This document shows positions 1-64,000 of a stretch of 64,000 nucleotides of DNA, one piece after another (the stretch's first letter is position 1; every line of letters begins with the position of its first letter). Below the pieces are notes generated by a model. The model saw only the letters and a list, made by a program, of their open reading frames with translations. It ran no database searches and was not told where the DNA came from. Both the position numbers and the translations under genes were made by a program. The DNA comes from Phycisphaerales bacterium (GTDB taxonomy: Bacteria; Planctomycetota; Phycisphaerae; Phycisphaerales; UBA1924): contig JALHNL010000008.1 in the NCBI GenBank assembly GCA_022843545.1, forward strand, positions 1 through 64,000, in the 5' to 3' direction.

Positions 1-144
1 GGGGTGGGGTAGTGGGTGGCGGCGGGAGGGACGCCAGCGCGTCCCCCCGCCGGCACTCGCCTTTGTGGCGGTCCTGTTCTTGGGCCGCTGGTATCCGGGT
101 TTTCTCTGGGGTACGCGCGGGGTGTTTGCGAAAGGTCACGGCGG
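1..144. other. Leader upstream of the secretion operon
   Basis: No gene is recognised here. The stretch contains GTAGTGGGTGGCG at 9-21, which recurs exactly at 44067-44079 inside a repeat-rich spacer, so it may be part of a dispersed intergenic repeat. A reading frame is open through this region into the ATPase gene, but the translated residues do not resemble the family, so the gene start is placed at 145. Confidence 0.4.
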
Positions 145-1911
145 ATGAGCCAGATGTCGACCGGCAACCTGGGCCCCCAGGATTACGCAGAGATGAAGGG
201 CCGCAAGCTCGGCCGGATCCTCACTCGGCTGGGTCGCACCACGCGCGAGCGGGTTCACGAGGCCCTGGCGGTTCAGAAGACCCGCAAGGTGCCGGTGGGG
301 CAGTTGCTGGTCGAGCTGGGGTATTGCACGCAGCGCGACATCGACGAGGGGCTGGCGGCTCAGAGCGGCCTGGCGTACGTGGACCTCACCGGGTTTGACC
401 TCAGCGGCGAGCTGAAGGGGGCCCTGACGGCCCAGCAGGTGCAGGCGTACCAGGTGGTCCCGATCTCGTTTGAGCCCAACCGCAAGCGGCTGAAGATCGC
501 GATCAAGAGCCCCGACAACTTCCGCGCCGCCGACGACCTGCGGATGCTGATGGGCTTCAACGTCGAGGCGGTGGTGGCGGACGCGGCGGCGGTGGACGCG
601 CTGGTCAAGAAGCACTACTCCAAGGCCGAGTCGGTCACCGACGTGGTGAGCGAGCTGGCCAGCGACAGCAAGCTGGCGAACCTGACCAAGGGCAAGGGCG
701 GCGAGTCGATCGACCTGGACGCGGTGATGGAGGCGGCGGACGACAACCGCGTCATCAAGCTGCTGAACCTGGTGCTGCTGCAGGCCATCAAGGACCGCGC
801 CTCGGACATCCACTTTGAGCCCTTCGAGGACGAGTTCAAGATGCGCTACCGCATCGACGGCGTCCTCTACGAGATGGTCCCGCCGCCCAAGGCGCTGGGC
901 CCGGCGATCACCAGCCGCATCAAGGTCATGGCGAAGCTGGACATCGCGGAACGGCGCCTGCCGCAGGACGGGCGCATCGAACTGACGGTGGGCGGCGCGC
1001 CGGTGGACCTGCGCATCAGCGTGCTGCCGACGATGCACGGCGAGAGCGTGGTGATGCGCGTGCTGGATCGCAGCAACGTGCAGTTGTCGCTTGATCGCAT
1101 CGGGATGCGTGAGGACGACCTGACGCTGTTCCGCCGGCTGATCAACAAGCCCAACGGGGTGGTGGTGGTCACGGGCCCGACGGGCTCGGGCAAGACCACG
1201 ACGCTGTACGCCGCGCTGGCCGCGCTCAACGACATCGAGACGAAGATCCTGACGGCGGAGGACCCGGTCGAATACGACATCGACGGGCTGTGCCAGTGCC
1301 AGGTGAACGTGGAGGCGGAGAACACCTTCGCGCGGCTGCTGCGTTCGTTCCTGCGTCAGGACCCGGACGTGATCCTGGTGGGTGAGATCCGCGACCTGGA
1401 GACGGCGGAGATCGCGATCCAGGCTTCGCTGACGGGCCACTTGGTGCTCACCACGCTGCACACCAACGACGCGCCGTCGAGCGTGATCCGTCTGGTGGAC
1501 CTGGGTGTGGAGCCGTTCCTCCTGACCGCGACGATGGAAGGCGTGGTGGCGCAGCGGCTGGTCCGCACGATCTGCCCGTCGTGCAAGACGGCGTACACGC
1601 CCAAGGAAGAGGAGTTGATGGAGCTCTCGCTCACTCCGGACATGGTGGGCGGCAAGAAGTTCTTCCGCGGCAACGGGTGCGAGCGCTGCTACAAGAGCGG
1701 GTACAAGGGGCGCAGCGCGCTCTTCGAGATCATGGCGATCAACGAGGAGATGCGCGACCTGATGATGAAGAAGGCCAGCACCAACCTGATCCGTCAGGTG
1801 GCGCGGCGCAACGGCATGCGGACGCTCCGCGAGTGCGGGCTGCTGTCGATCTACGAGGGCATCACGAACATCGACGAGGTCGTCCGCGAGACCATCTCCG
1901 AAGACTCGTAA
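145..1911 (+). CDS. gspE: Type II secretion / type IV pilus assembly ATPase (GspE/PilB family)
   Basis: This is a 588-residue hexameric secretion ATPase that powers pseudopilus or pilus assembly at the cytoplasmic face of the inner membrane. An N-terminal MshE/GspE-N-like domain lies at about residues 20-170. The Walker A motif GPTGSGKT is at 344-351, Walker B DPDVILVGE at 406-414, and the His-box segment LVLTTLHTNDAPSS follows. A tetracysteine zinc site is visible as C477/C480 and C512/C515. The ATG at 145 is chosen because upstream in-frame residues are not family-like. It heads an operon with the platform protein and pseudopilins. GspE and PilB are hard to separate by sequence; the GspK-like protein downstream favours a type II secretion-like machine. 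Confidence 0.93.
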   Translation: MSQMSTGNLGPQDYAEMKGRKLGRILTRLGRTTRERVHEALAVQKTRKVPVGQLLVELGYCTQRDIDEGLAAQSGLAYVDLTGFDLSGELKGALTAQQVQAYQVVPISFEPNRKRLKIAIKSPDNFRAADDLRMLMGFNVEAVVADAAAVDALVKKHYSKAESVTDVVSELASDSKLANLTKGKGGESIDLDAVMEAADDNRVIKLLNLVLLQAIKDRASDIHFEPFEDEFKMRYRIDGVLYEMVPPPKALGPAITSRIKVMAKLDIAERRLPQDGRIELTVGGAPVDLRISVLPTMHGESVVMRVLDRSNVQLSLDRIGMREDDLTLFRRLINKPNGVVVVTGPTGSGKTTTLYAALAALNDIETKILTAEDPVEYDIDGLCQCQVNVEAENTFARLLRSFLRQDPDVILVGEIRDLETAEIAIQASLTGHLVLTTLHTNDAPSSVIRLVDLGVEPFLLTATMEGVVAQRLVRTICPSCKTAYTPKEEELMELSLTPDMVGGKKFFRGNGCERCYKSGYKGRSALFEIMAINEEMRDLMMKKASTNLIRQVARRNGMRTLRECGLLSIYEGITNIDEVVRETISEDS

Positions 1912-2019
1912 GCGGGTCGGGAGAGGCGGCGGAAAGAGACGTGACCGTGTGATGGCTTGGCTGAGTGTGGGAGTGGGTCTGGGCCGGATTGTGGAGCAGG
2001 ACAGGTCGGGAGCACACCT

Positions 2020-3303
2020 ATGGCGACGTTTGCCTATGAAGCGCTGAACTCCTCGGGCAAGGCTCAGAAGGGCTCGATCGAAGCCACTTCGAGCGAGGAC
2101 GCGATCAAGAAGATCAAGGAGCAGGGGTTCTTCCCCACCTCCGTCCGCGAACAGAAGGCCGCCAAGAAGCAGGGCGAGCCCGGCGCGGCGGCCGCGCCCA
2201 AGAAGAAGAAGAAGTCCGGTTTCTCCTTCGGCGGCGTATCCACCAAGCACCTGACGGTCTTCACCCGTCAGCTCTCCACGCTTCAGGACGCGGGCCTGCC
2301 TCTGCTGCGCTCGCTGCAGATCCTGGAAGAGCAGCAGAAGCCCGGCAAGCTCAAGAGCGTTCTGCTGGAAGTGTGCGAGGACGTGGAGGGCGGCATGAGC
2401 CTGTCGGAGGCGATGGCCAAGCACCCGCGCGCGTTCGACCGTCTGTACACCAAGATGGTGGCGGCGGGCGAGGTCGGCGGCGTGCTCGACATCATCCTGC
2501 AGCGTCTGGCCGACTTCATGGAGAAGGCTCAGCGGCTGAAGAGGAAGGTCGTGGGCGCGATGGTGTACCCCGTCGTCGTCATGACGGTCGCCATCGGCAT
2601 CGTGCTCTTCATCATGCTGTTCATCGTCCCGAAGTTCAAGGAGATCTTCGCCGAGTTCGGCGTGACGATGCCGGCGATCACGAGCTTCCTGATCAACAGC
2701 TCGTCGTGGCTGGCGGGCACCATGCCCGGCCAGAGCTTCCCCGGCGCGATCATCATCATCGGCCTGCCCATCCTGCTCTTCGTGGCGTGGAAGGTGGCCC
2801 GCCGGGCCGGCCCGGGGCGGGCGTTCACCGACCGCATGCTGCTGATGGTCCCGCTCATCGGCGGCCTGATCCGCAAGACGGTCATCGCGAAGTTCACCCG
2901 CACGCTGGGCACGCTGATCAACGCGGGCGTGCCGATCCTCGAGGCCATCGCCATCACCCGCGACACCTCGGGCAACGCGGTGTACGAGAAGGCCTTGAAC
3001 AAGGTCCACGACAGCATCCGCGAGGGCGAGACCTTCGCCCAGCCGCTGCGCGAGAGCAAGGTCTGCGACCCGATCGTGGTGAACATGATCGAGGTCGGCG
3101 AAGAGACGGGCGACATGGACTCGATGCTCATGAAGGTCGCGGACAACTACGACGAAGAAGTGGACGTGGCGGTGGGCTCGCTGGTCAAGCTCATCGAGCC
3201 GCTGCTGGTGCTCTTCCTGGGCGTGGTGGTGGGCGGCATCGTGATCGCGATGTTCCTCCCGCTCATCTCGATCATCGAGAAGCTGCAGTCGGGCGGTGTT
3301 TGA
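2020..3303 (+). CDS. gspF: Inner-membrane platform protein (GspF/PilC family)
   Basis: This 427-residue polytopic membrane protein is the platform that couples the ATPase to pseudopilin addition. Two T2SSF domains are visible, the first from about residue 75 (TVFTRQLSTLQDAGLPLLRSL) and the second in the C-terminal half (FTRTLGTLINAGVPILEAI). Three hydrophobic segments fit the family topology. A lysine-rich linker (KKKKK) precedes the first domain. The start at 2020 (MATFAYEAL) matches the family N-terminus and has GGGAG about 8 nt upstream; the longer open frame from 1957 adds unrelated residues. A dispersed repeat begins directly after the stop codon at 3304. Confidence 0.93.
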   Translation: MATFAYEALNSSGKAQKGSIEATSSEDAIKKIKEQGFFPTSVREQKAAKKQGEPGAAAAPKKKKKSGFSFGGVSTKHLTVFTRQLSTLQDAGLPLLRSLQILEEQQKPGKLKSVLLEVCEDVEGGMSLSEAMAKHPRAFDRLYTKMVAAGEVGGVLDIILQRLADFMEKAQRLKRKVVGAMVYPVVVMTVAIGIVLFIMLFIVPKFKEIFAEFGVTMPAITSFLINSSSWLAGTMPGQSFPGAIIIIGLPILLFVAWKVARRAGPGRAFTDRMLLMVPLIGGLIRKTVIAKFTRTLGTLINAGVPILEAIAITRDTSGNAVYEKALNKVHDSIREGETFAQPLRESKVCDPIVVNMIEVGEETGDMDSMLMKVADNYDEEVDVAVGSLVKLIEPLLVLFLGVVVGGIVIAMFLPLISIIEKLQSGGV

Positions 3304-3337
3304 GAAGAGAAGAAGTGATCAGTGATCGGTGATCAGT
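3304..3337 (+). repeat. Dispersed repeat starting immediately after the gspF stop codon
   Basis: The bases directly after the TGA read GAAGAG followed by AAGAAGTGATCAGTGATC. The same 24 bases follow the stop codon of the minus-strand aminotransferase at 44116-44093, again beginning at the first base after the stop. A related string follows the enoyl-CoA hydratase stop at 43993. It is not a typical U-rich terminator. Confidence 0.75.
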
Positions 3338-3384
3338 GAGCGGCGACGTGCCGGATCAAGAGTGAATCGCAAGCCGAGGCGAAC

Positions 3385-4305
3385 ATGGCCAAGACGAAGG
3401 CGCATCCCGGGTTCACGCTCATCGAGGTGATGGTGGTCGTGGTGATCGCCGTGCTCCTCGCCGGGCTCACCATCGTGGCGGCGGGTTCGTTCATCCGCTC
3501 CAGCCGCTCGGCGGCCGAGCAGAACACGCTGCGGTCGATGTCGATCGGCGTCGAGCAGTTCGAGCAGCGGGTGGGCTTCGCGCCGCCGCTGGTGAACGAC
3601 GCCAGCCCGGTGAACGCTCGCGCCGCCACGGAGTTCACGATCCGTCAACTGGGCGAGACGGCGAACCAGAACGCCAACGACGAGGAAGAGCGCGTGCAGC
3701 GCTACCTGGCCTATGAGACCCAGCCCGACGAACTGCGCATGAGCCAGTTGTCGCTGCCCTACTACCTGCTGGGCGTGCTGGGCAAGGAGATCGACGGCGT
3801 GGACGGCCCGGGCATGACGATGCCGCTGATCTCGCCGCAGCCCAGCCCGTGGCGCAGCTTCTCGAAGACCGGGACGACGATCGAGCCGTTCTTCTCGCCG
3901 GGCGACGACAAGGACCGCCTGGCGCCGTCGACGCCCGATGGCCAGCCGTTCACCGGGGCCGACCCGGTCCGGCAGACGCGGATTCTGGACCGCTGGCGTT
4001 CGCCGGTGCGGTACTACCGGTGGGAGCCGCTGTTCCACACGAACTCGGGCGCGGTCTCGCCGGGGCGTACGGGCGCGCCGGGCAACGAGCCGACTCGGAA
4101 CAACGAGGTCCGTGACTACAACGCGCCGTTCGTGCTGGGCGATCCTCGTCGCACGGAGAACGCCGCGCTGCGGGTGGCCAAGTGGGCGATCATCAGCCCC
4201 GGGCCCGACCGGCAGATCGACGAGACCAACGCGTCGTCGTCGGTCAACGCGGACAACATCATGGTGATTGACGGCGGGAGCGCGATCCAGGGGGGTGGGT
4301 CATGA
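3385..4305 (+). CDS. Major-pseudopilin-like protein (GspG-like, enlarged)
   Basis: This is a 306-residue prepilin-like protein, exported and presumably processed by a prepilin peptidase that is not in this window. The N-terminus shows the classic signal: a short basic leader, cleavage site G9/F10, FTLIE with Glu at +5 (E14), then a hydrophobic helix (VMVVVVIAVLLAGLTIVA). The mature part is about twice the usual GspG length of roughly 140 residues, and the extra C-terminal domain is not recognised. GAGG lies about 5 nt before the ATG. It overlaps the next gene by ATGA, which suggests translational coupling. Position after gspE-gspF supports a GspG role, but that is inference. Confidence 0.85.
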   Translation: MAKTKAHPGFTLIEVMVVVVIAVLLAGLTIVAAGSFIRSSRSAAEQNTLRSMSIGVEQFEQRVGFAPPLVNDASPVNARAATEFTIRQLGETANQNANDEEERVQRYLAYETQPDELRMSQLSLPYYLLGVLGKEIDGVDGPGMTMPLISPQPSPWRSFSKTGTTIEPFFSPGDDKDRLAPSTPDGQPFTGADPVRQTRILDRWRSPVRYYRWEPLFHTNSGAVSPGRTGAPGNEPTRNNEVRDYNAPFVLGDPRRTENAALRVAKWAIISPGPDRQIDETNASSSVNADNIMVIDGGSAIQGGGS

Positions 4306-5480
4306 ACGTTGCAGGCTTCGGGCGATGTCATGGGTCGGGCGCGGTGCGCCGCGGCGTCTTGGGGCGTGCGTTCACGCTCATCGAGATGCTGGTCGTCATC
4401 ATCATCATCGTGCTCATCCTTTCGATCTCGATCCCCGCGTTCAGCAACATGCTGTACTCGCAGGAAGAGACCGCCGCGGAGAGCCAGCTTCAGGCCGCGG
4501 TGAGCTCGGCGCGCGACGCGGCGATCCGCGGCGGGCCCGGGCAGGACTCGGCGGCGGTGTTCACGTTCGACGCGGGCGGGCGGCTGACGGTGATCACGGC
4601 GGTGAAGGTCGGGCATGTGCACCCGCCGGTGGGCGCGGCGGGGGCTCGCGATCTGAAAGAGGAGTACGAGGTGTTCGCGCCGGTGGCGGATGCGACGCCC
4701 GTGCAGCTCCCGCAGAACTGGATGGTCCGCGGATACGCGCCGCCGGGCGCGGTGGACGAGGACTGGTACGGCCCGCGGCCCAACGGGGCTGAGGGGTACT
4801 ACTCGTCGGGCTCGCGGTCGGCGGCGGTGTGGGTGGCGCCCGAGACGGGCTTCTATGACCATTCGCAGGCGAACGACGCCAACCGCACCCGCAGCACCTT
4901 CATGCTCCGCTTCGCCGGGGGCAGCGGCACGCTGTCGGGCGCGTCGATGGAGCCGGTGCTGGTGGTGCTGCCGCGGCCCAGTTACGCGGATCGGGGCACG
5001 GGCCCGCAGTGGCTGCGTGCGGACCGCGCCGAAGACCTGGTGCAGTGGGCGCGGCGCGTGCTGACGTCTCGGCTGACCCCGGCGGCCCGCTGGGATGCGA
5101 TCGGTCGCTTCAGCACCGACGTGGCGGCCGCCAAGCCCGTGCAGACGATCGCGCTCTACGACGAGTCGCGGCTGGCGCGGGCCCTGGGCGTGAGCCTTGA
5201 CCGCGTGAGCCGGTCGCTCATGGCGGTTGACCCGCAGTTGTACAACGACGGTCGGCGTCTGAGCCCGGCCTGGGTGAGCGAGCTCTCGACGAGCGGCTAC
5301 ACCGGGCAGGTGGCCAACGCGATCAACCGGTGGATCGAGGGCTACGCGGATCTGAGCCAGACGAGCCCGGGCGGCACGCGGGCGGATTCGACCAGCGTGA
5401 AGCTCTTCGCGGTCAGTCGGCATGTGGGCTCGCTGCAGTCATTGGCGCAGCCGCGGGCCGAGGAGGTGAGCAATCCATGA
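4302..5480 (+). CDS. Prepilin-like minor pseudopilin (GspH-like position, enlarged)
   Basis: This 392-residue protein has a type IV prepilin signal: a 23-residue basic leader, then A23/F24 TLIE with E28 at +5 and a long isoleucine-rich helix (MLVVIIIIVLILSISIPAF). The residue before Phe is Ala rather than the commoner Gly, which prepilin peptidases tolerate. The SQLQAAVSSARDAAIRGG segment after the helix resembles GspH-type stalks. The rest, about 340 residues, is not recognised, and usual GspH is near 170 residues. ATGA overlaps join it to both the preceding and following genes, so these pseudopilins are probably translated as one coupled set. Confidence 0.82.
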   Translation: MNVAGFGRCHGSGAVRRGVLGRAFTLIEMLVVIIIIVLILSISIPAFSNMLYSQEETAAESQLQAAVSSARDAAIRGGPGQDSAAVFTFDAGGRLTVITAVKVGHVHPPVGAAGARDLKEEYEVFAPVADATPVQLPQNWMVRGYAPPGAVDEDWYGPRPNGAEGYYSSGSRSAAVWVAPETGFYDHSQANDANRTRSTFMLRFAGGSGTLSGASMEPVLVVLPRPSYADRGTGPQWLRADRAEDLVQWARRVLTSRLTPAARWDAIGRFSTDVAAAKPVQTIALYDESRLARALGVSLDRVSRSLMAVDPQLYNDGRRLSPAWVSELSTSGYTGQVANAINRWIEGYADLSQTSPGGTRADSTSVKLFAVSRHVGSLQSLAQPRAEEVSNP

Positions 5481-6565
5481 GGCTTCAGGGGAACGGGGAC
5501 AAGGCGATGAAGGGCGCCGCGCGGGGCTTCACGCTGGTGGAGATTCTCTTCGCGGTGCTGGTGCTGGCGATCGCGCTGCTGGGGCTTGGCGCGTTCTTTC
5601 CGACGGTGATCCGCACGCAGCAGGTCGCGCAGGACGCGACGCTGGGCGTGGTCGCCGCGCAGAGCGCCGAGGCGGTCCTGCGCGGGCGCGTGTACCGCAC
5701 GCCCACGGGGGCGCTGGGCTTTGAGGAGTATCTGGGCGTGGCGGCGCGTGCGCAGAGCAGCTTCCTGCCCGACGACTCGTCGTGGGTGCTGGGCGTGCCC
5801 GACACGGACATCGGCCCCGACGGCACCGCCGCGCTGATCATCGGCAACGATCCGATCCTGTCGCCGCGCATCAGCCTGGGTGACCGGCTGTATCCGCTGG
5901 ATGACGCGGGCGTGAGCGAGCCCAAGCTGGTGTGGGACGCGGCGTTCCGCCGGCTGGTCCCTCGGGGTACGGGGACGCTGGACGCGGCGGGTTCCGACGC
6001 GGTTCAGGTGGCCATCTTCGTGCGCCGGGTGGACCCGCGTCTGCGGGCTCCGCAGGGCGTGCCGATCTTCCGGGCGATCCAGGACGCGTCGCTGACGGCG
6101 GCGCAGCGCCGTTGGCCGGTGTCGGCCAGCCTCACCGCCGGTTCGCTGGGCGAGCCGTCTTTGGACGGTCGCGTGGCGGGTGAAGAGGGCACGAACCTGG
6201 TGTATTCGCAGATCATGCCTGTGGAGGTGGAGTTCGCGGAGTATCAGGCCGGCCCGCGCGTCGTGCGGCGCGACCTGCTGCGTTTGACCCGGGTTCAGGG
6301 CACGTTCCAGGGCATGAACCTGAAGCGGGCGTTTGAGCTCATGTCTCAGCCCGGCCAGCAGATCGTTGACAACTTCGGCAACATCTACTCGGTGCTCGGC
6401 CCCGAGCCCGAGGGGAGCGGCGTGGGCGCCAACACCGTCCGCATCTCGCCCCCGGTGCCCGAGGGCGTGCGCACCACGGTCAACGGCAACCCGGCGACGC
6501 TTTACCAGGTGCTCATGACGCCGCAGGCGCCGGCGGCGGTGCGGGTGTTCACGGTCAAGCCGTGA
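5477..6565 (+). CDS. Prepilin-like minor pseudopilin (GspI/PilV-like position)
   Basis: This 362-residue protein begins MRLQGNGDKAMKGAARG and has a G17/F18 TLVE prepilin cleavage site with E22 at +5, followed by a hydrophobic helix (ILFAVLVLAIALLGLGAFF). The FTLVEILFAV form is typical of GspI/PilV-type minor pilins. AGGAGG sits about 10 nt before the ATG at 5477, and the start overlaps the previous stop as ATGA, which decides the start over an upstream in-frame option at 5330. It is much longer than the usual 120-150 residues of GspI. The C-terminal domain is unrecognised. Confidence 0.82.
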   Translation: MRLQGNGDKAMKGAARGFTLVEILFAVLVLAIALLGLGAFFPTVIRTQQVAQDATLGVVAAQSAEAVLRGRVYRTPTGALGFEEYLGVAARAQSSFLPDDSSWVLGVPDTDIGPDGTAALIIGNDPILSPRISLGDRLYPLDDAGVSEPKLVWDAAFRRLVPRGTGTLDAAGSDAVQVAIFVRRVDPRLRAPQGVPIFRAIQDASLTAAQRRWPVSASLTAGSLGEPSLDGRVAGEEGTNLVYSQIMPVEVEFAEYQAGPRVVRRDLLRLTRVQGTFQGMNLKRAFELMSQPGQQIVDNFGNIYSVLGPEPEGSGVGANTVRISPPVPEGVRTTVNGNPATLYQVLMTPQAPAAVRVFTVKP

Positions 6566-6649
6566 TGCCGGCGTGCGAAGGGGCCTCGGGAGGGCGGGTG
6601 GACAGGTGTGGGGGAAGCGGTGGGGGGTTGCGGGAAGGGGAATGAAGAC

Positions 6650-8254
6650 ATGCACACGACACGATCCAGTCCGCGCGGGTTCACGCTGATCGAACTCATG
6701 GTTTCGATCGCGGCGATCGCCGTGCTTTCGCTGGGGCTGGCCCAGATCTTCTCGGTGGCGGGCAAGACGGTGTCGGCGGGGCGTCGCACCAGCACGCTCA
6801 CGCAGTACGCGTCGGCCCTGCAGCGGCAGTTGTCCGAAGACCTGTCGCGGATGACCCGCGACGGGTTCCTGGTGATCCGCAACGAGCAGTTGCCGTCGCC
6901 GGTGCAGGGCGCGCCGGGCGGCCCGCGGCGCACCCGCCGGGTGGACGTTTTGCAGTTCTTCGCGACCGGACAGTTCGAGAGTTCCCGTCAGGCGGTCATT
7001 CCCGGGCGCGCCGCCCGCTCGAGCGAGGCGGCGATCTTCTGGGGCCACGGCCTGCGCCGCCAGACCGGCGCGGTGGCCTCGCTGGGCGATGACAACGCGC
7101 AGGCGACGTACTTCGGCGGGGTTGGCATCAACCGCTACGCCTCATCGTGGATCCTGGCCCGCCAGGTCACGCTCCTGGCGCAGCCCTCGGAGTCGTTTGA
7201 CGACCCCACCGCGGGCGTGACCGCGACCGACCTGCCGGGCGGCAACCGCGTCGCGGACGTGGTCGACAACGACATCCAGATCGCGGGCCAGCCCGCCGCC
7301 CGCGACATCTTCCGGATTCCTCCGCCCGCGGGCGCCAACGAGGCCCGCATCGTCGCGGCCAACACCGGGCGCGACTCGACCAACCCGCGCCGCGCCAGCG
7401 GTCTGGTGGACATCGCCACCACCGATCTGGCGAGCATCCGGCGTGCGCTCATGTTCGTCGTTCCCAACGGCGGATTGTCCATCCAGTCGCCCAACGCGGG
7501 CGAGTACTTCGAGGGCCCGGGCAAGCGCGAGGACATGCAGACGTGGATGCGGCTGGCGCTCCCCAGCGATATGGACGGAGCGAGCGTCAACGATCGCCGG
7601 CGTCCGCGTGTCGAGGCTCTGCCGCCCAACGCGCTGGGCTTGGAGTGGAACGTGCCCACCGACGCGGTGGCCCGCGCCGATCAGATCGCCCTCTCCGCCA
7701 GTTCGTTCATTCCCGGGTGCACCGAGTTCATCGTCGAGTGGTCCTTCGGCGAGATCGACGCCCGCGGCCGGCTGCTGTGGCACGGCCACCCGCGCGACGT
7801 TGATCTCAACGGCGACGGCGCCATCAACACCGGGCAGGGCGACTATCAGGTCCTGCCTTACGACGCGGGATCGACGCCCAAGTTCTACGACCGCCTGCGC
7901 ACGCGCAGCGGCGGGGTGGTGCCCTTCGCGCAGTCGCCCCAGATCGTCCGCACTGATCTCATCCACGGCACGGTCTATCCGACGGATGTGACGTACTCGT
8001 ACTTCGGCCTCATCGATCCCGATCCGGCGGCGGCGGGGTATGAACTCGGGCGCTCGCCCTTCATCGACACCAACGGCAACGGCATCTACGAGCCGGAGCG
8101 GGGCGACCAGCTCGACTGGCCCGACACGGTGCCCTGGCCCTGGCCCAAGCTGCTGCGGGTCACGGTGTCGCTGGCTGATCCGTCGGACCCGACGGCCGAG
8201 CAGCGGTTCCAGTTCGTGCTTCCGGTGCCTCAGGGCGGGGCGAGCGGCGGCTGA
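6650..8254 (+). CDS. Prepilin-like minor pseudopilin (GspJ/PilW-like) with EF-hand-like loops
   Basis: This 534-residue protein has the prepilin signal G10/F11 TLIE (E15 at +5) and the helix LMVSIAAIAVLSLGLAQIF, a form common in GspJ/PilW proteins, which are usually about 200 residues. The mature region carries two aspartate-rich loops resembling dockerin or EF-hand calcium sites: D385-L-N387-G-D389-G-A-I-N, and D473-T-N475-G-N477-G-I-Y-E480. The start at 6650 is chosen because it gives a short leader; AAGGGG lies about 12 nt upstream. It lies 84 nt after the previous gene. The fold of the large C-terminal part is not recognised. Confidence 0.82.
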   Translation: MHTTRSSPRGFTLIELMVSIAAIAVLSLGLAQIFSVAGKTVSAGRRTSTLTQYASALQRQLSEDLSRMTRDGFLVIRNEQLPSPVQGAPGGPRRTRRVDVLQFFATGQFESSRQAVIPGRAARSSEAAIFWGHGLRRQTGAVASLGDDNAQATYFGGVGINRYASSWILARQVTLLAQPSESFDDPTAGVTATDLPGGNRVADVVDNDIQIAGQPAARDIFRIPPPAGANEARIVAANTGRDSTNPRRASGLVDIATTDLASIRRALMFVVPNGGLSIQSPNAGEYFEGPGKREDMQTWMRLALPSDMDGASVNDRRRPRVEALPPNALGLEWNVPTDAVARADQIALSASSFIPGCTEFIVEWSFGEIDARGRLLWHGHPRDVDLNGDGAINTGQGDYQVLPYDAGSTPKFYDRLRTRSGGVVPFAQSPQIVRTDLIHGTVYPTDVTYSYFGLIDPDPAAAGYELGRSPFIDTNGNGIYEPERGDQLDWPDTVPWPWPKLLRVTVSLADPSDPTAEQRFQFVLPVPQGGASGG

Positions 8255-8322
8255 TTGTTCGGATGGGTTTGGGGCCTCGGGGCGGCGGGTGGTGTTGAGA
8301 TCGTGAGTGAGGGGGCAAGGGG

Positions 8323-11300
8323 ATGGTCATGGTTCATGCGCAACGACAACTTCATCGCACCCACACTTACCGCGGCGGCGCGGGGCGGCGCGGCTCGGTC
8401 CTGGTGCTCGTCATCGGCGTTCTGGCGCTCATGGCCCTGATCGTGCTGGTGTACAGCACCATCGGCATCGCCGATCGGCGCGGCGCCGCCGCGCTGGTCG
8501 ACAAGACCCGCGCCGCGGAGCAGGGCTCGGCCATCGCCGACTATTTCACGCAGATCATCGGCGACGAGAAGCTCTCGCTGATCAACCAGACCGTGACGGC
8601 GGGCCCGAACGAGTTCCGCAACGTCACCATGCGCAAGGCCTGGACTCACCCGGGCCAGGACCCCAACGTGGTCAGCGTGCCCCCGCTCAACCAGCCCTGG
8701 CGCGGCTTTGAGCCCAGCGGCGGCGTGCGTTATGCCTGGGAGCCCGCGGCCCCCGGTCGGCTTGACCCGCGTCCCGGCGTCACGCCCTTCCTCTCCTCCG
8801 CCGATCGCGCGTATCTGGATGCCGGCACCACCGCGCTCAACTCGCAGTCCAGCCCCATCACCGCGTCCAATCAGTTGCAGCGCGGCGGCGGGCCGTTTGT
8901 CGAGCTCCACCGTGACCTGCTCGCCATCAGCAACTTCGCCGATGACGGTCGCGCCATCAGCAAGCTCGCCATCCGCGGCAACTTCGACGCCGAGTCGGGC
9001 TTCGGCACCGACGCCGACGGCTTCCTGCGCACCAGCGCCAACCTGTGGCTGATGGACGCGACGGGCTTCCCGGTGGTGACCGGCCCCACCTCGCCCGACA
9101 CCGCGTACAACGGCTTTCTCCCCTGGGTGCGCGACGGGTCGAACAACCCGCCCCCGATCTTCACCGACCCCAACGTCCCTTACATGTGGTTCATGAAGCA
9201 GTACGCCCTGCACCGCATGGTCGGCTCGGGGTTTGATCCGGGCGTCATCAGCGTGATCGATCAGCAGCCCGGCGGGCGGTTCCACCTCGACAACCTCTTT
9301 GCCGACGCCGACGGCGACGGCTTCTACGACTCGCGCTGGTTCGAACTCACGACCCTCCGCGGCGGCGCGCGGTCGGTGGTGCCGCAGTACGGCAAGATGC
9401 GGTGGTTCGTCGCGGCCAAGGCGCTGGACCTTTCGGGCCTGGTGAACGTGAACACCGCGCTCTCCTTCGCCCGCGAGCCCAGCACCGCCTTCCCCGCGGG
9501 CGCCACCCCCGCGGACGTGGACCTTGAGCGACTGCTCCGCCTGGCCGACGTGCGCCGCCTGTTCACCGACGCGAGCGGGCGCGAGTCGTACTTCAATTCG
9601 GACTGGTTCCCGAACCTGGACGCGGCGACCGCCCAGCCCTCCGACTACCGGGCGTACGAAGGCTCCGGTGACGGCGCGATCCCCGATGAGATCGGCGGGT
9701 CCGCGTTCGCCGCTCTGCTGGAGGCGAGGCTGACCCAGCCGCCCGTGCCGGCGCAGCGCTTCGCGCCGGGCGACGTGCCGTTCGGCAACCTGTTCCAGGT
9801 CGACAACCCGCGCGACACGCTGACGGCGCGGGTGCGGTCGGATATCTGGAACCGCTTCTCGCGCTCCCCGCGCGGCGCGGTAGCCGAGAACCCGTTCAAC
9901 GCGGGGCGCAGCGACGTCCGCAACTTCACCACGCCCTTCAGCTTCGCCGACGAAATGGAATTGCGCTCGCGCCACGGGCTGAACGATTCCAACAACCGCA
10001 GCCTGCTCGAGGTGGTCATTGACGGCCGTGCCCGCAACCAGACCCTGTGGAACCTGGGGCCCCTGCGCAGCACCCGCGGGACCGAGTATGAACTCGTGGA
10101 CTTCAACGGCGACCCGCGCGTCGAGGCTGCGGCGCACACGCTCTCCATCACCAGCGTGCGTTCGCTGCTCACCACCGTGTCGGGCACCATGCTCATCCAG
10201 CCCGACCCCACGGGCCGCACGCCCGTGGCCCAGACGGGCGTGGACGCCGCCGGGTTCCCGATCCTCACGCCGCTGCCCCTGAGCACCCGCGAGGTCCGCC
10301 CCGAGGCGTCCGCGGTGCTCGATGCGATCCTCACGGGCGCGGCGGGCGCGCCGGGCCAGCCTATCCCGGTGGATCAGTTGTTCTCGGCGTACCTCGACTC
10401 GCTCATGCCCGACGCGGGCTCGTTCGGGGCCACCCCGGTCGAAGACGTGTGGAGCCCCGAGATGGCGAACCACGTGCTCAACTATGGCGCGCGGGTCACG
10501 TCTACGGGCAATCCGCGGTCTCGCGTGGGCGGCAACAGCGCCGAGGTGGCCCTGCGCACCAGCGCCACCATGCTCACGAACCTGATCGCGGAGCGGTCGT
10601 TCGGGCTGCAGGGCGGGTCCGCCCGGCCGTACGCCAACGACGCCGACGCGATGATCATGGGGCAGGTGCTCATCAACGACGACGAGCGCAGCTTCCTGGC
10701 GACCGGCTCGGGCGGCACGACCCCGCAGACCTTCCCGGAGTGGAAGGACTCGGGCGTGGTCACGTATTCCTCGCCTTATCGCCCGTCGCTGGCGCTCTCG
10801 CTGGACGCCAACCGTCTGCCCGGGCTGACCACCAAGCGGCTGGCCGACCAGCAGGTCTCGGGCGATCTGAGCGCTCGGGGCGGGCTGGTGCTCTTCGGCG
10901 TGCGTCCGCAGCCGGTGCTCACGCAGGCCGCGTACTTCGTGATGTATACCAACGCGCCGATCATCGGCACCTCGGGCGGGCCCAACTGGCGCGACAAGGA
11001 GTGGACCGATTCGGGCGTGCCCAACGTGCCGCCCACGCCCGGGCCCGCCACCATCTTCGGCGCCGTCACCGCGGCCAACGACGACTTCGTCTTCGAGATG
11101 TTCGCCGTCCAGATCACCAACCCCTTCGACCGCGCCATCGCCCTCACCTCCACCACGCCCGACGGCAAGCCCGAGGTCGGCTCGGTCGACCCCAGCGTGA
11201 TGCGCTACTACATCGAGTTCAACGGGCGCTACTACAAGCTCGTGGACAAGGGGCCCGAGGGCGCGGAGAACAATGGCGTCGAACTGCTCCCCGGCGAGAG

Positions 11301-13629
11301 CCGCGTCTTCTACTACACCACGCTCTCCCCGCAGGAGATCGCCGACCGCATGAACGCGGTGATGCCCACCAGCGACATGTCCTCGGATCGCGTGATCGCG
11401 ATGATCGAGGGGCAGATCAAGACCCGGATCGCGGACGCGTCGCTGAATCCCTCTCACGGCGGTTCGCCCGTGCGGATCGTGCAGGTTGATCGCGCCAGCG
11501 GTGCCGAGGTGCCCGGCACGATCGATCTGTTCTTGGGTGCGTCCAACTCGCAGCAGCGCGTGGTGCGGCTGTGGCGCGTCGTTCACGACGACACCGAGGC
11601 CGGCTCCAGCAACAACGCCAATGTGCTCAACGATTACCTGGTCGATCGCCTCCGCGACCCCGTGGGCGTGGGGGTGGGGCGTGCGTCGCTCAACGTGCAG
11701 CTCCCCGCCGTCAAGACCGACATCGCGGGCACCTCGGTGCTCCCGCCCACGCCTCCCGGCTCGCAGGAGGATTACAACAACACCCGTTACTCCATCATGT
11801 TCGTGGGCTCCATCCGTCGGCCGGATGATCCCCGAGCGCCGGGCATTCCGCGCGGCGTGATGCCGGCGTACATGATCGAGGCCAAGTCCACCGCCTCGGG
11901 ATTCGACGCCCGTTCGTTCAACGTTGACGAGGGTCTGGACATCAACGGCGTGGCCATTCCCGCCGGCTCGATGGACATCTCCTGGTTCGGTCAGCACGGC
12001 GCGCGCCGGCTCGACGGCACCACCGGGCTCATCGCCAAGTTGAACGTGGACGAGTCCGCCGTCACCCCCGGGCAGGTGCCCGATCCGGTGCTGATGAAGT
12101 CGCTGGCCCGCTCGGCGAGCCAGCGGTCGGACCGCGAGATCGCGAATCGCCCGAGCGTCACCGGCGCGTCGGGGCCGATCCCGCCGGGTCTGGAGCCGTT
12201 CGAGGCCATCGCCATCCCGATGCGTGCGTTGCCGGTGCAGCGCCCGCTGACCCCTATGGAGATGCTCGGCACGCTGGCGGTCAGCGCGTCGCTGGACCCG
12301 TACCTCATGCCCGCGTCGGCCCCGGCCTCCGAGGCCAATCTCGACAGCGCGTGGACCACGCTGGGCGAGGCCCTCGCGCTGGGCAGCGGCTACAGCACGT
12401 CCGTCACGCCCGCCGGCACGCCCGAGTCGTACTACTTCGCCTTCGGCCACCCGGTGGACGGCGTCGTCTCCGGCGGACAGGTCCGCCTGGACACGTTCGT
12501 GCCGTACAACGACACCAACAACTCCGGGTCCTTTGAGCAGACGACGGGCCCGGCGGGTCCCAACCGCTTTGTCGATCCGCACCGCGGCTGGGGCACGCCC
12601 TTTGCCTGGAACATCCCGAGCGGGCTGCGGTTTGGCCCGGTGGTGGCTCAGGGTTTGATCAACATCAACACCGCGCCGCTCGCGGTGCTGCGCGCGCTGC
12701 CGCTGCTCACGCCCGACTATCGCAACCTTTCCACCGCCGGCACGGTGCCGGAGTGGATGCACCCCACCAACGCGCAGATGGCGGGCCGGCCGTTCTTTGA
12801 GCCCACGGTCGACCAGTGGGACGTCGCCGCCGCCATCAAGGCGTACCGCGACAAGACTGTGGAATACACCCGCGGTCTGGCCGGGGCCGACGCTGTGGGC
12901 CCGGCCATCGACTTCTCCGATACCGCGGCCCGCGTGCCGCAGTACGCGACGCTCGAGGACTACGCCAACAACCTGACCGGCCGCCGCGCCGTCTCGGGCT
13001 TCCTGAGGGACGCCAACACCAACAGTGCCACAGGCCTGCCGCTGCGCGAGTATCCGGGCTTCATGTCGATCATGGAAGTGCTGGGCGCGCGGATCGCCCC
13101 GGGCTTCACCTACACCGGCCCCTACACCGTTGACCGTCCCAACACCGACGCCACCCGCGTCGGGCACAGCATCGACCGCCTGGGCCGCTTCGGCGAGATC
13201 TCCGGCGGGACCTTGCAGCCTTCGGAACGCGTGCTCGACGTGCGTTTGCCCAGCACGGGCAACCGCGCGGGCCTGACGCCCAACTGGGTGGAGGACCCCA
13301 ACACCGCGGCTTCCGCCGGCGCGCCCGCGGAAATCCCCGACGGGCGGGACGCGCAGCTCGCCATCGCCGCCGCGCTCATGAACACCACCACCGTCCGCAG
13401 CGACGTGTTCTGCGTGTGGTTCGTGATCGAGGGCTACACCCGCGCGGATGTGGAGGGGCTGAACTACATCGGCTCGCCCACCGGCGTGGCCGACCCCAAC
13501 GACGACAGTTACGCCACCCCGATGACTCCGTCGGTCTCCCGGCGCTACGTCATGGTGGTGGACCGCACGAACGTCACCGCGCCGGGCCAGCGCCCCAAGA
13601 TCCTGTTCCTGCAGGAAGTGCCGCGGTAA
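8323..13629 (+). CDS. Giant GspK-like minor pseudopilin
   Basis: At 1768 residues this is about five times the length of usual GspK (roughly 320). The N-terminus has a basic leader, RRGSVLVLVIGVLALMALIV, and no Glu at +5, which is characteristic of GspK, the pseudopilus tip component. The GspK-type motif NxNTA appears twice, at N375-V-N377 and N1447-I-N1449. The second is followed by PLAVLRALP, as in the helix-hairpin-helix-like region of GspK. An EF-hand-like loop D328-A-D330-G-D332-G-F-Y-D336 is also visible. The start could be 8323 or 8329; AAGGGG fits the second better. It is the last pseudopilin of the operon. Long stretches between the motifs are unrecognised. Confidence 0.85.
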   Translation: MVMVHAQRQLHRTHTYRGGAGRRGSVLVLVIGVLALMALIVLVYSTIGIADRRGAAALVDKTRAAEQGSAIADYFTQIIGDEKLSLINQTVTAGPNEFRNVTMRKAWTHPGQDPNVVSVPPLNQPWRGFEPSGGVRYAWEPAAPGRLDPRPGVTPFLSSADRAYLDAGTTALNSQSSPITASNQLQRGGGPFVELHRDLLAISNFADDGRAISKLAIRGNFDAESGFGTDADGFLRTSANLWLMDATGFPVVTGPTSPDTAYNGFLPWVRDGSNNPPPIFTDPNVPYMWFMKQYALHRMVGSGFDPGVISVIDQQPGGRFHLDNLFADADGDGFYDSRWFELTTLRGGARSVVPQYGKMRWFVAAKALDLSGLVNVNTALSFAREPSTAFPAGATPADVDLERLLRLADVRRLFTDASGRESYFNSDWFPNLDAATAQPSDYRAYEGSGDGAIPDEIGGSAFAALLEARLTQPPVPAQRFAPGDVPFGNLFQVDNPRDTLTARVRSDIWNRFSRSPRGAVAENPFNAGRSDVRNFTTPFSFADEMELRSRHGLNDSNNRSLLEVVIDGRARNQTLWNLGPLRSTRGTEYELVDFNGDPRVEAAAHTLSITSVRSLLTTVSGTMLIQPDPTGRTPVAQTGVDAAGFPILTPLPLSTREVRPEASAVLDAILTGAAGAPGQPIPVDQLFSAYLDSLMPDAGSFGATPVEDVWSPEMANHVLNYGARVTSTGNPRSRVGGNSAEVALRTSATMLTNLIAERSFGLQGGSARPYANDADAMIMGQVLINDDERSFLATGSGGTTPQTFPEWKDSGVVTYSSPYRPSLALSLDANRLPGLTTKRLADQQVSGDLSARGGLVLFGVRPQPVLTQAAYFVMYTNAPIIGTSGGPNWRDKEWTDSGVPNVPPTPGPATIFGAVTAANDDFVFEMFAVQITNPFDRAIALTSTTPDGKPEVGSVDPSVMRYYIEFNGRYYKLVDKGPEGAENNGVELLPGESRVFYYTTLSPQEIADRMNAVMPTSDMSSDRVIAMIEGQIKTRIADASLNPSHGGSPVRIVQVDRASGAEVPGTIDLFLGASNSQQRVVRLWRVVHDDTEAGSSNNANVLNDYLVDRLRDPVGVGVGRASLNVQLPAVKTDIAGTSVLPPTPPGSQEDYNNTRYSIMFVGSIRRPDDPRAPGIPRGVMPAYMIEAKSTASGFDARSFNVDEGLDINGVAIPAGSMDISWFGQHGARRLDGTTGLIAKLNVDESAVTPGQVPDPVLMKSLARSASQRSDREIANRPSVTGASGPIPPGLEPFEAIAIPMRALPVQRPLTPMEMLGTLAVSASLDPYLMPASAPASEANLDSAWTTLGEALALGSGYSTSVTPAGTPESYYFAFGHPVDGVVSGGQVRLDTFVPYNDTNNSGSFEQTTGPAGPNRFVDPHRGWGTPFAWNIPSGLRFGPVVAQGLININTAPLAVLRALPLLTPDYRNLSTAGTVPEWMHPTNAQMAGRPFFEPTVDQWDVAAAIKAYRDKTVEYTRGLAGADAVGPAIDFSDTAARVPQYATLEDYANNLTGRRAVSGFLRDANTNSATGLPLREYPGFMSIMEVLGARIAPGFTYTGPYTVDRPNTDATRVGHSIDRLGRFGEISGGTLQPSERVLDVRLPSTGNRAGLTPNWVEDPNTAASAGAPAEIPDGRDAQLAIAAALMNTTTVRSDVFCVWFVIEGYTRADVEGLNYIGSPTGVADPNDDSYATPMTPSVSRRYVMVVDRTNVTAPGQRPKILFLQEVPR

Positions 13630-13713
13630 GGCTGGGCCCTCGGTGCTGCGAAGGCGGTCACCGTTCAGCCCGCTCTCAGGGCCATCCTGTGTGATCGCAC
13701 GCCAGGAGACGCC

Positions 13714-14202
13714 GTGCCCTCATCCCCGCGTCAGTCCATCGTGCTGTTCGATGGGGTGTGCAACCTGTGCAACTCGTCGGTGCGGTGGATCATCGCGCGC
13801 GATCGCCAGGAGGTGCACCGGTTCGCCTCGCTGCAGTCCGAGGCCGGCCGGCGGGCGCTGCGCGAGGCGGGCGCACCCGAGGCCCTGCCCGACAGCATCG
13901 TGCTGATCGACCAGGTAGGCGTTCACACCCGGTCCACCGCCGCGCTGCGGATCGCGCGTCGGCTGGGGTTCCCTTGGCGTCTGGCCGTGGTGGGATGGGT
14001 GATCCCGCGCTTCCTCCGCGACTGGCTGTACGACTTCATCGCCCGCAATCGCTACGCCTGGTTCGGACGGCGGGAGTCGTGCATGCTCCCGACTCCGGAC
14101 CTGCGCCGGCGGTTCCTCGACGCTGACGAGCCGCCTTTGCACGGAGCGGGTCTTGAGCCAACGCCCGAAGCGAGCGAGGTCCGCACACCGCCGCTCCGTT
14201 GA
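13714..14202 (+). CDS. DCC-family (DUF393) thiol-disulfide oxidoreductase-like protein
   Basis: This 162-residue protein opens with IVLFDGVCNLCNSSVRWI, the DxxCxxC signature that names the DCC/DUF393 family. These are small predicted oxidoreductases with a thioredoxin-like motif whose substrates are largely unknown. The GTG start at 13714 is supported by AGGAG 6 nt upstream. The C-terminal part contains a family-like RFLRDWLYDFIARNRYAWFG segment. It lies 84 nt after the giant pseudopilin on the same strand, so it could be co-transcribed, but a link to secretion is only inference. The last 30 residues, rich in Pro and Glu, are not conserved-looking. Confidence 0.85.
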   Translation: MPSSPRQSIVLFDGVCNLCNSSVRWIIARDRQEVHRFASLQSEAGRRALREAGAPEALPDSIVLIDQVGVHTRSTAALRIARRLGFPWRLAVVGWVIPRFLRDWLYDFIARNRYAWFGRRESCMLPTPDLRRRFLDADEPPLHGAGLEPTPEASEVRTPPLR

Positions 14203-14312
14203 ACCACGCGCGGGAGTCGGTGGATCAACACGATGCCGTAAAACCGAGAGTGGGGCGGCACGGGGGCGGGCGATGTTGGAAGCGTGCCGGGTCGGCCGGA
14301 CCTGTCTGTGAA

Positions 14313-14387
14313 TCAGGGTGACAGGATTTGAACCTGCGACCTCGAGGACCCAAACCCCGCGCTCTAGCCAAGCTGAGCTACACCCTG
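14313..14387 (-). tRNA. tRNA-Pro (anticodon UGG)
   Basis: Read on the minus strand, the sequence folds as a cloverleaf. The acceptor stem is CAGGGTG with CACCCTG; a C1-G72 pair is typical of bacterial proline tRNAs. The D arm is GCTC..AGAGC. The anticodon stem CGGGG/CCTCG encloses the loop TTTGGGT, so the anticodon is TGG. The T arm is GCAGG TTCAAAT CCTGT. The discriminator is A and CCA is not encoded, since the next bases are TT. It lies in the spacer between the DCC gene and the phosphomutase gene, on the strand opposite both. Confidence 0.95.
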
Positions 14388-14593
14388 AAGTGATCGAACT
14401 CTACGCGCGCCGCCCCATGCGCCAGAGCCGCCTGCGGAAGCGGGCGAATTCAGCCGGTGGGCGGGCGGGGCGGACCGCGAGCGGGGGCCGTCGGCTGCCG
14501 CCCACGGCTCTGAATCGGCTCGCGGAAACCGGCCTGCCGGGGGGCTAACCTCCGCCACTTCGGAACGACCCGGCTCCCAAACGGAAACCGATC
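14388..14593. other. Spacer between tRNA-Pro and the phosphomutase gene
   Basis: No gene is supported here. A reading frame running out of the tRNA complement (14318-14548, beginning MTGFEPATS) is a shadow often produced by this tRNA. The region presumably holds promoters for the tRNA (minus) and the phosphomutase (plus), but no convincing -35/-10 pair was found. Confidence 0.4.
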
Positions 14594-16015
14594 ATGCTCG
14601 GCAAAGTCTTCAAGGCGTACGACGTTCGCGGCACGTATCCCGACCTGCTCAACGAGGCGATGGCCCGGCAGATCGGCTTCGGCGCGAGCCGGTTTTTGCT
14701 GAGTGAGGCCGCCAAGGCGGGCGAGGAGTCGCCAATGATGAAGAACCTGGTGGTGGGGCGCGACATGCGCAAGAGCTCGCCCTCGCTGGCCGACGCGCTG
14801 ATCCGCGGCATCACCGATCAGGGCGGGCACGTGCTGGACGTGGGGATGGTGGACACCTCGTTCATCTACTTCGCGATCAACCATCTCGACTGCGCCGGCG
14901 GCGTGATGGTCACGGCCTCGCACAACCCGCCGCAGTACAACGGGTTCAAGGTTTCCAAGCGGAAGGCCAAGCCGGTGGGGGAGCAGACGGGGCTGGCTGA
15001 GATCCGCAAGTTCGCGGCGACGGTGGACTTCCAGAACAACTTCAACTCCGCGGGCGGGCGCGTGGAGAAGCGCGACCTGTGGGACGCGTACCGCAAGCAC
15101 GTGCTGTCGTTCCTGGACCTGTCCAAGAAGAAGGGCAAGAAGATCAAGGCGGTGATCGACGCCAGCAACGGGATGGCGGGGACGATGATCCCCAAGATCT
15201 TCGGCAAGAAGGGCGCGGGCGTGGACGGGCTGGAGATCATCGAGATCAACTTCGACAACAGCAAGGGCGAGTTTGTTCACGAGCCCAACCCGCTGGTGGC
15301 GGCGAACGTGAAGATGACCCAGGACGCGGTGATCCAGCACAAGGCCGACGTGGGCTTCTGCTATGACGGCGACGCCGACCGCTGCGTGGTGGTGGATGAG
15401 AAGGGCAAGATCGTGGGCTGCGACCATCTGACGGCGGTTATGGCCCGCCACTTCCTCGCCGTTGCGCCCGGCTCGGCGATCGTGTACGACCTTCGCAGCA
15501 CCAAGGCCGTGCTGGAAGACGTGGCGAAGGCGGGCGGCAAGCCCGTGCGCAGCCGCGTGGGGCACGTGTTCCTGAAGCAGGCGCTGGCCGACAACAAGGC
15601 GATCTTCGGGGGCGAACTGTCGGGGCACTTCTACTTCCGCGATAACTACAACGCGGACAGCGGGGTGATCGCGATGTGCACGACGCTGACGATCATGGCG
15701 CAGACGGGCAAGACGGTGGCGGAGCTGGTGAAGCCCGTGGCTCGCTACCAGCAGTCGGGCGAGATCAACTTCCAGATCGAGGACAAGGACGCCGCGCTGG
15801 CCCGTCTGAAGGACGAGTTCGAGGACGCCGGGAGCATCGACGAGATGGACGGCGTGACGATCGACTGCTTCGCGAAGGACGGGTGGTGGGCCAACGTGCG
15901 CAAGAGCAACACGGAGCCCTTGCTGCGGCTGAACCTGGAAGCCAAGGACAAGAAGACGCTGGATGCCACGCTGTCGCGGATCGCCCCGATGCTCGGGCAC
16001 AAGGTTGATCACTGA
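14594..16015 (+). CDS. Phosphomannomutase/phosphoglucomutase
   Basis: This 473-residue alpha-D-phosphohexomutase interconverts hexose 6-phosphates and 1-phosphates, feeding GDP-mannose or UDP-glucose and surface polysaccharide synthesis in the cytoplasm. All four family motifs are visible: the phosphoserine loop T107-A-S109-H-N-P, the magnesium site D258-G-D260-A-D262-R, the sugar-binding loop GGELSGHFYF near residue 340, and the phosphate-binding SNTEPLLRLN near residue 437. The start MLGKVFKAYDVRG matches the PMM/PGM N-terminus. Length is normal (about 460). Whether mannose or glucose is the main substrate (manB/algC-like) cannot be read from sequence alone. Confidence 0.95.
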   Translation: MLGKVFKAYDVRGTYPDLLNEAMARQIGFGASRFLLSEAAKAGEESPMMKNLVVGRDMRKSSPSLADALIRGITDQGGHVLDVGMVDTSFIYFAINHLDCAGGVMVTASHNPPQYNGFKVSKRKAKPVGEQTGLAEIRKFAATVDFQNNFNSAGGRVEKRDLWDAYRKHVLSFLDLSKKKGKKIKAVIDASNGMAGTMIPKIFGKKGAGVDGLEIIEINFDNSKGEFVHEPNPLVAANVKMTQDAVIQHKADVGFCYDGDADRCVVVDEKGKIVGCDHLTAVMARHFLAVAPGSAIVYDLRSTKAVLEDVAKAGGKPVRSRVGHVFLKQALADNKAIFGGELSGHFYFRDNYNADSGVIAMCTTLTIMAQTGKTVAELVKPVARYQQSGEINFQIEDKDAALARLKDEFEDAGSIDEMDGVTIDCFAKDGWWANVRKSNTEPLLRLNLEAKDKKTLDATLSRIAPMLGHKVDH

Positions 16016-16040
16016 ACTTGGGTCGCGGGGTCTGGGCCGA

Positions 16041-16070
16041 GGTGCGTGGTGCGTGGTGCGTAGGGCGTAG
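16041..16070 (+). repeat. GTGCGTG short repeat in a convergent spacer
   Basis: Three tandem units of GTGCGTG followed by TAG lie in the 167-bp spacer between the convergent phosphomutase and VOC genes. The 23 bases at 16041-16063 recur exactly at 44048-44070. A small hairpin, CCCGC TGAA GCGGG, lies nearby at 16094-16107 and might act as a weak terminator for either gene. Confidence 0.65.
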
Positions 16071-16182
16071 TTGCCGCGTCATGGCCCCCGGGTCCCGCTG
16101 AAGCGGGCGGCTCTCAGAGCGACAGGCGTGTGCGGACGGTCGCCTCCGATGGGATTTGGGCGGCTTACGTCGCGGGAGTGCT

Positions 16183-16662
16183 TTACTTCTTGGGTTTGTC
16201 GACGTGCTGGTCGATCAGGATCGGGTTGCCGTCCGGGTCGGTGAGCGTGATGTACGCCGGGCCGGTGGAGGCCTCATCGGCGGTGGCGGTGAGGGGCACG
16301 CCCAGAGCCTTGAGGCGGGCCTGGATCTGGCGCACGTCGTCAAACTCCGGCAGCGTGTTCTTCTCGCTGTCCCAGCCGGGGTTGAAGGTGAGCATGTTCT
16401 TGTCGAACATCCCCTGGAAGAGCCCGACTTTGGTGTCGCCGCTCTTCATGATTGACCACGTCGTGTTATCGCCGCCGACCGACTTGAAGCCGAGCTTCTC
16501 ATAGAAGGCCTTGGACACGGCCAGGTCCTTCACCGCCAGGCTGATCGAGAAGTTGCCGAGTCGCATGGGCTGGTCTCCGGTGGGTTTGGCGTCGGGGGCG
16601 GCGTTGATGGCTGAGCCGGCGAGCACACCGGCGAGCAGGGCGAGGGCGAGCAGTTTGGCCAT
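16183..16662 (-). CDS. Secreted VOC (glyoxalase/bleomycin-resistance) family protein
   Basis: This 159-residue protein has an N-terminal signal peptide ([21 protein letters not shown]) and one vicinal-oxygen-chelate domain. The family pattern is clear: [20 protein letters not shown] at the first beta-alpha-beta unit, and [19 protein letters not shown] at the end, the usual DPDGN..l turn. The first metal-ligand position (His in SLAVKD, often H) is not obvious, so catalysis is uncertain. The start at 16662 is chosen because it gives a clean signal peptide; the open frame extends upstream to 16713. It is convergent with the phosphomutase gene. Function unknown beyond the fold. Confidence 0.85.
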
Positions 16663-16828
16663 GGCTGGGCTCCGCGGGCGGGCGTTGTCGGCGGTGTGCA
16701 GGGGCAGGCTCACGTAGCGAATCGCGGTCCGCTATGGTTGACGGCGTGAGGGCCCGCGGGCCGATGAGGCTGCGGGCCGGGCCGGTGCGAGTTGTACCGT
16801 CAGCGGCGCTTGGTTTGCCTGAATCCCC

Positions 16829-18565
16829 ATGACCCCAGCCTCCTTCTTCGAGCACTTCGGGATTAGCGAGAACCCCTTTCGGGGGGAAGAGGCGCGGCAG
16901 GACCCTGTCCTGGCGCGGCTGGTCGCTGGCCCGCGCGCGGGGCTGGTGGAGGGCGAGGGCGGGAGCGGGGCGTATCGCACGCCGCGGGTGGCGATGCACC
17001 CGGAGATGGAGCGGATCCTGGGCGACCTGGGCCAGCCTTCGGCGGCGGTGGTGTTCGGCGAGAAGGGCGCGGGCAAGACGGCGATCCGCCTGCAGATCGC
17101 GCGGGCGGTGAACGAGCACAACGCGCGGAACCCGGACGCGAAGGTCCTTCTGCTGGCCTACGACGATCTGAACCCCGTGGTGGACCGGCTGCACAACCGG
17201 CTGGCGCGGCCGTCGCGCAAGGGGGAGACGAGCCCGGCGGAGACGCTCAAGTCGATGCGGCTGGTGGACCACATCGACGGGATGCTCTGCGCCGCGGTGC
17301 CCAAACTGGTGGACGCGGTGCTGGTGAGCGGCGCGGTGAGCCGCGAGCCCGGGCCCGACGCGCCGCAACTGGGCCCGGAGCCGAAGAAGAAGCTGAGGGC
17401 AGGGGCCGACGCGGTGCTGCGGCGAGACCTGTTGACGCTGCAGATGATCTACGACCGGCCCGAGGAGGCCGTCATTCGGACGCGTGTGCTGCGCCGCGCG
17501 CTGGGCGTCACCCGGTCGTGGACGGAGTGGCTTACGTCGCTCATGGCGGTGTGGGGCTGGGCCCTGCCCCTGCTGGTGGTGCTGATGATGGTGCTGAGCA
17601 GCCCGGACCAGGCACCCGCGCCGACCGGGCCGGACGCGCCCACGACGACGCTGGGCGTGTTCTGGGACACGATCACCTCGCCGGCGAAGTTGCTGTCGTA
17701 CCTGGGCCTCTCAGGGTGGGACAACCCGCGGACGGTGATCTGGAGCAGCCTGTTCTTCCTGACGGTGGGCCTGTGGATCGTGTTCCTGGGGCGGCGCGGG
17801 TGGACCGACCGGTTCCGCCTGAATCGGCTGGCGCACCGGATCCACAAGCACGTTCGGGTGAACGGGCGCACCGAGGGCTCGATCAGCGATGCGCTGCGCG
17901 TGCTGCCCGCGCGGTGGCGGTCCAGCGCTGGGCTGCCCGTGAACGACTCGGAGGACTTCCGGTACAAGCTCCTGCAGCGGCTGCGCGCGGTGGTGGGGGC
18001 GTTCGGCTATCGCTCGCTCTTGATCGTGGTGGACCGCGCCGATGAGCCCTCGCTGATCGCGGGGGAGCCTGATCGCATGCGCTCGGTGGTGTGGCCGCTC
18101 TTGAGCAACAAGTTCATGCAGCAGGAGGGCGTGGCGGTGAAGCTGCTGCTCCCCATCGAGCTGCGGCACATGCTGTTCCGCGAGTCGTCGGCGTTCTTCC
18201 AGCAGGCGCGGATGGACAAGCAGAATCTGGTGGAGCAGCTCTCGTGGACGGGGGCGATGCTGTACGACCTGTGCGACGCGCGGATCGCGGCGTGCCGGCG
18301 CGAGGGGGCGCCGGCGGGCGAAGCGGTGTCGCTGGCCGATCTGTTCGCGGAGGACGTGGGGCGGACCATGCTGATCGAGGCGCTGGAGCAGATGCGACAG
18401 CCGCGCGACGCGTTCAAACTCATCTACCAGTGCGTGATCGATCACTGTGCCCAGGCGCTCGAGAACGCCCACCAGTGGCGCATCCCGCGGCACGTGCTGG
18501 ACACGGCCCGCAAGCAGCAGGCGGAGCGTGTGCGGCAGCTGGCCATGGGGATCAGGCCGGCGTGA
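16829..18565 (+). CDS. Membrane-inserted P-loop ATPase with KAP-like topology
   Basis: I cannot assign this 578-residue protein to a characterised family. It has Walker A G77-E-K-G-A-G-K-T84 and a likely Walker B SLLIVVDRADE at about 396-406. Two hydrophobic segments (about 241-257 and 303-321) lie between the two Walker motifs. This Walker A / two-TM / Walker B order is the layout of KAP-family NTPases. The N-terminus FFEHFGISENPF faintly resembles the start of ExeA/GspA-type ATPases, which assist type II secretion. It is a stand-alone gene between the VOC gene (divergent) and the ABC operon (convergent). ATPase activity is likely; the partner and role are unknown. Confidence 0.7.
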   Translation: MTPASFFEHFGISENPFRGEEARQDPVLARLVAGPRAGLVEGEGGSGAYRTPRVAMHPEMERILGDLGQPSAAVVFGEKGAGKTAIRLQIARAVNEHNARNPDAKVLLLAYDDLNPVVDRLHNRLARPSRKGETSPAETLKSMRLVDHIDGMLCAAVPKLVDAVLVSGAVSREPGPDAPQLGPEPKKKLRAGADAVLRRDLLTLQMIYDRPEEAVIRTRVLRRALGVTRSWTEWLTSLMAVWGWALPLLVVLMMVLSSPDQAPAPTGPDAPTTTLGVFWDTITSPAKLLSYLGLSGWDNPRTVIWSSLFFLTVGLWIVFLGRRGWTDRFRLNRLAHRIHKHVRVNGRTEGSISDALRVLPARWRSSAGLPVNDSEDFRYKLLQRLRAVVGAFGYRSLLIVVDRADEPSLIAGEPDRMRSVVWPLLSNKFMQQEGVAVKLLLPIELRHMLFRESSAFFQQARMDKQNLVEQLSWTGAMLYDLCDARIAACRREGAPAGEAVSLADLFAEDVGRTMLIEALEQMRQPRDAFKLIYQCVIDHCAQALENAHQWRIPRHVLDTARKQQAERVRQLAMGIRPA

Positions 18566-18640
18566 CGGACGGGATCGGCGAACCCGGCCAACGCGGGCGA
18601 GCGACGAAGAGATCGGCGAGCCGCTGGCCCGTCTGCCCCG

Positions 18641-19807
18641 TCAGAAGTCCCTCCGGCAGAAGACCCAGGCGGCCACGCCCAGGACCATGAACTGGAACGC
18701 GCCGCTGGTGCCGATGATCCACCACTCGTCGCGCTGGGCGAGCCTCTCTCGCAGTTCGCGGTCGATGGCGCGGCTGCTGACGCGGACCTTGCCTATCCAG
18801 CGCGTGTCGCGCTCGCGGACCGGGCGGGCGTTGGCGAGCTGCGTGAGTTCATCATCCCGGAACAGCACGCGGTTGAGCAGGTCGAAGGTCTCGTTGGTCT
18901 TGGGCAGGAACATCTTGATGCCGAAGATGATGTTGTGGGCCGTGGTGAGCGACTGGACGTTCTCGCTCACGTCCTTGAAGGACTCCTCCCACTCGGCGAG
19001 CTCGGCGGCGGCGCGCTCGCGCTCGCTCTGGGTGTCGGCGGAAGGCGGCTTCTGGGAGGCGAGCAGGGCGTCAAGCTCGCGGACTTTGTCGGCCCGGCTT
19101 TTCACCCCGTCCATCATGGCGATCTGGCCCGCTTCCCACTGCATGCGGCCGCGGAGCAGCCCGGCCGTCTCGACCAGGTGAACGACGAAGGCCAGCAGCC
19201 AGATGATGCCGGCGGCGAGCAAGGCGGTGAGGGCGGAGCGGGTGATGACGCCGACGAGCACGCTCACGCAGAAAAGGTAACTGAAGATGAGCATCATGAT
19301 GGGCACGGCGAGCAGGAAGTCCCAGACCCATGTGCCGGTGCGCAGGCCGATGACCGTGATGGAAGCGAGCGTGAAGACGACGACCTGCACGCCCACGAAC
19401 ATGAGGGCGAGCACGTACTTGACGAGGAACGCGCGCAGGCGGCCCAGCGGCTTGCTGAGCGTGAGCTCGATACTGCCCGAGGCGACAAAGTCCGGGAAGA
19501 CGTGGGCGGTGGAGATGAGGGCCAGGGCCATGGCGGCCCACGAGAGCCACACACCGAAGCCGAAGGTGGAGAACAGCAGTTTGAAGAACGCTTCGCGCGA
19601 GATGATGTTGGTGTTGAAGAAGGTGAGCGGGATCTGCCAGCCCAGGATCTTCATGCCCTGCTGGTTGAAGTCGAACATCGCGAAGAACGCGACGACGACC
19701 AGCGAGATGATGAGGCTGAGCCAGAAGAGCCGGCGGGCGCTCAGTTCGCGGTAGGCGTCCACCACCTGGGCCCAGGTTTGGCGCACGATCAGGGTCATCG
19801 GGTTCAC
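18641..19807 (-). CDS. ABC transporter permease (ABC-2-like)
   Basis: This 388-residue polytopic membrane protein has six or so hydrophobic segments, including LFWLSLIISLVVVAFFAMF near the N-terminus and FMVLGVAAWVFC at the C-terminus. A soluble loop of about 100 residues containing DALLASQKPPSAD sits before the last transmembrane helix. FVASGSIELTLSKPLGR resembles ABC-2-type permeases that pair with single ATPases. The GTG start overlaps the ATPase stop (GTGA); an ATG 9 nt downstream is an alternative. It is the last gene of a three-gene overlapping operon with the ATPase and a methyltransferase. The substrate cannot be told. Confidence 0.88.
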   Translation of the reverse strand: MNPMTLIVRQTWAQVVDAYRELSARRLFWLSLIISLVVVAFFAMFDFNQQGMKILGWQIPLTFFNTNIISREAFFKLLFSTFGFGVWLSWAAMALALISTAHVFPDFVASGSIELTLSKPLGRLRAFLVKYVLALMFVGVQVVVFTLASITVIGLRTGTWVWDFLLAVPIMMLIFSYLFCVSVLVGVITRSALTALLAAGIIWLLAFVVHLVETAGLLRGRMQWEAGQIAMMDGVKSRADKVRELDALLASQKPPSADTQSERERAAAELAEWEESFKDVSENVQSLTTAHNIIFGIKMFLPKTNETFDLLNRVLFRDDELTQLANARPVRERDTRWIGKVRVSSRAIDRELRERLAQRDEWWIIGTSGAFQFMVLGVAAWVFCRRDF

Positions 19808-20886
19808 GCGGAGGCTCCCTTCGATCCGGAGTCTTCGGCCGCGCCGGGCGGCAGGGTGGACCCGTCAGCGGCGGTGACCGCCCGCATGAACAGGTCTTCG
19901 AGCGACGGGCGGACGCTGACCACGCTCTTGATCACGCCGCGCGAGGCCCGCACCGCGTCGATGATGGGCTGGATGGTGGCGGGATCCATGCTGCGGACGC
20001 GAAGAAGCCCGCGGTCAGTCTCCAGCATGGTGCCGTCGCGGAGCGCCAGGGTGCCCGCGGCGGCGGCCGGGGGGGGCGGGGCGGTGAGCGGCGCGAGCAC
20101 CGCGTGCCAATCGAGCGACTCGCCCCCGGCGGCGGTGGCGGCGATCTCGTAGCGCTGCCCGTAGGCGGTGAGCTCGGGGATCGTGCCCTGCTCAGAGACG
20201 CGCCCCTGCACCATGATCGCGACGCGGTCGCAGACCATCTCCAGTTCGCTCAGCAGGTGCGAGTTCAGGAAGATCGTGCGGCCTTTGGCCCGCTCCTGAA
20301 CCAGGATGGCGCGGATGTCGCGCCTTCCCACGGGGTCCACGCCGTCGGTGGGCTCGTCGAGCAATACGAGCTGCGGGTCGTTGATGAGCGACTGCGCGAT
20401 GCCGAGACGCTGGCGCATCCCCTTGCTGAACTGACCGATCCGCCGATCAGCCCACTTGGCGAGGCCGAGCTGGTCGAGCAGTTCGGCGGAGCGCTTGCGG
20501 CGGGTGGGGCGGTCGACGCCCGAGAGCGTGGCGAAGTAGTCCAGCGCCTGGCGGGCGGTGAGATACTCCGGGAAGCGGTGGTGCTCGGGCAGATAGCCCA
20601 CGCGGCGCAGCGTGCCCTTGTGCCCCACGGGCCGGCCCAGCAGCGTGCCCTCGCAGCGGCTGGGGCGGATGACGGTCATGAGGATCTTGACGAGCGTGCT
20701 CTTGCCCGCGCCGTTGGGGCCTAGCAGGCCGAAGATCTCGCCGGGGTTGACGGTGAAGTTCACGCCGCGCAGGGCGGGCGTGGGCTTGCTCCAGGGGCGG
20801 GCGCGGTAGTGCTTGGTGACGTTGGTCACGGCAATGGCGTGGCGCACCTCGGCGGAGTCGGGTGGGTGGACGAGCTGCATGGTCAT
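19804..20886 (-). CDS. ABC transporter ATP-binding protein
   Basis: This 360-residue cytoplasmic ATPase energises the adjacent permease. Walker A is G56-PNGAGKS-T64, the signature motif is the divergent FSKGMRQR (153-160) in place of LSGGQ, and Walker B is LVLLDEP (173-179) followed by TDGVDP. This variant is typical of the CcmA/NatA-type exporters. After the nucleotide-binding domain there is an extra C-terminal domain of about 110 residues that ends DLFMRAVTAADGS. The start at 20886 (MTMQL) overlaps the stop of the methyltransferase gene as ATGA. The open frame upstream of it is noise. Confidence 0.93.
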   Translation of the reverse strand: MTMQLVHPPDSAEVRHAIAVTNVTKHYRARPWSKPTPALRGVNFTVNPGEIFGLLGPNGAGKSTLVKILMTVIRPSRCEGTLLGRPVGHKGTLRRVGYLPEHHRFPEYLTARQALDYFATLSGVDRPTRRKRSAELLDQLGLAKWADRRIGQFSKGMRQRLGIAQSLINDPQLVLLDEPTDGVDPVGRRDIRAILVQERAKGRTIFLNSHLLSELEMVCDRVAIMVQGRVSEQGTIPELTAYGQRYEIAATAAGGESLDWHAVLAPLTAPPPPAAAAGTLALRDGTMLETDRGLLRVRSMDPATIQPIIDAVRASRGVIKSVVSVRPSLEDLFMRAVTAADGSTLPPGAAEDSGSKGASA

Positions 20887-21587
20887 CGCTTCCGGGCCAC
20901 GACGTGGTAGACGTGCCAGTGCTTGGGGTGGTGATGGGCGTCGGCGCCGTCCTTGTCTTCTTCGTTGAACTGTGCGATGTCGAAGCGGGCGAGCATCTCC
21001 ATCGCCTGCTCGCGCGTCTGGTGAGACCGGTCGGGCAGCGCGGCCCAGGTGTCGCGGTCGCCGAAGAGTTGCCCACAGAACCACCCGCCCGGGCGCACGG
21101 CCGACACGATCCGCTCCCACAGCTCGGCGAAGCGGTGGGGGAGGCAGAAGGGCAGGGCGAAGGAGGCGTTGAGCAGGTCGCACTCGGGCAGCGGCGCGTC
21201 CTCCATCATGGCCTGCACGGTGCGGAGGCGCGACCAATCCGGCACGTCCACCCGCGCCGCCATCCGCGCGATGGCCTGGGGGTGCCCGTCAATGGCCAGC
21301 ACGCGCCAGCCGCGGCGGACGAGTTCCGCTGCGTCGCGTCCTTCGCCCGCAGCGAGGTCGACCGCGAATCCCGGCGGGCGATCGCCCCACAGGCGCAGGG
21401 CCTCGATCAGCGTTTCGCGCGGGCCCTTGCCCGCGACGGCGGCGAAGTAGCCGGGCCAGTCGCGCTGCGCGGCGTAGGCGTGGGCGGGCTTGAGCAGAGC
21501 GGGGGGGATCTCGTCCCATGGGTGGAGAGTGCGCCCCGGGTTGGCGGGGGCTTCGGGTTGGTCGCGCGGGGGGTCGGGACGGGTCAT
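20883..21587 (-). CDS. Class I SAM-dependent methyltransferase
   Basis: This is a 234-residue Rossmann-fold methyltransferase. Motif I, AVDLAAGEGRDA, binds S-adenosylmethionine, followed by RVLAIDGHPQAI (acidic residue for ribose binding), ECDLLNASFALPFC (motif IV region) and VRPGGWFCGQLFG (post-motif). The family resembles tellurite-resistance/UbiE-like small-molecule methyltransferases; the substrate is unknown. It is the first gene of the overlapping operon with the ABC ATPase and permease, which hints that the methylated product could be linked to transport. Only 12 bp separate its start from the divergent UbiD gene, so the two promoters must overlap coding sequence. Confidence 0.87.
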   Translation of the reverse strand: MTRPDPPRDQPEAPANPGRTLHPWDEIPPALLKPAHAYAAQRDWPGYFAAVAGKGPRETLIEALRLWGDRPPGFAVDLAAGEGRDAAELVRRGWRVLAIDGHPQAIARMAARVDVPDWSRLRTVQAMMEDAPLPECDLLNASFALPFCLPHRFAELWERIVSAVRPGGWFCGQLFGDRDTWAALPDRSHQTREQAMEMLARFDIAQFNEEDKDGADAHHHPKHWHVYHVVARKR

Positions 21588-21599
21588 AGGCTCACGCCA

Positions 21600-23723
21600 A
21601 TGTACGCCAGTCTGCGGGAGTTTGTTGGGGCGATTGAGAAGGCCGGGGAACTCTGGCGCGTCACCGAGCCCATGGACCCGGTGCTGGAGATCGCCTGGCT
21701 GGCCGACCGGTCGAGCAAATCGCCCGCGCCGAGTCTGCCGTCCGAGTCGGCCAGGCGTAACGACCCGCGCTTCCACCATCTGGGCGGCAAGGCCATTTTG
21801 TGCGAGAACGTTACGGGCTCGGACATGCCCGTGCTCATCAACGCCTGGGGCTCATACCGCCGGATGGAGATGGCTCTGGGCTGCGATGAGGGCGGGCACA
21901 CTCCGGGCGGGTTTGACGCGATCGGGGCTCGGATCGGGTCGCTGGTGAAGCCCGAGCCGCCCCAGGGGCTGCGCGACGCGCTGGCCAAGGCTCGGCAGTT
22001 CTTGCCGCTGCTCAAGATCGCCCCCAAGCGGAAGCGCGGCAGCGGGCCCTGCCAGCAGGTCGTCACCACCGGCGACGCGGTGGACCTCACCCGCCTGCCC
22101 ATCCTCCGCTGCTGGCCCCACGACGGGGATTACGCCGCGCTGGGATACCCGCCGGGGGTCAACGACGGCATCCCGGGCCTGGGCAGCGGCGCGGAGTGGG
22201 AGGCGCGGTATCGCGGGCGGTACATCACGCTGGCGGGGATTCACACGATCCACGCGGACGACCGCGACCATCCCAAGCCGCCCAGCCACAACATCGGGAT
22301 GTACCGGGTGCAGCTCTTCGGCCCGCGCACCATGTCGATGCACTGGCACATGCACCACGATGGCGCGCGTCACTGGCGCTCGTGGAAGAAGCTGGGCAAG
22401 CCCATGCCGGTGGCGGTGGTGCTGGGGGGAGAGAGCGTGCTGCCCTACGCCGCGACCGCGCCGCTTCCGCCGGGGATCAGCGAACTGCTCATGGCGGGGT
22501 TCCTGAATCGCGGCGGGATCCCGATGGTGCGGGCCAAGACGGTGCCGCTGTGGGTGCCGGCCAACGCGGAGATCGTGATCGAGGGGTACGTGAGGCACGA
22601 TGCGGGGTTCATCGGGTGGGAGCCCGCTCAGACGGCTGGGGGGCCACGTGGCCGAGCGGCGGGCTCGGGAGCCGCGGGTGAACCGCTGGGCCCGGGTGCG
22701 GTGTTTGAGGGGCCCTTCGGCGATCACACGGGCTTCTACTCCATGCCGGATCGCTACCCGATCCTGGACGTCACCGCGATCACGACGCGCAAGGACCCCA
22801 TCTACCCCACCACGGTGGTGGGCCTGCCGCCGCAGGAGGACTACTTCCTGGGCAAGGCGACGGAGCGGGTCTTCTTCCCGCTGCTCAAGACGCTGATCCA
22901 CGACATCGAGGACTACGACCTGCCGCTGTTCGGCGCGTTCCACAACTGCGCCGCGATCAAGATCAAGAAGGCGTACCCGCTGCAGGGGCGGCGGGTGATG
23001 CACAGCGTGTGGGGCGCGGGGCAGATGGCGTGGACCAAGACCATCTTTGTGGTGGATGACGACGTGGATGTTCATGACACGCGGGCGGTCTTGCGGGCCG
23101 CGGCCCGGCGTTGCCACCCGCGGCGCGATATCGAGACCGTCAACGGCCCGCTGGACATCCTGGACCACGCCGCGCCAAGGCTGGGCGCGGGGATGAAGAT
23201 CGGCTTTGACTGCACGCGGAAGATCGCGGGTGAGGAGGTCGCGGGCATCTCGGTGAACCCTGATGAACCCGACGCGGATCAGGCTTCGCACCCCCAGACC
23301 CAGAACGTGATTTCCGACGTGCTCTCGCTCCCCACGGTGCAGTCGGCTTCGCTGCACGAGGGCTGGCTGTTCGTGAAGATCGACAAGCAGCGTGCCGGCG
23401 ATGGGGAGCGGGTCCTGGGGCTGGTGCGGGGGTTCGCCCGCAAGTGGGACGCCGCGTCGCCGCCGTTTGTGGTGACGGTCGCGGGGCACGTGAACGTTCA
23501 CGATCTGGACGACGCGTTCTTCCACTGGTGCGCCAACACCGACGTGTCGCGCGATTCGGGCGGGTGGATCACGCCGTCGGGGCGGTTCGTGGCGACGTTC
23601 GACGCGACGCCCAAGGTGCCCGGGGACGAGCGCAACGGCCAGCCCGTGCGTCCGTGGCCGCCGGTGCTCAAGACCGAACTGCCCGCGGCGCTGAAGGTGG
23701 ATCGGATGATGAACGGGGGTTGA
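21600..23723 (+). CDS. UbiD-family decarboxylase
   Basis: This 707-residue protein belongs to the prenylated-FMN-dependent UbiD decarboxylases, which in many bacteria decarboxylate a quinone precursor. It starts MYASLREFVGAIEKAGEL, the typical UbiD N-terminus, and carries TRLPILRCWPHDG, NIGMYRVQLFGPRTMSMHWH and the FEGPFGDHTGFYS segment that usually contains active-site residues. It is longer than the usual 490-610 residues, with a Gly/Ala-rich insertion just before EGPFGDHTG (about residues 345-370). No ubiX gene, which would make the prenyl-FMN cofactor, is in the window. Substrate unproven; a role in menaquinone synthesis is one possibility. Confidence 0.88.
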   Translation: MYASLREFVGAIEKAGELWRVTEPMDPVLEIAWLADRSSKSPAPSLPSESARRNDPRFHHLGGKAILCENVTGSDMPVLINAWGSYRRMEMALGCDEGGHTPGGFDAIGARIGSLVKPEPPQGLRDALAKARQFLPLLKIAPKRKRGSGPCQQVVTTGDAVDLTRLPILRCWPHDGDYAALGYPPGVNDGIPGLGSGAEWEARYRGRYITLAGIHTIHADDRDHPKPPSHNIGMYRVQLFGPRTMSMHWHMHHDGARHWRSWKKLGKPMPVAVVLGGESVLPYAATAPLPPGISELLMAGFLNRGGIPMVRAKTVPLWVPANAEIVIEGYVRHDAGFIGWEPAQTAGGPRGRAAGSGAAGEPLGPGAVFEGPFGDHTGFYSMPDRYPILDVTAITTRKDPIYPTTVVGLPPQEDYFLGKATERVFFPLLKTLIHDIEDYDLPLFGAFHNCAAIKIKKAYPLQGRRVMHSVWGAGQMAWTKTIFVVDDDVDVHDTRAVLRAAARRCHPRRDIETVNGPLDILDHAAPRLGAGMKIGFDCTRKIAGEEVAGISVNPDEPDADQASHPQTQNVISDVLSLPTVQSASLHEGWLFVKIDKQRAGDGERVLGLVRGFARKWDAASPPFVVTVAGHVNVHDLDDAFFHWCANTDVSRDSGGWITPSGRFVATFDATPKVPGDERNGQPVRPWPPVLKTELPAALKVDRMMNGG

Positions 23724-23734
23724 CGCGGGGCCGG

Positions 23735-25261
23735 TCAGCGCGGGTTCGGCACACTCGTGGCCCGTGCGGCCTGAGCCGTGAGCCAGCGGTCGATGCGGGC
23801 GACCACCTCATCGTGGAACTCCCGGGCCCTGGCGGTGCCCCCGCCCTTGTTGGTGTCATTGACCAGCACGCTGAAGGCGATCCGCCGCCCGGTGGTCGGG
23901 TTGATGACGTAGCCCGAGAGGCACGAGACGCCGTCAATGAAGCCGGTCTTGGCCCGGACCTCGTTCTTGAGGCGTTCGTCCTTGAATCGGCTGGCCAGAC
24001 GGCCCTCGTCGCCCGAGGCCATCGAGTTGAAGAAGTCGGGCCACTCGGGCTGGCGCGCGAGGTAGACGAGCCAGTTCGTCATGAGCGAAGCGGTGACGCG
24101 GTTGTCGCGAGAGAGCCCGCTGCCATCGGACATGACCAGCGCGCCGGCGTCGGCGCCCAGGCGGTCGTTCAGCGTCATGCGGGCCACCGAGGCTCCGCTT
24201 GACCACGAGCCGGGCTGGCCCGTGACTTTGTGCCCCACGGCCTTGAGCAGGCACTCGGCGTACAGGTTCTGGCTCTCGACGTTGCACCGCGCGATGGCGG
24301 TGGTCAGCGGCGTGGCCACCGCGCCGACCTGGCGGGCGCCGGTCCAGTCGTCGCGCTCGCCGGCGGTGCGCACCGTGGGGGTCGCGCCCGCGCTCATGCC
24401 CGCGCCGGCGAGCCGATCGGCGATGAGCCGCCCGAAGATCGCGCCGGGGTCGTGCATGGCGACGGAGATGGGCTTGTCGAGATTCGAGCGGATGGTGCCC
24501 GACAGCGTGAACCGCGTGCTCTCGCCCATCCGGATCGCGCCGATGGTCGCTTGACCCTCGTCGATCGTGCGGGCCTTGTTGATGATCTCGATCCACGGCG
24601 CGGCGGGCACGGTCCGCCAGTTGGGGGGCGAGCCGGCGCGTTGCCCGCGCGTGGCGTAGATGTCGATGCAGTTGGTCATGAACGACAGACCGGAGACCGG
24701 CGCGCAGTACCAGCGGCTGAGCTGGTCCTTGGGCCACGACGGGTGGATCAGGTCGCGGTCAAAGATCCGCTCGTCCACCACCACCTCGCGGATGCCGGCG
24801 ACCTTCTCGGCGCGGAACTTGCTGATGATCTGGTCGAAGAACTGTTCCAGCGACATGCCCATGCGGTCCAGCAGCATGGGGTCGGCCAGGCCGGGGTCGC
24901 CACCGCCCAGGATGATCAACTGGTCGCCCTTGACCAGGAACCGCGTGGTGAACTGGTAGTCCTTGCCGAGCACGATCAGCGCCACGCCGCTGGTGATGAG
25001 CTTGAGGTTGCTGGCCGGCGCGAGCGCGGAGCGTTCGTTGAGCCCGGCGAGCATCTCGCCCGAGTCCACGTCCATCACCGCGACGCTCACCGTCGCCTGC
25101 CCCAGCTTGGCGTTCGAGTGCGCCGCGGCGACCTCGCGGTCGAGCGGGCCGGCGACGGCGGCGGGCGTGCTGAGCCACAGCCCCGCGACCGCGAAGAGAG
25201 CCAGCAGGCCCTTCGCCCATGCACCACGACCGATTGACGGCTTATCGCGTCCTGATCTCAT
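23735..25261 (-). CDS. dacB: D-alanyl-D-alanine carboxypeptidase/endopeptidase (PBP4, DacB family)
   Basis: This 508-residue exported penicillin-binding protein trims peptidoglycan peptides in the periplasm. A signal peptide is visible (LLALFAVAGLWLSTPAAVA, about residues 19-37). The catalytic S84-N-L-K87 motif lies in SALAPASNLKLITSG. The second motif region is SDGSGLSRDNR, and the KTG motif is in VRAKTGFIDGVSCLSGYV. The PBP4-specific insertion between the first and second motifs is present, judging by length. The start at 25261 is supported by GGGAGG 5 nt upstream; two earlier in-frame starts lack one. It converges on ubiD with only 11 bp between the stops. Peptidoglycan synthesis in planctomycetes makes this plausible. 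Confidence 0.92.
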   Translation of the reverse strand: MRSGRDKPSIGRGAWAKGLLALFAVAGLWLSTPAAVAGPLDREVAAAHSNAKLGQATVSVAVMDVDSGEMLAGLNERSALAPASNLKLITSGVALIVLGKDYQFTTRFLVKGDQLIILGGGDPGLADPMLLDRMGMSLEQFFDQIISKFRAEKVAGIREVVVDERIFDRDLIHPSWPKDQLSRWYCAPVSGLSFMTNCIDIYATRGQRAGSPPNWRTVPAAPWIEIINKARTIDEGQATIGAIRMGESTRFTLSGTIRSNLDKPISVAMHDPGAIFGRLIADRLAGAGMSAGATPTVRTAGERDDWTGARQVGAVATPLTTAIARCNVESQNLYAECLLKAVGHKVTGQPGSWSSGASVARMTLNDRLGADAGALVMSDGSGLSRDNRVTASLMTNWLVYLARQPEWPDFFNSMASGDEGRLASRFKDERLKNEVRAKTGFIDGVSCLSGYVINPTTGRRIAFSVLVNDTNKGGGTARAREFHDEVVARIDRWLTAQAARATSVPNPR

Positions 25262-25410
25262 CGACGCCTCCCTGCTCACCATGTCACTGATCCCGTCTTC
25301 GCGTTTGCGGCCAACGGGCTTCAACGGTATCGGATGCCGGGAGCCGGGGTCTGCAAGACCGGGCGCAATACGCGGATGCACGCGGGCCCGGGGCGTGTTA
25401 TCATCCGTGC

Positions 25411-25803
25411 GTGACCGCTCCAAGCCCTTCCCCGGACATCCTGCTGGTGGACGACAACGAGCAGAACCTCGAATTGCTCGAGGCGTTTCTGGAGGAGGTC
25501 GGGGGCACCGTCCGCACCGCCACCGACGGGCTGGCGGCTCTGGCTGAGGTCGCCCGGCACCCGCCCGACCTGATCCTGCTCGACGTGATGATGCCCCGTA
25601 TGAGCGGGTTCCAGTGTTGCAGCAAGTTGAAGGCCGACCCCAAGTCCAAGAACATCCCGGTGATCATGGTGACCGCCCTGAACGAGGAGAGCGACCGCGA
25701 GCACGCCGCCGACTGCGGGGCCGACGCGTTCATCTCCAAGCCCTTGAACAAGGCGGAACTACTGGAGCGGGTGAGGCGGTTCTTGCCCAATGTGAAGCGA
25801 TAG
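25411..25803 (+). CDS. Single-domain response regulator
   Basis: This 130-residue CheY-like receiver domain has all key residues: D14/D15 in LLVDDNEQN, the phosphoacceptor D58 in LILLDVMMPRMSGF, T88 in IMVTAL and K110 in FISKPLNKAE. There is no output domain, so it must act by protein-protein contact or in a phosphorelay. The GTG start at 25411 is the only one giving a complete first beta strand. It is divergent from dacB and lies 164 bp before the PAS-GAF-REC gene on the same strand, suggesting a common signalling role. No histidine kinase is adjacent. Confidence 0.93.
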   Translation: MTAPSPSPDILLVDDNEQNLELLEAFLEEVGGTVRTATDGLAALAEVARHPPDLILLDVMMPRMSGFQCCSKLKADPKSKNIPVIMVTALNEESDREHAADCGADAFISKPLNKAELLERVRRFLPNVKR

Positions 25804-25967
25804 GTCAGAATTCGACGAATGGCTGAAGTGGAAACCTGAGTGCGTATAGACCATCCAAGGAAGTAGTGGCCCGGGGTGGATTCCTGGGGCAAAGTAGCGG
25901 GAACGGTTCGCGGTCCTAGGGAATACGAACAGGACCCGAATAGTGCGATTCGTGCGAGTACCCGACA
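25804..25967. other. Spacer between two signalling genes
   Basis: No ORF, hairpin or repeat was recognised in this stretch. Its base composition is less GC-rich than the flanking genes, as expected for a promoter region, but no -35/-10 pair could be chosen with confidence. Confidence 0.3.
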
Positions 25968-27572
25968 ATGTTGGTAATGGCTGAGGATCGGCCAAGCCTG
26001 CTGCCGGACGGCGCGGACCCTCGGGGCCTGCTGTGGGATGCCCTGCGCGAGGGCTTGTGCGTCACCGATCTGGACGGGCAGGTGGTGTGGTGCAACCCCG
26101 GCTTCGCCAAGCTCGACGACATGCTCAAGCAACGGGTGACGATGGGCTGCAAGCGGGCGGCCCTGAACCTCAAGGGCGAGCACCACGGCAAGGTGCGCCC
26201 CCGGTTTGACGCCACGTCGGGCGACGAGAACACGATCTACGAAGTCCTCGTCTCTCCCATCTCCAGAACGGACTCCAGCGGCCAGGTGGCAACGACCCAT
26301 CTGGCCGCGGTTGTTATCGACGTGACCCAGGCCCGGCGGCGCGAGATGCGGATGGCGGCGATCGACGCGGCGGGCGCCGAGCTGGTCCGCCTGGACGTCG
26401 AGCAGATCAAGAAGATGAACACGGTGGAGCGGCTGGGTGTCCTTGAGCAGAAGGTCATCCGCTTCGCCCACGATCTGCTGGCCTTTGACCACTTCGCGAT
26501 CCGCCTGATCGACAAGGAGTCGGACAAGCTCGAACTGGTCATGTCGTGCGGGCTGCCCGGGCCCGCGCTGGCCGTGGAGCTCTACGCCCGCCCCGAGGGC
26601 AACGGCATCTCGGGCTACGTGGCGGCGACCGGGCGCTCGTATGTGTGCCCCGACACCACCGCCGACGCGCGGTACGTGATCGGCGTGGACTCGGCGCGGT
26701 CGTCGCTGACGGTGCCGCTGCGCCTGAGCGACAAGGTGATCGGGATCCTGAACGTCGAGAGCAAGGACGCCGGCGCGTTCACCGAAGACGACCGGCAGTT
26801 CGCCGAGATGTTCGCGACGTACATCGCGCTGGCGCTGCACATCCTGAACCTGCTGGTGGCTGAACGCTCCACCACGGGCCAGGCCGTCACGGGCACGGTG
26901 GAGGGCGAGATCGCCGAGCCGCTGACGGACATCACACAGGTCGTGGCCAAGCTCAAGGAGTCGGGGCTGGACCCGCGGACCAGCAGCCAGATCGAGCGGA
27001 TCGTCGAGGACGTGGAGGCCATCCGCAAGCGGCTGCGCAACGTGGGCCAGGGCGCGGCGACGGTGCTGGGCGCCGACGACGCGGTGGCCAAGGCGGCGCG
27101 GGGCACCGACCCCATCCTGCGCGGGCGGCGCATCCTCGTCGCCGACGACGATCAGCGCATCCGCCAACTGGTCGCGGAGGTCCTGCGTGCTCGCGGCGCG
27201 GAGGTGCTGGTGTGCGAGGACGGCACCTCGGCGGTCGCGGCCATCGAGCAGCTCGCCGCCGGGGGCGTCACCTCCACCGGGCCGGCGGTGCCCGGTCAGG
27301 AGCGCAGTGTGGGCGCGGGTGCGCCGGCGCGGGCCAAGCGGCTGGACCTGCTCATTTCCGACATCCGCCTGCCCGACAAGACCGGGTACGAGATCTTCTC
27401 CGCCGCCCGCGGCGTGCTCCCCGAACTGCCCGTCATTCTCATGACCGGCTTCGGCTACGACCCGCACCACTCCATCGTCCGCGCCAGCCAGTCGGGGCTG
27501 TCGGCGGTGCTGTTCAAGCCCTTCCAGGCTGAGCGGCTGATCGAAGAGTGCCACAAGGCGCTCGGCGGGTAA
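25968..27572 (+). CDS. PAS-GAF-pseudoDHp-REC signalling protein
   Basis: This 534-residue protein has four parts. A PAS-like domain at about 15-125 (LREGLCVTDLDGQVVWCNPGF) is followed by a GAF domain at about 145-295 (FAHDLLAFDHFAIRLID to GILNVESKDAGAFTEDD). A helical hairpin of about 50 residues follows, and then a C-terminal receiver from about residue 385 (RILVADDDQRIR, LLISDIRLPDKTGYE, FKPFQAE). The hairpin EGEIAEPLTD aligns with the SHEIRTPLT box of histidine kinases but has G313 where the phosphoacceptor His would be, and no ATPase domain follows. It therefore cannot autophosphorylate by the normal route. Start 25968 or 25977; both give similar products. Confidence 0.85.
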   Translation: MLVMAEDRPSLLPDGADPRGLLWDALREGLCVTDLDGQVVWCNPGFAKLDDMLKQRVTMGCKRAALNLKGEHHGKVRPRFDATSGDENTIYEVLVSPISRTDSSGQVATTHLAAVVIDVTQARRREMRMAAIDAAGAELVRLDVEQIKKMNTVERLGVLEQKVIRFAHDLLAFDHFAIRLIDKESDKLELVMSCGLPGPALAVELYARPEGNGISGYVAATGRSYVCPDTTADARYVIGVDSARSSLTVPLRLSDKVIGILNVESKDAGAFTEDDRQFAEMFATYIALALHILNLLVAERSTTGQAVTGTVEGEIAEPLTDITQVVAKLKESGLDPRTSSQIERIVEDVEAIRKRLRNVGQGAATVLGADDAVAKAARGTDPILRGRRILVADDDQRIRQLVAEVLRARGAEVLVCEDGTSAVAAIEQLAAGGVTSTGPAVPGQERSVGAGAPARAKRLDLLISDIRLPDKTGYEIFSAARGVLPELPVILMTGFGYDPHHSIVRASQSGLSAVLFKPFQAERLIEECHKALGG

Positions 27573-27670
27573 GCGCGGGGGGCGCCCGCTCGCGTTCACA
27601 CTTCCGGTTCGCGCTTTGCGTCTGACGCCGTTCGCCTCGTCAGGCGTTCTTGCCCGCGATACGCTCTCGC

Positions 27671-28789
27671 ATGGCTCCGCCCAGCACACGCACGCTCCCT
27701 CCCATCCGCCGAATCGTCGTCAAGATCGGGTCCGCCGTGCTGGCGCCGGGGGGCAGCCTTGACCAGGCCGCCGCGGATCGGCTGGCGGCGGACATCGCGG
27801 CGGCGCGTGCGCGGGGCGTGCAGGTGGCGGTGGTGAGTTCGGGTGCGGTGGCCAGCGGCTACTCGGCGCTGGGGCTCAAGGCCCCGCCCAAGACGATCGT
27901 GCGCAAGCAGGCAGCGGCGGCGGTGGGGCAGTCGCGGCTGATGGCGGCGTGGAACGCGGCGCTGCTGCCCCACGGCCTGGTGGCTGCGCAGATTCTGTAC
28001 ACCGCGGAGGACCTGGAGCACCGCGAGCGGTTTCTCTCGGCCCGGCGCACACTGAACGAGCTGCTGGGCGCGGGCGTGGTGCCGGTGATCAACGAGAACG
28101 ACACCGTGTCGTACGAGGAGATCAAGCTGGGCGACAACGACCGGCTCAGCGCGCTCACCGCAGACTTGGCCGACGCGGACCTGCTGCTGATCCTGTCGAG
28201 CGTCTCGGGGCTCTACGAGAGCGGCAAGGCGGGCAAGGTGATCCACACCATCCAGAGCGCCAAGACGGCCCAGGCGCACGTGAGGCCCGACAAGACCGTC
28301 GTGGGCACGGGGGGCATGCAGACCAAACTCACCGCGGCGGCCGCGGCGGCCTCGTGGGGCATCCCCACCGTGGTCGCGGGCGGGCACGAGCACCATGTGA
28401 TCCGGCGCGTGCTGGCGGGCGAAGTGCTGGGCACGCTCTTCCCCGCGGCGCGCATCACCAAGGCGCGGGCCCGAAAGCGATGGCTGGGCTTCGGCGCCCG
28501 CGCACGCGGCACCATCACCATCGACGCGGGCGCGGCCAGGGCCCTCACCCAGCGAGGCGCCAGCCTGCTGCCCAGCGGCGTCACCGGCGTGCGAGGCTCG
28601 TTTGACCGCGGCGCGCCGGTGCAGATCGCGGTCGAGGGCGGCGCGGTCATCGCCCGCGGCGTGAGCGCCTACTCCAGCGATGACGTCGCCCGCATCGCCG
28701 GCAAACGCTCAAGCCAGATCGAGGGCGTGCTGGGGCACTACTACGCGGAAGAGGTGGTGCACCGGGATGATCTGGTGGTGGGGGAGTAA
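27671..28789 (+). CDS. proB: Glutamate 5-kinase
   Basis: This 372-residue enzyme catalyses the first step of proline synthesis, phosphorylating glutamate at the gamma-carboxylate. The amino-acid kinase domain shows IVVKIGSAVLAPGG (phosphate loop), VAVVSSGAVASGYSALG, VVPVINENDTVSYEEI and KTVVGTGGMQTKLTAA. A C-terminal PUA domain follows (GTITIDAGAARALTQRGAS to GVSAYSSDDVARIAGKRS). The order and length match ProB. The ATG at 27671 is preferred over an in-frame TTG at 27650 because the kinase domain begins 15 residues later. proA is not adjacent, so the pathway genes are dispersed here. Confidence 0.96.
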   Translation: MAPPSTRTLPPIRRIVVKIGSAVLAPGGSLDQAAADRLAADIAAARARGVQVAVVSSGAVASGYSALGLKAPPKTIVRKQAAAAVGQSRLMAAWNAALLPHGLVAAQILYTAEDLEHRERFLSARRTLNELLGAGVVPVINENDTVSYEEIKLGDNDRLSALTADLADADLLLILSSVSGLYESGKAGKVIHTIQSAKTAQAHVRPDKTVVGTGGMQTKLTAAAAAASWGIPTVVAGGHEHHVIRRVLAGEVLGTLFPAARITKARARKRWLGFGARARGTITIDAGAARALTQRGASLLPSGVTGVRGSFDRGAPVQIAVEGGAVIARGVSAYSSDDVARIAGKRSSQIEGVLGHYYAEEVVHRDDLVVGE

Positions 28790-28914
28790 ACGGGGCCAAC
28801 ACGGCCAAGCGGCAAGCTACCCGCGGGGCAGACAAGTCGAGGCAGAGTGGGTGTGCGCTGGGAGAGGGCGATCGGACATCCGGTCTGCACCGCCTGACAC
28901 CCCACACCTCCGGC

Positions 28915-29352
28915 CTACTCAAACTTCGCTTCCAGTCGTCGGCTGCCCGGCGCAGATTCGTCGCCCGCGGGCGATTGGCCCGAGCGCCAAAGGCCTTTGG
29001 CGGTGTGGGCGGGGTGGTCGGGGAAGAAGTACGTCTCGAGGCCGTAGCCCGCGGCGCCCACGGCGATGTTCATGGGCAGGCCGGCGAAGGCCTTGAGGGT
29101 GACGCGGCCGTCGGGACCGGTGAAGCCGCTGTCGGAAGGGGGTGGCTCGGACCCGAAGAGGGCGGCGGAGACATCGAGCGGGTGCACGGGTCGCTGGGGC
29201 TCGACGCGGACGACCGCGTTGCGGATGGGCTCCTGCGTCTGGGCGTCGCGCACAGAGACCGTGAGGCCCATCTCCTGGTTGCCTGAGGAGCACGCGCCCA
29301 AAAAGGCCAGCGCGGGGGCGACACAGCAGGCGGCGAGGGATCGTGCGTTCAT
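28915..29352 (-). CDS. Small lipoprotein with carboxypeptidase-regulatory-like domain
   Basis: This 145-residue predicted lipoprotein has the leader MNARSLAACCVAPALAFLGAC, with a lipobox LGAC placing the lipidated Cys at residue 21. The mature part resembles a beta-sandwich of the carboxypeptidase-regulatory-like type: LTVSVRDAQTQEPIRNAVVR, then GFTGPDGRVTLKAF. These modules are common in planctomycete surface proteins and have no known activity. It converges with proB (about 125 bp between stops) and precedes the glutamine synthetase gene on the same strand. No specific function can be assigned. Confidence 0.78.
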   Translation of the reverse strand: MNARSLAACCVAPALAFLGACSSGNQEMGLTVSVRDAQTQEPIRNAVVRVEPQRPVHPLDVSAALFGSEPPPSDSGFTGPDGRVTLKAFAGLPMNIAVGAAGYGLETYFFPDHPAHTAKGLWRSGQSPAGDESAPGSRRLEAKFE

Positions 29353-29426
29353 GGCGCACAGAGTATCCGATGGAGGCGCGTGACGCAGCCCGAAGGGCGG
29401 GCGCGAAAGAGCCGGGCGTGGACCAG

Positions 29427-29460
29427 CCAAAAAACAAAGCCCCGGCTCGGAGAGCCGGGG
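29427..29460 (-). terminator. Rho-independent terminator of glnA-III
   Basis: On the minus strand, 30 nt after the glutamine synthetase stop, a perfect 9-bp stem CCCCGGCTC / GAGCCGGGG with a TCC loop is followed by CTTTGTTTTTTGG. The stem plus T-tract is the classic intrinsic terminator. It separates this gene from the lipoprotein gene downstream. Confidence 0.88.
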
Positions 29461-29490
29461 TATCCCGATGGCGGGCTTTTCACCGGCGGG

Positions 29491-31695
29491 TCACTTGATG
29501 AAGAGGATGTCGCGGTAGGTGGGGATGGGCCAGAGCTCGTCGGCGACGAGGCTCTCCAGATCATCCACGATCTCGCGCAGGTCCGACATCGAGGGCTTCA
29601 CCTTGTCGCGGATGAAGCGGGCGTGGTGGGCGGGGTCGGCGTCGTGGTGCTCGAGCAGCCCGTCGAGCGCGTCGGTGGCCTTCATCAGGCGGCACACCTT
29701 CTCGACGAACGACTCCAGCTCGCTCCGCTGATCCTCGCAGTCCACATCGGCGGCCTGGGTGGCGGCGACGGCCTCGGCGAGGCGGCGCTGGTGCATCTGC
29801 ACCGCGGGCAGGATCTGCCGGCGGGCCATGGTCACCATGGTCTCGGCCTCGATGGTGACCTGCTTGACGTACTTCTCGTAGAAGATGTGGTAGCGCGACT
29901 CCATCTCGCGCCGCGTGAGGATGTCGTACTTCACCATCACGTCCACGTTCTTCTTGCTCTTGATCGCGGTCAACGCCTCGACGGTGTCCTTCATGTTGGG
30001 CAGGCCGCGGCGCTCGGCCTCCTTGTGCCAGGCCTCGCTGTAGCCGTCGCCGTTGAAGATCACGCGCTTGTGCTTCTTGATGATGGGCCCGAGGACGGCG
30101 ACGACGGCGGACTGGACCTTCTTGGGGTCGCCGATGTTCTTGCCCAAAGCCCTCTCGAGCTGGCCCGCGATGTAGTCCATGCTCTCGGCGACGATGGCGT
30201 TGAGCACGGTCATGGGCCAGGCGCTGGTGGCGCTGGAACCGACGGCGCGGAACTCGAACTTGTTGCCGGTGAAGGCGAAGGGGCTGGTCCGGTTGCGGTC
30301 GCCCGAATCGCGCATGAGCGCGGGGAGGGTGGTGGCGCCCAGGTCCAGGCGGCCGCCCTTCTTGGTGGTGCGGGGGAGGCCCTTCTCGAGCTGGTCCATG
30401 ATGTCCGAGAGCATGTCGCCCAGGAAGATTGAGATGATCGCGGGCGGGGCCTCGTTGGCGCCCAGGCGGTGGTCATTGGCGGCGCTGGCGACAGCGGCGC
30501 GGAGGAAGTCGGCGTAGAGGTCCACGGCGCGGATGACCGCGACGCAGTACGTCAGGAACTGCATGTTGCTGTGGGTTTCCTCGCGCGGGTCCAGCAGGTT
30601 CTGGCCCGTGTCGGTGGACATGGACCAGTTGTTGTGCTTGCCCGAGCCGTTGATCCCCGCGAAGGGCTTCTCGTGCAGGATGCACTGCAGCCCGTAGCGC
30701 GGGGCGACGCGCTTGAGGGTCTCCATGAGCAGCATCTGGTGGTCGCAGGCCACGGTGGCGCTCTCGAACACGGGCGCGATCTCGTACTGCGCCGGCGCCA
30801 CTTCGTTGTGGCGCGTCTTGACGGGCACGCCGCAGCGGTAGAGCTCGCGCTCAACCTCGGTCATGAACGACAGCACGCGCGGGGGGATGGACCCGAAGTA
30901 GTGGTCCTCGAGCTGCTGGCCCTTGGGGGGCTTGGCGCCAAAGAGCGTGCGGTCGCAGGTCATCAGGTCGGGGCGGGCGAAGTAGAGATTGCGGTCGACC
31001 AGGAAGTACTCCTGCTCGGGGCCCAGCGTGGTGATCACGCGGGTCACGCCCGCGTCGGTCCCGAAGACCCTGAGGATGCGCATCGCCTGGGTGTTGACCG
31101 CCTCGATGGAGCGGAGCAGCGCGGTCTTGGTGTCCAGCGCCTCGCCCGTCCACGACACGAAGGCGGTGGGGATGCACAGCGTCACATTCGCGCCCGAGCG
31201 GTTCAGGAACACCGGGCTGGTGCAGTCCCACGCGGTGTAGCCGCGCGCCTCGAACGTGCTGCGCACGCCGCCGGAGGGGAACGACGACGCGTCGGGCTCG
31301 CCCTGCGTGAGCGCCGAGCCGGAGAACTGCGTCAGAATCCCGCCCGCGCCGTCGGGCGTGATGAACGAGTCATGCTTCTCGGCGGTCAGGCCCGTCAGCG
31401 GCTGGAACCAGTGGGTGTAGTGCGTGGCGCCGCGCTCCGTGGCCCAGTCCTTCATCGCGCTGGCGACGATGTCCGCCAGTTCGTGGTCCAGCTTCTCGCC
31501 TTTCTTGATCGTCCGCATCAGACGCTGGTACACGTCCTTGGGCAGCCGCTCCCGCATCGTCCGCTCGCTGAACACGTCGCTCCCGAAGATGTCCTCCAGC
31601 CGCGCCGGGGAGGCATCCACCCCGGGGGCGGGAACGGGGTCGCGCCACTGGGTGGCGGCGGCGATGGCTTCCTGGCGGCTCTTGATCAGACTCAT
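29491..31695 (-). CDS. Type III glutamine synthetase
   Basis: This 734-residue enzyme makes glutamine from glutamate, ammonia and ATP. Length and sequence fit the GSIII (GlnN) family rather than the 470-residue GSI. Recognisable blocks are [71 protein letters not shown] (ammonium/ATP site region) and [20 protein letters not shown]. The start at 31695 has GGAGAA 4 nt upstream; the open frame to 31761 adds nothing conserved. A strong terminator follows. GSIII is frequent in Bacteroidetes, cyanobacteria and planctomycetes. Confidence 0.96.
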
Positions 31696-31892
31696 GGGTT
31701 CTCCGTGTGCTGGTGGCGCGGCCTCGCGGTGGCGGGGGCCGGCGGGTGGGTGTGGATTCAAGGGTCCGAAAACCGACGGGCAAGGATAACGCGGTGGGGG
31801 TATCGGTTCCCGCTTGGCGCGAAGTGAGTTGTCGGTAGCCGTTCGGGGCTTGTCAGAGCCGTCCGGCGCGTGGTGTGTGGCCTGCGCGGGCC

Positions 31893-32159
31893 TTAGCGAC
31901 GGATCGCGAAGCCCGCTTCGTCCGCTTGCTCGGGCAGGTCCACGCGTGTTGCGTCGCGGATGTTCCGGGCCATGCGGGCTTGCAGGTCGTTCAGGGCGGC
32001 GCTCACCGCGGCGGCCGAACCCTGCACCTCCATGAGCACCGACCCGTCGGGCTCGTTGCGCACCCAGCCCGTGACGGGGTGGCTCTGCGCCGCGTCTCGG
32101 GCGGTGGCGCGAAAGCCCACGCCCTGGACACGTCCTGTGAATCGCACCTGCACGCGCAT
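31893..32159 (-). CDS. acyP: Acylphosphatase
   Basis: This 88-residue enzyme hydrolyses carboxyl-phosphate bonds of acylphosphates. The two PROSITE-type signatures are plain: [20 protein letters not shown], with the catalytic Arg in GVGFR, and [19 protein letters not shown], with the catalytic Asn in GWVRN. The length is exactly that of the family. It begins 2 nt after the DsbD stop codon, so the two are almost certainly co-transcribed, although no functional link is known. The open frame extends far upstream in the same frame, but that part overlaps dsbD and is a shadow. Confidence 0.95.
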
Positions 32160-32161
32160 GG

Positions 32162-34105
32162 CTACTTCCCGGTCACGGTCTTGAGCGCGGCCTCGAGGTC
32201 GCTGACCTTGAAGAACGACGCGAAGAAGACCGGCTTCTGCGGCCCCGTGGCCGGGCCGTAGACCGCGATGAGCGGGATGCTGCCCGCGCCGCCCAGGATC
32301 TCGCGGGCCACGCCCCAGCCGCCGGCTTCGCTGTTCGAGAAGTCGACCTTGAGCAGTCGGGCGTTGTGGAGTTCGTACAGGGCCTTGGACTCGGGGATGG
32401 TGAGGACCTGGTTCTCGATGGCGATGCAGTTGATGCACCAGTTGGCGGTGAAGTCGATGACGATGGGACGGCCCGAGGCCAGCACCGAGGCGATCTCGGC
32501 ACGGATGGTTTCGTCGGTCTGGACCTTGAGTTTGTCCCATCCCGGCGCGGTGAGCACGCGGGTGATGAAGAACGTGGCGACCAGCGAGAGCAGGGCGCAG
32601 ACGACGCTCAGCGTGCGCGTCCTGGGGCTGCGGAGATACTTGAACGAGCCGATCACCCACCACACGCCCGCGACCGCCGCCACCGCGCCCACCGCCCAGA
32701 AGAGCGAGCGTTCGCCGAAGGAACTGACGCCGATGTAGATGCCCACCGCAACCATGAACAGCCCGAGGACCTGCTTCAGCAGCTCGCCCCCGGCCCCGCC
32801 GCGGGGCATGCGCTTGATGAGGTTCGGGAAGAGCACCAGCACGAGGTAGGGCGCGGCCATGCCGATGCCCATGGTGGTGATGGCGAGCAACCCGATCACG
32901 GGCGGCTGCTGGGTGGCCCAGGCAAAGGCCGCCCCGAACATCGGCCCGGTGCAGGGTGTGCTGAGCACGCCGGTGAGCACGCCCATGCGGAAGTTGCCCA
33001 TCGCGGTGTCGTGCCCGCCCTCGATGCTGTAGATGAAGTTCGGCAGGCGGATCGAGAAGAGCCCGATCATGCCCACGCCCATGAGCAGGATGAACGCGCC
33101 CAGGGGCACGGCGAACCACCAGTAACTGAACCACTGGCCGAAGTTGAGCCCTATCGAGAAGGCCAGCACGCCGATGAGCACGAACAGTGCGACGATGCCC
33201 GCGCAGTAGATCGTGCCGAACACCACCAGTTTGCGCGGGTTCTTCGCCTGGTGCTGCAGCGACATGATCTTGATCGGGATCACCGGCAGCACGCACGGCG
33301 TGAAGTTCATGAGCACGCCCGCGCCGAAGGCGATGAGGAAGATGACCGCGTATGCCGCCTCGCCCACCGAGAAGCGATACCCGATGAAGTCGAACGAGGC
33401 CAGCTTGTCGAGCCCGATCTTCGCCGGCTCCTGGCCCGAGAGGATCTTCGCGAACACCGATGGGTCAAAGGCCGCGAACGTCGCGGCCCGATCGGACGGC
33501 GGCGGCGGCGCGGGCGTGCCCGGCGCGGCGACGGTGACCTTGACGTCCACGATCGCGGTGGTCGGGCGGTCGCATTGCTTGTCGTCGCAGGACTGGAAGT
33601 AGACCGCCAGCGTGAGCGTGCGCTCGCCCGGCGCGGCGTCGGCCTTCACCACCACGGGCACGAACGCGATGGTGCGCTCCTTGTGGCTCAGGATCGACAC
33701 CGGCGGCTCGCCCGGCGGGGAGAAAGCGGCCGTGGGGATGCCCACCGGCTCGGGCCACTGGGCCCAGTCAGCCCGGACTTCCACACCGCCGAAATCGCGC
33801 TTCAGGAGCGGGCTCTTGGGACCGGAGGTCTGCTCGGGGCTCAGGTGGATCAGCGTGGCCTCGGGCACGAAGTCGCCCAGTTCAGGCGGTATCACCGGCT
33901 TGGCGGGCCAGATGTGCCAGCCGTCCTCCATGTCGATGATCACCGCCACCGCGAACTGGTCGCCCGCGACCACCTGGTCGCGCTGGGGTACGGCGGACAC
34001 CGAGACGCGGTCGCCCCGCGCGGATGGGGCCAGGCCCAGCCAGGTCAGGGCCAAGGCCAGGGTGAGGGCGAGCCAACGTGGGGCTGACGATGGGGAGGGG
34101 GTCAT
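32162..34105 (-). CDS. dsbD: Thiol:disulfide interchange protein DsbD
   Basis: This 647-residue membrane protein moves electrons from cytoplasmic thioredoxin to the periplasm. A signal peptide (about 1-31) leads to an N-terminal DsbD-alpha-like domain with the Cys pair C173/C178 (SCDDKQCD). A central eight-helix transmembrane domain follows, with C271 (NFTPCVLPV) and C385 ([10 protein letters not shown]). The C-terminal thioredoxin domain has W556-C557-I-N-C560. All three redox pairs are therefore present, so electron flow should be complete. It is divergent from fliM. Reduced periplasmic thiols would serve cytochrome c maturation or disulfide isomerisation; no such partner gene is in the window. 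Confidence 0.93.
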
Positions 34106-34226
34106 GTGTTCAACAGTACGAATGCCGCTGGGTCCCGGGGGGTTACCGGCAGGCGTTCAAGCCGATGCGGGTCCCTAACCGATACCCAGCAAAGCCCAGG
34201 CGCGGATTCCGCGCCCGGCGATCATC

Positions 34227-35243
34227 ATGCCCGAAGTCCTTGACCAATCCGAGATCGACGCGCTGCTGGCGGCGGTGGACGTGGGCGAGGTGAAGAAGGA
34301 AGAGAAGCCCGCCCAGATCTTCAGCCGCCACCGCCGACCGGGGCAGGTCGCCGAGGTGCGGGGTTACGACTTCAAGCGACCCGAGCGTGTGTCGAAAGAC
34401 CAGATGCGGTCGCTGCAGCAGTTGCACGAGGCGTTTGCGCGGAACTTCGGCGCGGGGCTGTCGGGCTTCTTGCGGACGATCGTGGAGGTGAAGGTCGCGT
34501 CGTGCGAGCAGATGACGTACGGCGAGTTCATCTCGGGTCTGCCCAACCCCACGAGCTTCAACCTCATCGACGCCAAGCCCCTGGAAGGGCAGATGTGTCT
34601 TGAGGTCAGCCCGCTGATCATCTACCCCATCATCGACCGTCTGCTGGGCGGGTCCAGCACCGACCTGTTCATCCCGCAGCGCCCGATGACGGCGATCGAG
34701 GCGAGGCTGATCAGCAAGGTCACCTCGCGCGGGCTGGCGGCGCTCACCGAGGCGTGGGCGGGCATCCGGCAGATCGAGTTCTCGATCACCGCCACCGAGA
34801 GCAACCCTCAGCTCGTGCAGATCGTGCCGCCCAACGAGGTCGTGGTGGTGGTCGGCTTTGAGCTCAAGATGACCAACCGCGCGGGCACGATGAACCTGTG
34901 CATCCCGTACAACGTCATCGAGCCGGTGATGGAGAAGCTGTCGGCCGAGTCGTGGTTCAGTTCGGGCAAACTGGGAACCGACGAGAAGCTCCGTCAGCGC
35001 GTCACCCACACCCTGGCCCGCGCGCCCCTCACAGTGCGGGGGATGCTCGCCGAGACGACGATCACCGTGGGCGACCTGCGCGGGATGGCCGTGGGCGACC
35101 TGGTCATGACCGACAAGCCCGTCACCCAGCCCATCGTGCTGTGTGTCGAAGGTGAGAAGAAGTTCCTCGCGGTGCTGGGGAACTACAAGGGCAACCGGGC
35201 CCTGAAGATCCTGCGGGCGGTGACGCCGGCGGACCGGGTCTGA
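34227..35243 (+). CDS. fliM: Flagellar motor switch protein FliM
   Basis: This 338-residue cytoplasmic C-ring protein sets the direction of flagellar rotation. The N-terminal VLDQSEIDALLAAV is the conserved phospho-CheY-binding peptide. The CheC-like middle domain (about 45-230) includes YDFKRPERVSKDQMRSLQQL and a CxxM..YGEFISGLPNPT block. The C-terminal SpoA domain includes LTVRGMLAETTITVGDLRGM and DKPVTQPIVLCVEGEKKF. Length is normal. No other flagellar gene lies nearby, so this is an orphan relative to the usual fliLMNOPQR order. Confidence 0.95.
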   Translation: MPEVLDQSEIDALLAAVDVGEVKKEEKPAQIFSRHRRPGQVAEVRGYDFKRPERVSKDQMRSLQQLHEAFARNFGAGLSGFLRTIVEVKVASCEQMTYGEFISGLPNPTSFNLIDAKPLEGQMCLEVSPLIIYPIIDRLLGGSSTDLFIPQRPMTAIEARLISKVTSRGLAALTEAWAGIRQIEFSITATESNPQLVQIVPPNEVVVVVGFELKMTNRAGTMNLCIPYNVIEPVMEKLSAESWFSSGKLGTDEKLRQRVTHTLARAPLTVRGMLAETTITVGDLRGMAVGDLVMTDKPVTQPIVLCVEGEKKFLAVLGNYKGNRALKILRAVTPADRV

Positions 35244-35342
35244 TCTCGCTCGGGCGATGGCCCGCATAACCGCGCGGCGCGGGCTTATCAGCCTTCGCCA
35301 ATATCACATTCAACCCGTTGTGAAAGCGGCGAGCCGCGAGTC

Positions 35343-35371
35343 TTGGCGTGTCCGCGCCGTGCGCGCATAGT
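35343..35371 (+). promoter_or_regulatory. Candidate sigma70-like promoter
   Basis: TTGGCG at 35343-35348 and CATAGT at 35366-35371 are separated by 17 bases. Each matches four of six consensus positions. The pair lies about 60 bp upstream of the PEP-CTERM-like gene start at 35434, in the 190-bp spacer after fliM. Confidence 0.35.
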
Positions 35372-35433
35372 GAACGTGACGCGGGCCCGCCGGGCTCGCG
35401 CCAGTTAAGCCTGTACCGGAGGGGATGGTCACC

Positions 35434-36108
35434 ATGCGTTCATCGTCCACGTTCTACGCCGCCGCCGCGGTGGCGCTCGCCGCCTCGGCCGCCAGCGCCG
35501 ACCTCACGTTCAGCTTCGCCGACCCGGTGCCCGGGCGGCAACTCACGCACAACGCCGGCGCGGTGAGCTACGCCATCGGCGTGCCGCTGGCGCTGCTGAT
35601 CGACGGCTCCACCGAGCCCGTCCCGTTCACCACGACGTTCAACGCGGGGCTCGAACTGAACCTGACCCTGGGCCCGGCCAGCGCGCCCGTCGGCGGCTTC
35701 AGCCAGGCCCCCGCTTCGGGCACGTTCGTGTTGCGGAATCTGTCCAACCCCGACCCGCAGACCAACATCATCCTCTCCGGAGCCGCCGAGTCCGGCGCGT
35801 TCGTCCGAATCGCGGGGACCAACTCGATCCTCTTCAGCCACGAGACCTGGTTCTCCTACGCCGCCGGCCCCGAACTGCTCGCGCTGCTTGTTCCCGGGCG
35901 CACCCTCGCCGACCCGCAGGAAGCGGTCTTCACCGTCACCGACATCGCCACCGGCGGGCCGCCCCTGATCCCCGCGGGCGGCGGCGCGATCGCGAACTTC
36001 ACCGCCAACGCGTCGTTCTCCGGCAACGTCAGCGTCGTGCCCACGCCCGGCGCGCTCGCGCTGGCCGGAGTGGGGGGGCTGCTCGCCCTCCGCCGGCGGC
36101 GGTCCTGA
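35434..36108 (+). CDS. Secreted PEP-CTERM-like surface protein
   Basis: This 224-residue protein has a signal peptide (FYAAAAVALAASAASA) and a C-terminal sorting tail VVPTPGALALAGVGGLLALRRRRS. The tail is a short Pro-containing motif, a hydrophobic helix and an Arg cluster, as in the VPxPG variant of PEP-CTERM seen in planctomycetes. In that system the tail is recognised by an exosortase; none is in the window. The middle, beta-rich part is not recognised. The ATG at 35434 is chosen over 35425 because GGAGGGG sits about 9 nt before it and is too close to the earlier one. Confidence 0.83.
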   Translation: MRSSSTFYAAAAVALAASAASADLTFSFADPVPGRQLTHNAGAVSYAIGVPLALLIDGSTEPVPFTTTFNAGLELNLTLGPASAPVGGFSQAPASGTFVLRNLSNPDPQTNIILSGAAESGAFVRIAGTNSILFSHETWFSYAAGPELLALLVPGRTLADPQEAVFTVTDIATGGPPLIPAGGGAIANFTANASFSGNVSVVPTPGALALAGVGGLLALRRRRS

Positions 36109-36114
36109 GCCATG

Positions 36115-36131
36115 CCGGCGCAGCGCGCCGG
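36115..36131 (+). terminator. Possible terminator hairpin after the PEP-CTERM-like gene
   Basis: CCGGCGC AGC GCGCCGG forms a perfect 7-bp stem with a 3-nt loop starting 6 nt after the stop codon. There is no T-tract, so termination is uncertain. The remaining bases up to 36385 show short GC-rich direct repeats (CGGGGGCCG twice near 36249 and 36263) and no gene. Confidence 0.35.
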
Positions 36132-36385
36132 TAACCACTGATCCACGCCCGGCGCGACGACTGGAGACGGCGCGACGGGCGTGGTTCGCTTTTCCGTCCG
36201 GCCAGGGCCGCGATCCTGGAATCTCCTCACGCCTCCGCCAGGCGGCGCCGGGGGCCGGTCCGGGGGCCGTCCGACACCCGGTGGCCGCCCGATCACACGA
36301 AGGCCCGGTGGAAGAAGCCGCGAACGTGGCCCCGAGCGGCCCGCGGGCCTAACATCCTCCCCTTCGATTTCTGGGAGAAGTACGC

Positions 36386-36547
36386 ATGAGCCTCGATCGT
36401 TCACTTCGCACCGGCGGCGGCCAGGCCAAAGTCCGCAGCGTCATGACCCGCGCCGAGCGCGTCGAGAAGATGGTCTCCGACAAGAAGATCGACAAAGAGA
36501 AGTCCGGCGCGCTGGGCATCCCCAAGACGCGCGTGCCCAAGAAGTAA
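36386..36547 (+). CDS. PVC-type small basic protein
   Basis: This 53-residue, Lys/Arg-rich protein begins MSLDRSLRTGGG and contains VMTRAERVEKMVSDKK and GIPKTRVPKK. This matches the small basic protein family (TIGR04137 as I recall it) that is nearly confined to Planctomycetes, Verrucomicrobia and Chlamydiae. Its role is unproven; nucleic-acid or ribosome association has been proposed because of its charge. GGGAG about 10 nt upstream supports the start. It stands alone, 130 bp before the dehydrogenase gene, with a hairpin directly after it. The family identity is the best single marker of the phylum in this window. Confidence 0.88.
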   Translation: MSLDRSLRTGGGQAKVRSVMTRAERVEKMVSDKKIDKEKSGALGIPKTRVPKK

Positions 36548-36563
36548 CCCGCCTTCACGGGCG

Positions 36564-36587
36564 GCCCCCCGCTGCCCGGGGGGCTTT
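36564..36587 (+). terminator. Intrinsic terminator after the small basic protein gene
   Basis: An 8-bp GC stem GCCCCCCG / CGGGGGGC with a CTGCC loop starts 16 nt after the stop and ends in TTT. The stem is strong and the T-tract short. It would insulate the small gene from the dehydrogenase gene downstream. Confidence 0.65.
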
Positions 36588-36676
36588 CGGGTCACCCCTC
36601 TCCGCGAGAGGGGTTTGTCTTTCTCTGGCAGAGTCCACGCCCCCGCCCGGCGAGTGGGCGCACCGGAAGGCCGTTC

Positions 36677-38053
36677 ATGCCCCGCGAATCCGGCTTCGCC
36701 CGTTACGAGTCCTTCTTCAACCAGCCCCCCGCCCTCGTCGTCGAGTGGCACGATGACGCCACCAGCGCCAAGGGCTGGCTGTGCATCAACGCCCTCCGCG
36801 GCGGCGCGGCCGGCGGCGGCACCCGCATGCGCCCGGGCGGCACGCGCGACGAGGCCGTCTTCCTCGCCAAGACCATGCAGGCGAAGTTCAACGTCTGCGG
36901 GCCCGCCATCGGTGGCGGCAAGAGCGTCATCGATTTCGACGTCGTCGGCGCCGCCCGCCAGGCCGCGGGGGGCAAGGACCCGTCCCACGCGCAGATCAAG
37001 AAGATCAAGCACGACGTGCTCTCGCGCTGGTTCAAGCACGTCGGGCCCATGCTCAAGTCGTGCTACGGCACCGGCGGCGACGTGGGCGTGGACGAGGCCC
37101 TCGACACCATCCCCGTGACCCAGAAGGCCATCGCGCTGGACCACCCGCAGGAGGGCATCGTCCGCGGGCACTTCCCGCGCTTCACGCCCGTGCAGTTCAA
37201 GAAGTCCATCAAGCAGCTGCAGGACGGTGTGCTGGCCAAGGTCGTGCTCGAAGACCTCAAGCGCCGCGCACCCTGGACCATCGCCGATGTCGCCACCGGC
37301 TGGGGCGTGGTGTGCGCCCTGCGCGCGTACTACGCCGCCAAGGGCGAAACCCTCGAGGGCAAGCGGGCCATCATCGAGGGCTTCGGCGCCGTCGGCGGGT
37401 TCACCGCGTACTACCTCAATCAGCTCGGCGCCAAGGTCGTCGCGGTCTCCAGCGCCGGCGGCGGGGCCGATCGTCGCGGCATCCGCGTGGCCGCCGACCC
37501 CGACGGGCTCGACGTGCTGGCGCTCTTGCGCCACCGCGAGGACACCTCGCTCCCCTCGCCCTCCACGAACCCGCACGTGCAGGACTCGCAGGGCGGCCAG
37601 CGGCTCTTCTACTTCCCCGCCGACATCTTCGTGCCCGCCGCGATCTCGCACACCATCGGCTCGCGCACGCTGGACCAGCTCGAAGCCTGCCAGGTCAAGG
37701 TCATCGCTCCCGGCTCCAACAACCCCTTCCGCATCACGCCCCCGCCCCCGCCGGGGTCGATGGTGGAGGGTTCGGGCGGCGCGGCCTCGCTGCAGCTGCG
37801 CGAGATGGTCGCCAACATGCTCGTGCGCATGCGCCAGGCCGACCAGCGCTTCGCCATCGTGCCCGACTTCATCGCCAACAGCGGCATGGCCCGCACCTTC
37901 GCGTACTGCATGAAGCCCGGCGCCAAGGTCAGCGACGCCGCGATCCTGGGCGACATCCGCTCGTCCATCGAGAAGGCGATGAAGAAGCTCACCGCGGGGG
38001 CGGACCTCAACCGCGGCCTGCTGGACCGGGCGTACTCGATGTTCTTGGATTGA
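36677..38053 (+). CDS. Glu/Leu/Phe/Val dehydrogenase family protein
   Basis: This 458-residue NAD(P)-dependent amino-acid dehydrogenase would deaminate an amino acid to its 2-oxo acid. The substrate and catalytic region LAKTMQAK..GPAIGGGKSVIDFD aligns with leucine/phenylalanine dehydrogenases, placing K70 and K82 at the two conserved lysines. The dinucleotide loop is IEGFGAVGGFTAYYL in the C-terminal Rossmann domain. It is about 90 residues longer than leucine dehydrogenase and close to glutamate dehydrogenase in length, so the substrate cannot be fixed from sequence. C-terminal segments IVPDFIANSGM and VKVIAPGSNNPF are family-like. Confidence 0.9.
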   Translation: MPRESGFARYESFFNQPPALVVEWHDDATSAKGWLCINALRGGAAGGGTRMRPGGTRDEAVFLAKTMQAKFNVCGPAIGGGKSVIDFDVVGAARQAAGGKDPSHAQIKKIKHDVLSRWFKHVGPMLKSCYGTGGDVGVDEALDTIPVTQKAIALDHPQEGIVRGHFPRFTPVQFKKSIKQLQDGVLAKVVLEDLKRRAPWTIADVATGWGVVCALRAYYAAKGETLEGKRAIIEGFGAVGGFTAYYLNQLGAKVVAVSSAGGGADRRGIRVAADPDGLDVLALLRHREDTSLPSPSTNPHVQDSQGGQRLFYFPADIFVPAAISHTIGSRTLDQLEACQVKVIAPGSNNPFRITPPPPPGSMVEGSGGAASLQLREMVANMLVRMRQADQRFAIVPDFIANSGMARTFAYCMKPGAKVSDAAILGDIRSSIEKAMKKLTAGADLNRGLLDRAYSMFLD

Positions 38054-38159
38054 GCCGGTCGGCGCGTCCCCCCTCCATCCCTCCCGCCTTCTCTGACGGA
38101 ACTCCCCCCGGCGCGCATCATGCGTGCATTCCGGCCCCGCGCCGGGCCAAGGAGCCGCC

Positions 38160-39176
38160 ATGAGCAGCGACCTGCGCTCTACCCGTTCTTCCGAGTTCCC
38201 GCGCACCGCGAAGTGGGTGATCGCCGGGCTGGTCGCGCTCGTCGGCGTCGGCGCGGCGGCTTACTCCGTCTGGCCCTCGGCGCGCCCCGAGCCCCCGCTC
38301 CCGCTCGACCTGCAGCGCACGCGTTCCGCCAGCGCCTCAGCCCCCGGCGGCTCGCCCACCGCGGTTCCGATCAACCTGCCCGCGGGCGCGACCGCGTCGG
38401 TGAGGACCAGCGAAGTCCACGGCGAGCCCCCTCCGCCCCCCCCCCCCTCCAAGCCGCCCAATCCGCCGGATGTCCGCACAGTGAAGGCCGACGCCTCGTG
38501 GGACCCGCTGCGCGAGTCGCTGGCCCGGGCCATCGAGGCGGCCGCGCTGCAGGTGCCCGACCTCACCGAAACCAAGGCGAAAACCGCCGCGGACCTGGGC
38601 AAGTGGGGGAGCCTGGCGCTCATGACCATGGCCTGCACCGACGGCCCGCGCGGCATGGAGTCGCTGCGCGAGCTGGGCGCCACCACCGATGCGCTGCCCG
38701 AGAGCGACCCGGCGCTGGGCCGCCTCGCGGGCCTGTTCGAGGGCGCGACGCTCGACGCCGCCAACGCGCGGGTGCTCAAGCCGCCGGCGGTCCGGCGCGC
38801 GGGCATCCCGAACATCCCGCCCTCCAGCCCCGGCGAGAAGGCCCCGCGCCGCATGATGCTCTCGATGACCCAGATGCAGTCGGGCGAGCAGGCGCAGACG
38901 GGCATGATGCTCGCCAACCCGGACATCTTCCCCCGCGTTCAGAACCACGCGGAGGACAAGCTCCCCGCGTGGGAGGTGCGCGTGCCGCTGACCATGACCG
39001 TCGGCGGCGAGAAGGTCACGCAGAGCGAAGCCACGGTGCTGATGGTGCGCGACGCCAAGACCGGAACGTGGCAGCCCGCGTCGTGGGGCGTGGTGTACTT
39101 CGAGCCCGCCGCCGCCGACCTGGTGATGAAGTCCATCCGCGCCCTGGCCCCGCGCCGCGACGCCGCCCCCAAGTGA
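38160..39176 (+). CDS. Membrane-anchored protein of unknown function with a C12 tract
   Basis: I do not recognise a family for this 338-residue protein. One transmembrane helix is visible near the N-terminus (WVIAGLVALVGVGAAAYSVW, about 18-37), then a low-complexity Pro/Ser/Ala linker with a run of prolines, then a soluble domain from about residue 115. The proline run is encoded by an uninterrupted stretch of 12 cytosines at 38436-38447. The ATG at 38160 has AAGGAG 7 nt upstream. The next gene, a prepilin-like protein, starts 9 nt after its stop, so the two probably form an operon. Confidence 0.75.
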   Translation: MSSDLRSTRSSEFPRTAKWVIAGLVALVGVGAAAYSVWPSARPEPPLPLDLQRTRSASASAPGGSPTAVPINLPAGATASVRTSEVHGEPPPPPPPSKPPNPPDVRTVKADASWDPLRESLARAIEAAALQVPDLTETKAKTAADLGKWGSLALMTMACTDGPRGMESLRELGATTDALPESDPALGRLAGLFEGATLDAANARVLKPPAVRRAGIPNIPPSSPGEKAPRRMMLSMTQMQSGEQAQTGMMLANPDIFPRVQNHAEDKLPAWEVRVPLTMTVGGEKVTQSEATVLMVRDAKTGTWQPASWGVVYFEPAAADLVMKSIRALAPRRDAAPK

Positions 39177-39185
39177 GAGCCGCCC

Positions 39186-40004
39186 ATGACACGCCCGCAC
39201 ACCGCCCGCCCCCGCGCCTTCACGCTCATCGAGCTGCTCGTCGTCATCGGCGTGATCGGGCTGATCATCTCGATCGTGCTGCCCGCGCTGGGCGGGGCCC
39301 GCGCCGCCGCCCGCGAGGCCAAGGCCCTGGCCAACCTGCGCAGCACCGGGCAGACCTTCGCGGCGTACGCCAACCAGTACAAGGCGCTCCCCTTCCGTGC
39401 CCTGGGGAGCGATGTGCCCGGCATCGCCGGCGACGGCGCGGTCAGCGGGCCGATTCCCGGCCAGTCCGGCATCATCTTCGTGCGGTGGTGGCCAAATGGC
39501 GTGCTGCTGGGCACCAGCGATGTGTGGTCCCACCAATGGATCTGGCCCGGCATCGTCTCGTCGTTCATGGACTGGCCCGAGGCCTATGCCACCTGGGTCT
39601 CGCCCGGCCGATCCACCGAGCTGCCCACCGAGCCGATCATCGACATGCAGGAGATCGCCAACACGATCTCCATCCGCTACGCCTGCCCCTTCGTCGCGTC
39701 GCCGCAGCTCTTCCGCGAGGGCGCGCCGGCGGACGAATCGCTCATCGGCCCCACGCGCCCCGAGAACGTCCGCTTCCCCGCGGGCAAGGTCATGCTCTGG
39801 GACGCCCACCTCGCCTACCTCCGCCGCCAGCCCGCGGTCGTCGGCGAGTTCTTCGACGCCCCCGCGCCCATGGCCTTCGCCGACGGGCACGCCGAGGTCC
39901 GCAATCCGACGCAGGCCGCCCCCGGCGTGACCAACCCCCTCCGCCACGTGGGCCCCTCGCCGATCAACAGCACCAAGGACGGCACGGCGGGCAAGGACTT
40001 CTGA
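39186..40004 (+). CDS. Prepilin-like protein with H-X9-DG-type C-terminus
   Basis: This 272-residue protein has a type IV prepilin signal, RAFTLIELLVVIGVIGLIISIVLPAL, with Glu at +5 after the cleavage site, and a C-terminal MAFADGHAEVRN segment. Together these mark the large planctomycete family of pilin-like proteins with N-terminal methylation motif and H-X9-DG tail (DUF1559-like). These are exported, often present in many paralogues, and functionally unknown. It follows the membrane-anchored gene by 9 nt. It may be assembled by the same machinery as the 145-13629 operon, but that is inference. Confidence 0.87.
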   Translation: MTRPHTARPRAFTLIELLVVIGVIGLIISIVLPALGGARAAAREAKALANLRSTGQTFAAYANQYKALPFRALGSDVPGIAGDGAVSGPIPGQSGIIFVRWWPNGVLLGTSDVWSHQWIWPGIVSSFMDWPEAYATWVSPGRSTELPTEPIIDMQEIANTISIRYACPFVASPQLFREGAPADESLIGPTRPENVRFPAGKVMLWDAHLAYLRRQPAVVGEFFDAPAPMAFADGHAEVRNPTQAAPGVTNPLRHVGPSPINSTKDGTAGKDF

Positions 40005-40040
40005 CAGCGCAAGCGCGCGAGGTAGGTGTGAGCTCGCCAC

Positions 40041-40147
40041 TGCGCACCGCGCGTCAAGGACGCCGGGTGGTGGCACGGTTGGGCGCGGTGGGGCCGCCCC
40101 GGTGCGGGGTTGTGCCACCGGTCGTGCCACTGGGTGTGCCACCGGGC
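40041..40147 (+). repeat. Dispersed repeat with stem-loop and 12-nt tandem units
   Basis: The 45 bases at 40041-40085 match 43012-43056 at 39 of 45 positions by eye. An inverted pair GGTGGCAC (40069-40076) / GTGCCACC (40112-40119) encloses a GC-rich loop. It is followed by three imperfect 12-nt tandem units starting GTGCCAC (40112-40147). The element fills the gap between the prepilin-like gene and the convergent sulfatase gene. Confidence 0.7.
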
Positions 40148-40154
40148 GTGACGC

Positions 40155-42611
40155 TTACTCCCCGGGCTTGCCGGCCAGCTTGGCCTGCTCCGGGGCGCCC
40201 GTGTCCGCGGCGCTGAGCTTGACCGGGCCGACCTCGACCGTCACCTTGTGGATCTTGCCGGTGAAGGCGTTGTCGCCTTCCTTGTAGTCGTCGGAGACGG
40301 GCGTCTCGCCGTCCAGGCCGACGTCCACGCCCTCATCCGCGGAGTAAATGCCGGGTTGCGTGCGCGTGATCTTGCCTTCGGCGACCTTCTTGCCGTTGAC
40401 GAGGATCGTGCCCGTGCCGCCCTTGCCCAGGCCCGGGCCGTCGTAGGCGAACTCGTAGCGGATGGTGGTCTTGCCGGCGGGGATGGCCTCGGTCGCGGCG
40501 ATCTTGGTCATCTCCAGGCCGAGGAAGTTGTACGCATAGGTCGGCTTGCCATCCTTGAGGTACAGGCTCCAGCCGCCGAATCGGCCAGCCTGCGAGATGA
40601 TCACGCCGTTCGCTCCGCCCTCGGGGATCTGCACCTCAGCGGTGAGAGTCAGTGAGCGGTTCTTGGTGTTGATGAAGACGTTCTCCGACATGCCGATCAT
40701 GCCGCTGTAGACGGTCAGCGAGGTGCGCCCGGCCATGAGGTCGGGGCGGCCGACCATTTCGGCGTTCATGCGCTCGAAGAGGCGGTCATCCAGCGGCGTC
40801 GCCTGGTTCGCGATCGCTTCCTTGACGAACAAGTCCTGCAACTCCTTGAGCTTCGCGGGGTTCTTCGCGGCCAGGTCATTGACGGCGCTGAAGTCCTGAT
40901 CGACGTGGTAGAGATGCCATGTGTCGTCGGCGAACGAGGTCTTGGGCTTGGATTCCCAGGGTGCCCGGTGCACGGTGTGGGCGAGCCAGCCGTCGTGGTA
41001 GATGCCGCGGTTCCCGAAGATCTCGAAGTACTGGGTCTTGCGCCGGCTCTGCGCCGAGGCATCGGCGAAGGAGTACAGCATGCTGACGCCCTGGATAGGG
41101 GTCTGTGGCGTGCCGTTGACGGATTTGGGTTCGGGCAGGCCGGCGGCTTCGAGGATGGTGGGTGCGATGTCGATGACGTGGTGCCACTGGGAGCGCAGCT
41201 GGCCCTTGACGGCGATGCCCTTGGGCCAGTGCATCACCAGGGGGTTGCGGCAGCCGCCGTAGCTCCCGGCGACCTGCTTGGTCCAGGTGAACGGGGTGTC
41301 GCCGGCGACGGCCCATCCGGCCGCGTAGTGCGGATAGGAATTCGGGCCGCCCAGATCATCGAATCGCTTCAGGAGGTCCGGCACGGTTTCCTTGACGCCG
41401 TTGAAGTAGGTCATCTCGCTGAAGAGGCCGTTCATGCCCCCCTCGGCGCTGGCGCCGTTGTCGCCGGCGATGTAGATGACGAGGGTGTTGTCGAGCTGGC
41501 CCAGATCGTCGAGGGCCTGGATGAGCCGGCCGATCTCGAAGTCGGCCTGCTCGCCGAACCCTGCGAAGACCTCCATCTGGCGGGCGAAGAGGCGCTGTTC
41601 ATCCGCACTGAGCTTGTCCCAGTCCTTGATGAAGTCGGGCTTGGGGGCAAGCCGGGTGCCCGGGGGCACCACGCCGAGCTTGATCTGCCGGGCCAGCGTT
41701 TCCTCGCGCACCTTGTCCCAGCCCTGGTCGAACTTGCCCTTGTACTTCTCGATCCACTCCTTGGGCACATGGTGCGGCGCATGCGTGGATCCGGGCGCGA
41801 AGTAGATGAAGAAGGGCCGGTCGGGCGTCAGGGACTTCTGAGACTGGGTCCACTTGATCGCCTGATTGGTCATGTCCGTCATGAAGTGGTAGTTGGGGTC
41901 TCTGGGCACTTCGATGCGGGTCATGTCCTCGTAGATGGCCGGGGCCCACTGATTGGTCTCGCCGCCAATGAAGCCGTAGAACTTGTCGAAGCCCGAGCGG
42001 GTGGGCCAGCGGTCGGTCGGACCCGAGGGGCTGACCTCCCACGCGGCGGTTTCGTGCGATTTGCCGAAGGCGGCGGTGCTGTAGCCGTTGAGCCGCAGCA
42101 TCTCGGCCAGCGGCGCGACGCTGTTGGGGCGCTGCCCGGTCTGTCCGGGGAAGGCGGTGGCCGTCTCGGTGATGGACCCCATGTTGTTGATGTGATGGTT
42201 GCGGCCCGTCAGGATCGCAGCGCGGGTGGGCGAGCAGAGGGCGGTTGTGTGGAACTGGTTGTAGCGCAGCCCACCGCCGGCGAGCTTCTCAAGCGTCGGC
42301 ATGTGGACGGGCCCGCCGAAGGCGCTGGGCTGGCCGAAGCCCATGTCGTCGATGAGAACGATCAGCACATTGGGCGCAGCAGCCGGGGCCTTGACCTCGA
42401 AGCGCGGCGGGGCCGTGGCGTTGCGGGCGTCGAGCACATCGGATTTGACCGGCCGGGGCTCGGGGATCGGCAGGACCGTGCGGTCAAGACCATCCGCCGA
42501 AGCGGCGACGGGCTTGGCCGGCTGGGCGCTGGCGAAGGTCGCGACCAGCGCCGACGTGATCGCCAGCGATGCGGCCAGAAGTGTGCGGGCCTTGATGATC
42601 GGCGACTTCAT
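40155..42611 (-). CDS. Secreted arylsulfatase-type sulfatase
   Basis: This 818-residue exported enzyme hydrolyses sulfate esters. A signal peptide (about 1-29, ending SAQ) is followed by the sulfatase core. NVLIVLIDDMGFG gives the metal-binding D88/D89, and C126-S-P-T-R-A-A-I-L-T-G-R is the formylglycine signature with Cys at 126. IYIAGDNGASAEGG is the second metal-site block. A C-terminal beta domain of about 230 residues follows. It needs a formylglycine-generating enzyme or anaerobic maturase, and none is nearby. Marine planctomycetes often carry many sulfatases for sulfated polysaccharides; this one stands alone here. Confidence 0.94.
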   Translation of the reverse strand: MKSPIIKARTLLAASLAITSALVATFASAQPAKPVAASADGLDRTVLPIPEPRPVKSDVLDARNATAPPRFEVKAPAAAPNVLIVLIDDMGFGQPSAFGGPVHMPTLEKLAGGGLRYNQFHTTALCSPTRAAILTGRNHHINNMGSITETATAFPGQTGQRPNSVAPLAEMLRLNGYSTAAFGKSHETAAWEVSPSGPTDRWPTRSGFDKFYGFIGGETNQWAPAIYEDMTRIEVPRDPNYHFMTDMTNQAIKWTQSQKSLTPDRPFFIYFAPGSTHAPHHVPKEWIEKYKGKFDQGWDKVREETLARQIKLGVVPPGTRLAPKPDFIKDWDKLSADEQRLFARQMEVFAGFGEQADFEIGRLIQALDDLGQLDNTLVIYIAGDNGASAEGGMNGLFSEMTYFNGVKETVPDLLKRFDDLGGPNSYPHYAAGWAVAGDTPFTWTKQVAGSYGGCRNPLVMHWPKGIAVKGQLRSQWHHVIDIAPTILEAAGLPEPKSVNGTPQTPIQGVSMLYSFADASAQSRRKTQYFEIFGNRGIYHDGWLAHTVHRAPWESKPKTSFADDTWHLYHVDQDFSAVNDLAAKNPAKLKELQDLFVKEAIANQATPLDDRLFERMNAEMVGRPDLMAGRTSLTVYSGMIGMSENVFINTKNRSLTLTAEVQIPEGGANGVIISQAGRFGGWSLYLKDGKPTYAYNFLGLEMTKIAATEAIPAGKTTIRYEFAYDGPGLGKGGTGTILVNGKKVAEGKITRTQPGIYSADEGVDVGLDGETPVSDDYKEGDNAFTGKIHKVTVEVGPVKLSAADTGAPEQAKLAGKPGE

Positions 42612-42840
42612 TTTCAGGTCCTTGTTTTGTTGCCACGCGTGAGATGGTCCGGGCTCACTTCAAGCCAACGGGATCGTCGCAGCCGGTGTCGACCGAGTTG
42701 GAGCGCCATCGGCGAGCGAAGGCGACACCATCAGAAAGCTCAGTTCGGGCCTGCCTTGTCGCTACGGTCGTCGATCCAGAATCACGGACCCGAACCCGAG
42801 CGACAGCATAGGCCCCCTGCGGCTTCGAGCGCCTCTTGTG

Positions 42841-42929
42841 GATGGGCGATCGGTACCGACGTGATCGTGGAGGATTGCGCACCACCGATTTCGGGCGTCT
42901 TCGCCCGAACTCGGCGCGGATCGCCCATC
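42841..42929. repeat. Nested inverted repeat (possible structured element)
   Basis: The outer 11-bp arms GATGGGCGATC and GATCGCCCATC are exact reverse complements 67 nt apart. Inside them is a second stem of 8 bp with a TCTT loop (42890-42909). The arrangement could be a structured RNA or the remnant of a small palindromic element; no terminator T-tract is present on either strand. Confidence 0.5.
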
Positions 42930-43011
42930 GCCAGCGCACTGAAGTCCAGCTCGCTCCTCTCTCCCAACGCCGCGGGACTTCAGCGGCACGCAGCCAGTTT
43001 GCACACGCCGC

Positions 43012-43056
43012 TTCGCACCGCCCGTCGAAGACGCCGAGTGGTGGCACGGTCGGGCG
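43012..43056 (+). repeat. Second copy of the 40041 dispersed repeat
   Basis: It matches 40041-40085 at 39 of 45 positions, with the core GAGTGGTGGCACGGTCGGGCG here against GGGTGGTGGCACGGTTGGGCG there. Both copies lie in spacers flanking the sulfatase gene. Confidence 0.65.
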
Positions 43057-43239
43057 TCGCTTGCACCGATGTACTCCGGGGACTCAGCCCATCGGTTGCA
43101 CGTGAGCGCGAGGCGGGGACTTCGGGGCCGCTCGGCCTTGCCCCGTGTTCCGCCGTGTTCCGCCGTGGTGCAACCGGCAGCCCAAGGGCGGAGCACACAC
43201 CTCCTGTCTGTCGGCCAGCACCCTCCATACCCTCCGCCC

Positions 43240-43992
43240 ATGCTCGCGAACCTCACCGTTAGTGGCCCCGTCGCCTCGCTCACCATCAACCGTCCCGACG
43301 CGCGCAACGCGCTTTCGCTGGAACTGCTCAACGAGCTGCACGCCAAAGCCTCCGAACTCGCCCAGCGCGCCCCGCGCGAGGGGATCACGGTCGCCACGCT
43401 CACCGGCGAGGGCAAGGCCTTCTGCGCCGGGCTGGACCTCAAGCAGGTCCTCAGCGGGCCCGACGCGGGGCGCGACCTGCTCCGCAAGCTGGGCGAACTG
43501 TGCATCGTCCTCCGCACGCTCCCCTGCACGCTCGTCGCCGCGGTGAACGGGCCGGCGGTGGGTGGCGGGTGCGGGCTGGTCACGGTGTGCGACCTGGCGA
43601 TCACCTACACCGACAACAAGATGGGCTTCCCCGAGGTGGACCTGGGCATCTGCCCCGCGGTGGTCGCGCCGTGGCTGGTGCGCAAGATCGGGGCCGGCAA
43701 GGCCCGCCAGGTCCTGCTCACCGGCGGAATCATGAGTGGCAGCGACGCGCACGCGCTGGGCATCGTCTCGACGCTCGTGCCCACCGCCGCCGACGTGGCG
43801 GGCGCGACGCAGACGCTCGTCTCGCGCCTCGCGACCGGCGGGCAGCAGGCCATCGCCGCGACCAAGAAGCTCCTGAACGAACTGGACGGCTCCGCCGACG
43901 TGGCCCTCAGCCGCCGCGCGGCGGAACTCTCCGCCGACATCATCGCGACGAAGGAGACGCAGGAGATGCTGCGGAAGAAGGTGTCGGTGTGA
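43240..43992 (+). CDS. Enoyl-CoA hydratase/isomerase family protein
   Basis: This 250-residue crotonase-fold protein acts on acyl-CoA thioesters. SLTINRPDARNALSLELL is the usual first motif, VATLTGEGKAFCAGLDLKQV forms the first half of the oxyanion hole, and AAVNGPAVGGGCGLVTVCDLA the second. The MGFPEVDLGICPAVVAPWLVRKIG block contains the Glu of the second catalytic position region. Substrate and exact reaction (hydratase, isomerase or other) are not decidable. The start at 43240 is chosen because the protein begins with the conserved beta strand; the open frame extends upstream into repeat sequence. Confidence 0.92.
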   Translation: MLANLTVSGPVASLTINRPDARNALSLELLNELHAKASELAQRAPREGITVATLTGEGKAFCAGLDLKQVLSGPDAGRDLLRKLGELCIVLRTLPCTLVAAVNGPAVGGGCGLVTVCDLAITYTDNKMGFPEVDLGICPAVVAPWLVRKIGAGKARQVLLTGGIMSGSDAHALGIVSTLVPTAADVAGATQTLVSRLATGGQQAIAATKKLLNELDGSADVALSRRAAELSADIIATKETQEMLRKKVSV

Positions 43993-44116
43993 GGGGGAAG
44001 TGAATAGTGATCAGTGATCAGTGATCAGTGATCAGTGATCAGTTGGTGGTGCGTGGTGCGTGGTGCGTAGTGGGTGGCGAATTCTGATCACTGATCACTG
44101 ATCACTTCTTCTCTTC
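43993..44116. repeat. Inverted AGTGATC tandem repeats between convergent genes
   Basis: Five exact tandem units of AGTGATC lie at 44006-44040, and three of the reverse complement GATCACT at 44086-44106, so a 21-bp stem could form. Between them is GTGCGTGGTGCGTGGTGCGTAG (44049-44070), which recurs at 16042-16063, and GTAGTGGGTGGCG (44067-44079), which recurs at 9-21. The right arm plus CTTCTTCTCTTC up to 44116 matches the element after gspF at 3304-3337. Both flanking genes end directly at this repeat block. Confidence 0.85.
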
Positions 44117-45592
44117 CTACCCCGCCGCCTTCGCCAGCCCGCGCTCCACGCACTCGAACACCTTCGGCCAGTCGGCTTCGTTGAAGACCGGCACCGGCGG
44201 CAGCATGCGGATGTGGTACGGCCCGTGCCCGCAGTAGAAGACGATGACGCCCTCGTCGAACATCGTCTTGCAGGCCTTCATGATCTTGTCCTTGTTGCCG
44301 CCGAAGGGCGTGAAGCGCATCATGCCGCCGCGACCGCCCACGATCTCCTTGGTCGTGTGACCCAGGGGCAACTGCACGGGCGGGAACCACTCGGGGTGGT
44401 TGGCGGCCAGGTTCTTCACCTGCTGCGCGAACGACGCGTGCAGACGCGCCGCTTTGCCCAAGGGGCCGTACAGGTCGCCCCGCTCCAGCATCTCCAGCAC
44501 GCGCTGCCCGATGAGGAACGGCGTGCTGCCGCCGGTGAAGGTGCCCGAGAGCAGCCCGGGCCCGGGGTTGTATTCGGGGGTCCACATGGTGGCGCACACC
44601 TGCGTCATCTTGCCGACGCAGAAGACGTCCACGTACTGGCCCAGGTCCAGCGTCTCGTACGCGAACATCTGCTCGGTGCGCCCGAAGGTCTGGATCTCAT
44701 CGTCCCACACGGCGATGTGGTGGGCCTTGCACACGTCCATGAGGGCCTTGAGCCACTCGCGCGGCGCGACGTTGAACCCGCCCTCTCCCTGCACGAGTTC
44801 GAAGATGAAGCACGCGTGCTGCTTGGGGTAGCGCTCGATGTACTGCATGAGGTGCCACACGCTCAGGTCGGTGTAGCGGGCCAGGCCCATGCGCTGCGCC
44901 GCCTCGGGGTCAAAGAACGGCATGTAGTCCACCTGCGTGGAGAGCGGGATGCCCATGCGGTTGGCCGCCGCGTCGCCGATCTGGCTCATGGTGACGCTGC
45001 GCCCCATGAAGCAGTCCTTGAAGGCGATGACGCGCGAGGCCGGCGCGTGCTTCTGATAGCACACCTTGATCGCGTTCTCGTTGGCCATGCACCCGCTGGT
45101 GGCGAGGTAGGCGTGCGCCAGCCGGCTGTTGCGCTTGGCGAGGCGGGTGAGGGTCTGCGCGAACTCGTACTGGTCGTTGTTGCCCTGCAGGTTGCCCTGC
45201 ATGCAGGTGTCGCCCATCGCGCCCCGCAGGCCCGCCTGCACCAGTTCGGGATGGCTGTGCCCGAAGAAGTGCACGCCGATGCCGCAGATCATGTCCCACT
45301 TCACGCTGCCGTCGGCCAGCTCCACCAGCGCGCCGTTGCCCACGCCCGAGCCCAGGTAGGGATACAGCAGCGCCCGCCCGCGCACATCCGCCGCCTTGGC
45401 CATCAGGCCCTCGTAATCCTGGCGAGCCTGCGGGCTGGTCGGCCCGCGCACGCCGGTGATCTTCGCCGAGGCCGCCTTCACCTCGCCCGCGATCGTCGCG
45501 ATCGCGGCCTTCACCGCCGGGCTCCCGGCGAGCGCGTGACCCTGGCTGGACGGGGAAGAACTGGACGAAGTCGGCGCGTGCATCGTGGTCAT
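44117..45592 (-). CDS. Class III PLP-dependent aminotransferase
   Basis: This 491-residue aminotransferase belongs to the ornithine/acetylornithine/4-aminobutyrate group. It shows GVHFFGHSHPELV (substrate region), LATSGCMANENAIKV (PLP phosphate site), IFELVQGEGGFN, VWDDEIQTFGRT (PLP-binding Asp) and CVGKMTQVC, where K328 is the likely Schiff-base lysine. The start at 45592 is preceded by GGAG. The first 25 residues are Ser-rich and poorly conserved. Substrate unknown; lysine- or acetylornithine-type transamination are both possible. It runs convergent to the enoyl-CoA hydratase gene and shares the repeat-filled spacer with it. Confidence 0.9.
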   Translation of the reverse strand: MTTMHAPTSSSSSPSSQGHALAGSPAVKAAIATIAGEVKAASAKITGVRGPTSPQARQDYEGLMAKAADVRGRALLYPYLGSGVGNGALVELADGSVKWDMICGIGVHFFGHSHPELVQAGLRGAMGDTCMQGNLQGNNDQYEFAQTLTRLAKRNSRLAHAYLATSGCMANENAIKVCYQKHAPASRVIAFKDCFMGRSVTMSQIGDAAANRMGIPLSTQVDYMPFFDPEAAQRMGLARYTDLSVWHLMQYIERYPKQHACFIFELVQGEGGFNVAPREWLKALMDVCKAHHIAVWDDEIQTFGRTEQMFAYETLDLGQYVDVFCVGKMTQVCATMWTPEYNPGPGLLSGTFTGGSTPFLIGQRVLEMLERGDLYGPLGKAARLHASFAQQVKNLAANHPEWFPPVQLPLGHTTKEIVGGRGGMMRFTPFGGNKDKIMKACKTMFDEGVIVFYCGHGPYHIRMLPPVPVFNEADWPKVFECVERGLAKAAG

Positions 45593-45677
45593 ATCGGAGG
45601 GTACGCGCCGCGAGTTCACCGGGCGGGTCGGCCCGGTCTCGCCCTCAGCCCCGCGACCCCGTACAGACAGACGAAAG

Positions 45678-45706
45678 AGCCCCCGGGCATCCGATGCCCG
45701 GGGGCT
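45678..45706 (-). terminator. Intrinsic terminator of the FG-GAP dockerin-like gene
   Basis: A perfect 13-bp stem AGCCCCCGGGCAT / ATGCCCGGGGGCT with a 3-nt loop lies 88 nt beyond the stop codon of the 45795-47309 gene. On the minus strand it is followed by CTTTCGTC, a weak T-tract. It separates that gene from the aminotransferase gene downstream. Confidence 0.7.
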
Positions 45707-45794
45707 TGGGTTCTCACCTTTATCTACGAGACGCGAACGCCCACCACCGTTGGACCATCGCGCTCCCGTCATCCGCCCCGCATCGCGCCCCGGG

Positions 45795-47309
45795 TCACGG
45801 GCATCCGAAGCCTTCGGAGAAGGTGTTCACGAACGCGATCAAGTCGTCGACCGTGAGCTGCCCGTCGGGCCCCGCGCCCGTGTCACCGATGTCGGTCACG
45901 TCGGCGCGGTTGCAGCCCGGCGGATTCAGCGAGAGCGTCGCGGCCGCCGAAGTCGCCGACCCGCCGAAGCACGCGGTCACCACGCAGTCGTACGAGCCGG
46001 CTTCGATGCTGGTGATCTCGTTTACGGTGAGCGTGGCGGTGTTGACGCCGCTGTAGTGCCCGCCGTCGGTCAGGGGCACGCCGTTGCGCCGCCACTGAAA
46101 GGTCCCGGCGGCCGCCGCGCTGACGGAGAACGTCGCGTCGGCTCCGAGCATCAAGCTCTGGCTGGAGGGCGGCGTGATGACGCCCGGGCTGGCTGCCGTG
46201 TTGAGAAACACCGAGATCGAATCGCCGGCTAAGTTAGTGGTGACCACGTCCGGCACGCCGTCGGCGTTCACGTCGCCGATCCCGATCTGGATGGTGCCCG
46301 CGGCCGTGGGAAAGCTCACCTCGGGCCCGAAGGCGAAGGGCCCGGTGCCCGGCCGTGCCCTCAACTGGCCGGAGGCATTTGCCCCCAACAGAAGATCAGG
46401 CACGCCGTCGCCGGTGAGGTCCACCGCGGGCGCGTTGCCCGTGGACTGGGAGCCCAGTGCCGGCAGTGTGCCCGCCAGCGTGACTACGCCGCCCGGGGCG
46501 TTGGAGATCAGATTCACGGCTCCGGTCGGCTGACTCGGCCCGGTAAAGTCCACTCGCCCGTCCCCGTTCAGATCGGCGGGCCAAAGGAATGCCGCGGATG
46601 ACCCAAGGCCGAGGGGCACCGGTGCCTGGAACGAGGTGCCTCCAGGATTGCCTTTGAGTGTCGCGATAGTCGAGGCTCCGCTCGCCATCGCGTCGAGAAT
46701 CCCATCGCCGTCGAGGTCCGTGAGGGCCACGCCAACGAGAGAGATCGACGCGACCGACGAGGTGGCCACCAGCGTCGAGCCGTTGTTGACATAGACCCGC
46801 AGCGTCGGCGAAGAGGAGGAGGCCACCACGGCGTCGATCAGGCCGTCGCTGTTCAGGTCGCGGAGCACCACCTGACGGTGACTGCCCGAATCGATCGCGG
46901 CGGGCGCTCCGAACGTTCCGTCGCCGTTACCCATCAGCACGCGCAGGCCGCTGCTCGTGCTCAGCACCACGTCCGGGACAGCATCGGCGTTGATGCGGGC
47001 CACCGCGACGTTGAAAGCACTAGCCACGCTCACCCCCCCGCTGTCGAGCCGCGCTCCCAGCGTGCCCGAGACGCTGCCCGGGAACACGCTGACCACGGGC
47101 CCGCCGTTGTCGGAGCCGGTGATGACGTCGGCGATCCCGTCGCCGGTGACATCCGCGATGGTGATGGCACGCGGGTTGTCGACCGCGTAGTTCACCGCCG
47201 GGGCCAGTCTGATGGTGTTGCACTGGGCCCGGGCGGCCGACCAGGGCACGAGCCCGGCGGCGCAAGCGAGCATGAGCGGGGTGACGAGGGAGCGGAACGT
47301 CGGGTGCAT
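45795..47309 (-). CDS. Secreted FG-GAP/VCBS-repeat protein with Ig-like and dockerin-like tail
   Basis: This 504-residue protein has a signal peptide (about 1-28, ending ARA). Several FG-GAP/VCBS-like calcium-loop repeats follow (ADVTGDGIADVITGSD, LTDLDGDGILDAM, ADLNGDGRVDFTG, DLTGDGVPDLLLG, GDVNADGVPDVVTT), probably forming a beta-propeller. An Ig-like domain at about 380-460 (FQWRRNGVPLTDGGHYSG) comes next. The last 40 residues are a dockerin-like unit, CNRADVTDIGD..GPDGQLTVDDLIAFVNTFSEGFGCP. Two other proteins in the window have the same tail. GAGGA about 7 nt before the ATG at 47309 supports the start. Its ligand is unknown. Confidence 0.88.
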   Translation of the reverse strand: MHPTFRSLVTPLMLACAAGLVPWSAARAQCNTIRLAPAVNYAVDNPRAITIADVTGDGIADVITGSDNGGPVVSVFPGSVSGTLGARLDSGGVSVASAFNVAVARINADAVPDVVLSTSSGLRVLMGNGDGTFGAPAAIDSGSHRQVVLRDLNSDGLIDAVVASSSSPTLRVYVNNGSTLVATSSVASISLVGVALTDLDGDGILDAMASGASTIATLKGNPGGTSFQAPVPLGLGSSAAFLWPADLNGDGRVDFTGPSQPTGAVNLISNAPGGVVTLAGTLPALGSQSTGNAPAVDLTGDGVPDLLLGANASGQLRARPGTGPFAFGPEVSFPTAAGTIQIGIGDVNADGVPDVVTTNLAGDSISVFLNTAASPGVITPPSSQSLMLGADATFSVSAAAAGTFQWRRNGVPLTDGGHYSGVNTATLTVNEITSIEAGSYDCVVTACFGGSATSAAATLSLNPPGCNRADVTDIGDTGAGPDGQLTVDDLIAFVNTFSEGFGCP

Positions 47310-47345
47310 GTCAAATCCTCCAGAGTGTGGGTGATCCTGCACCTT

Positions 47346-47357
47346 GATCACGTGATC
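47346..47357. promoter_or_regulatory. 12-bp palindrome upstream of the FG-GAP gene
   Basis: GATCACGTGATC is a perfect palindrome 36 bp upstream of the start codon at 47309, flanked by two more GGATCAC strings on the minus strand (near 47334 and 47402). The position is suitable for an operator, but no regulator is known. Confidence 0.3.
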
Positions 47358-47462
47358 TGCGCTGCCAGAGCGCAATCCTCCGCGCACATTGGCTGAAGTG
47401 ATCCAGACTCCTTTGCCCCGACCCCCTAGCTCGCCCAGCTGCACACCGGATGAGCGCCTCTC

Positions 47463-47517
47463 GGGGTAGGGGGTAGGGGGTAGGGGGTAGGGGGTAGGGG
47501 GTAGGGGGTAGGGGGTA
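47463..47517 (+). repeat. (GGGGGTA) tandem repeat, eight units
   Basis: One GGGGTA and seven GGGGGTA units in perfect tandem are followed by GGGGGGTCGGGGGGG. An inverted partner, CCCCGACCCCCTA, lies about 40 bp to the left (47414-47426). The plus strand is a strong G-quadruplex candidate. It lies between the FG-GAP gene and the ALDH-like gene, 62 bp before the latter's start. Confidence 0.9.
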
Positions 47518-47579
47518 GGGGGGTCGGGGGGGCGGGGGAGAGGGGCACTCCGTGCAGGCTCTTCCGTCTACCCTCCGCC

Positions 47580-48458
47580 ATGGCCGACGCGAACTCCCCA
47601 CGCCTTCCGGTGCTCAAGACCTACAAGCTCTATATCGCCGGGGCTCTGCCTAGATCCGAGAGCGGGCGATCCGACCCCATCCTCTCGCCTTCGGGCGCGG
47701 TCGTGGGCCACTCCTGCAAGGCTTCGCGAAAGGACCTCCGCGACGCCGTCAACGCCGCCCGCAAGGCCCTGCCCGGCTGGTCAAACGCCACCGCCTACAA
47801 CCGCGGGCAGATCCTCTACCGCCTCGCCGAAATGCTCGAAGGCAAACGCGCCGAGATGGCCGAACTGCTCGCGCTCAACCCCGCCAGGGACGCCGAGCCC
47901 GATCGCGAGATCACCGCCGCTATTGACCGCCTGGTCGCCTTCGCCGGGTGGACCGACAAGATCGCCCACATCCTGGGCAGCCAGAACGCGGTCGCCGGTC
48001 CGTACTGGAACATCACCGTGCCCGAGGCGGTGGGGGTGGTGGGGGTGGTCTGCGGCCCGCGCCTGCCCCTGCTAGGTCTCGTGAGCGCGCTCGCCCCGGT
48101 CATCGCCTGCGCCAGCACCGCCGTGGTCATCTCCGACGCCTACGCGCCGGTCGTCTCGGTCTTCGGCGAAGTGTGCGCCACCAGCGACGTGCCCGCGGGC
48201 GTGATCAACCTGCTCACCGGCTCGCTCGATGAACTGGTCCCCGTGCTCGCCAAGCACCGCGACGTCGACGGCGCGGTGGCACTCGGCGCGCCCGCCGCGC
48301 TCATCACGGTTCTTCGCGAGGGCTCGGCCGACAACCTCAAGCGCGTGGTGATCCGCCCCGAGGGCGTGGACCTCTTCGACGAAGAGGCGTGCGCCTCGCC
48401 CGCGTGGCTCCGCGACCTGGTGGAGTACAAGACCGTGTGGCACCCGGTGGGTGTCTGA
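47580..48458 (+). CDS. Aldehyde-dehydrogenase-fold protein lacking the catalytic domain
   Basis: At 292 residues this is about 190 short of an aldehyde dehydrogenase (about 480). The N-terminal NAD-binding half is present: YIAGALPRSESGR, LSPSGAVVGHSCKASRKDL, WNITVPEAVGVVGVVC, then VPAGVINLLTGSLDELVPVLAKH. The chain then jumps to DNLKRVV and ends VEYKTVWHPVGV, like the C-terminus of some full-length ALDHs. The catalytic Cys and Glu segments are absent. The frame is intact and codon use is like its neighbours, so this looks like a stable short family rather than a broken gene. Such short forms often pair with a full ALDH; none is nearby. Confidence 0.8.
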   Translation: MADANSPRLPVLKTYKLYIAGALPRSESGRSDPILSPSGAVVGHSCKASRKDLRDAVNAARKALPGWSNATAYNRGQILYRLAEMLEGKRAEMAELLALNPARDAEPDREITAAIDRLVAFAGWTDKIAHILGSQNAVAGPYWNITVPEAVGVVGVVCGPRLPLLGLVSALAPVIACASTAVVISDAYAPVVSVFGEVCATSDVPAGVINLLTGSLDELVPVLAKHRDVDGAVALGAPAALITVLREGSADNLKRVVIRPEGVDLFDEEACASPAWLRDLVEYKTVWHPVGV

Positions 48459-48488
48459 GCACGATACAAGACGCGACGCGCAAGCGAT

Positions 48489-48616
48489 CGTTCTTCACCC
48501 GCCCTGGTGGCCCAGGCCTGGTGGCCCAGGCGTCCCGCCAGGGTCGCTCATCGCACGCGCTACGCAGCAGGCGAGACGCCTGCTCCACCTCGGCGAAGCC
48601 GTTCTTCACCCGCCCT
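48489..48616. repeat. Direct repeats and palindrome before a lipoprotein gene end
   Basis: CGTTCTTCACCCGCCCTG occurs at 48489-48506 and again at 48599-48616, where it overlaps the stop codon of the minus-strand lipoprotein gene. Between them are two tandem CCTGGTGGCCCAGG units (48503-48530) and a hairpin AGCAGGCG AGA CGCCTGCT (48567-48585). On the minus strand that hairpin follows the lipoprotein stop by about 20 nt but has no T-tract. Confidence 0.65.
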
Positions 48617-49280
48617 GCGCACCCTCGATCATCGCCTTCCACAGAGGCAGCAGAGCTTTCACGTCGCGGTACGGCCCCGTCAGGCGGATCTGCACCTGCC
48701 CCTGCCGACCCTCGAAGATCGCCCCCAGGAACATCGTGTCGCGCTGAGGGGCCGACGCGCCGCCCATGTTCATCCCGGTGTAGGTGCCTTCCATCTGCAC
48801 CGTTGTCACCTTCGCGCCCGCCACGTTCATCGTCTGAACGTCCGCCCGGCTGGGCTGCCCGTCGTCTTCCTTCATCTGCCCCTTCCAGCGGTCGATGTTC
48901 ATCTGCGCCGAGCCGCCGGTGTTGAAGAACACCAGACGCGACGCCCCGTCGTCGCCGTCGATGCGATACTCCGCCACCGGCGACATGGTGCTGCCCCCGG
49001 CGGTCTGCACCTTGGTCCACGTCGAGGGCACCGCGAAGGTGATCCCCGCCACGTTCACCCGCTCACCCTGCCCGGTGATCGCGTCCGCCATCGCCGAGGC
49101 CTTGGCCTGCTCGGTCGCCACCGCGCCGGCGGTGTCGCGGGCCATCTTGGCGCTCTTGCCCAGCACGGTCGACGGGTTGTCCGGCGTGGTCTGCGGCGCG
49201 TTCGACGCCGACTTGTCATCGCAGCCCGGCAGGGCCAGGGCGAGGGCGGAAAGGGAAGCGACGATCAGCGTGCGGTTCAT
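48606..49280 (-). CDS. Predicted lipoprotein of unknown function
   Basis: This 224-residue protein starts MNRTLIVASLSALALALPGC, a lipoprotein signal with lipidated Cys at 20. A helical low-complexity segment follows (about 30-70). A domain of about 150 residues then begins INVAGITFAVPSTW-like (VNVAGITFAVPSTWTKVQ) and ends IRLTGPYRDVKALLPLWKAMIEG. I recognise this only as a planctomycete-type hypothetical; the shape resembles small membrane-associated beta domains. The start at 49280 is chosen for the signal; the open frame continues to 49319. It is divergent from the SPOUT gene with 19 bp between the starts. Confidence 0.75.
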   Translation of the reverse strand: MNRTLIVASLSALALALPGCDDKSASNAPQTTPDNPSTVLGKSAKMARDTAGAVATEQAKASAMADAITGQGERVNVAGITFAVPSTWTKVQTAGGSTMSPVAEYRIDGDDGASRLVFFNTGGSAQMNIDRWKGQMKEDDGQPSRADVQTMNVAGAKVTTVQMEGTYTGMNMGGASAPQRDTMFLGAIFEGRQGQVQIRLTGPYRDVKALLPLWKAMIEGAQGG

Positions 49281-49299
49281 GCGCCAACAGTAGTACGCC

Positions 49300-50163
49300 A
49301 TGCCGCAGGTGATCCCCATCGCCGATCTCGACGACCCCCGCCTCGCCGATTACCGCGCGGTCAAGGACCGCCAGTGGCTGCCCGCCTTCACCTACGCCGA
49401 CACCCGCGCCCCCGACCCCGCCGCGCCATGGGGCAAGTTCATGGCCGAGGGGCCCACCGTCCTGCAGCGCCTCGCCCTCCGGCCTGAACTCGCGCTCTCG
49501 GTGCTGGTGTCGCCCACGCGGCTCGAAGCTGTCCGCGCCGACATCGACCGCCTGCCCCCCGCCACCCCCGTCTACGTCCTCGCTCAGGAACAACTCGAGC
49601 GTCTGGTGGGCTTTGAACTTCACCGCGGCCTGCTCGCCATCGCCGCCCGCCCGCGCCCGCTCACCGCCGCCGAGGTCCTCCCGCACGTCACCCCCTGGCG
49701 ACCGCTGGTGGTTCTGGAGTCCATCTTCAACCACGACAACGTCGGGGGCATCTTCCGCAGCGGGGCCGCGCTCGGGGCGGGGGGCGTGCTGCTCTCCCCC
49801 CGCTGCGCCGACCCTCTGTATCGCAAGGCTCTCCGCGTCGCCGTCGGGTGCGTGCTGCTCACCCCGTGGGCCTACGCCCAACACTGGCCCGCCGCCCTCG
49901 CCCAACTGCGCACCGAGGGGATCCGCGTGCTGGCGATGACCCTTTCGCCAAGCAGCATGCCCCTGGCCGAGGTCCCCCGCCACGTGGACCTGGGCAAGCA
50001 GCGGGTCGCCATCCTCCTGGGCACCGAGGGCCCCGGCCTGTCCGCCGAGGCCATCCGCCACGCCGACCTTCACGTCCGCATCCCCATGGCTCCCGGCGTG
50101 GACTCCCTGAACGTTTCCGTCACCGCCGCCATCGCCCTGGCCGCTCTGGCCCGCCCAAACTGA
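49300..50163 (+). CDS. TrmH/SpoU-family RNA 2'-O-methyltransferase
   Basis: This 287-residue SPOUT enzyme methylates ribose 2'-hydroxyls in tRNA or rRNA. An N-terminal substrate-binding domain is followed by the three SpoU motifs: NHDNVGGIFRSGAALG, ILLGTEGPGLS and IPMAPGVDSLNVSVTAAIAL, which form the knotted S-adenosylmethionine site. The exact RNA target cannot be told. It is followed by a thioredoxin-fold gene and then by another SPOUT gene, trmL. The start at 49300 (ATG) is 19 bp from the divergent lipoprotein start. Confidence 0.92.
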   Translation: MPQVIPIADLDDPRLADYRAVKDRQWLPAFTYADTRAPDPAAPWGKFMAEGPTVLQRLALRPELALSVLVSPTRLEAVRADIDRLPPATPVYVLAQEQLERLVGFELHRGLLAIAARPRPLTAAEVLPHVTPWRPLVVLESIFNHDNVGGIFRSGAALGAGGVLLSPRCADPLYRKALRVAVGCVLLTPWAYAQHWPAALAQLRTEGIRVLAMTLSPSSMPLAEVPRHVDLGKQRVAILLGTEGPGLSAEAIRHADLHVRIPMAPGVDSLNVSVTAAIALAALARPN

Positions 50164-50267
50164 ACCCGGACCCGCCGGAATCTGCAACCGGCGGACGGTC
50201 TGCCGCGATACCCTTTTGGGGCGATCCCGGGCAAGGCTGTCCGTGCATCGCCATCCTGGAGCCTGCC

Positions 50268-51503
50268 ATGACCATCCGCTCGATGAGCGCCGCTGTGTTC
50301 CTCTCCGCCGGTCTTGCCCTTTCGGGGGTCGCCTTGGGCGCTGAGCCCGTGGATGACGGCGTGAAGCGCGAGCGGGCGGAACTGTCGTCGATGGAGCTCA
50401 AGCCCTTTGATGCCTCGGTGCTGGCCGGCCTGGCCGACTGGCAGAACGGCGCCGCCCTCAACGCCGACGCGATCAAGGGCAAGCCCGTGCTCATCGTCTC
50501 GTGGACGGCGTGGATCCCCAGTTCGCAGCAGGCGGTCCAGCGGGCGTCGGAGATCGCCTCCAAGAACCCCGATCTGATCGTGGTGCTGGCGCACGCCGAC
50601 AACCGCTACGAGAACGCCGCCAAGTTCCTGACGGACAAGAGCATCAAGCTCCCCTGCGCCCGCGACGTGGGCGGCAAGCTCCGCTCGGGCCTGAAGGTGG
50701 ACGCCGACCCGGACTTCTACATCGTGGACCGCGCCGGGCACCTCCGCTTCGCCGACATCGAGACCAACTCCCTCGCCGCCGCGGTCGACATCGTGGTGAA
50801 GGAGACCGCCGAGGACGCGTCCAAGATCCCGCAGACGCTGGCCCAGCGGGCCAAGGACGCCGCCGCCGAGGCCGCCCGCACCCGCGACATCACCAACGCC
50901 CGCAGGCCCGGCGAGAAGCCCGTCGTGATGTTCGAGCCCCCGCCCGCCAGCGCCTACGCCAAGGTCATCTGGCCCCCCGTCAATCAGGACGAGGACATGT
51001 CCAAGCTGGGCGACTCGACGATGCAGGGCCAGGTGCTCCCCATCAAGTTCGGCGGCACCGAGCAGTGGCTCACGCCCAAGGTCGAAGGTCAGGACATGGC
51101 CGGCAAGGTCGTCATCGTCTACTTCTGGTCCCCCTCCGACGACGCCCGCTTCGACAACGTCGTCGAGGCGCTCGCCCGCTCCTATCGCAACGACGTCCAG
51201 GTCCTCGCCTTCTCCGGCATGAAGCGCGGCGACCGCATGGACAGCAAGATCGTCATCGAGCGCGCCCTCCGCGCCAAGCCGGCCCTGGAGTTCGGCCACA
51301 TCTACGACACCGACCAGAAGATCTTCAACGATCTCAAGCTCCGCGAGTTCCCCGTCGTCATCGTCCTCAGCACCGACGGTGTCGTCCGCTGGGCCGGGGT
51401 CCCGGTTGATCCGGAGTTCCCTAGCCGCGTCCGCGAGATCATCACCATCGACCCCGGCGTGGCCGCCCGCCGCGCCGCCGAGATCAAGGCGGGCATTCGG
51501 TGA
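50268..51503 (+). CDS. Exported double thioredoxin-fold protein without cysteines
   Basis: This 411-residue protein has a signal peptide (MTIRSMSAAVFLSAGLALSG..ALGA) and two thioredoxin/TlpA-like domains. In the first (about 55-190), the motif after strand two reads VSWTAWIPSSQQAVQ, where active family members have WCxxC. In the second (about 285-395), it reads YFWSPSDDARFDNVV. Neither domain keeps a cysteine, so both are redox-inactive. The remaining pattern (VDADPDFYIVDRAGHLRFAD; LREFPVVIVLSTDGVVRWAG) supports the fold. The ATG at 50268 gives the signal peptide. The trmL start overlaps its stop as GTGA. A binding or chaperone role is possible; function unknown. Confidence 0.82.
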   Translation: MTIRSMSAAVFLSAGLALSGVALGAEPVDDGVKRERAELSSMELKPFDASVLAGLADWQNGAALNADAIKGKPVLIVSWTAWIPSSQQAVQRASEIASKNPDLIVVLAHADNRYENAAKFLTDKSIKLPCARDVGGKLRSGLKVDADPDFYIVDRAGHLRFADIETNSLAAAVDIVVKETAEDASKIPQTLAQRAKDAAAEAARTRDITNARRPGEKPVVMFEPPPASAYAKVIWPPVNQDEDMSKLGDSTMQGQVLPIKFGGTEQWLTPKVEGQDMAGKVVIVYFWSPSDDARFDNVVEALARSYRNDVQVLAFSGMKRGDRMDSKIVIERALRAKPALEFGHIYDTDQKIFNDLKLREFPVVIVLSTDGVVRWAGVPVDPEFPSRVREIITIDPGVAARRAAEIKAGIR

Positions 51504-52024
51504 CCGCGCCCACGGGGGCGGACAGCCGCCTCCTGCACATCGTCCTCCACGAGCCCGAGATCCCCAACAACACCGGGAACATCGGCCGCACGTGCGTCGC
51601 CACCGGTTGCGGTCTGCACCTCATCGAGCCGCTGGGCTTCGACACCTCCGAAAAGGCCTGCCGCCGTGCGGGGCTGGACTACTGGCCCCGCCTCGCGCCC
51701 GTTCATCACGCCTCGTGGGATGCCTACACCGCCGCGGTCCGTCCGCCCCGGCTCTGGCTCTTCACCACCAAGACCGCCGCGCCCGCGCACCGCGCCCGCT
51801 TCGCCCCCGGTGACCACCTCGTCTTCGGCAAGGAAACCAAGGGTCTGCCCGACGCGCTGCTGGAGCGCTACCCGGACCGGCTGGTCACCCTGCCCATGGT
51901 GCCCGGGGAGCGTTCGCTCAACCTGGCCACCGCGGTGTGCGCCGCGGTGTATCTCGCGGTCGATCAGTTCCTGCGCGAGGGCCAGGTGAACCTCGACGAG
52001 CAGGGGCGACTTCGCCGCGCCTGA
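51500..52024 (+). CDS. trmL: tRNA (cytidine(34)-2'-O)-methyltransferase
   Basis: This 174-residue minimal SPOUT methyltransferase modifies the wobble position of tRNA-Leu. The TrmL signatures are clear: IVLHEPEIPNNTGNIGRTCVATG, LIEPLGF, LVFGKETKGLP and TLPMVPGERSLNLATAVCAAVYLA. Length is that of TrmL (about 155-175). The GTG start overlaps the preceding stop codon (GTGA), so translation is coupled to the thioredoxin-fold gene. It converges on the hybrid kinase gene with 4 bp between the stops. Confidence 0.95.
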   Translation: MTAPTGADSRLLHIVLHEPEIPNNTGNIGRTCVATGCGLHLIEPLGFDTSEKACRRAGLDYWPRLAPVHHASWDAYTAAVRPPRLWLFTTKTAAPAHRARFAPGDHLVFGKETKGLPDALLERYPDRLVTLPMVPGERSLNLATAVCAAVYLAVDQFLREGQVNLDEQGRLRRA

Positions 52025-52028
52025 CGCC

Positions 52029-54962
<2,934 letters not shown>

Positions 54963-55085
54963 TCAGCCTCGTAGACTCTTGGCCCATCTCTTTCGTCGGT
55001 GCCTCCACGCCTTGACTTGGGTCTTTATGCGAGCAAGATCGAACACCACCGTCGCGTGGCCTTGAAACGCCGTACACTGGTCGAT

Positions 55086-55322
55086 ATGAACGGTCTTCCC
55101 CCCAAGGTCCGTATTCGTGCGCAAGCGTTCGGCGTCCTGCTCGTTCTGGCCGCCCTCACGGCCCTGCCCGCCTGCCAGCGCCCGCTCTTTGATCCCAACG
55201 AGGGGCGGTCGCAGTACGACCGCTACGACGGCATCCGCGCCCAGTACGCCCCGCAGTTCATCGAGGACGAGTACGGCCAGCGCATCCCGAACCTCCGGGC
55301 GCGACTTTCGCCCAAGGAGTAA
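55086..55322 (+). CDS. Small predicted lipoprotein
   Basis: This 78-residue protein has a signal ending LVLAALTALPAC, a lipobox that places the lipidated Cys at about residue 30. The mature remainder of fewer than 50 residues (QRPLFDPNEGRSQYDRYDGI) is acidic and Tyr-rich. Similar very short lipoproteins are common in planctomycetes but have no known role. The start at 55086 is the ATG of MNGLPPK; no strong Shine-Dalgarno is visible. It is divergent from the hybrid kinase gene. Confidence 0.65.
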   Translation: MNGLPPKVRIRAQAFGVLLVLAALTALPACQRPLFDPNEGRSQYDRYDGIRAQYAPQFIEDEYGQRIPNLRARLSPKE

Positions 55323-55541
55323 AGACCGCCCCAGCCCCAATCTGTAGTGGGTGGGGCTCCCCGGCCTTCAACGGCTGTGGTTTTCCGGAACTCGTCCCGA
55401 ACCTATCCTCTTGAGACGCCGGAGTTTCCGGACGATAAAGTGTCTTGGATTTGACAGGAAATCCCCGCCTCGGGACGATGTTCTAGGACCGCGCCGCAGG
55501 ATCTCGCTGGCGCGTTCGCCGATCTTCACAGGGCACGACGC
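55323..55541. other. Spacer before the amidase gene
   Basis: No gene, tRNA or clear hairpin was seen in this 219-bp stretch. It is less GC-rich near 55430-55455, compatible with a promoter for the amidase, but no site is convincing. GTAGTGGGTGGGG at 55345-55357 resembles the spacer repeat at 44067. Confidence 0.3.
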
Positions 55542-56207
55542 ATGGCCGCACGCCGCTCCAAGTCCGCTCGACGCTCCAGCGCCGCTCGCACGCGCAAGGT
55601 CTGGCTCGCGCTGCTTGCCGCCATGACCGGCGTCGGCGGCCTGCTGCTCATCGCCGACGGCAGCCCCGCGCCCGCGGTCCAGGGCCTCACGCTCACTCCG
55701 CTCGCCGCCACCGGTGTTTCCCAGTCGATCGAGTCGATTTTCCAGACCCGAAGCGCCGTCAGCCCCGGGCGCTGGACGTACATCGTCATCCACCACAGCG
55801 GCTCCCCCGCCGGCAGCCCCGCCAGCATCGAGCAGGAGCACGTCGCCCAGCGCCTCCGCGGCCTGGGTCACCACTTCGTCATCGGCAACGGCCGCGGCAT
55901 GCAGGACGGCGAACTCCACGTCGGCCGCCGCTGGCTCGAGCAGCTCCCCGGCGCGCACGCTGCCGGGCCCAAGGGTGAGGCCTTCAACCTCAACTCCATC
56001 AGCATCTGCCTCGTGGGCGACGGCAACCGCCACCGTTTCACGCAGGTTCAGATCGACCGCCTCACGCAGGTGGTCTCCGCGCTTCAGACGCAGCTGGGTA
56101 TCCCCCCCGATCGGGTGATCCTCCACAGCGACATCGCCGAAGTCGCCGACCCGGGCCGCCTTTTCCCCGAAGCCACCTTCCGGGCCAGCCTCGCGGCGAA
56201 GAGGTAG
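55542..56207 (+). CDS. N-acetylmuramoyl-L-alanine amidase/PGRP-type protein
   Basis: This 221-residue protein has a basic N-terminus with one hydrophobic segment (VWLALLAAMTGVGGLLLIA, about 20-38), so it is exported or membrane-anchored. One amidase_2/PGRP domain follows. The zinc ligands are recognisable: H84/H85 in YIVIHHSGS, H195 in VILHSDI, and the Asp at 203 in VADPGRLFP, which replaces Cys as in AmiD-like enzymes. LRGLGHHFVIGNGRG is the substrate-side motif. It would cut the amide between muramic acid and the peptide stem of peptidoglycan. Confidence 0.9.
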   Translation: MAARRSKSARRSSAARTRKVWLALLAAMTGVGGLLLIADGSPAPAVQGLTLTPLAATGVSQSIESIFQTRSAVSPGRWTYIVIHHSGSPAGSPASIEQEHVAQRLRGLGHHFVIGNGRGMQDGELHVGRRWLEQLPGAHAAGPKGEAFNLNSISICLVGDGNRHRFTQVQIDRLTQVVSALQTQLGIPPDRVILHSDIAEVADPGRLFPEATFRASLAAKR

Positions 56208-56501
56208 GACATACAAGTAGGCGTTAGTACCAGTTGATCCCGGTGCCCTGCAATGACTAATCTGTGTCCGCACGGGCATCGGAGGCCCGCGCCGATGCCG
56301 ATACTCGTGGGGCGTCGATGGCGTTGTCAGGCAACCTCTGCGCGCCCGATGACGAATCAGTTCATCGGGCGCTGCATTGGCGGCGGTATGGAGGCGTTAA
56401 GCGGTTGAAGGAAGCGCCCACGGCGACCGACAATCGCTCGAAGATACGGGGGGATGGTCGTTCGGCGGGTTCTCCGCCATGCGAACAGCGACCGAATACA
56501 C
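56208..56501. other. Spacer before the protein kinase gene
   Basis: No gene, tRNA, repeat or terminator was recognised in this 294-bp stretch. Reading frames across it (for example 56264-56524) have no family resemblance and lack a plausible start signal. The kinase gene promoter is presumably here. Confidence 0.3.
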
Positions 56502-57401
56502 ATGCAAGTCTTCAAGAACGGTGAGATCGTTGAGGGGCAGTACCGCGTGATGGCCGAACTGGGCCGGGGCGCGGCCTCCATCATTTACCTCGTCCAGGAC
56601 ACCAAGACCAAGCAGGTCTGGGCGCTCAAGCACGTGTGCCGCGAGAGCGAGAAGGACGCGCGCTTCCTGGAGCAGGCTGAGAGCGAGTACACCATCGCCA
56701 GCAAGCTGGACCATCCGGGCATCCGCAAGGCGGACCGCCTGATCCGCAAGAAGAGCGGGCTGCTCACCACCAGCGAGCTCTACGTGATCATGGAACTGGT
56801 CGACGGCACCAGCGTGGACAAGAACCCGCCGCGGACCTTTGAGAGCGCGGCGGACATCTTCGAGCAGACGGCGCGGGCGATGGCGTACATGCACGACAAG
56901 GGCTTCGTCCACGCGGACATGAAGCCCAACAACGTGATCGTCGACGCCCACGGCGGCGTGAAGGTGATCGACCTGGGCCAGTCGTGCCCGATCAACACGG
57001 TGAAGAAGCGCATCCAGGGCACGCCCGACTACATCGCGCCCGAACAGGTCCACCGCCAGCCCATCACCGCCAAGACCGACATCTACAACCTCGGCGCCAC
57101 GATGTACTGGGCGCTGACGCGCCGCTTCGTGCCCACCGCGCTGGCCAAGGGCGACTCGCTGCTCGACCATGTCGACAGCTCGATGATGGAAAAGCCCAAG
57201 CCCACCACCGCCTACAACCCGCGCGTGCCCGAACTCTTCGACAAGTTGATCATGGACTGCGTCGAGATCGAGCCCGCCATGCGCCCCGACAGCATGCACC
57301 AGGTGGCCGAGCGGCTGAACCTCATCCGCGGGAAGATGCTGGCGGAGGCGGAACTGCGCAAGAGCGGTTCGTTCAAGCGCGTCGTCGCCAGCGAAGATTG
57401 A
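56502..57401 (+). CDS. Non-RD Ser/Thr protein kinase (PknB-like)
   Basis: This 299-residue cytoplasmic Hanks-type kinase has a Gly-rich loop LGRGAASIIYLV (20-31), the ATP lysine K43 in WALKHV, and catalytic loop H137-A-D139-M-K-P-N-N144. The magnesium motif is D157-L-G159 rather than DFG. The activation segment ends GTPDYIAPEQ (173-182). The Arg before the catalytic Asp is Ala, so it is a non-RD kinase, a type that is often not controlled by activation-loop phosphorylation. There is no transmembrane or sensor domain. The start at 56502 (MQVFKNGEIVEGQYRV) gives the complete kinase fold. Targets unknown. Confidence 0.92.
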   Translation: MQVFKNGEIVEGQYRVMAELGRGAASIIYLVQDTKTKQVWALKHVCRESEKDARFLEQAESEYTIASKLDHPGIRKADRLIRKKSGLLTTSELYVIMELVDGTSVDKNPPRTFESAADIFEQTARAMAYMHDKGFVHADMKPNNVIVDAHGGVKVIDLGQSCPINTVKKRIQGTPDYIAPEQVHRQPITAKTDIYNLGATMYWALTRRFVPTALAKGDSLLDHVDSSMMEKPKPTTAYNPRVPELFDKLIMDCVEIEPAMRPDSMHQVAERLNLIRGKMLAEAELRKSGSFKRVVASED

Positions 57402-57501
57402 CCCAAGGGCTCCCTGCGACCCCGCAACTTCTTTGCCGGGGCTGAGTTCGCAGTGCGAACGCTTCGTCCCTCACTTACCTGCTCCCGCTGTCCCTGCGTC
57501 T

Positions 57502-59904
57502 TCAGCACCCATCGCTGAACGCGTTCACGAACGCGATCACGTCGTCCACGGTGAGTTGGCCGTCGGGCAGTTCGGGTGGGCCGCCGATGCCGCAGACGTC
57601 GGCCAGATTGCACGGAGCGTCGCCCGGGCAGTCGGTGGCGTCACTGAACAGGTTGATGAAGAAGATCACATCGTCGACGGTGAGTTGATCGTCGGGGTTG
57701 CCGGGGTTGTCGGGCGTGCCGCCGATCTCGGTGATGTCCGCGAGATTGCAGCCCACGAGCGTGGTCAGCAGGTCGTAGGAGGTGGTGGCGCCGCAAGGGG
57801 CGACCGGCGCGGCGCGCACGCGCAGCTTGCGGCCGATGAAGTCCGCGGCGCTCAGATCCGAGAGCTCCAGCGACCCATCGGGATGGATCGACACCGACGT
57901 TCCGCCGGGCAGGACCTGCCCGTCGAGCAGCGGAGCCCAGAGCAGGGCGGCCTCTTCGTCGCTGGTGAGCAGGGGGTCGTCCGCGCTCAGCCAGCGCTCC
58001 CACGGGCTGGGGCCGGGGAAGGGCTCGGAGCCGGGGCCGAAGTGCATGCGATACGTTGCGGTCTGGCCCGCTCGCGCCGTCGCGGGCCATTCGATGGGCG
58101 CGGCGGTCAGGCACGGGTCGGCCGGGCGAAGACTCACGATCAGGTCATCCACGTTGAGGGTGTCCGCGCACTCGATGGCCACGGACTGGAGGCGGAAGCC
58201 TGCGGGCATGGGCTGCTCGAAGTCAACCCACGTTGGCGCCGGCGCCAGCGAAGCGGTGAGAACCGTTCCGGCGGCATCGGTGAAGGTGAGCGTGGCGAGC
58301 CCGCCACGGTGCTTCAGCCTCACGCTCGCGGCGTGCCAGCGATCCGGGATGGCGGGCGAAACGAGGTAGACCGCGCCCTGAACACGGAGGGATGACGGAG
58401 GCGAGACGAACAGCACCGCGTCGAGCCCCGCCCCGCCGCCCGGAGCGATGGGCGCGATCGTGACGTCGCTGAAGTCCGGGTCGGGATAGGCGCGGTCCTC
58501 GGCCTCATCCACGAAGTTCTCCTCGAGGTCGCCGATCGCGAAATCGCAGTAGTCCGCGGGGCGTCCGGGTCCGTCGGAGATGATCGCCGCGAGCGTCATG
58601 CCCGACGCGGGGTGGGTGTGCACCGTGCGATTCACGTGCAAGCTGCCGCAGGTGTCGTGATGGAAGAACGCGCGGTACACCCGGAATCGGCGCGGCGGCA
58701 CGGTGTAGCACGAGGTGATCTGCAGACGTGGCGGATTGGCGAGCTGGTTCACGGGGATCTGCACGCTGGCCATGAGCGGGCCCTCGCCCGGGATCGCCGC
58801 GGGCAACCCCAGCGCACCCACCAGCGGTGGCGGACAGGGCATCGCAAGCACCCCCGGGATCGCGCCCGCCGGCACGGGGAACCGGAGCGCAACGGTGGGG
58901 GGCGAAGGGAACCCCGCGATGCGCAGCAGCCCGTACATGCCCCACAGCGCGGGCGCCCGAGCGCAGCCGCCGTTGACGGAGCACGACGAACAGCCCAGCG
59001 TCGTGACGAGGCGAGCCGGGCAGCGCGGCGGGAACACCAGCCAGGGCCCGCGATAGGTGAGCACGCACGCCGGCTTGGGCGGGGGCCCGCCGCCGGGCGG
59101 GTTCTGCCGCCGGTACTGGCGGTAGTACCACACACCGGGCGTGGGCACCGGGCCGGGGTCGTCGGTGCGGAATGACAGCAGGTGATCCTCGATCTCGCCC
59201 CGGAAGGGGTGAGCGGCGGTCATGGTCGAGTCCCACAGGCCGGACAAGGACCCGCCGGGACCGCGGAAGGCCGCGCCCACGGGCTCATTAGAGACCATCG
59301 CGCGCAGCCAGTGGCTGTTCAAGGGGTCTTCCAGACGGATGGGCGCGATGGAGACTCGGGCGGTTGTTCCCGCCGGCATCATCACCGGGATGTCCTGCGC
59401 GATCCACTCAAGATTCCACGCGATGAGCGGCGTGGCGAGCAGATAGCCGTCCTTCCATTGCCCGTCGCGGTTCTGATCGATCCAGATGTTGAGGTACACC
59501 GGCTGAGACGCGTCGTGCCCCGGCGAGGTCGTGACCGTGACCTCCAGACTCGCGAGCGGGTTGGGCCCGGGGTTGGGCGGGCCCGGCCAGACCAGAATCA
59601 CGGGCGCTGCGTCGTTCTCGGGAGGGCCCGGAGTGAGTGTGCTGTCCGTCTTGAGCGATGGCCCGACCGTGCCCAGTCGGGCTGTGGCGCCGCTGTTGAG
59701 CCACGCGCCCTGTGCCCGTTGCGGCAGAATCACGGTGTTCGTGTGGTTGAATCGCGTGGGCCACCGAGCCAGCACGCCGGGGTACGCGGGCACGTTGTCG
59801 GCGAGGTTGCCCACCGGAGCATCGCCATAGTCCCCAGGCGGGCCGGCGGAGGCAGCCATCGCGACAACGAACGAACACAGACACGCCCAGATTCTGGGTG
59901 CCAT
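57502..59904 (-). CDS. Large secreted protein with two dockerin-like repeats and terminal Gly-Cys
   Basis: This 800-residue protein has a signal peptide (MAPRIWACLCSFVVAMAASA) and a GEVED-like beta domain in its first 250 residues (YLNIWIDQNRDGQWKDGYLL, FRGEIEDHLLSF). A cysteine-rich segment without family match follows. Two dockerin-like units end the chain: CNLADITEIGG..DDQLTVDDVIFFINLFSD at about 710-755, and CNLADVCGIGGPPELPDGQL..AFVNAFSDGC as the last 36 residues. The terminal repeat is about 87% identical in DNA to that of the next gene (60047). The partner of the tail, a cohesin or a sorting enzyme, is unknown. It converges with the kinase gene. Confidence 0.87.
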   Translation of the reverse strand: MAPRIWACLCSFVVAMAASAGPPGDYGDAPVGNLADNVPAYPGVLARWPTRFNHTNTVILPQRAQGAWLNSGATARLGTVGPSLKTDSTLTPGPPENDAAPVILVWPGPPNPGPNPLASLEVTVTTSPGHDASQPVYLNIWIDQNRDGQWKDGYLLATPLIAWNLEWIAQDIPVMMPAGTTARVSIAPIRLEDPLNSHWLRAMVSNEPVGAAFRGPGGSLSGLWDSTMTAAHPFRGEIEDHLLSFRTDDPGPVPTPGVWYYRQYRRQNPPGGGPPPKPACVLTYRGPWLVFPPRCPARLVTTLGCSSCSVNGGCARAPALWGMYGLLRIAGFPSPPTVALRFPVPAGAIPGVLAMPCPPPLVGALGLPAAIPGEGPLMASVQIPVNQLANPPRLQITSCYTVPPRRFRVYRAFFHHDTCGSLHVNRTVHTHPASGMTLAAIISDGPGRPADYCDFAIGDLEENFVDEAEDRAYPDPDFSDVTIAPIAPGGGAGLDAVLFVSPPSSLRVQGAVYLVSPAIPDRWHAASVRLKHRGGLATLTFTDAAGTVLTASLAPAPTWVDFEQPMPAGFRLQSVAIECADTLNVDDLIVSLRPADPCLTAAPIEWPATARAGQTATYRMHFGPGSEPFPGPSPWERWLSADDPLLTSDEEAALLWAPLLDGQVLPGGTSVSIHPDGSLELSDLSAADFIGRKLRVRAAPVAPCGATTSYDLLTTLVGCNLADITEIGGTPDNPGNPDDQLTVDDVIFFINLFSDATDCPGDAPCNLADVCGIGGPPELPDGQLTVDDVIAFVNAFSDGC

Positions 59905-60013
59905 GGTCGTCTCCTTAGAACACGGATGCGCCGCGACGGACGTCAGCGACTCTCATAGCCTACCGGACGTCGCCCGCACTCACAAGGTGAAACCGAGCGT
60001 GAGCGCGCAGATT

Positions 60014-60029
60014 GACCCATTCGTGGGTC
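60014..60029 (-). terminator. Possible terminator hairpin after the HAF-repeat gene
   Basis: GACCCA TTCG TGGGTC forms a 6-bp stem with a 4-nt loop about 18 nt beyond the stop codon at 60047 on the minus strand. No T-tract follows, so termination is weak at best. Confidence 0.3.
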
Positions 60030-60046
60030 CCTAGGGTGAGCGGGCC

Positions 60047-61747
60047 TCAGCACCCATCACTGAACGCGTTCACAAACGCGATGACGTCATCGACGGTGAG
60101 TTCGCCGTCCGGCTCCGCGGGCGGGCCGCCGATGCCGCACACGTCGGCGACATTGCACGCGCCCAGCGTTCCCGCGCCGGGGCAGCCGACCGAGTCGCTG
60201 AACGTGTTGACGAAGACGATCACATCGTCGACGGTGAGCTGCTCGTCGGCGCACTGGTCGGATGTGCCCGTTCCGCCGACCGGGGCGATGTCGGCGAGGT
60301 TGCAGGGCCGGATGAGGTGGACGATCACGGTGTTCGAGATGACGGTGGCGCAGGGATTGGTGACCCCGCCGCCGAAGCGCGGGTCGCGCACCGGCAGGCC
60401 GCCCGGCGCGGGGCGCATGTTGGAGATGTTCAGGTTCGGCGTGCTCGCGCCCGCGACCTCGAAGGTCAGGCCCGAGACCGGATCGGCGTAGGGCCCGTCG
60501 CTGATCGGCACCATCTGCCCGCTGTCGGGCGGGAACTCGATGTGCCACTGATACTCGAGGTTGGTTTGTCCGCCGCCCGGGGCCTCGGCCACCACCGTGA
60601 GCGTGACGGGGATGGGGCTGGCGGGGCAGGCGGTGCGGCCGATAGGGTCGTCGATGATCCGCGGTCCGCTGGGGCAGGGGATGTTGCGGATGAGGAAGGC
60701 GCGCTGCAGGCCGGTGGCGGGGAAGACGCCGGTCGCGACAATGGCCGAGCCGTCCTGGTTGATGTCGGTGGCGGTGGTGAGCGTGTAGCCGGAGAGATTC
60801 GCGCCGATGCCGTTGAGGTAGTTGGTGAGGTCCACGGTGCCGATGGTGGTGTTCCAGAGCATCGCGCGCTTCACGTTGCTGGCGACGGTGTAGAAGCCCA
60901 CCACCGCCTGGCCGTTGCCATTCACCGCGGTGCCCAGAGACTCCAGCCCGCCGAATGGGATGCCCAAGTTCACCATGCCACCCGCGGGTGTCCAGCGGAA
61001 GGCGCGCGTGCCCGAACCCGACCAATGGCTGTAGCCCACGATGGTGCCGTTGTCGGTCGAGACGTCGCTGGCCCACGAACTCAGACCGCCGGGGAGCACG
61101 CCGAGGTCCTGCACGATGGTGCCCGTGCTCAGCCAGCGCACGGCCCGCACGCCCGAGCCGGTCCAGCCGCTGTTGCCGACGATGATCGAGCCGTCGGGGC
61201 TGATGCCCAGGGCGTTGTTGCCGACGGTCAGCCCGCCGGGGAGCGCGGGGAGCAGTTGCAGACCGCCGCTGGTGGGAGTCCAGCGGACCGCCGCCATGCC
61301 GCCGAAGTTGTTGTTGTTGCACCAGCCCACGACGGTGTTGCCGTCACCGCTGATGCCCGTGGCGAGCCCGAGGGTGCTGATCCCGTACACGCCCAGATTC
61401 TGCATGCCGCCCGATTGGGTCCAGCGAAAGAGGCGGTTGGAGGCGTTGCCGGCCATGGCCTGCCCGGTGGAACTTATGGAGTTGGCGGCCGCCCACGGCA
61501 GGCTGGCGGGCACGCCCAGATCCTGCATGCCGCCCGAGAGCGTCCAGCGGAAGGCCTTGGCGAAGAAGCCCGGCGCGTTGGCCCAGCCGCTCACGGTCCA
61601 GCCGTCGGGGGTGACGCCCCCGGAGGCCGACTCGGTGCCGGCGGGGAGCAGGCCGAGGTTGTAGACGATGGGCGCGCCCCGTGCCGCGCCAGCGGCGGAC
61701 AGACACAAACCCGCGGCCAAGACCAACAGTGGGGGAGAGAGGCGCAT
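60047..61747 (-). CDS. Secreted HAF-repeat protein with two dockerin-like repeats and terminal Gly-Cys
   Basis: This 566-residue protein has a signal peptide (MRLSPPLLVLAAGLCLSAAG) and about seven HAF-type extracellular repeats, each with the pattern F/VRW..GG(M/L)..LG followed by a G-(I/V)-S/N-x-D/N-G turn (for example KAFRWTLSGGMQDLG, RAFRWTPAGGMVNLG). An Ig-like region comes next (LEYQWHIEFPPDSGQMVPIS). Two dockerin-like repeats end the chain (CNLADIAPVGG.., then CNVADVCGIGGPPAEPDGEL..VNAFSDGC). The start at 61747 gives the signal. It lies 142 bp upstream of 57502-59904 on the same strand, so both may be expressed together. Confidence 0.87.
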   Translation of the reverse strand: MRLSPPLLVLAAGLCLSAAGAARGAPIVYNLGLLPAGTESASGGVTPDGWTVSGWANAPGFFAKAFRWTLSGGMQDLGVPASLPWAAANSISSTGQAMAGNASNRLFRWTQSGGMQNLGVYGISTLGLATGISGDGNTVVGWCNNNNFGGMAAVRWTPTSGGLQLLPALPGGLTVGNNALGISPDGSIIVGNSGWTGSGVRAVRWLSTGTIVQDLGVLPGGLSSWASDVSTDNGTIVGYSHWSGSGTRAFRWTPAGGMVNLGIPFGGLESLGTAVNGNGQAVVGFYTVASNVKRAMLWNTTIGTVDLTNYLNGIGANLSGYTLTTATDINQDGSAIVATGVFPATGLQRAFLIRNIPCPSGPRIIDDPIGRTACPASPIPVTLTVVAEAPGGGQTNLEYQWHIEFPPDSGQMVPISDGPYADPVSGLTFEVAGASTPNLNISNMRPAPGGLPVRDPRFGGGVTNPCATVISNTVIVHLIRPCNLADIAPVGGTGTSDQCADEQLTVDDVIVFVNTFSDSVGCPGAGTLGACNVADVCGIGGPPAEPDGELTVDDVIAFVNAFSDGC

Positions 61748-61870
61748 GATTACTCCTGGCGGGGCAAAGCCACCCCGCAGCGTGGGACGTCGGCACCGCC
61801 CGCGCGGGGCGATAGACGACACTCAGTCTGCGGCCGCCGGGGACCGATCTTGCACACAAAGGGACGGAAT

Positions 61871-62935
61871 TCAGGGCTCGGCGTACGTCCAGGGGAACTC
61901 GACGTAGCGGTTGGCGACCGAGCCGTCAGGCCCGAGGTCGACGAGCATGTACCCGGGCTTGGCCCGCGCGGGGCGGAGGTCGACGGGCACGTCGCCCTCC
62001 TTCCAGCGCTCGCGGCCGCGCTTGCGGTTGGCCTCGATGCCGCGCCACCACATCCCGCTGACCGCGCCGGAGCAGATATAGGTGACGCCGTCGTACTCCA
62101 TCCGCTCGGTGGTGTGGATGTGGCCCGAGAGGCAGACCTTGACGTTGGGGTGCTGGCGGAAGAGGGCCAGGAGGCGGTGCACGTCCATCATGACCGCGCC
62201 GCGCCCGGTGATGATCCCCTGCTCGCGCACCTGCGCATCGACCGCGACAGTGCTGATGCACAGGATCGGGATGTGCGTGACGATGCAGACGGGCATGGTC
62301 GAGGGCGTGGAGGCCAGCACGCCGCGGAGCCACTCGAACTGCGCGTCATCCAGCCGGCCTTCGTACGAATCGCCCAGGGGGCTGATGCTGTCGAGGATGA
62401 TGATGCGCCAGCCGCCCACGTCGCGCGTGCGGTAGAGGCTCGTGAGCTGCATGACCTCGCTGACCCAACGCTTGCCCCAGCGGGCCTCGGAGCCCGTGGA
62501 GCCGCTCTGGCCCTTGTTCCAGCCCCAGATGTCGTGGTTGCCGATGCACACCTCGGTGGGCAGGCGGCAGGCCGCGTCAAACGTGCTGCGCCACACCCGC
62601 CAGAGTTCCTCGACGCGCGAGGCCTTCTGGTCCATGGAGTGCATGATGAGGTCGCCCCCCAGCACGACCAGGTCGGGCTTCTGGGGCTGGGCGCACACGT
62701 GGGCCCAGGCCGCGGCGGTGCCCTCGACCGCGTTGAACTCCGGGCGGATGTGCGGGTCGGTGAAGTGGCAGAGGCGCACGCCCCCGCGCGCCGCTTCCGC
62801 CGGGGCGCTCACGACGCGCGAAGACGTTGCGCACGCGGCGAGCGAAGCGCCCGAGCCGGCCAGCGCGGTGACGCCCGCGGCCTTGAGAAGTTCGCGACGG
62901 GACAGCCCATGACGGTCGGACTCGCGGGTGCTCAT
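61871..62935 (-). CDS. Tat-exported calcineurin-like metallophosphoesterase
   Basis: This 354-residue protein has a twin-arginine signal (LSRRELLKAAGVTALAGSGA) followed by SLAAC, so it may also be lipidated at Cys35. The phosphoesterase motifs are complete: D60-P-H62, GGD (93-95), GN133-H134-D135, a His in VTHIPI and GHIH (LSGHIHTTE). Such enzymes are dimetal phosphodiesterases or phosphatases; the substrate is unknown. Tat export suggests folding with metal in the cytoplasm. The ATG at 62935 is preferred over the in-frame GTG at 62941. It is divergent from the diacylglycerol-kinase-family gene. Confidence 0.91.
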   Translation of the reverse strand: MSTRESDRHGLSRRELLKAAGVTALAGSGASLAACATSSRVVSAPAEAARGGVRLCHFTDPHIRPEFNAVEGTAAAWAHVCAQPQKPDLVVLGGDLIMHSMDQKASRVEELWRVWRSTFDAACRLPTEVCIGNHDIWGWNKGQSGSTGSEARWGKRWVSEVMQLTSLYRTRDVGGWRIIILDSISPLGDSYEGRLDDAQFEWLRGVLASTPSTMPVCIVTHIPILCISTVAVDAQVREQGIITGRGAVMMDVHRLLALFRQHPNVKVCLSGHIHTTERMEYDGVTYICSGAVSGMWWRGIEANRKRGRERWKEGDVPVDLRPARAKPGYMLVDLGPDGSVANRYVEFPWTYAEP

Positions 62936-63009
62936 GCCCACAGCTTACCGATCCGCCCAGCGAACGTCCCGCTCCGGCGGGCGAACTCACGCTACCTTCA
63001 ATCTCCGCG

Positions 63010-63927
63010 ATGGTCACCTTGCTGCTCTTCAATCCGCGCGCGGGCTATGGGCGAAGCCGCGCCGCGGCGGAGGCGCTGTCTTGGGACATCCGCCGGGCCG
63101 GGCACGACGCGAGGCTGGAGCCCGTGGGCCCCGGCGAGGCGGACGAGCACCTCGACGGGGCGTTCGCGGCCGCGGACGCGGTGGTGGTCGTCGGCGGCGA
63201 CGGCACGCTGCACCACCTCCTGGACCGGCTGGTCGCCTCGGGCAAGCCCGTGTACCACGTGCCGACGGGCACCGAGAACCTGTTCGCCCGCGAGTTCGGC
63301 ATGGACCGCTCGTCCGCGAAGTTGCTGGGCGCGCTGGCGACCCCGCGTGAGACACGCGTTGATCTCGCTGAGGTGACGGTTCCGGGGCGGCCGCCCCGCT
63401 CGCTGGCGATCATGCTCTCGGTGGGGCCCGACGCCGCGGTCACACACCGCGTGGCGGAGGCGAGGCAGCGGGCCACCCGCGCGGTGGGGCACCTGGACTT
63501 CATCGTCCCCGGGCTCAAGCAGGCGCTGCGCCCTCACTTCCCGCGCTTCACCATCCGGGTTGATGGCGCGACGCTGGTCAACGACCGCCGGGGCATGCTC
63601 TGGGTCGCCAACTCGCGCCAGTACGCCCTGCGCATCGACCCCGCCATCCGCGCCGACATGCGCGACGGGCGGCTGGACGTGGTCTTCTCACCCTGCGAAT
63701 CCACCGTCGGCGCGCTGGCCTGGCTGGTCAGATCGCGATTGCGCAACCACGTCGCCAGCCCCGATCTGGTGTACGCCACCGGCGCCCGCGTGGAGTTTGA
63801 AGCCACCCACGAGCACACCGCCCCCAAGATCCAGATCGACGGCGAGGCCTTCGACACGGGCGGCGACCTACGGCAGCAGGGGACGGTCGTCATCCGCCGC
63901 GACGCCCTGAGCGTCCTGGTCCCCTGA
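63010..63927 (+). CDS. Diacylglycerol kinase-family lipid kinase (YegS/DgkB-like)
   Basis: This 305-residue protein has the DAGK catalytic domain with NPRAGYGRS at residues 8-16, the nucleotide motif V-G-G62-D-G-T66 in AVVVVGGDGTLHHLL, PTGTENLFAREF, and a C-terminal domain with IQIDGEAFDTGG, the usual IDGE motif. Such kinases phosphorylate diacylglycerol or related lipids at the membrane. It is divergent from the phosphoesterase (74 bp between starts) and its 3' end overlaps the probable minus-strand gene at the window edge by 60 bp. Confidence 0.92.
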   Translation: MVTLLLFNPRAGYGRSRAAAEALSWDIRRAGHDARLEPVGPGEADEHLDGAFAAADAVVVVGGDGTLHHLLDRLVASGKPVYHVPTGTENLFAREFGMDRSSAKLLGALATPRETRVDLAEVTVPGRPPRSLAIMLSVGPDAAVTHRVAEARQRATRAVGHLDFIVPGLKQALRPHFPRFTIRVDGATLVNDRRGMLWVANSRQYALRIDPAIRADMRDGRLDVVFSPCESTVGALAWLVRSRLRNHVASPDLVYATGARVEFEATHEHTAPKIQIDGEAFDTGGDLRQQGTVVIRRDALSVLVP

Positions 63928-64000
63928 GGGCTCGGGCGCGATGGGCGTCTCGGCCCACACGGTCGTTCCCTCGCCCCACACTGAGGTGAGCCCGACCCGC
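63868..64000 (-). CDS. Partial 3' end, possibly of a histidine kinase
   Basis: On the minus strand the frame entering from beyond the window reads RVGLTSVWGEGTTVWAETP.. and ends at a TAG at 63868. The GLTSVWGEGTTVWAETP segment resembles the G-(x)GTTF..LP end of HATPase domains. Forty-four codons are visible, and the end overlaps the lipid-kinase gene by 60 bp. The identification rests on one short motif. Confidence 0.35.
   Translation of the reverse strand, partial: RVGLTSVWGEGTTVWAETPIAPEPSGDQDAQGVAADDDRPLLP

Follow-up and report, generated by a model that had tools for sequence, protein, structure and literature searches.

The prepilin-like genes described here probably belong to an operon for a retractable type IV pilus, predicted from sequence to have enlarged subunits and a giant pilin at its tip. 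The five proteins concerned, designated p1 to p5, are encoded one after another in the window, which is the whole 64,000-nucleotide stretch of DNA that was analysed. The window opens at base 1 of its contig (C8) in a MAG-quality assembly of 149 contigs, and genes 5′ of it are cut off by the contig edge. Judging from the gene order in relatives, it holds the 3′ part of a longer operon.

Operon genes and the size of the prepilins

All of the genes lie on the forward (+) strand. A PilB2/GspE-type assembly ATPase is found at 160..1911 (583 aa from this start, which is uncertain; the frame is open from 16). It matches PF00437 (465 bits) and MshEN PF05157 (46.8 bits) above cut-off, and scores below cut-off with both TIGR02538 PilB (621.9) and TIGR02533 GspE (608.4). 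The platform protein, PilC/GspF, is at 2020..3303 (probable start MATFAYEAL, frame open from 1957). It matches PF00482 above cut-off in two stretches (223.7 bits), and the PilC and GspF models about equally well.

The prepilins are p1 (G-type, 306 aa, 3385..4305), p2 (H-type, 392 aa, 4302..5480), p3 (I-type, PilV/GspI, 362 aa, 5477..6565) and p4 (J-type, 534 aa, 6650..8254), with short leaders of 9, 23, 17 and 10 residues, which end in G or A directly before FTLIE, FTLIE, FTLVE and FTLIE respectively. The giant K-type prepilin-like protein p5 (1768 aa, 8323..13629) has the N-terminal site RRG↓SVLVL, with probable cleavage after G24, and lacks Glu at +5. ATGA overlaps join p1 to p2 (4302-4305) and p2 to p3 (5477-5480). 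In the genome search all four Glu5 pilins exceed the curated cut-off of N_methyl (PF07963); in a single-protein scan p1 exceeds it too and p2 falls just below it. An earlier note on this DNA had described five pseudopilin-like frames of these lengths, the leader signals of the first four and the GspK form of the fifth, and ATGA coupling of the first three, and all of this is confirmed.

Profile matches suggest that p1 to p5 correspond to G, H, I, J and K in that order. The GspG model is matched by 20 of 21 p1 orthologues (best E 7.7e-10), PilV TIGR02523 by all 21 p3 orthologues (best 9e-10), and GspJ TIGR01711 by 14 of the 21 for p4 (best 6.1e-6). Orthologues of p2 match TIGR02596 Verru_Chthon D in 19 of 21 cases (7.9e-9) and GspH in 13 of 21, and other pilin models too.

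The mature lengths of p1 to p5 are about 297, 369, 345, 524 and 1744 residues. The full-length E. coli K-12 proteins have 145 (GspG), 169 (H), 125 (I), 195 (J) and 327 (K), and p1 to p5 are therefore approximately 2.1 to 5.3 times larger, in agreement with the earlier claim that each of them exceeds the usual size two- to fivefold. Other pseudopilin sets of the same genome are mostly normal-sized. Homologues of normal length in close relatives would speak against the claim; they were sought and none was found, the orthologues being enlarged in every relative examined. Over 22 relative loci, two of which are one contig from two collections, mature lengths are 252-366 (p1), 307-404 (p2), 318-503 (p3), 490-722 (p4) and 1289-1919 (p5), and two further giants have untrimmed frames of 1970 and 2118 aa. 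The enlarged orthologues at these 22 loci rule out an ORF-calling artefact as the source of the sizes. Within the order, the giants of 20 relatives have 1,300–2,100 aa. The giant has 855–1,390 aa in most other sampled groups of the class and 1,570–1,740 aa in another planctomycete family, and its frames span 855 to 2682 aa overall. Its length co-varies with those of p4, p2 and p1 (Spearman 0.69 over 39 loci, kinship ignored). It is concluded that the enlarged size is a real inherited trait, because the same operon recurs through much of the phylum.

Gene order, motors and assembly partners

The full operon order in relatives is PilB1–PilT–PilB2–PilC–p1–p2–p3–p4–giant. Each of the 20 sampled relatives shows this order (PilB1/PilT being missing from the retrieved stretch in one), and so do other groups of the class and the f32 complete genomes. 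Two cultured Phycisphaeraceae, Phycisphaera mikurensis and Mucisphaera calidilacus, carry the operon. Genomes of f50 have PilB1, PilB2, PilC, pilins and a giant-like protein of 862-875 aa, with no PilT between the ATPases. A first scan of contigs with the single giant protein gave no match, an alignment-based scan of contigs gave five named loci, and a search of the plasmid collection gave no match.

In the source genome, PilB1 and PilT are on a different, small contig, C127, where they adjoin the same DFP/CoaB-like gene as in relatives. No exact sequence overlap joins C127 to C8, and the two are presumed adjacent on the basis of synteny with relatives. The earlier note had remarked that no GspD or GspL/M/C is visible before the window start. 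Because the window starts at contig base 1, this absence carries no information, and what relatives have at that position is PilB1 and PilT, not GspD/L/M.

PilT scores 442.7 bits against TIGR01420 (cut-off 319.1), and PilB1 carries the c-di-GMP motif NF053729 above cut-off. PilB1 and PilB2 both score below the PilB and GspE cut-offs (the NCBIfam PilB equivalog cut-off is not reached), and define two distinct ATPase clades, each spanning the phylum. With support of 97/99 the window ATPase belongs to the planctomycete PilB2 clade, which includes neither E. coli GspE nor the GspEs encoded in the same genome. Because PilT passes its curated cut-off, the system is closer to a type IV pilus that retracts than to a type II secretion pseudopilus. 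Several parts of a type IVa pilus are present, namely an extension ATPase with the platform protein PilC, PilT, and a prepilin set, the H-I-J-K types among it, with type III signals and Glu5 in all but K; the type II secretion genes GspC/D/L/M were not found in the operon or in the stretches examined beside it. The Gsp naming used earlier is not retained, given PilT, two PilB-type ATPases, and no secretin or GspL/M/C within about 20 kb of the operon in relatives. The proposal that the five proteins form one enlarged assembly survives in that the G-H-I-J-K set is inherited together as one operon, but its type II label does not.

A secretin or GspC/D/L/M may sit elsewhere in the genome, none being found in the operon or the flanking stretches examined. 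PilM/N/O are likewise absent from inside the operon. No PilY1 was identified in it, and the parts listed above account for all operon genes in relatives. PilM (C23), a prepilin peptidase (C54) and a PilQ-like secretin (C5) are encoded at loci not linked to the operon, and these probably supply the missing partners. We infer this assignment rather than read it from linkage, because the operon has no secretin or PilM/N/O and the genome has several secretins and ATPases. The PilM gene belongs to a conserved trio in complete genomes. A PilN-like gene on C47, likewise unlinked, adjoins another GspE, and orphan GspD+GspE pairs occur at C45 and C6.

Landmarks of the giant protein

The giant is GspK-like in its landmarks, their order and its lack of Glu5, at a level below the cut-off for the GspK family. 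NF037980 T2SS_GspK matches 6 of 21 giant orthologues (best 1.1e-4), below its cut-off of 130 bits, none reaches the GspK (T2SSK) family cut-off, and the best E for PF03934 is 0.22. In hhalign, the N-terminus, NINTAP helix-hairpin-helix region and C-terminus of GspK align colinearly to the giant, with P 5.6e-6 directly and 2.5e-11 via class relatives, whose giants give a full-length alignment with the window family at 3.4e-74. Shuffled and reversed controls were clean (best P 0.28). From the C47 set, the putative GspK (L113 12806-13999) is not a clear one and was excluded from the GspK profile.

Residues 1-86 (8323..8580) comprise the leader, a hydrophobic helix and then an N-terminal region, and align to the GspK N-terminus with P 3.1e-4, or 5.3e-6 via class relatives. 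Residues 328-336, DADGDGFYD (9304..9330), resemble a calcium loop, in which D328, D330, G331 and D336 are invariant and D332 and G333 at least 90% conserved in 18 giants across the phylum, and which may bind calcium. The first NVNTA motif (residues 375-379, 9445..9459), with N375 nearly invariant, aligns weakly with the GspK NINxxT site (P 0.14). The second NxNTA/helix-hairpin-helix-like region, GLININTAPLAVLRALPLLTPD (residues 1443-1465, 12649..12717), aligns with P 5.6e-6, or 5.6e-7 together with the C-terminal alignment. The GspK C-terminus-like region, TVRSDVF...RRYVMVVDRT (residues 1684-1768, 13372..13626), gives P 0.0056 alone and 2.5e-11 when joined with the NINTAP region (class relatives); its R1692, D1747 and R1748 are invariant.

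About 1,050 residues separate the early from the late GspK-like landmarks. Mean column identity in this middle region is 19-22%, with some residues, such as T617, G859, P934 and D1108, invariant or nearly so. No Pfam or solved-structure family was found for the giant ectodomain. Only two of the 21 giants match a Lamin Tail Domain, with E 0.0031 at best, giving no accepted domain. Solved structures were searched with the giant sequence, with its alignment, with its C-terminal part and with the class alignment; no match was credible, those to calmodulin-like (E 0.35) and helix-hairpin-helix (E 0.43) chains being at chance level. AlphaFold2 predictions of residues 1-780 and 820-1768, made with six sequences, had mean pLDDT values of 31.8 and 32.4 and were unusable.

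Proposed function and relation to known systems

In a type IV pilus built from these parts, prepilin peptidase would trim all five subunits, and p2–p5 (the H, I, J and K types) would come together at the tip in a complex that initiates filament assembly, its outermost member being the giant, which lacks Glu5. It is known that H-I-J-K minor pilins lie at the pilus tip and are capped by a subunit without Glu5 (PMC10191384). PilB1 and PilB2 would extend the filament with PilC, PilT would retract it, and the shaft would be p1 or another pilin encoded elsewhere in the genome. The stretch of approximately 1,050 residues that runs from the first GspK-like landmarks to the NINTAP region would form an outward-facing ectodomain that does the job of PilY1 or of the grafted modules of other pili, binding a surface or a large ligand, so that the giant would act as a built-in adhesin or receptor. 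In minor pilins, binding is mediated by modules grafted on to them or inserted into them, the insertions in GspK and ComZ included (PMC8179133). No pilus has so far been linked to the operon.

The main alternative is a type II pseudopilus with an oversized tip, a periplasmic piston in which the giant K and the enlarged H-I-J would recognise or push very large substrates through an orphan secretin. The GspK-typical helix-hairpin-helix landmarks, the fit of p4 to GspJ and p1 to GspG, and the orphan GspD+GspE pairs are consistent with this. It is nevertheless unlikely: PilT, a retraction ATPase foreign to type II secretion, is inside the operon in both sampled classes, GspC/L/M are neither in nor near it, its ATPases group with neither E. 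coli GspE nor those of the same genome, and that genome has separate, mostly normal-sized pseudopilin sets. We consider it very unlikely that the prepilin-like subunits build a scaffold in the envelope or a lattice on the surface that does not retract, and that PilT works for another filament. Such a structure would fit an operon without secretin or alignment genes, and PVC prepilin-like cassettes without adjacent motors are known (the Verru_Chthon A-D models, weakly like p2-p5), but across two classes the operon includes PilT and the platform protein as well as two PilB-type ATPases.

The extra length might also be mostly neutral, a slack lineage trend to longer secreted proteins in which standard pilin cores do their usual job. 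The wide range of giant lengths and the poorly conserved middle region would be expected from this. The invariant or near-invariant middle residues, the enlargement of all subunits in several families beside mostly normal-sized pseudopilin sets in the same genome, and the co-variation of lengths (again with kinship ignored) argue against it, and we regard it as improbable. That the giant is an artefact of a chimeric contig, frameshift fusion or ORF miscall might be suspected in an assembly of this quality, but is scarcely credible: frameshift and chimerism are refuted by the relatives, since all that were checked, single-contig genomes among them, have an uninterrupted orthologue.

The retractable pilus proposed here is like the type IVa PilH-I-J-K (FimU-PilV-PilW-PilX) and PilY1 system in its ordered minor pilins, PilB/PilT/PilC in one operon and Glu5-less last subunit. 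It differs in that all subunits are enlarged, no PilY1 is identified in the operon, there are two PilB-type ATPases instead of one, and the giant K would hold the adhesin role of PilY1 within a pilin. GspK (NF037980, PF03934) shares with the giant the missing Glu5 and, in order, the N-terminal, NxNTA helix-hairpin-helix-like and C-terminal regions, whereas the giant is five times longer, below the family cut-offs, and encoded beside PilT with no GspC/D/L/M in the operon. In modular pilins (S. sanguinis PilB/PilC, ComZ, CofB) an extra functional module is attached to or inserted in the pilin; in ComZ and GspK the insertion lies within the pilin domain, and the most extreme multi-domain case in an InterPro survey has 860 residues (PMC8179133). 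The insertion in the giant is far larger, and Pfam recognises no known module in it.

The Verru_Chthon A-D cassette of the PVC group (TIGR02600, TIGR02598, TIGR02599, TIGR02596) also has a giant first member (a 1296-position model) and prepilin-like partners. Matches are p3 to B (4 members, best 3.7e-4), p4 to C (1, 9.7e-4) and p5 to A (1, 0.059), and across the phylum nearly all of the matching to A is confined to the N-terminus. The cassette is not matched, since A, B, C and D all score far below curated cut-offs, and the operon here is joined to PilB/PilT/PilC. Open-licence literature yielded no paper naming this cassette and no description of the operon reported here. The PilM of planctomycetes is placed close to the family of the PilM-like Amuc_1101 of the Akkermansia pilus, whose PilQ (Amuc_1098) is localised to the outer membrane (PMC4960237), and together these support a PVC-type pilus machine. 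A difference is that, in the planctomycetes examined, neither the secretin nor the PilM trio is linked to the operon of the giant.

Tentatively, Planctomycetota may share a distinct type IV pilus lineage, with the whole G-H-I-J-K set enlarged and K a giant tip receptor replacing PilY1, and these pili may form adhesive or polysaccharide-binding fibres. It is less likely that the operon encodes the crater-associated fibres of budding planctomycetes, because cultured Phycisphaeraceae carry it, and have fimbriae, yet are reported to lack craters (PMC8882080). The molecular identity of planctomycete surface fibres is described as unsettled: dextran-binding pili-like fibres arise from crater structures, and the uptake system is still uncharacterised (PMC5394234). 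Pilus tip subunits determine what a pilus sticks to, and a phylum-wide GspK-like tip subunit of 850-2,100 residues or more, with partners enlarged too, would take modular pilin evolution to an extreme. The operon provides a defined gene set with which to examine the surface fibres of planctomycetes, which are poorly understood.

Enlarged prepilins and their relatives

All five open frames described in the earlier note for window 3385-13629 are present. In the first four (p1-p4) a leader ending in G or A precedes FT[L]xE, whose Glu is in position +5, and in a genome-wide search N_methyl is above its cut-off in 4/4 of these Glu5 pilins. The fifth (p5, the giant, 1768 aa) lacks Glu5, as claimed, and reads RRG|SVLVL at its cleavage site. 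ATGA overlaps couple p1, p2 and p3, and p1-p5 are about 2.1 to 5.3 times the size of the E. coli K-12 Gsp proteins (145, 169, 125, 195 and 327 aa). Immediately 3' of the giant is a gene for a DCC1-like thiol-disulfide oxidoreductase (PF04134, window 13714-14202). A further N-terminal methylation motif, in a 275-aa open frame, lies apart from the operon at 39210-39281.

Orthologues of p1 match GspG in 20/21 cases, those of p3 a PilV/I-type model in 21/21 and those of p4 GspJ in 14/21, while p2 orthologues match several pilin models, GspH and Verru_Chthon D among them (Verru_Chthon A-D are NCBIfam models of PVC prepilin-like cassette proteins). All these matches are N-terminal and under equivalog cut-offs, so the types of p1-p4 rest on gene order together with weak similarity.

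The giant was detected in 33/41 genomes by single-sequence search, and a profile of its C-terminal part matches in 175/198 genomes of the class, the weakest matches not necessarily all being orthologues. The earlier note had given homologues of normal length in close relatives as a refuting condition; the orthologues found are enlarged, with mature lengths of 252-366 (p1), 307-404 (p2), 318-503 (p3), 490-722 (p4) and 1289-1919 (p5), and two more giants, untrimmed, have 1970 and 2118 aa. The observation is correct, and stronger than was stated. Ignoring kinship, and with one locus counted twice, giant length correlates within the order with that of p4 (0.58), p2 (0.71) and p1 (0.53) but not of p3 (0.00); across 39 loci its correlation with p4 length is 0.69.

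A PilB/PilT operon

Base 1 of the contig (C8) is the window start, and the genes upstream therefore had to be sought elsewhere. A single gene order is found in twenty 20-kb stretches from relatives: a PilB-type ATPase (PilB1), PilT, the window's ATPase (PilB2), the platform protein, p1-p4 and the giant. One of them (L054) is without PilB1/PilT in the part read, and several early-branching loci have an extra pilin between p1 and p2. The genome's own PilB1 and PilT are on contig C127, with matches of 1e-278 and 3e-200 to their counterparts in relatives. On their other side is a DFP/CoaB-like gene (PF04127), a homologue of which borders the operon in several relatives. The ends of C127 and C8 have no exact overlap, and their adjacency is inferred from synteny.

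PilT scores 442.7 against the TIGR01420 cut-off of 319.1, and PilB1 has a c-di-GMP-binding motif above cut-off. Maximum-likelihood analysis separates PilB1 and PilB2 into two phylum-spanning clades (support 91/77 and 97/99), neither of which includes E. coli GspE or the other GspEs of the genome. The earlier note had read the genes as a pseudopilin set following a GspE/GspF pair; with PilT in the operon, the type II secretion label that this implies is probably wrong.

The same arrangement occurs in fourteen loci of the class's other orders or families, with PilB1/PilT in view in most, where the giants have 855-1388 aa and the pilins are smaller. Two loci of the window's order (L161 and L163) have giants of 1560 and 1572. 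Complete genomes of another planctomycete family (f32) carry the whole operon at three loci, where the giants measure 1569, 1739 and 1704 aa; a fourth locus has the pilins and a giant of 1718 aa. Enlargement is an inherited trait of this type IV pilus operon, class-wide and partly phylum-wide.

In a further family (f50; L176, L177) PilB1, PilB2, PilC, small pilins and a giant-like protein of 862-875 aa occur without PilT between the ATPases, a second kind of planctomycete operon. In other planctomycete prepilin clusters (L145, L147) the genes are ordered differently, and the H/I/J-like pilins are accompanied by a K-like protein of 1,724-1,772 aa.

Identity of the giant

Searched alone, the giant has no match in Pfam, NCBIfam or families of solved structure, and a usable AlphaFold2 model was not obtained. 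The GspK model gives a weak match in 6/21 orthologues (best 1.1e-4). Profile-profile comparison was made with E. coli GspK and eight phycisphaeral GspKs. Residues 12-86 align with the GspK N-terminus (P 3.1e-4), the GLININTAPLAVLRALPLL stretch (1430-1465) with its helix-hairpin-helix site (P 5.6e-6) and residues 1684-1765 with its C-terminus (P 0.0056), in the same order in both proteins. An earlier NVNTA (367-380) falls on the correct GspK site at a non-significant P of 0.14. When, as controls, the columns of the GspK profile were shuffled forty times and the profile was reversed, the best P was 0.28. Shorter giants from the class's other groups align end to end with the window family (3.4e-74), and their matches to GspK are at 2.5e-11 and 5.3e-6. 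The plainest reading of these alignments is that the giant would be a K-type subunit in which approximately 1,050 residues separate the NINTAP region from the first landmarks. A near-invariant DADGDGxxD motif resembles a calcium loop.

Giant prepilin-like proteins with a similar, Verru_Chthon-like N-terminus are widespread in the phylum, and the database model, from Verrucomicrobia, is uncharacterised; giant K-like proteins as such are therefore already in databases and not new. What appears to be undescribed in the searchable literature is that they belong to a PilB/PilT operon and are homologous to GspK. Another genome has a cluster of four giant ORFs, of 1312-1393 aa, on a single contig (G065:C25, 11513-30920, partly L139); their N-termini resemble that of Verru_Chthon A.

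Partner genes and function

The genome has 55 N_methyl matches. Its other pseudopilin sets are mostly of normal size on C25 (145, 194 and 156 aa, a fourth being broken off at the contig end) and C24 (156, 159, 142, 183 and 279); that on C47 (157, 177, 347, 178 and 398) has one J-type member that is also long. C54 carries a prepilin peptidase gene and C23 PilM. A secretin on C5 is PilQ-like, and those on C45 and C6 resemble GspD. Peptidase, PilM and secretins all lie apart from the giant operon, and their assignment to it as partners is therefore inferred. On C45 (L114) and on C6 (L117) the GspD-like gene forms an isolated pair with a GspE gene; neither a platform protein nor pseudopilins were called in the vicinity.

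PilM heads a conserved trio in the four genomes examined, all complete or nearly so (L180-L183), two proteins of single-membrane-span type coming after it. This PilM exceeds the cut-off of TIGR01175 and also has a match to the Akkermansia Amuc_1101 family. The trio occurs in two planctomycete classes. The two proteins beside PilM are large, have one hydrophobic segment near the N-terminus, match neither Pfam nor NCBIfam models, and are candidate PilN/O equivalents.

H-I-J-K minor pilins are located at filament tips and are capped by a subunit without Glu5 (PMC10191384, review), and binding is conferred by modules attached to or inserted in minor pilins (PMC8179133, review). In two budding planctomycetes, Boedeker et al. 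described pili-like fibres that bind dextran (PMC5394234). The operon is present in Phycisphaera mikurensis (L160, where PilB1/PilT are out of view) and in Mucisphaera calidilacus (L162). For these species motility or fimbriae/polar fibres are reported, with craters not observed or absent (PMC8882080), which supports a fimbrial role for the operon and weakens a direct link to craters. Given that the operon includes PilT, the evidence best supports a retractile type IV pilus in which the K subunit doubles as adhesin or receptor.
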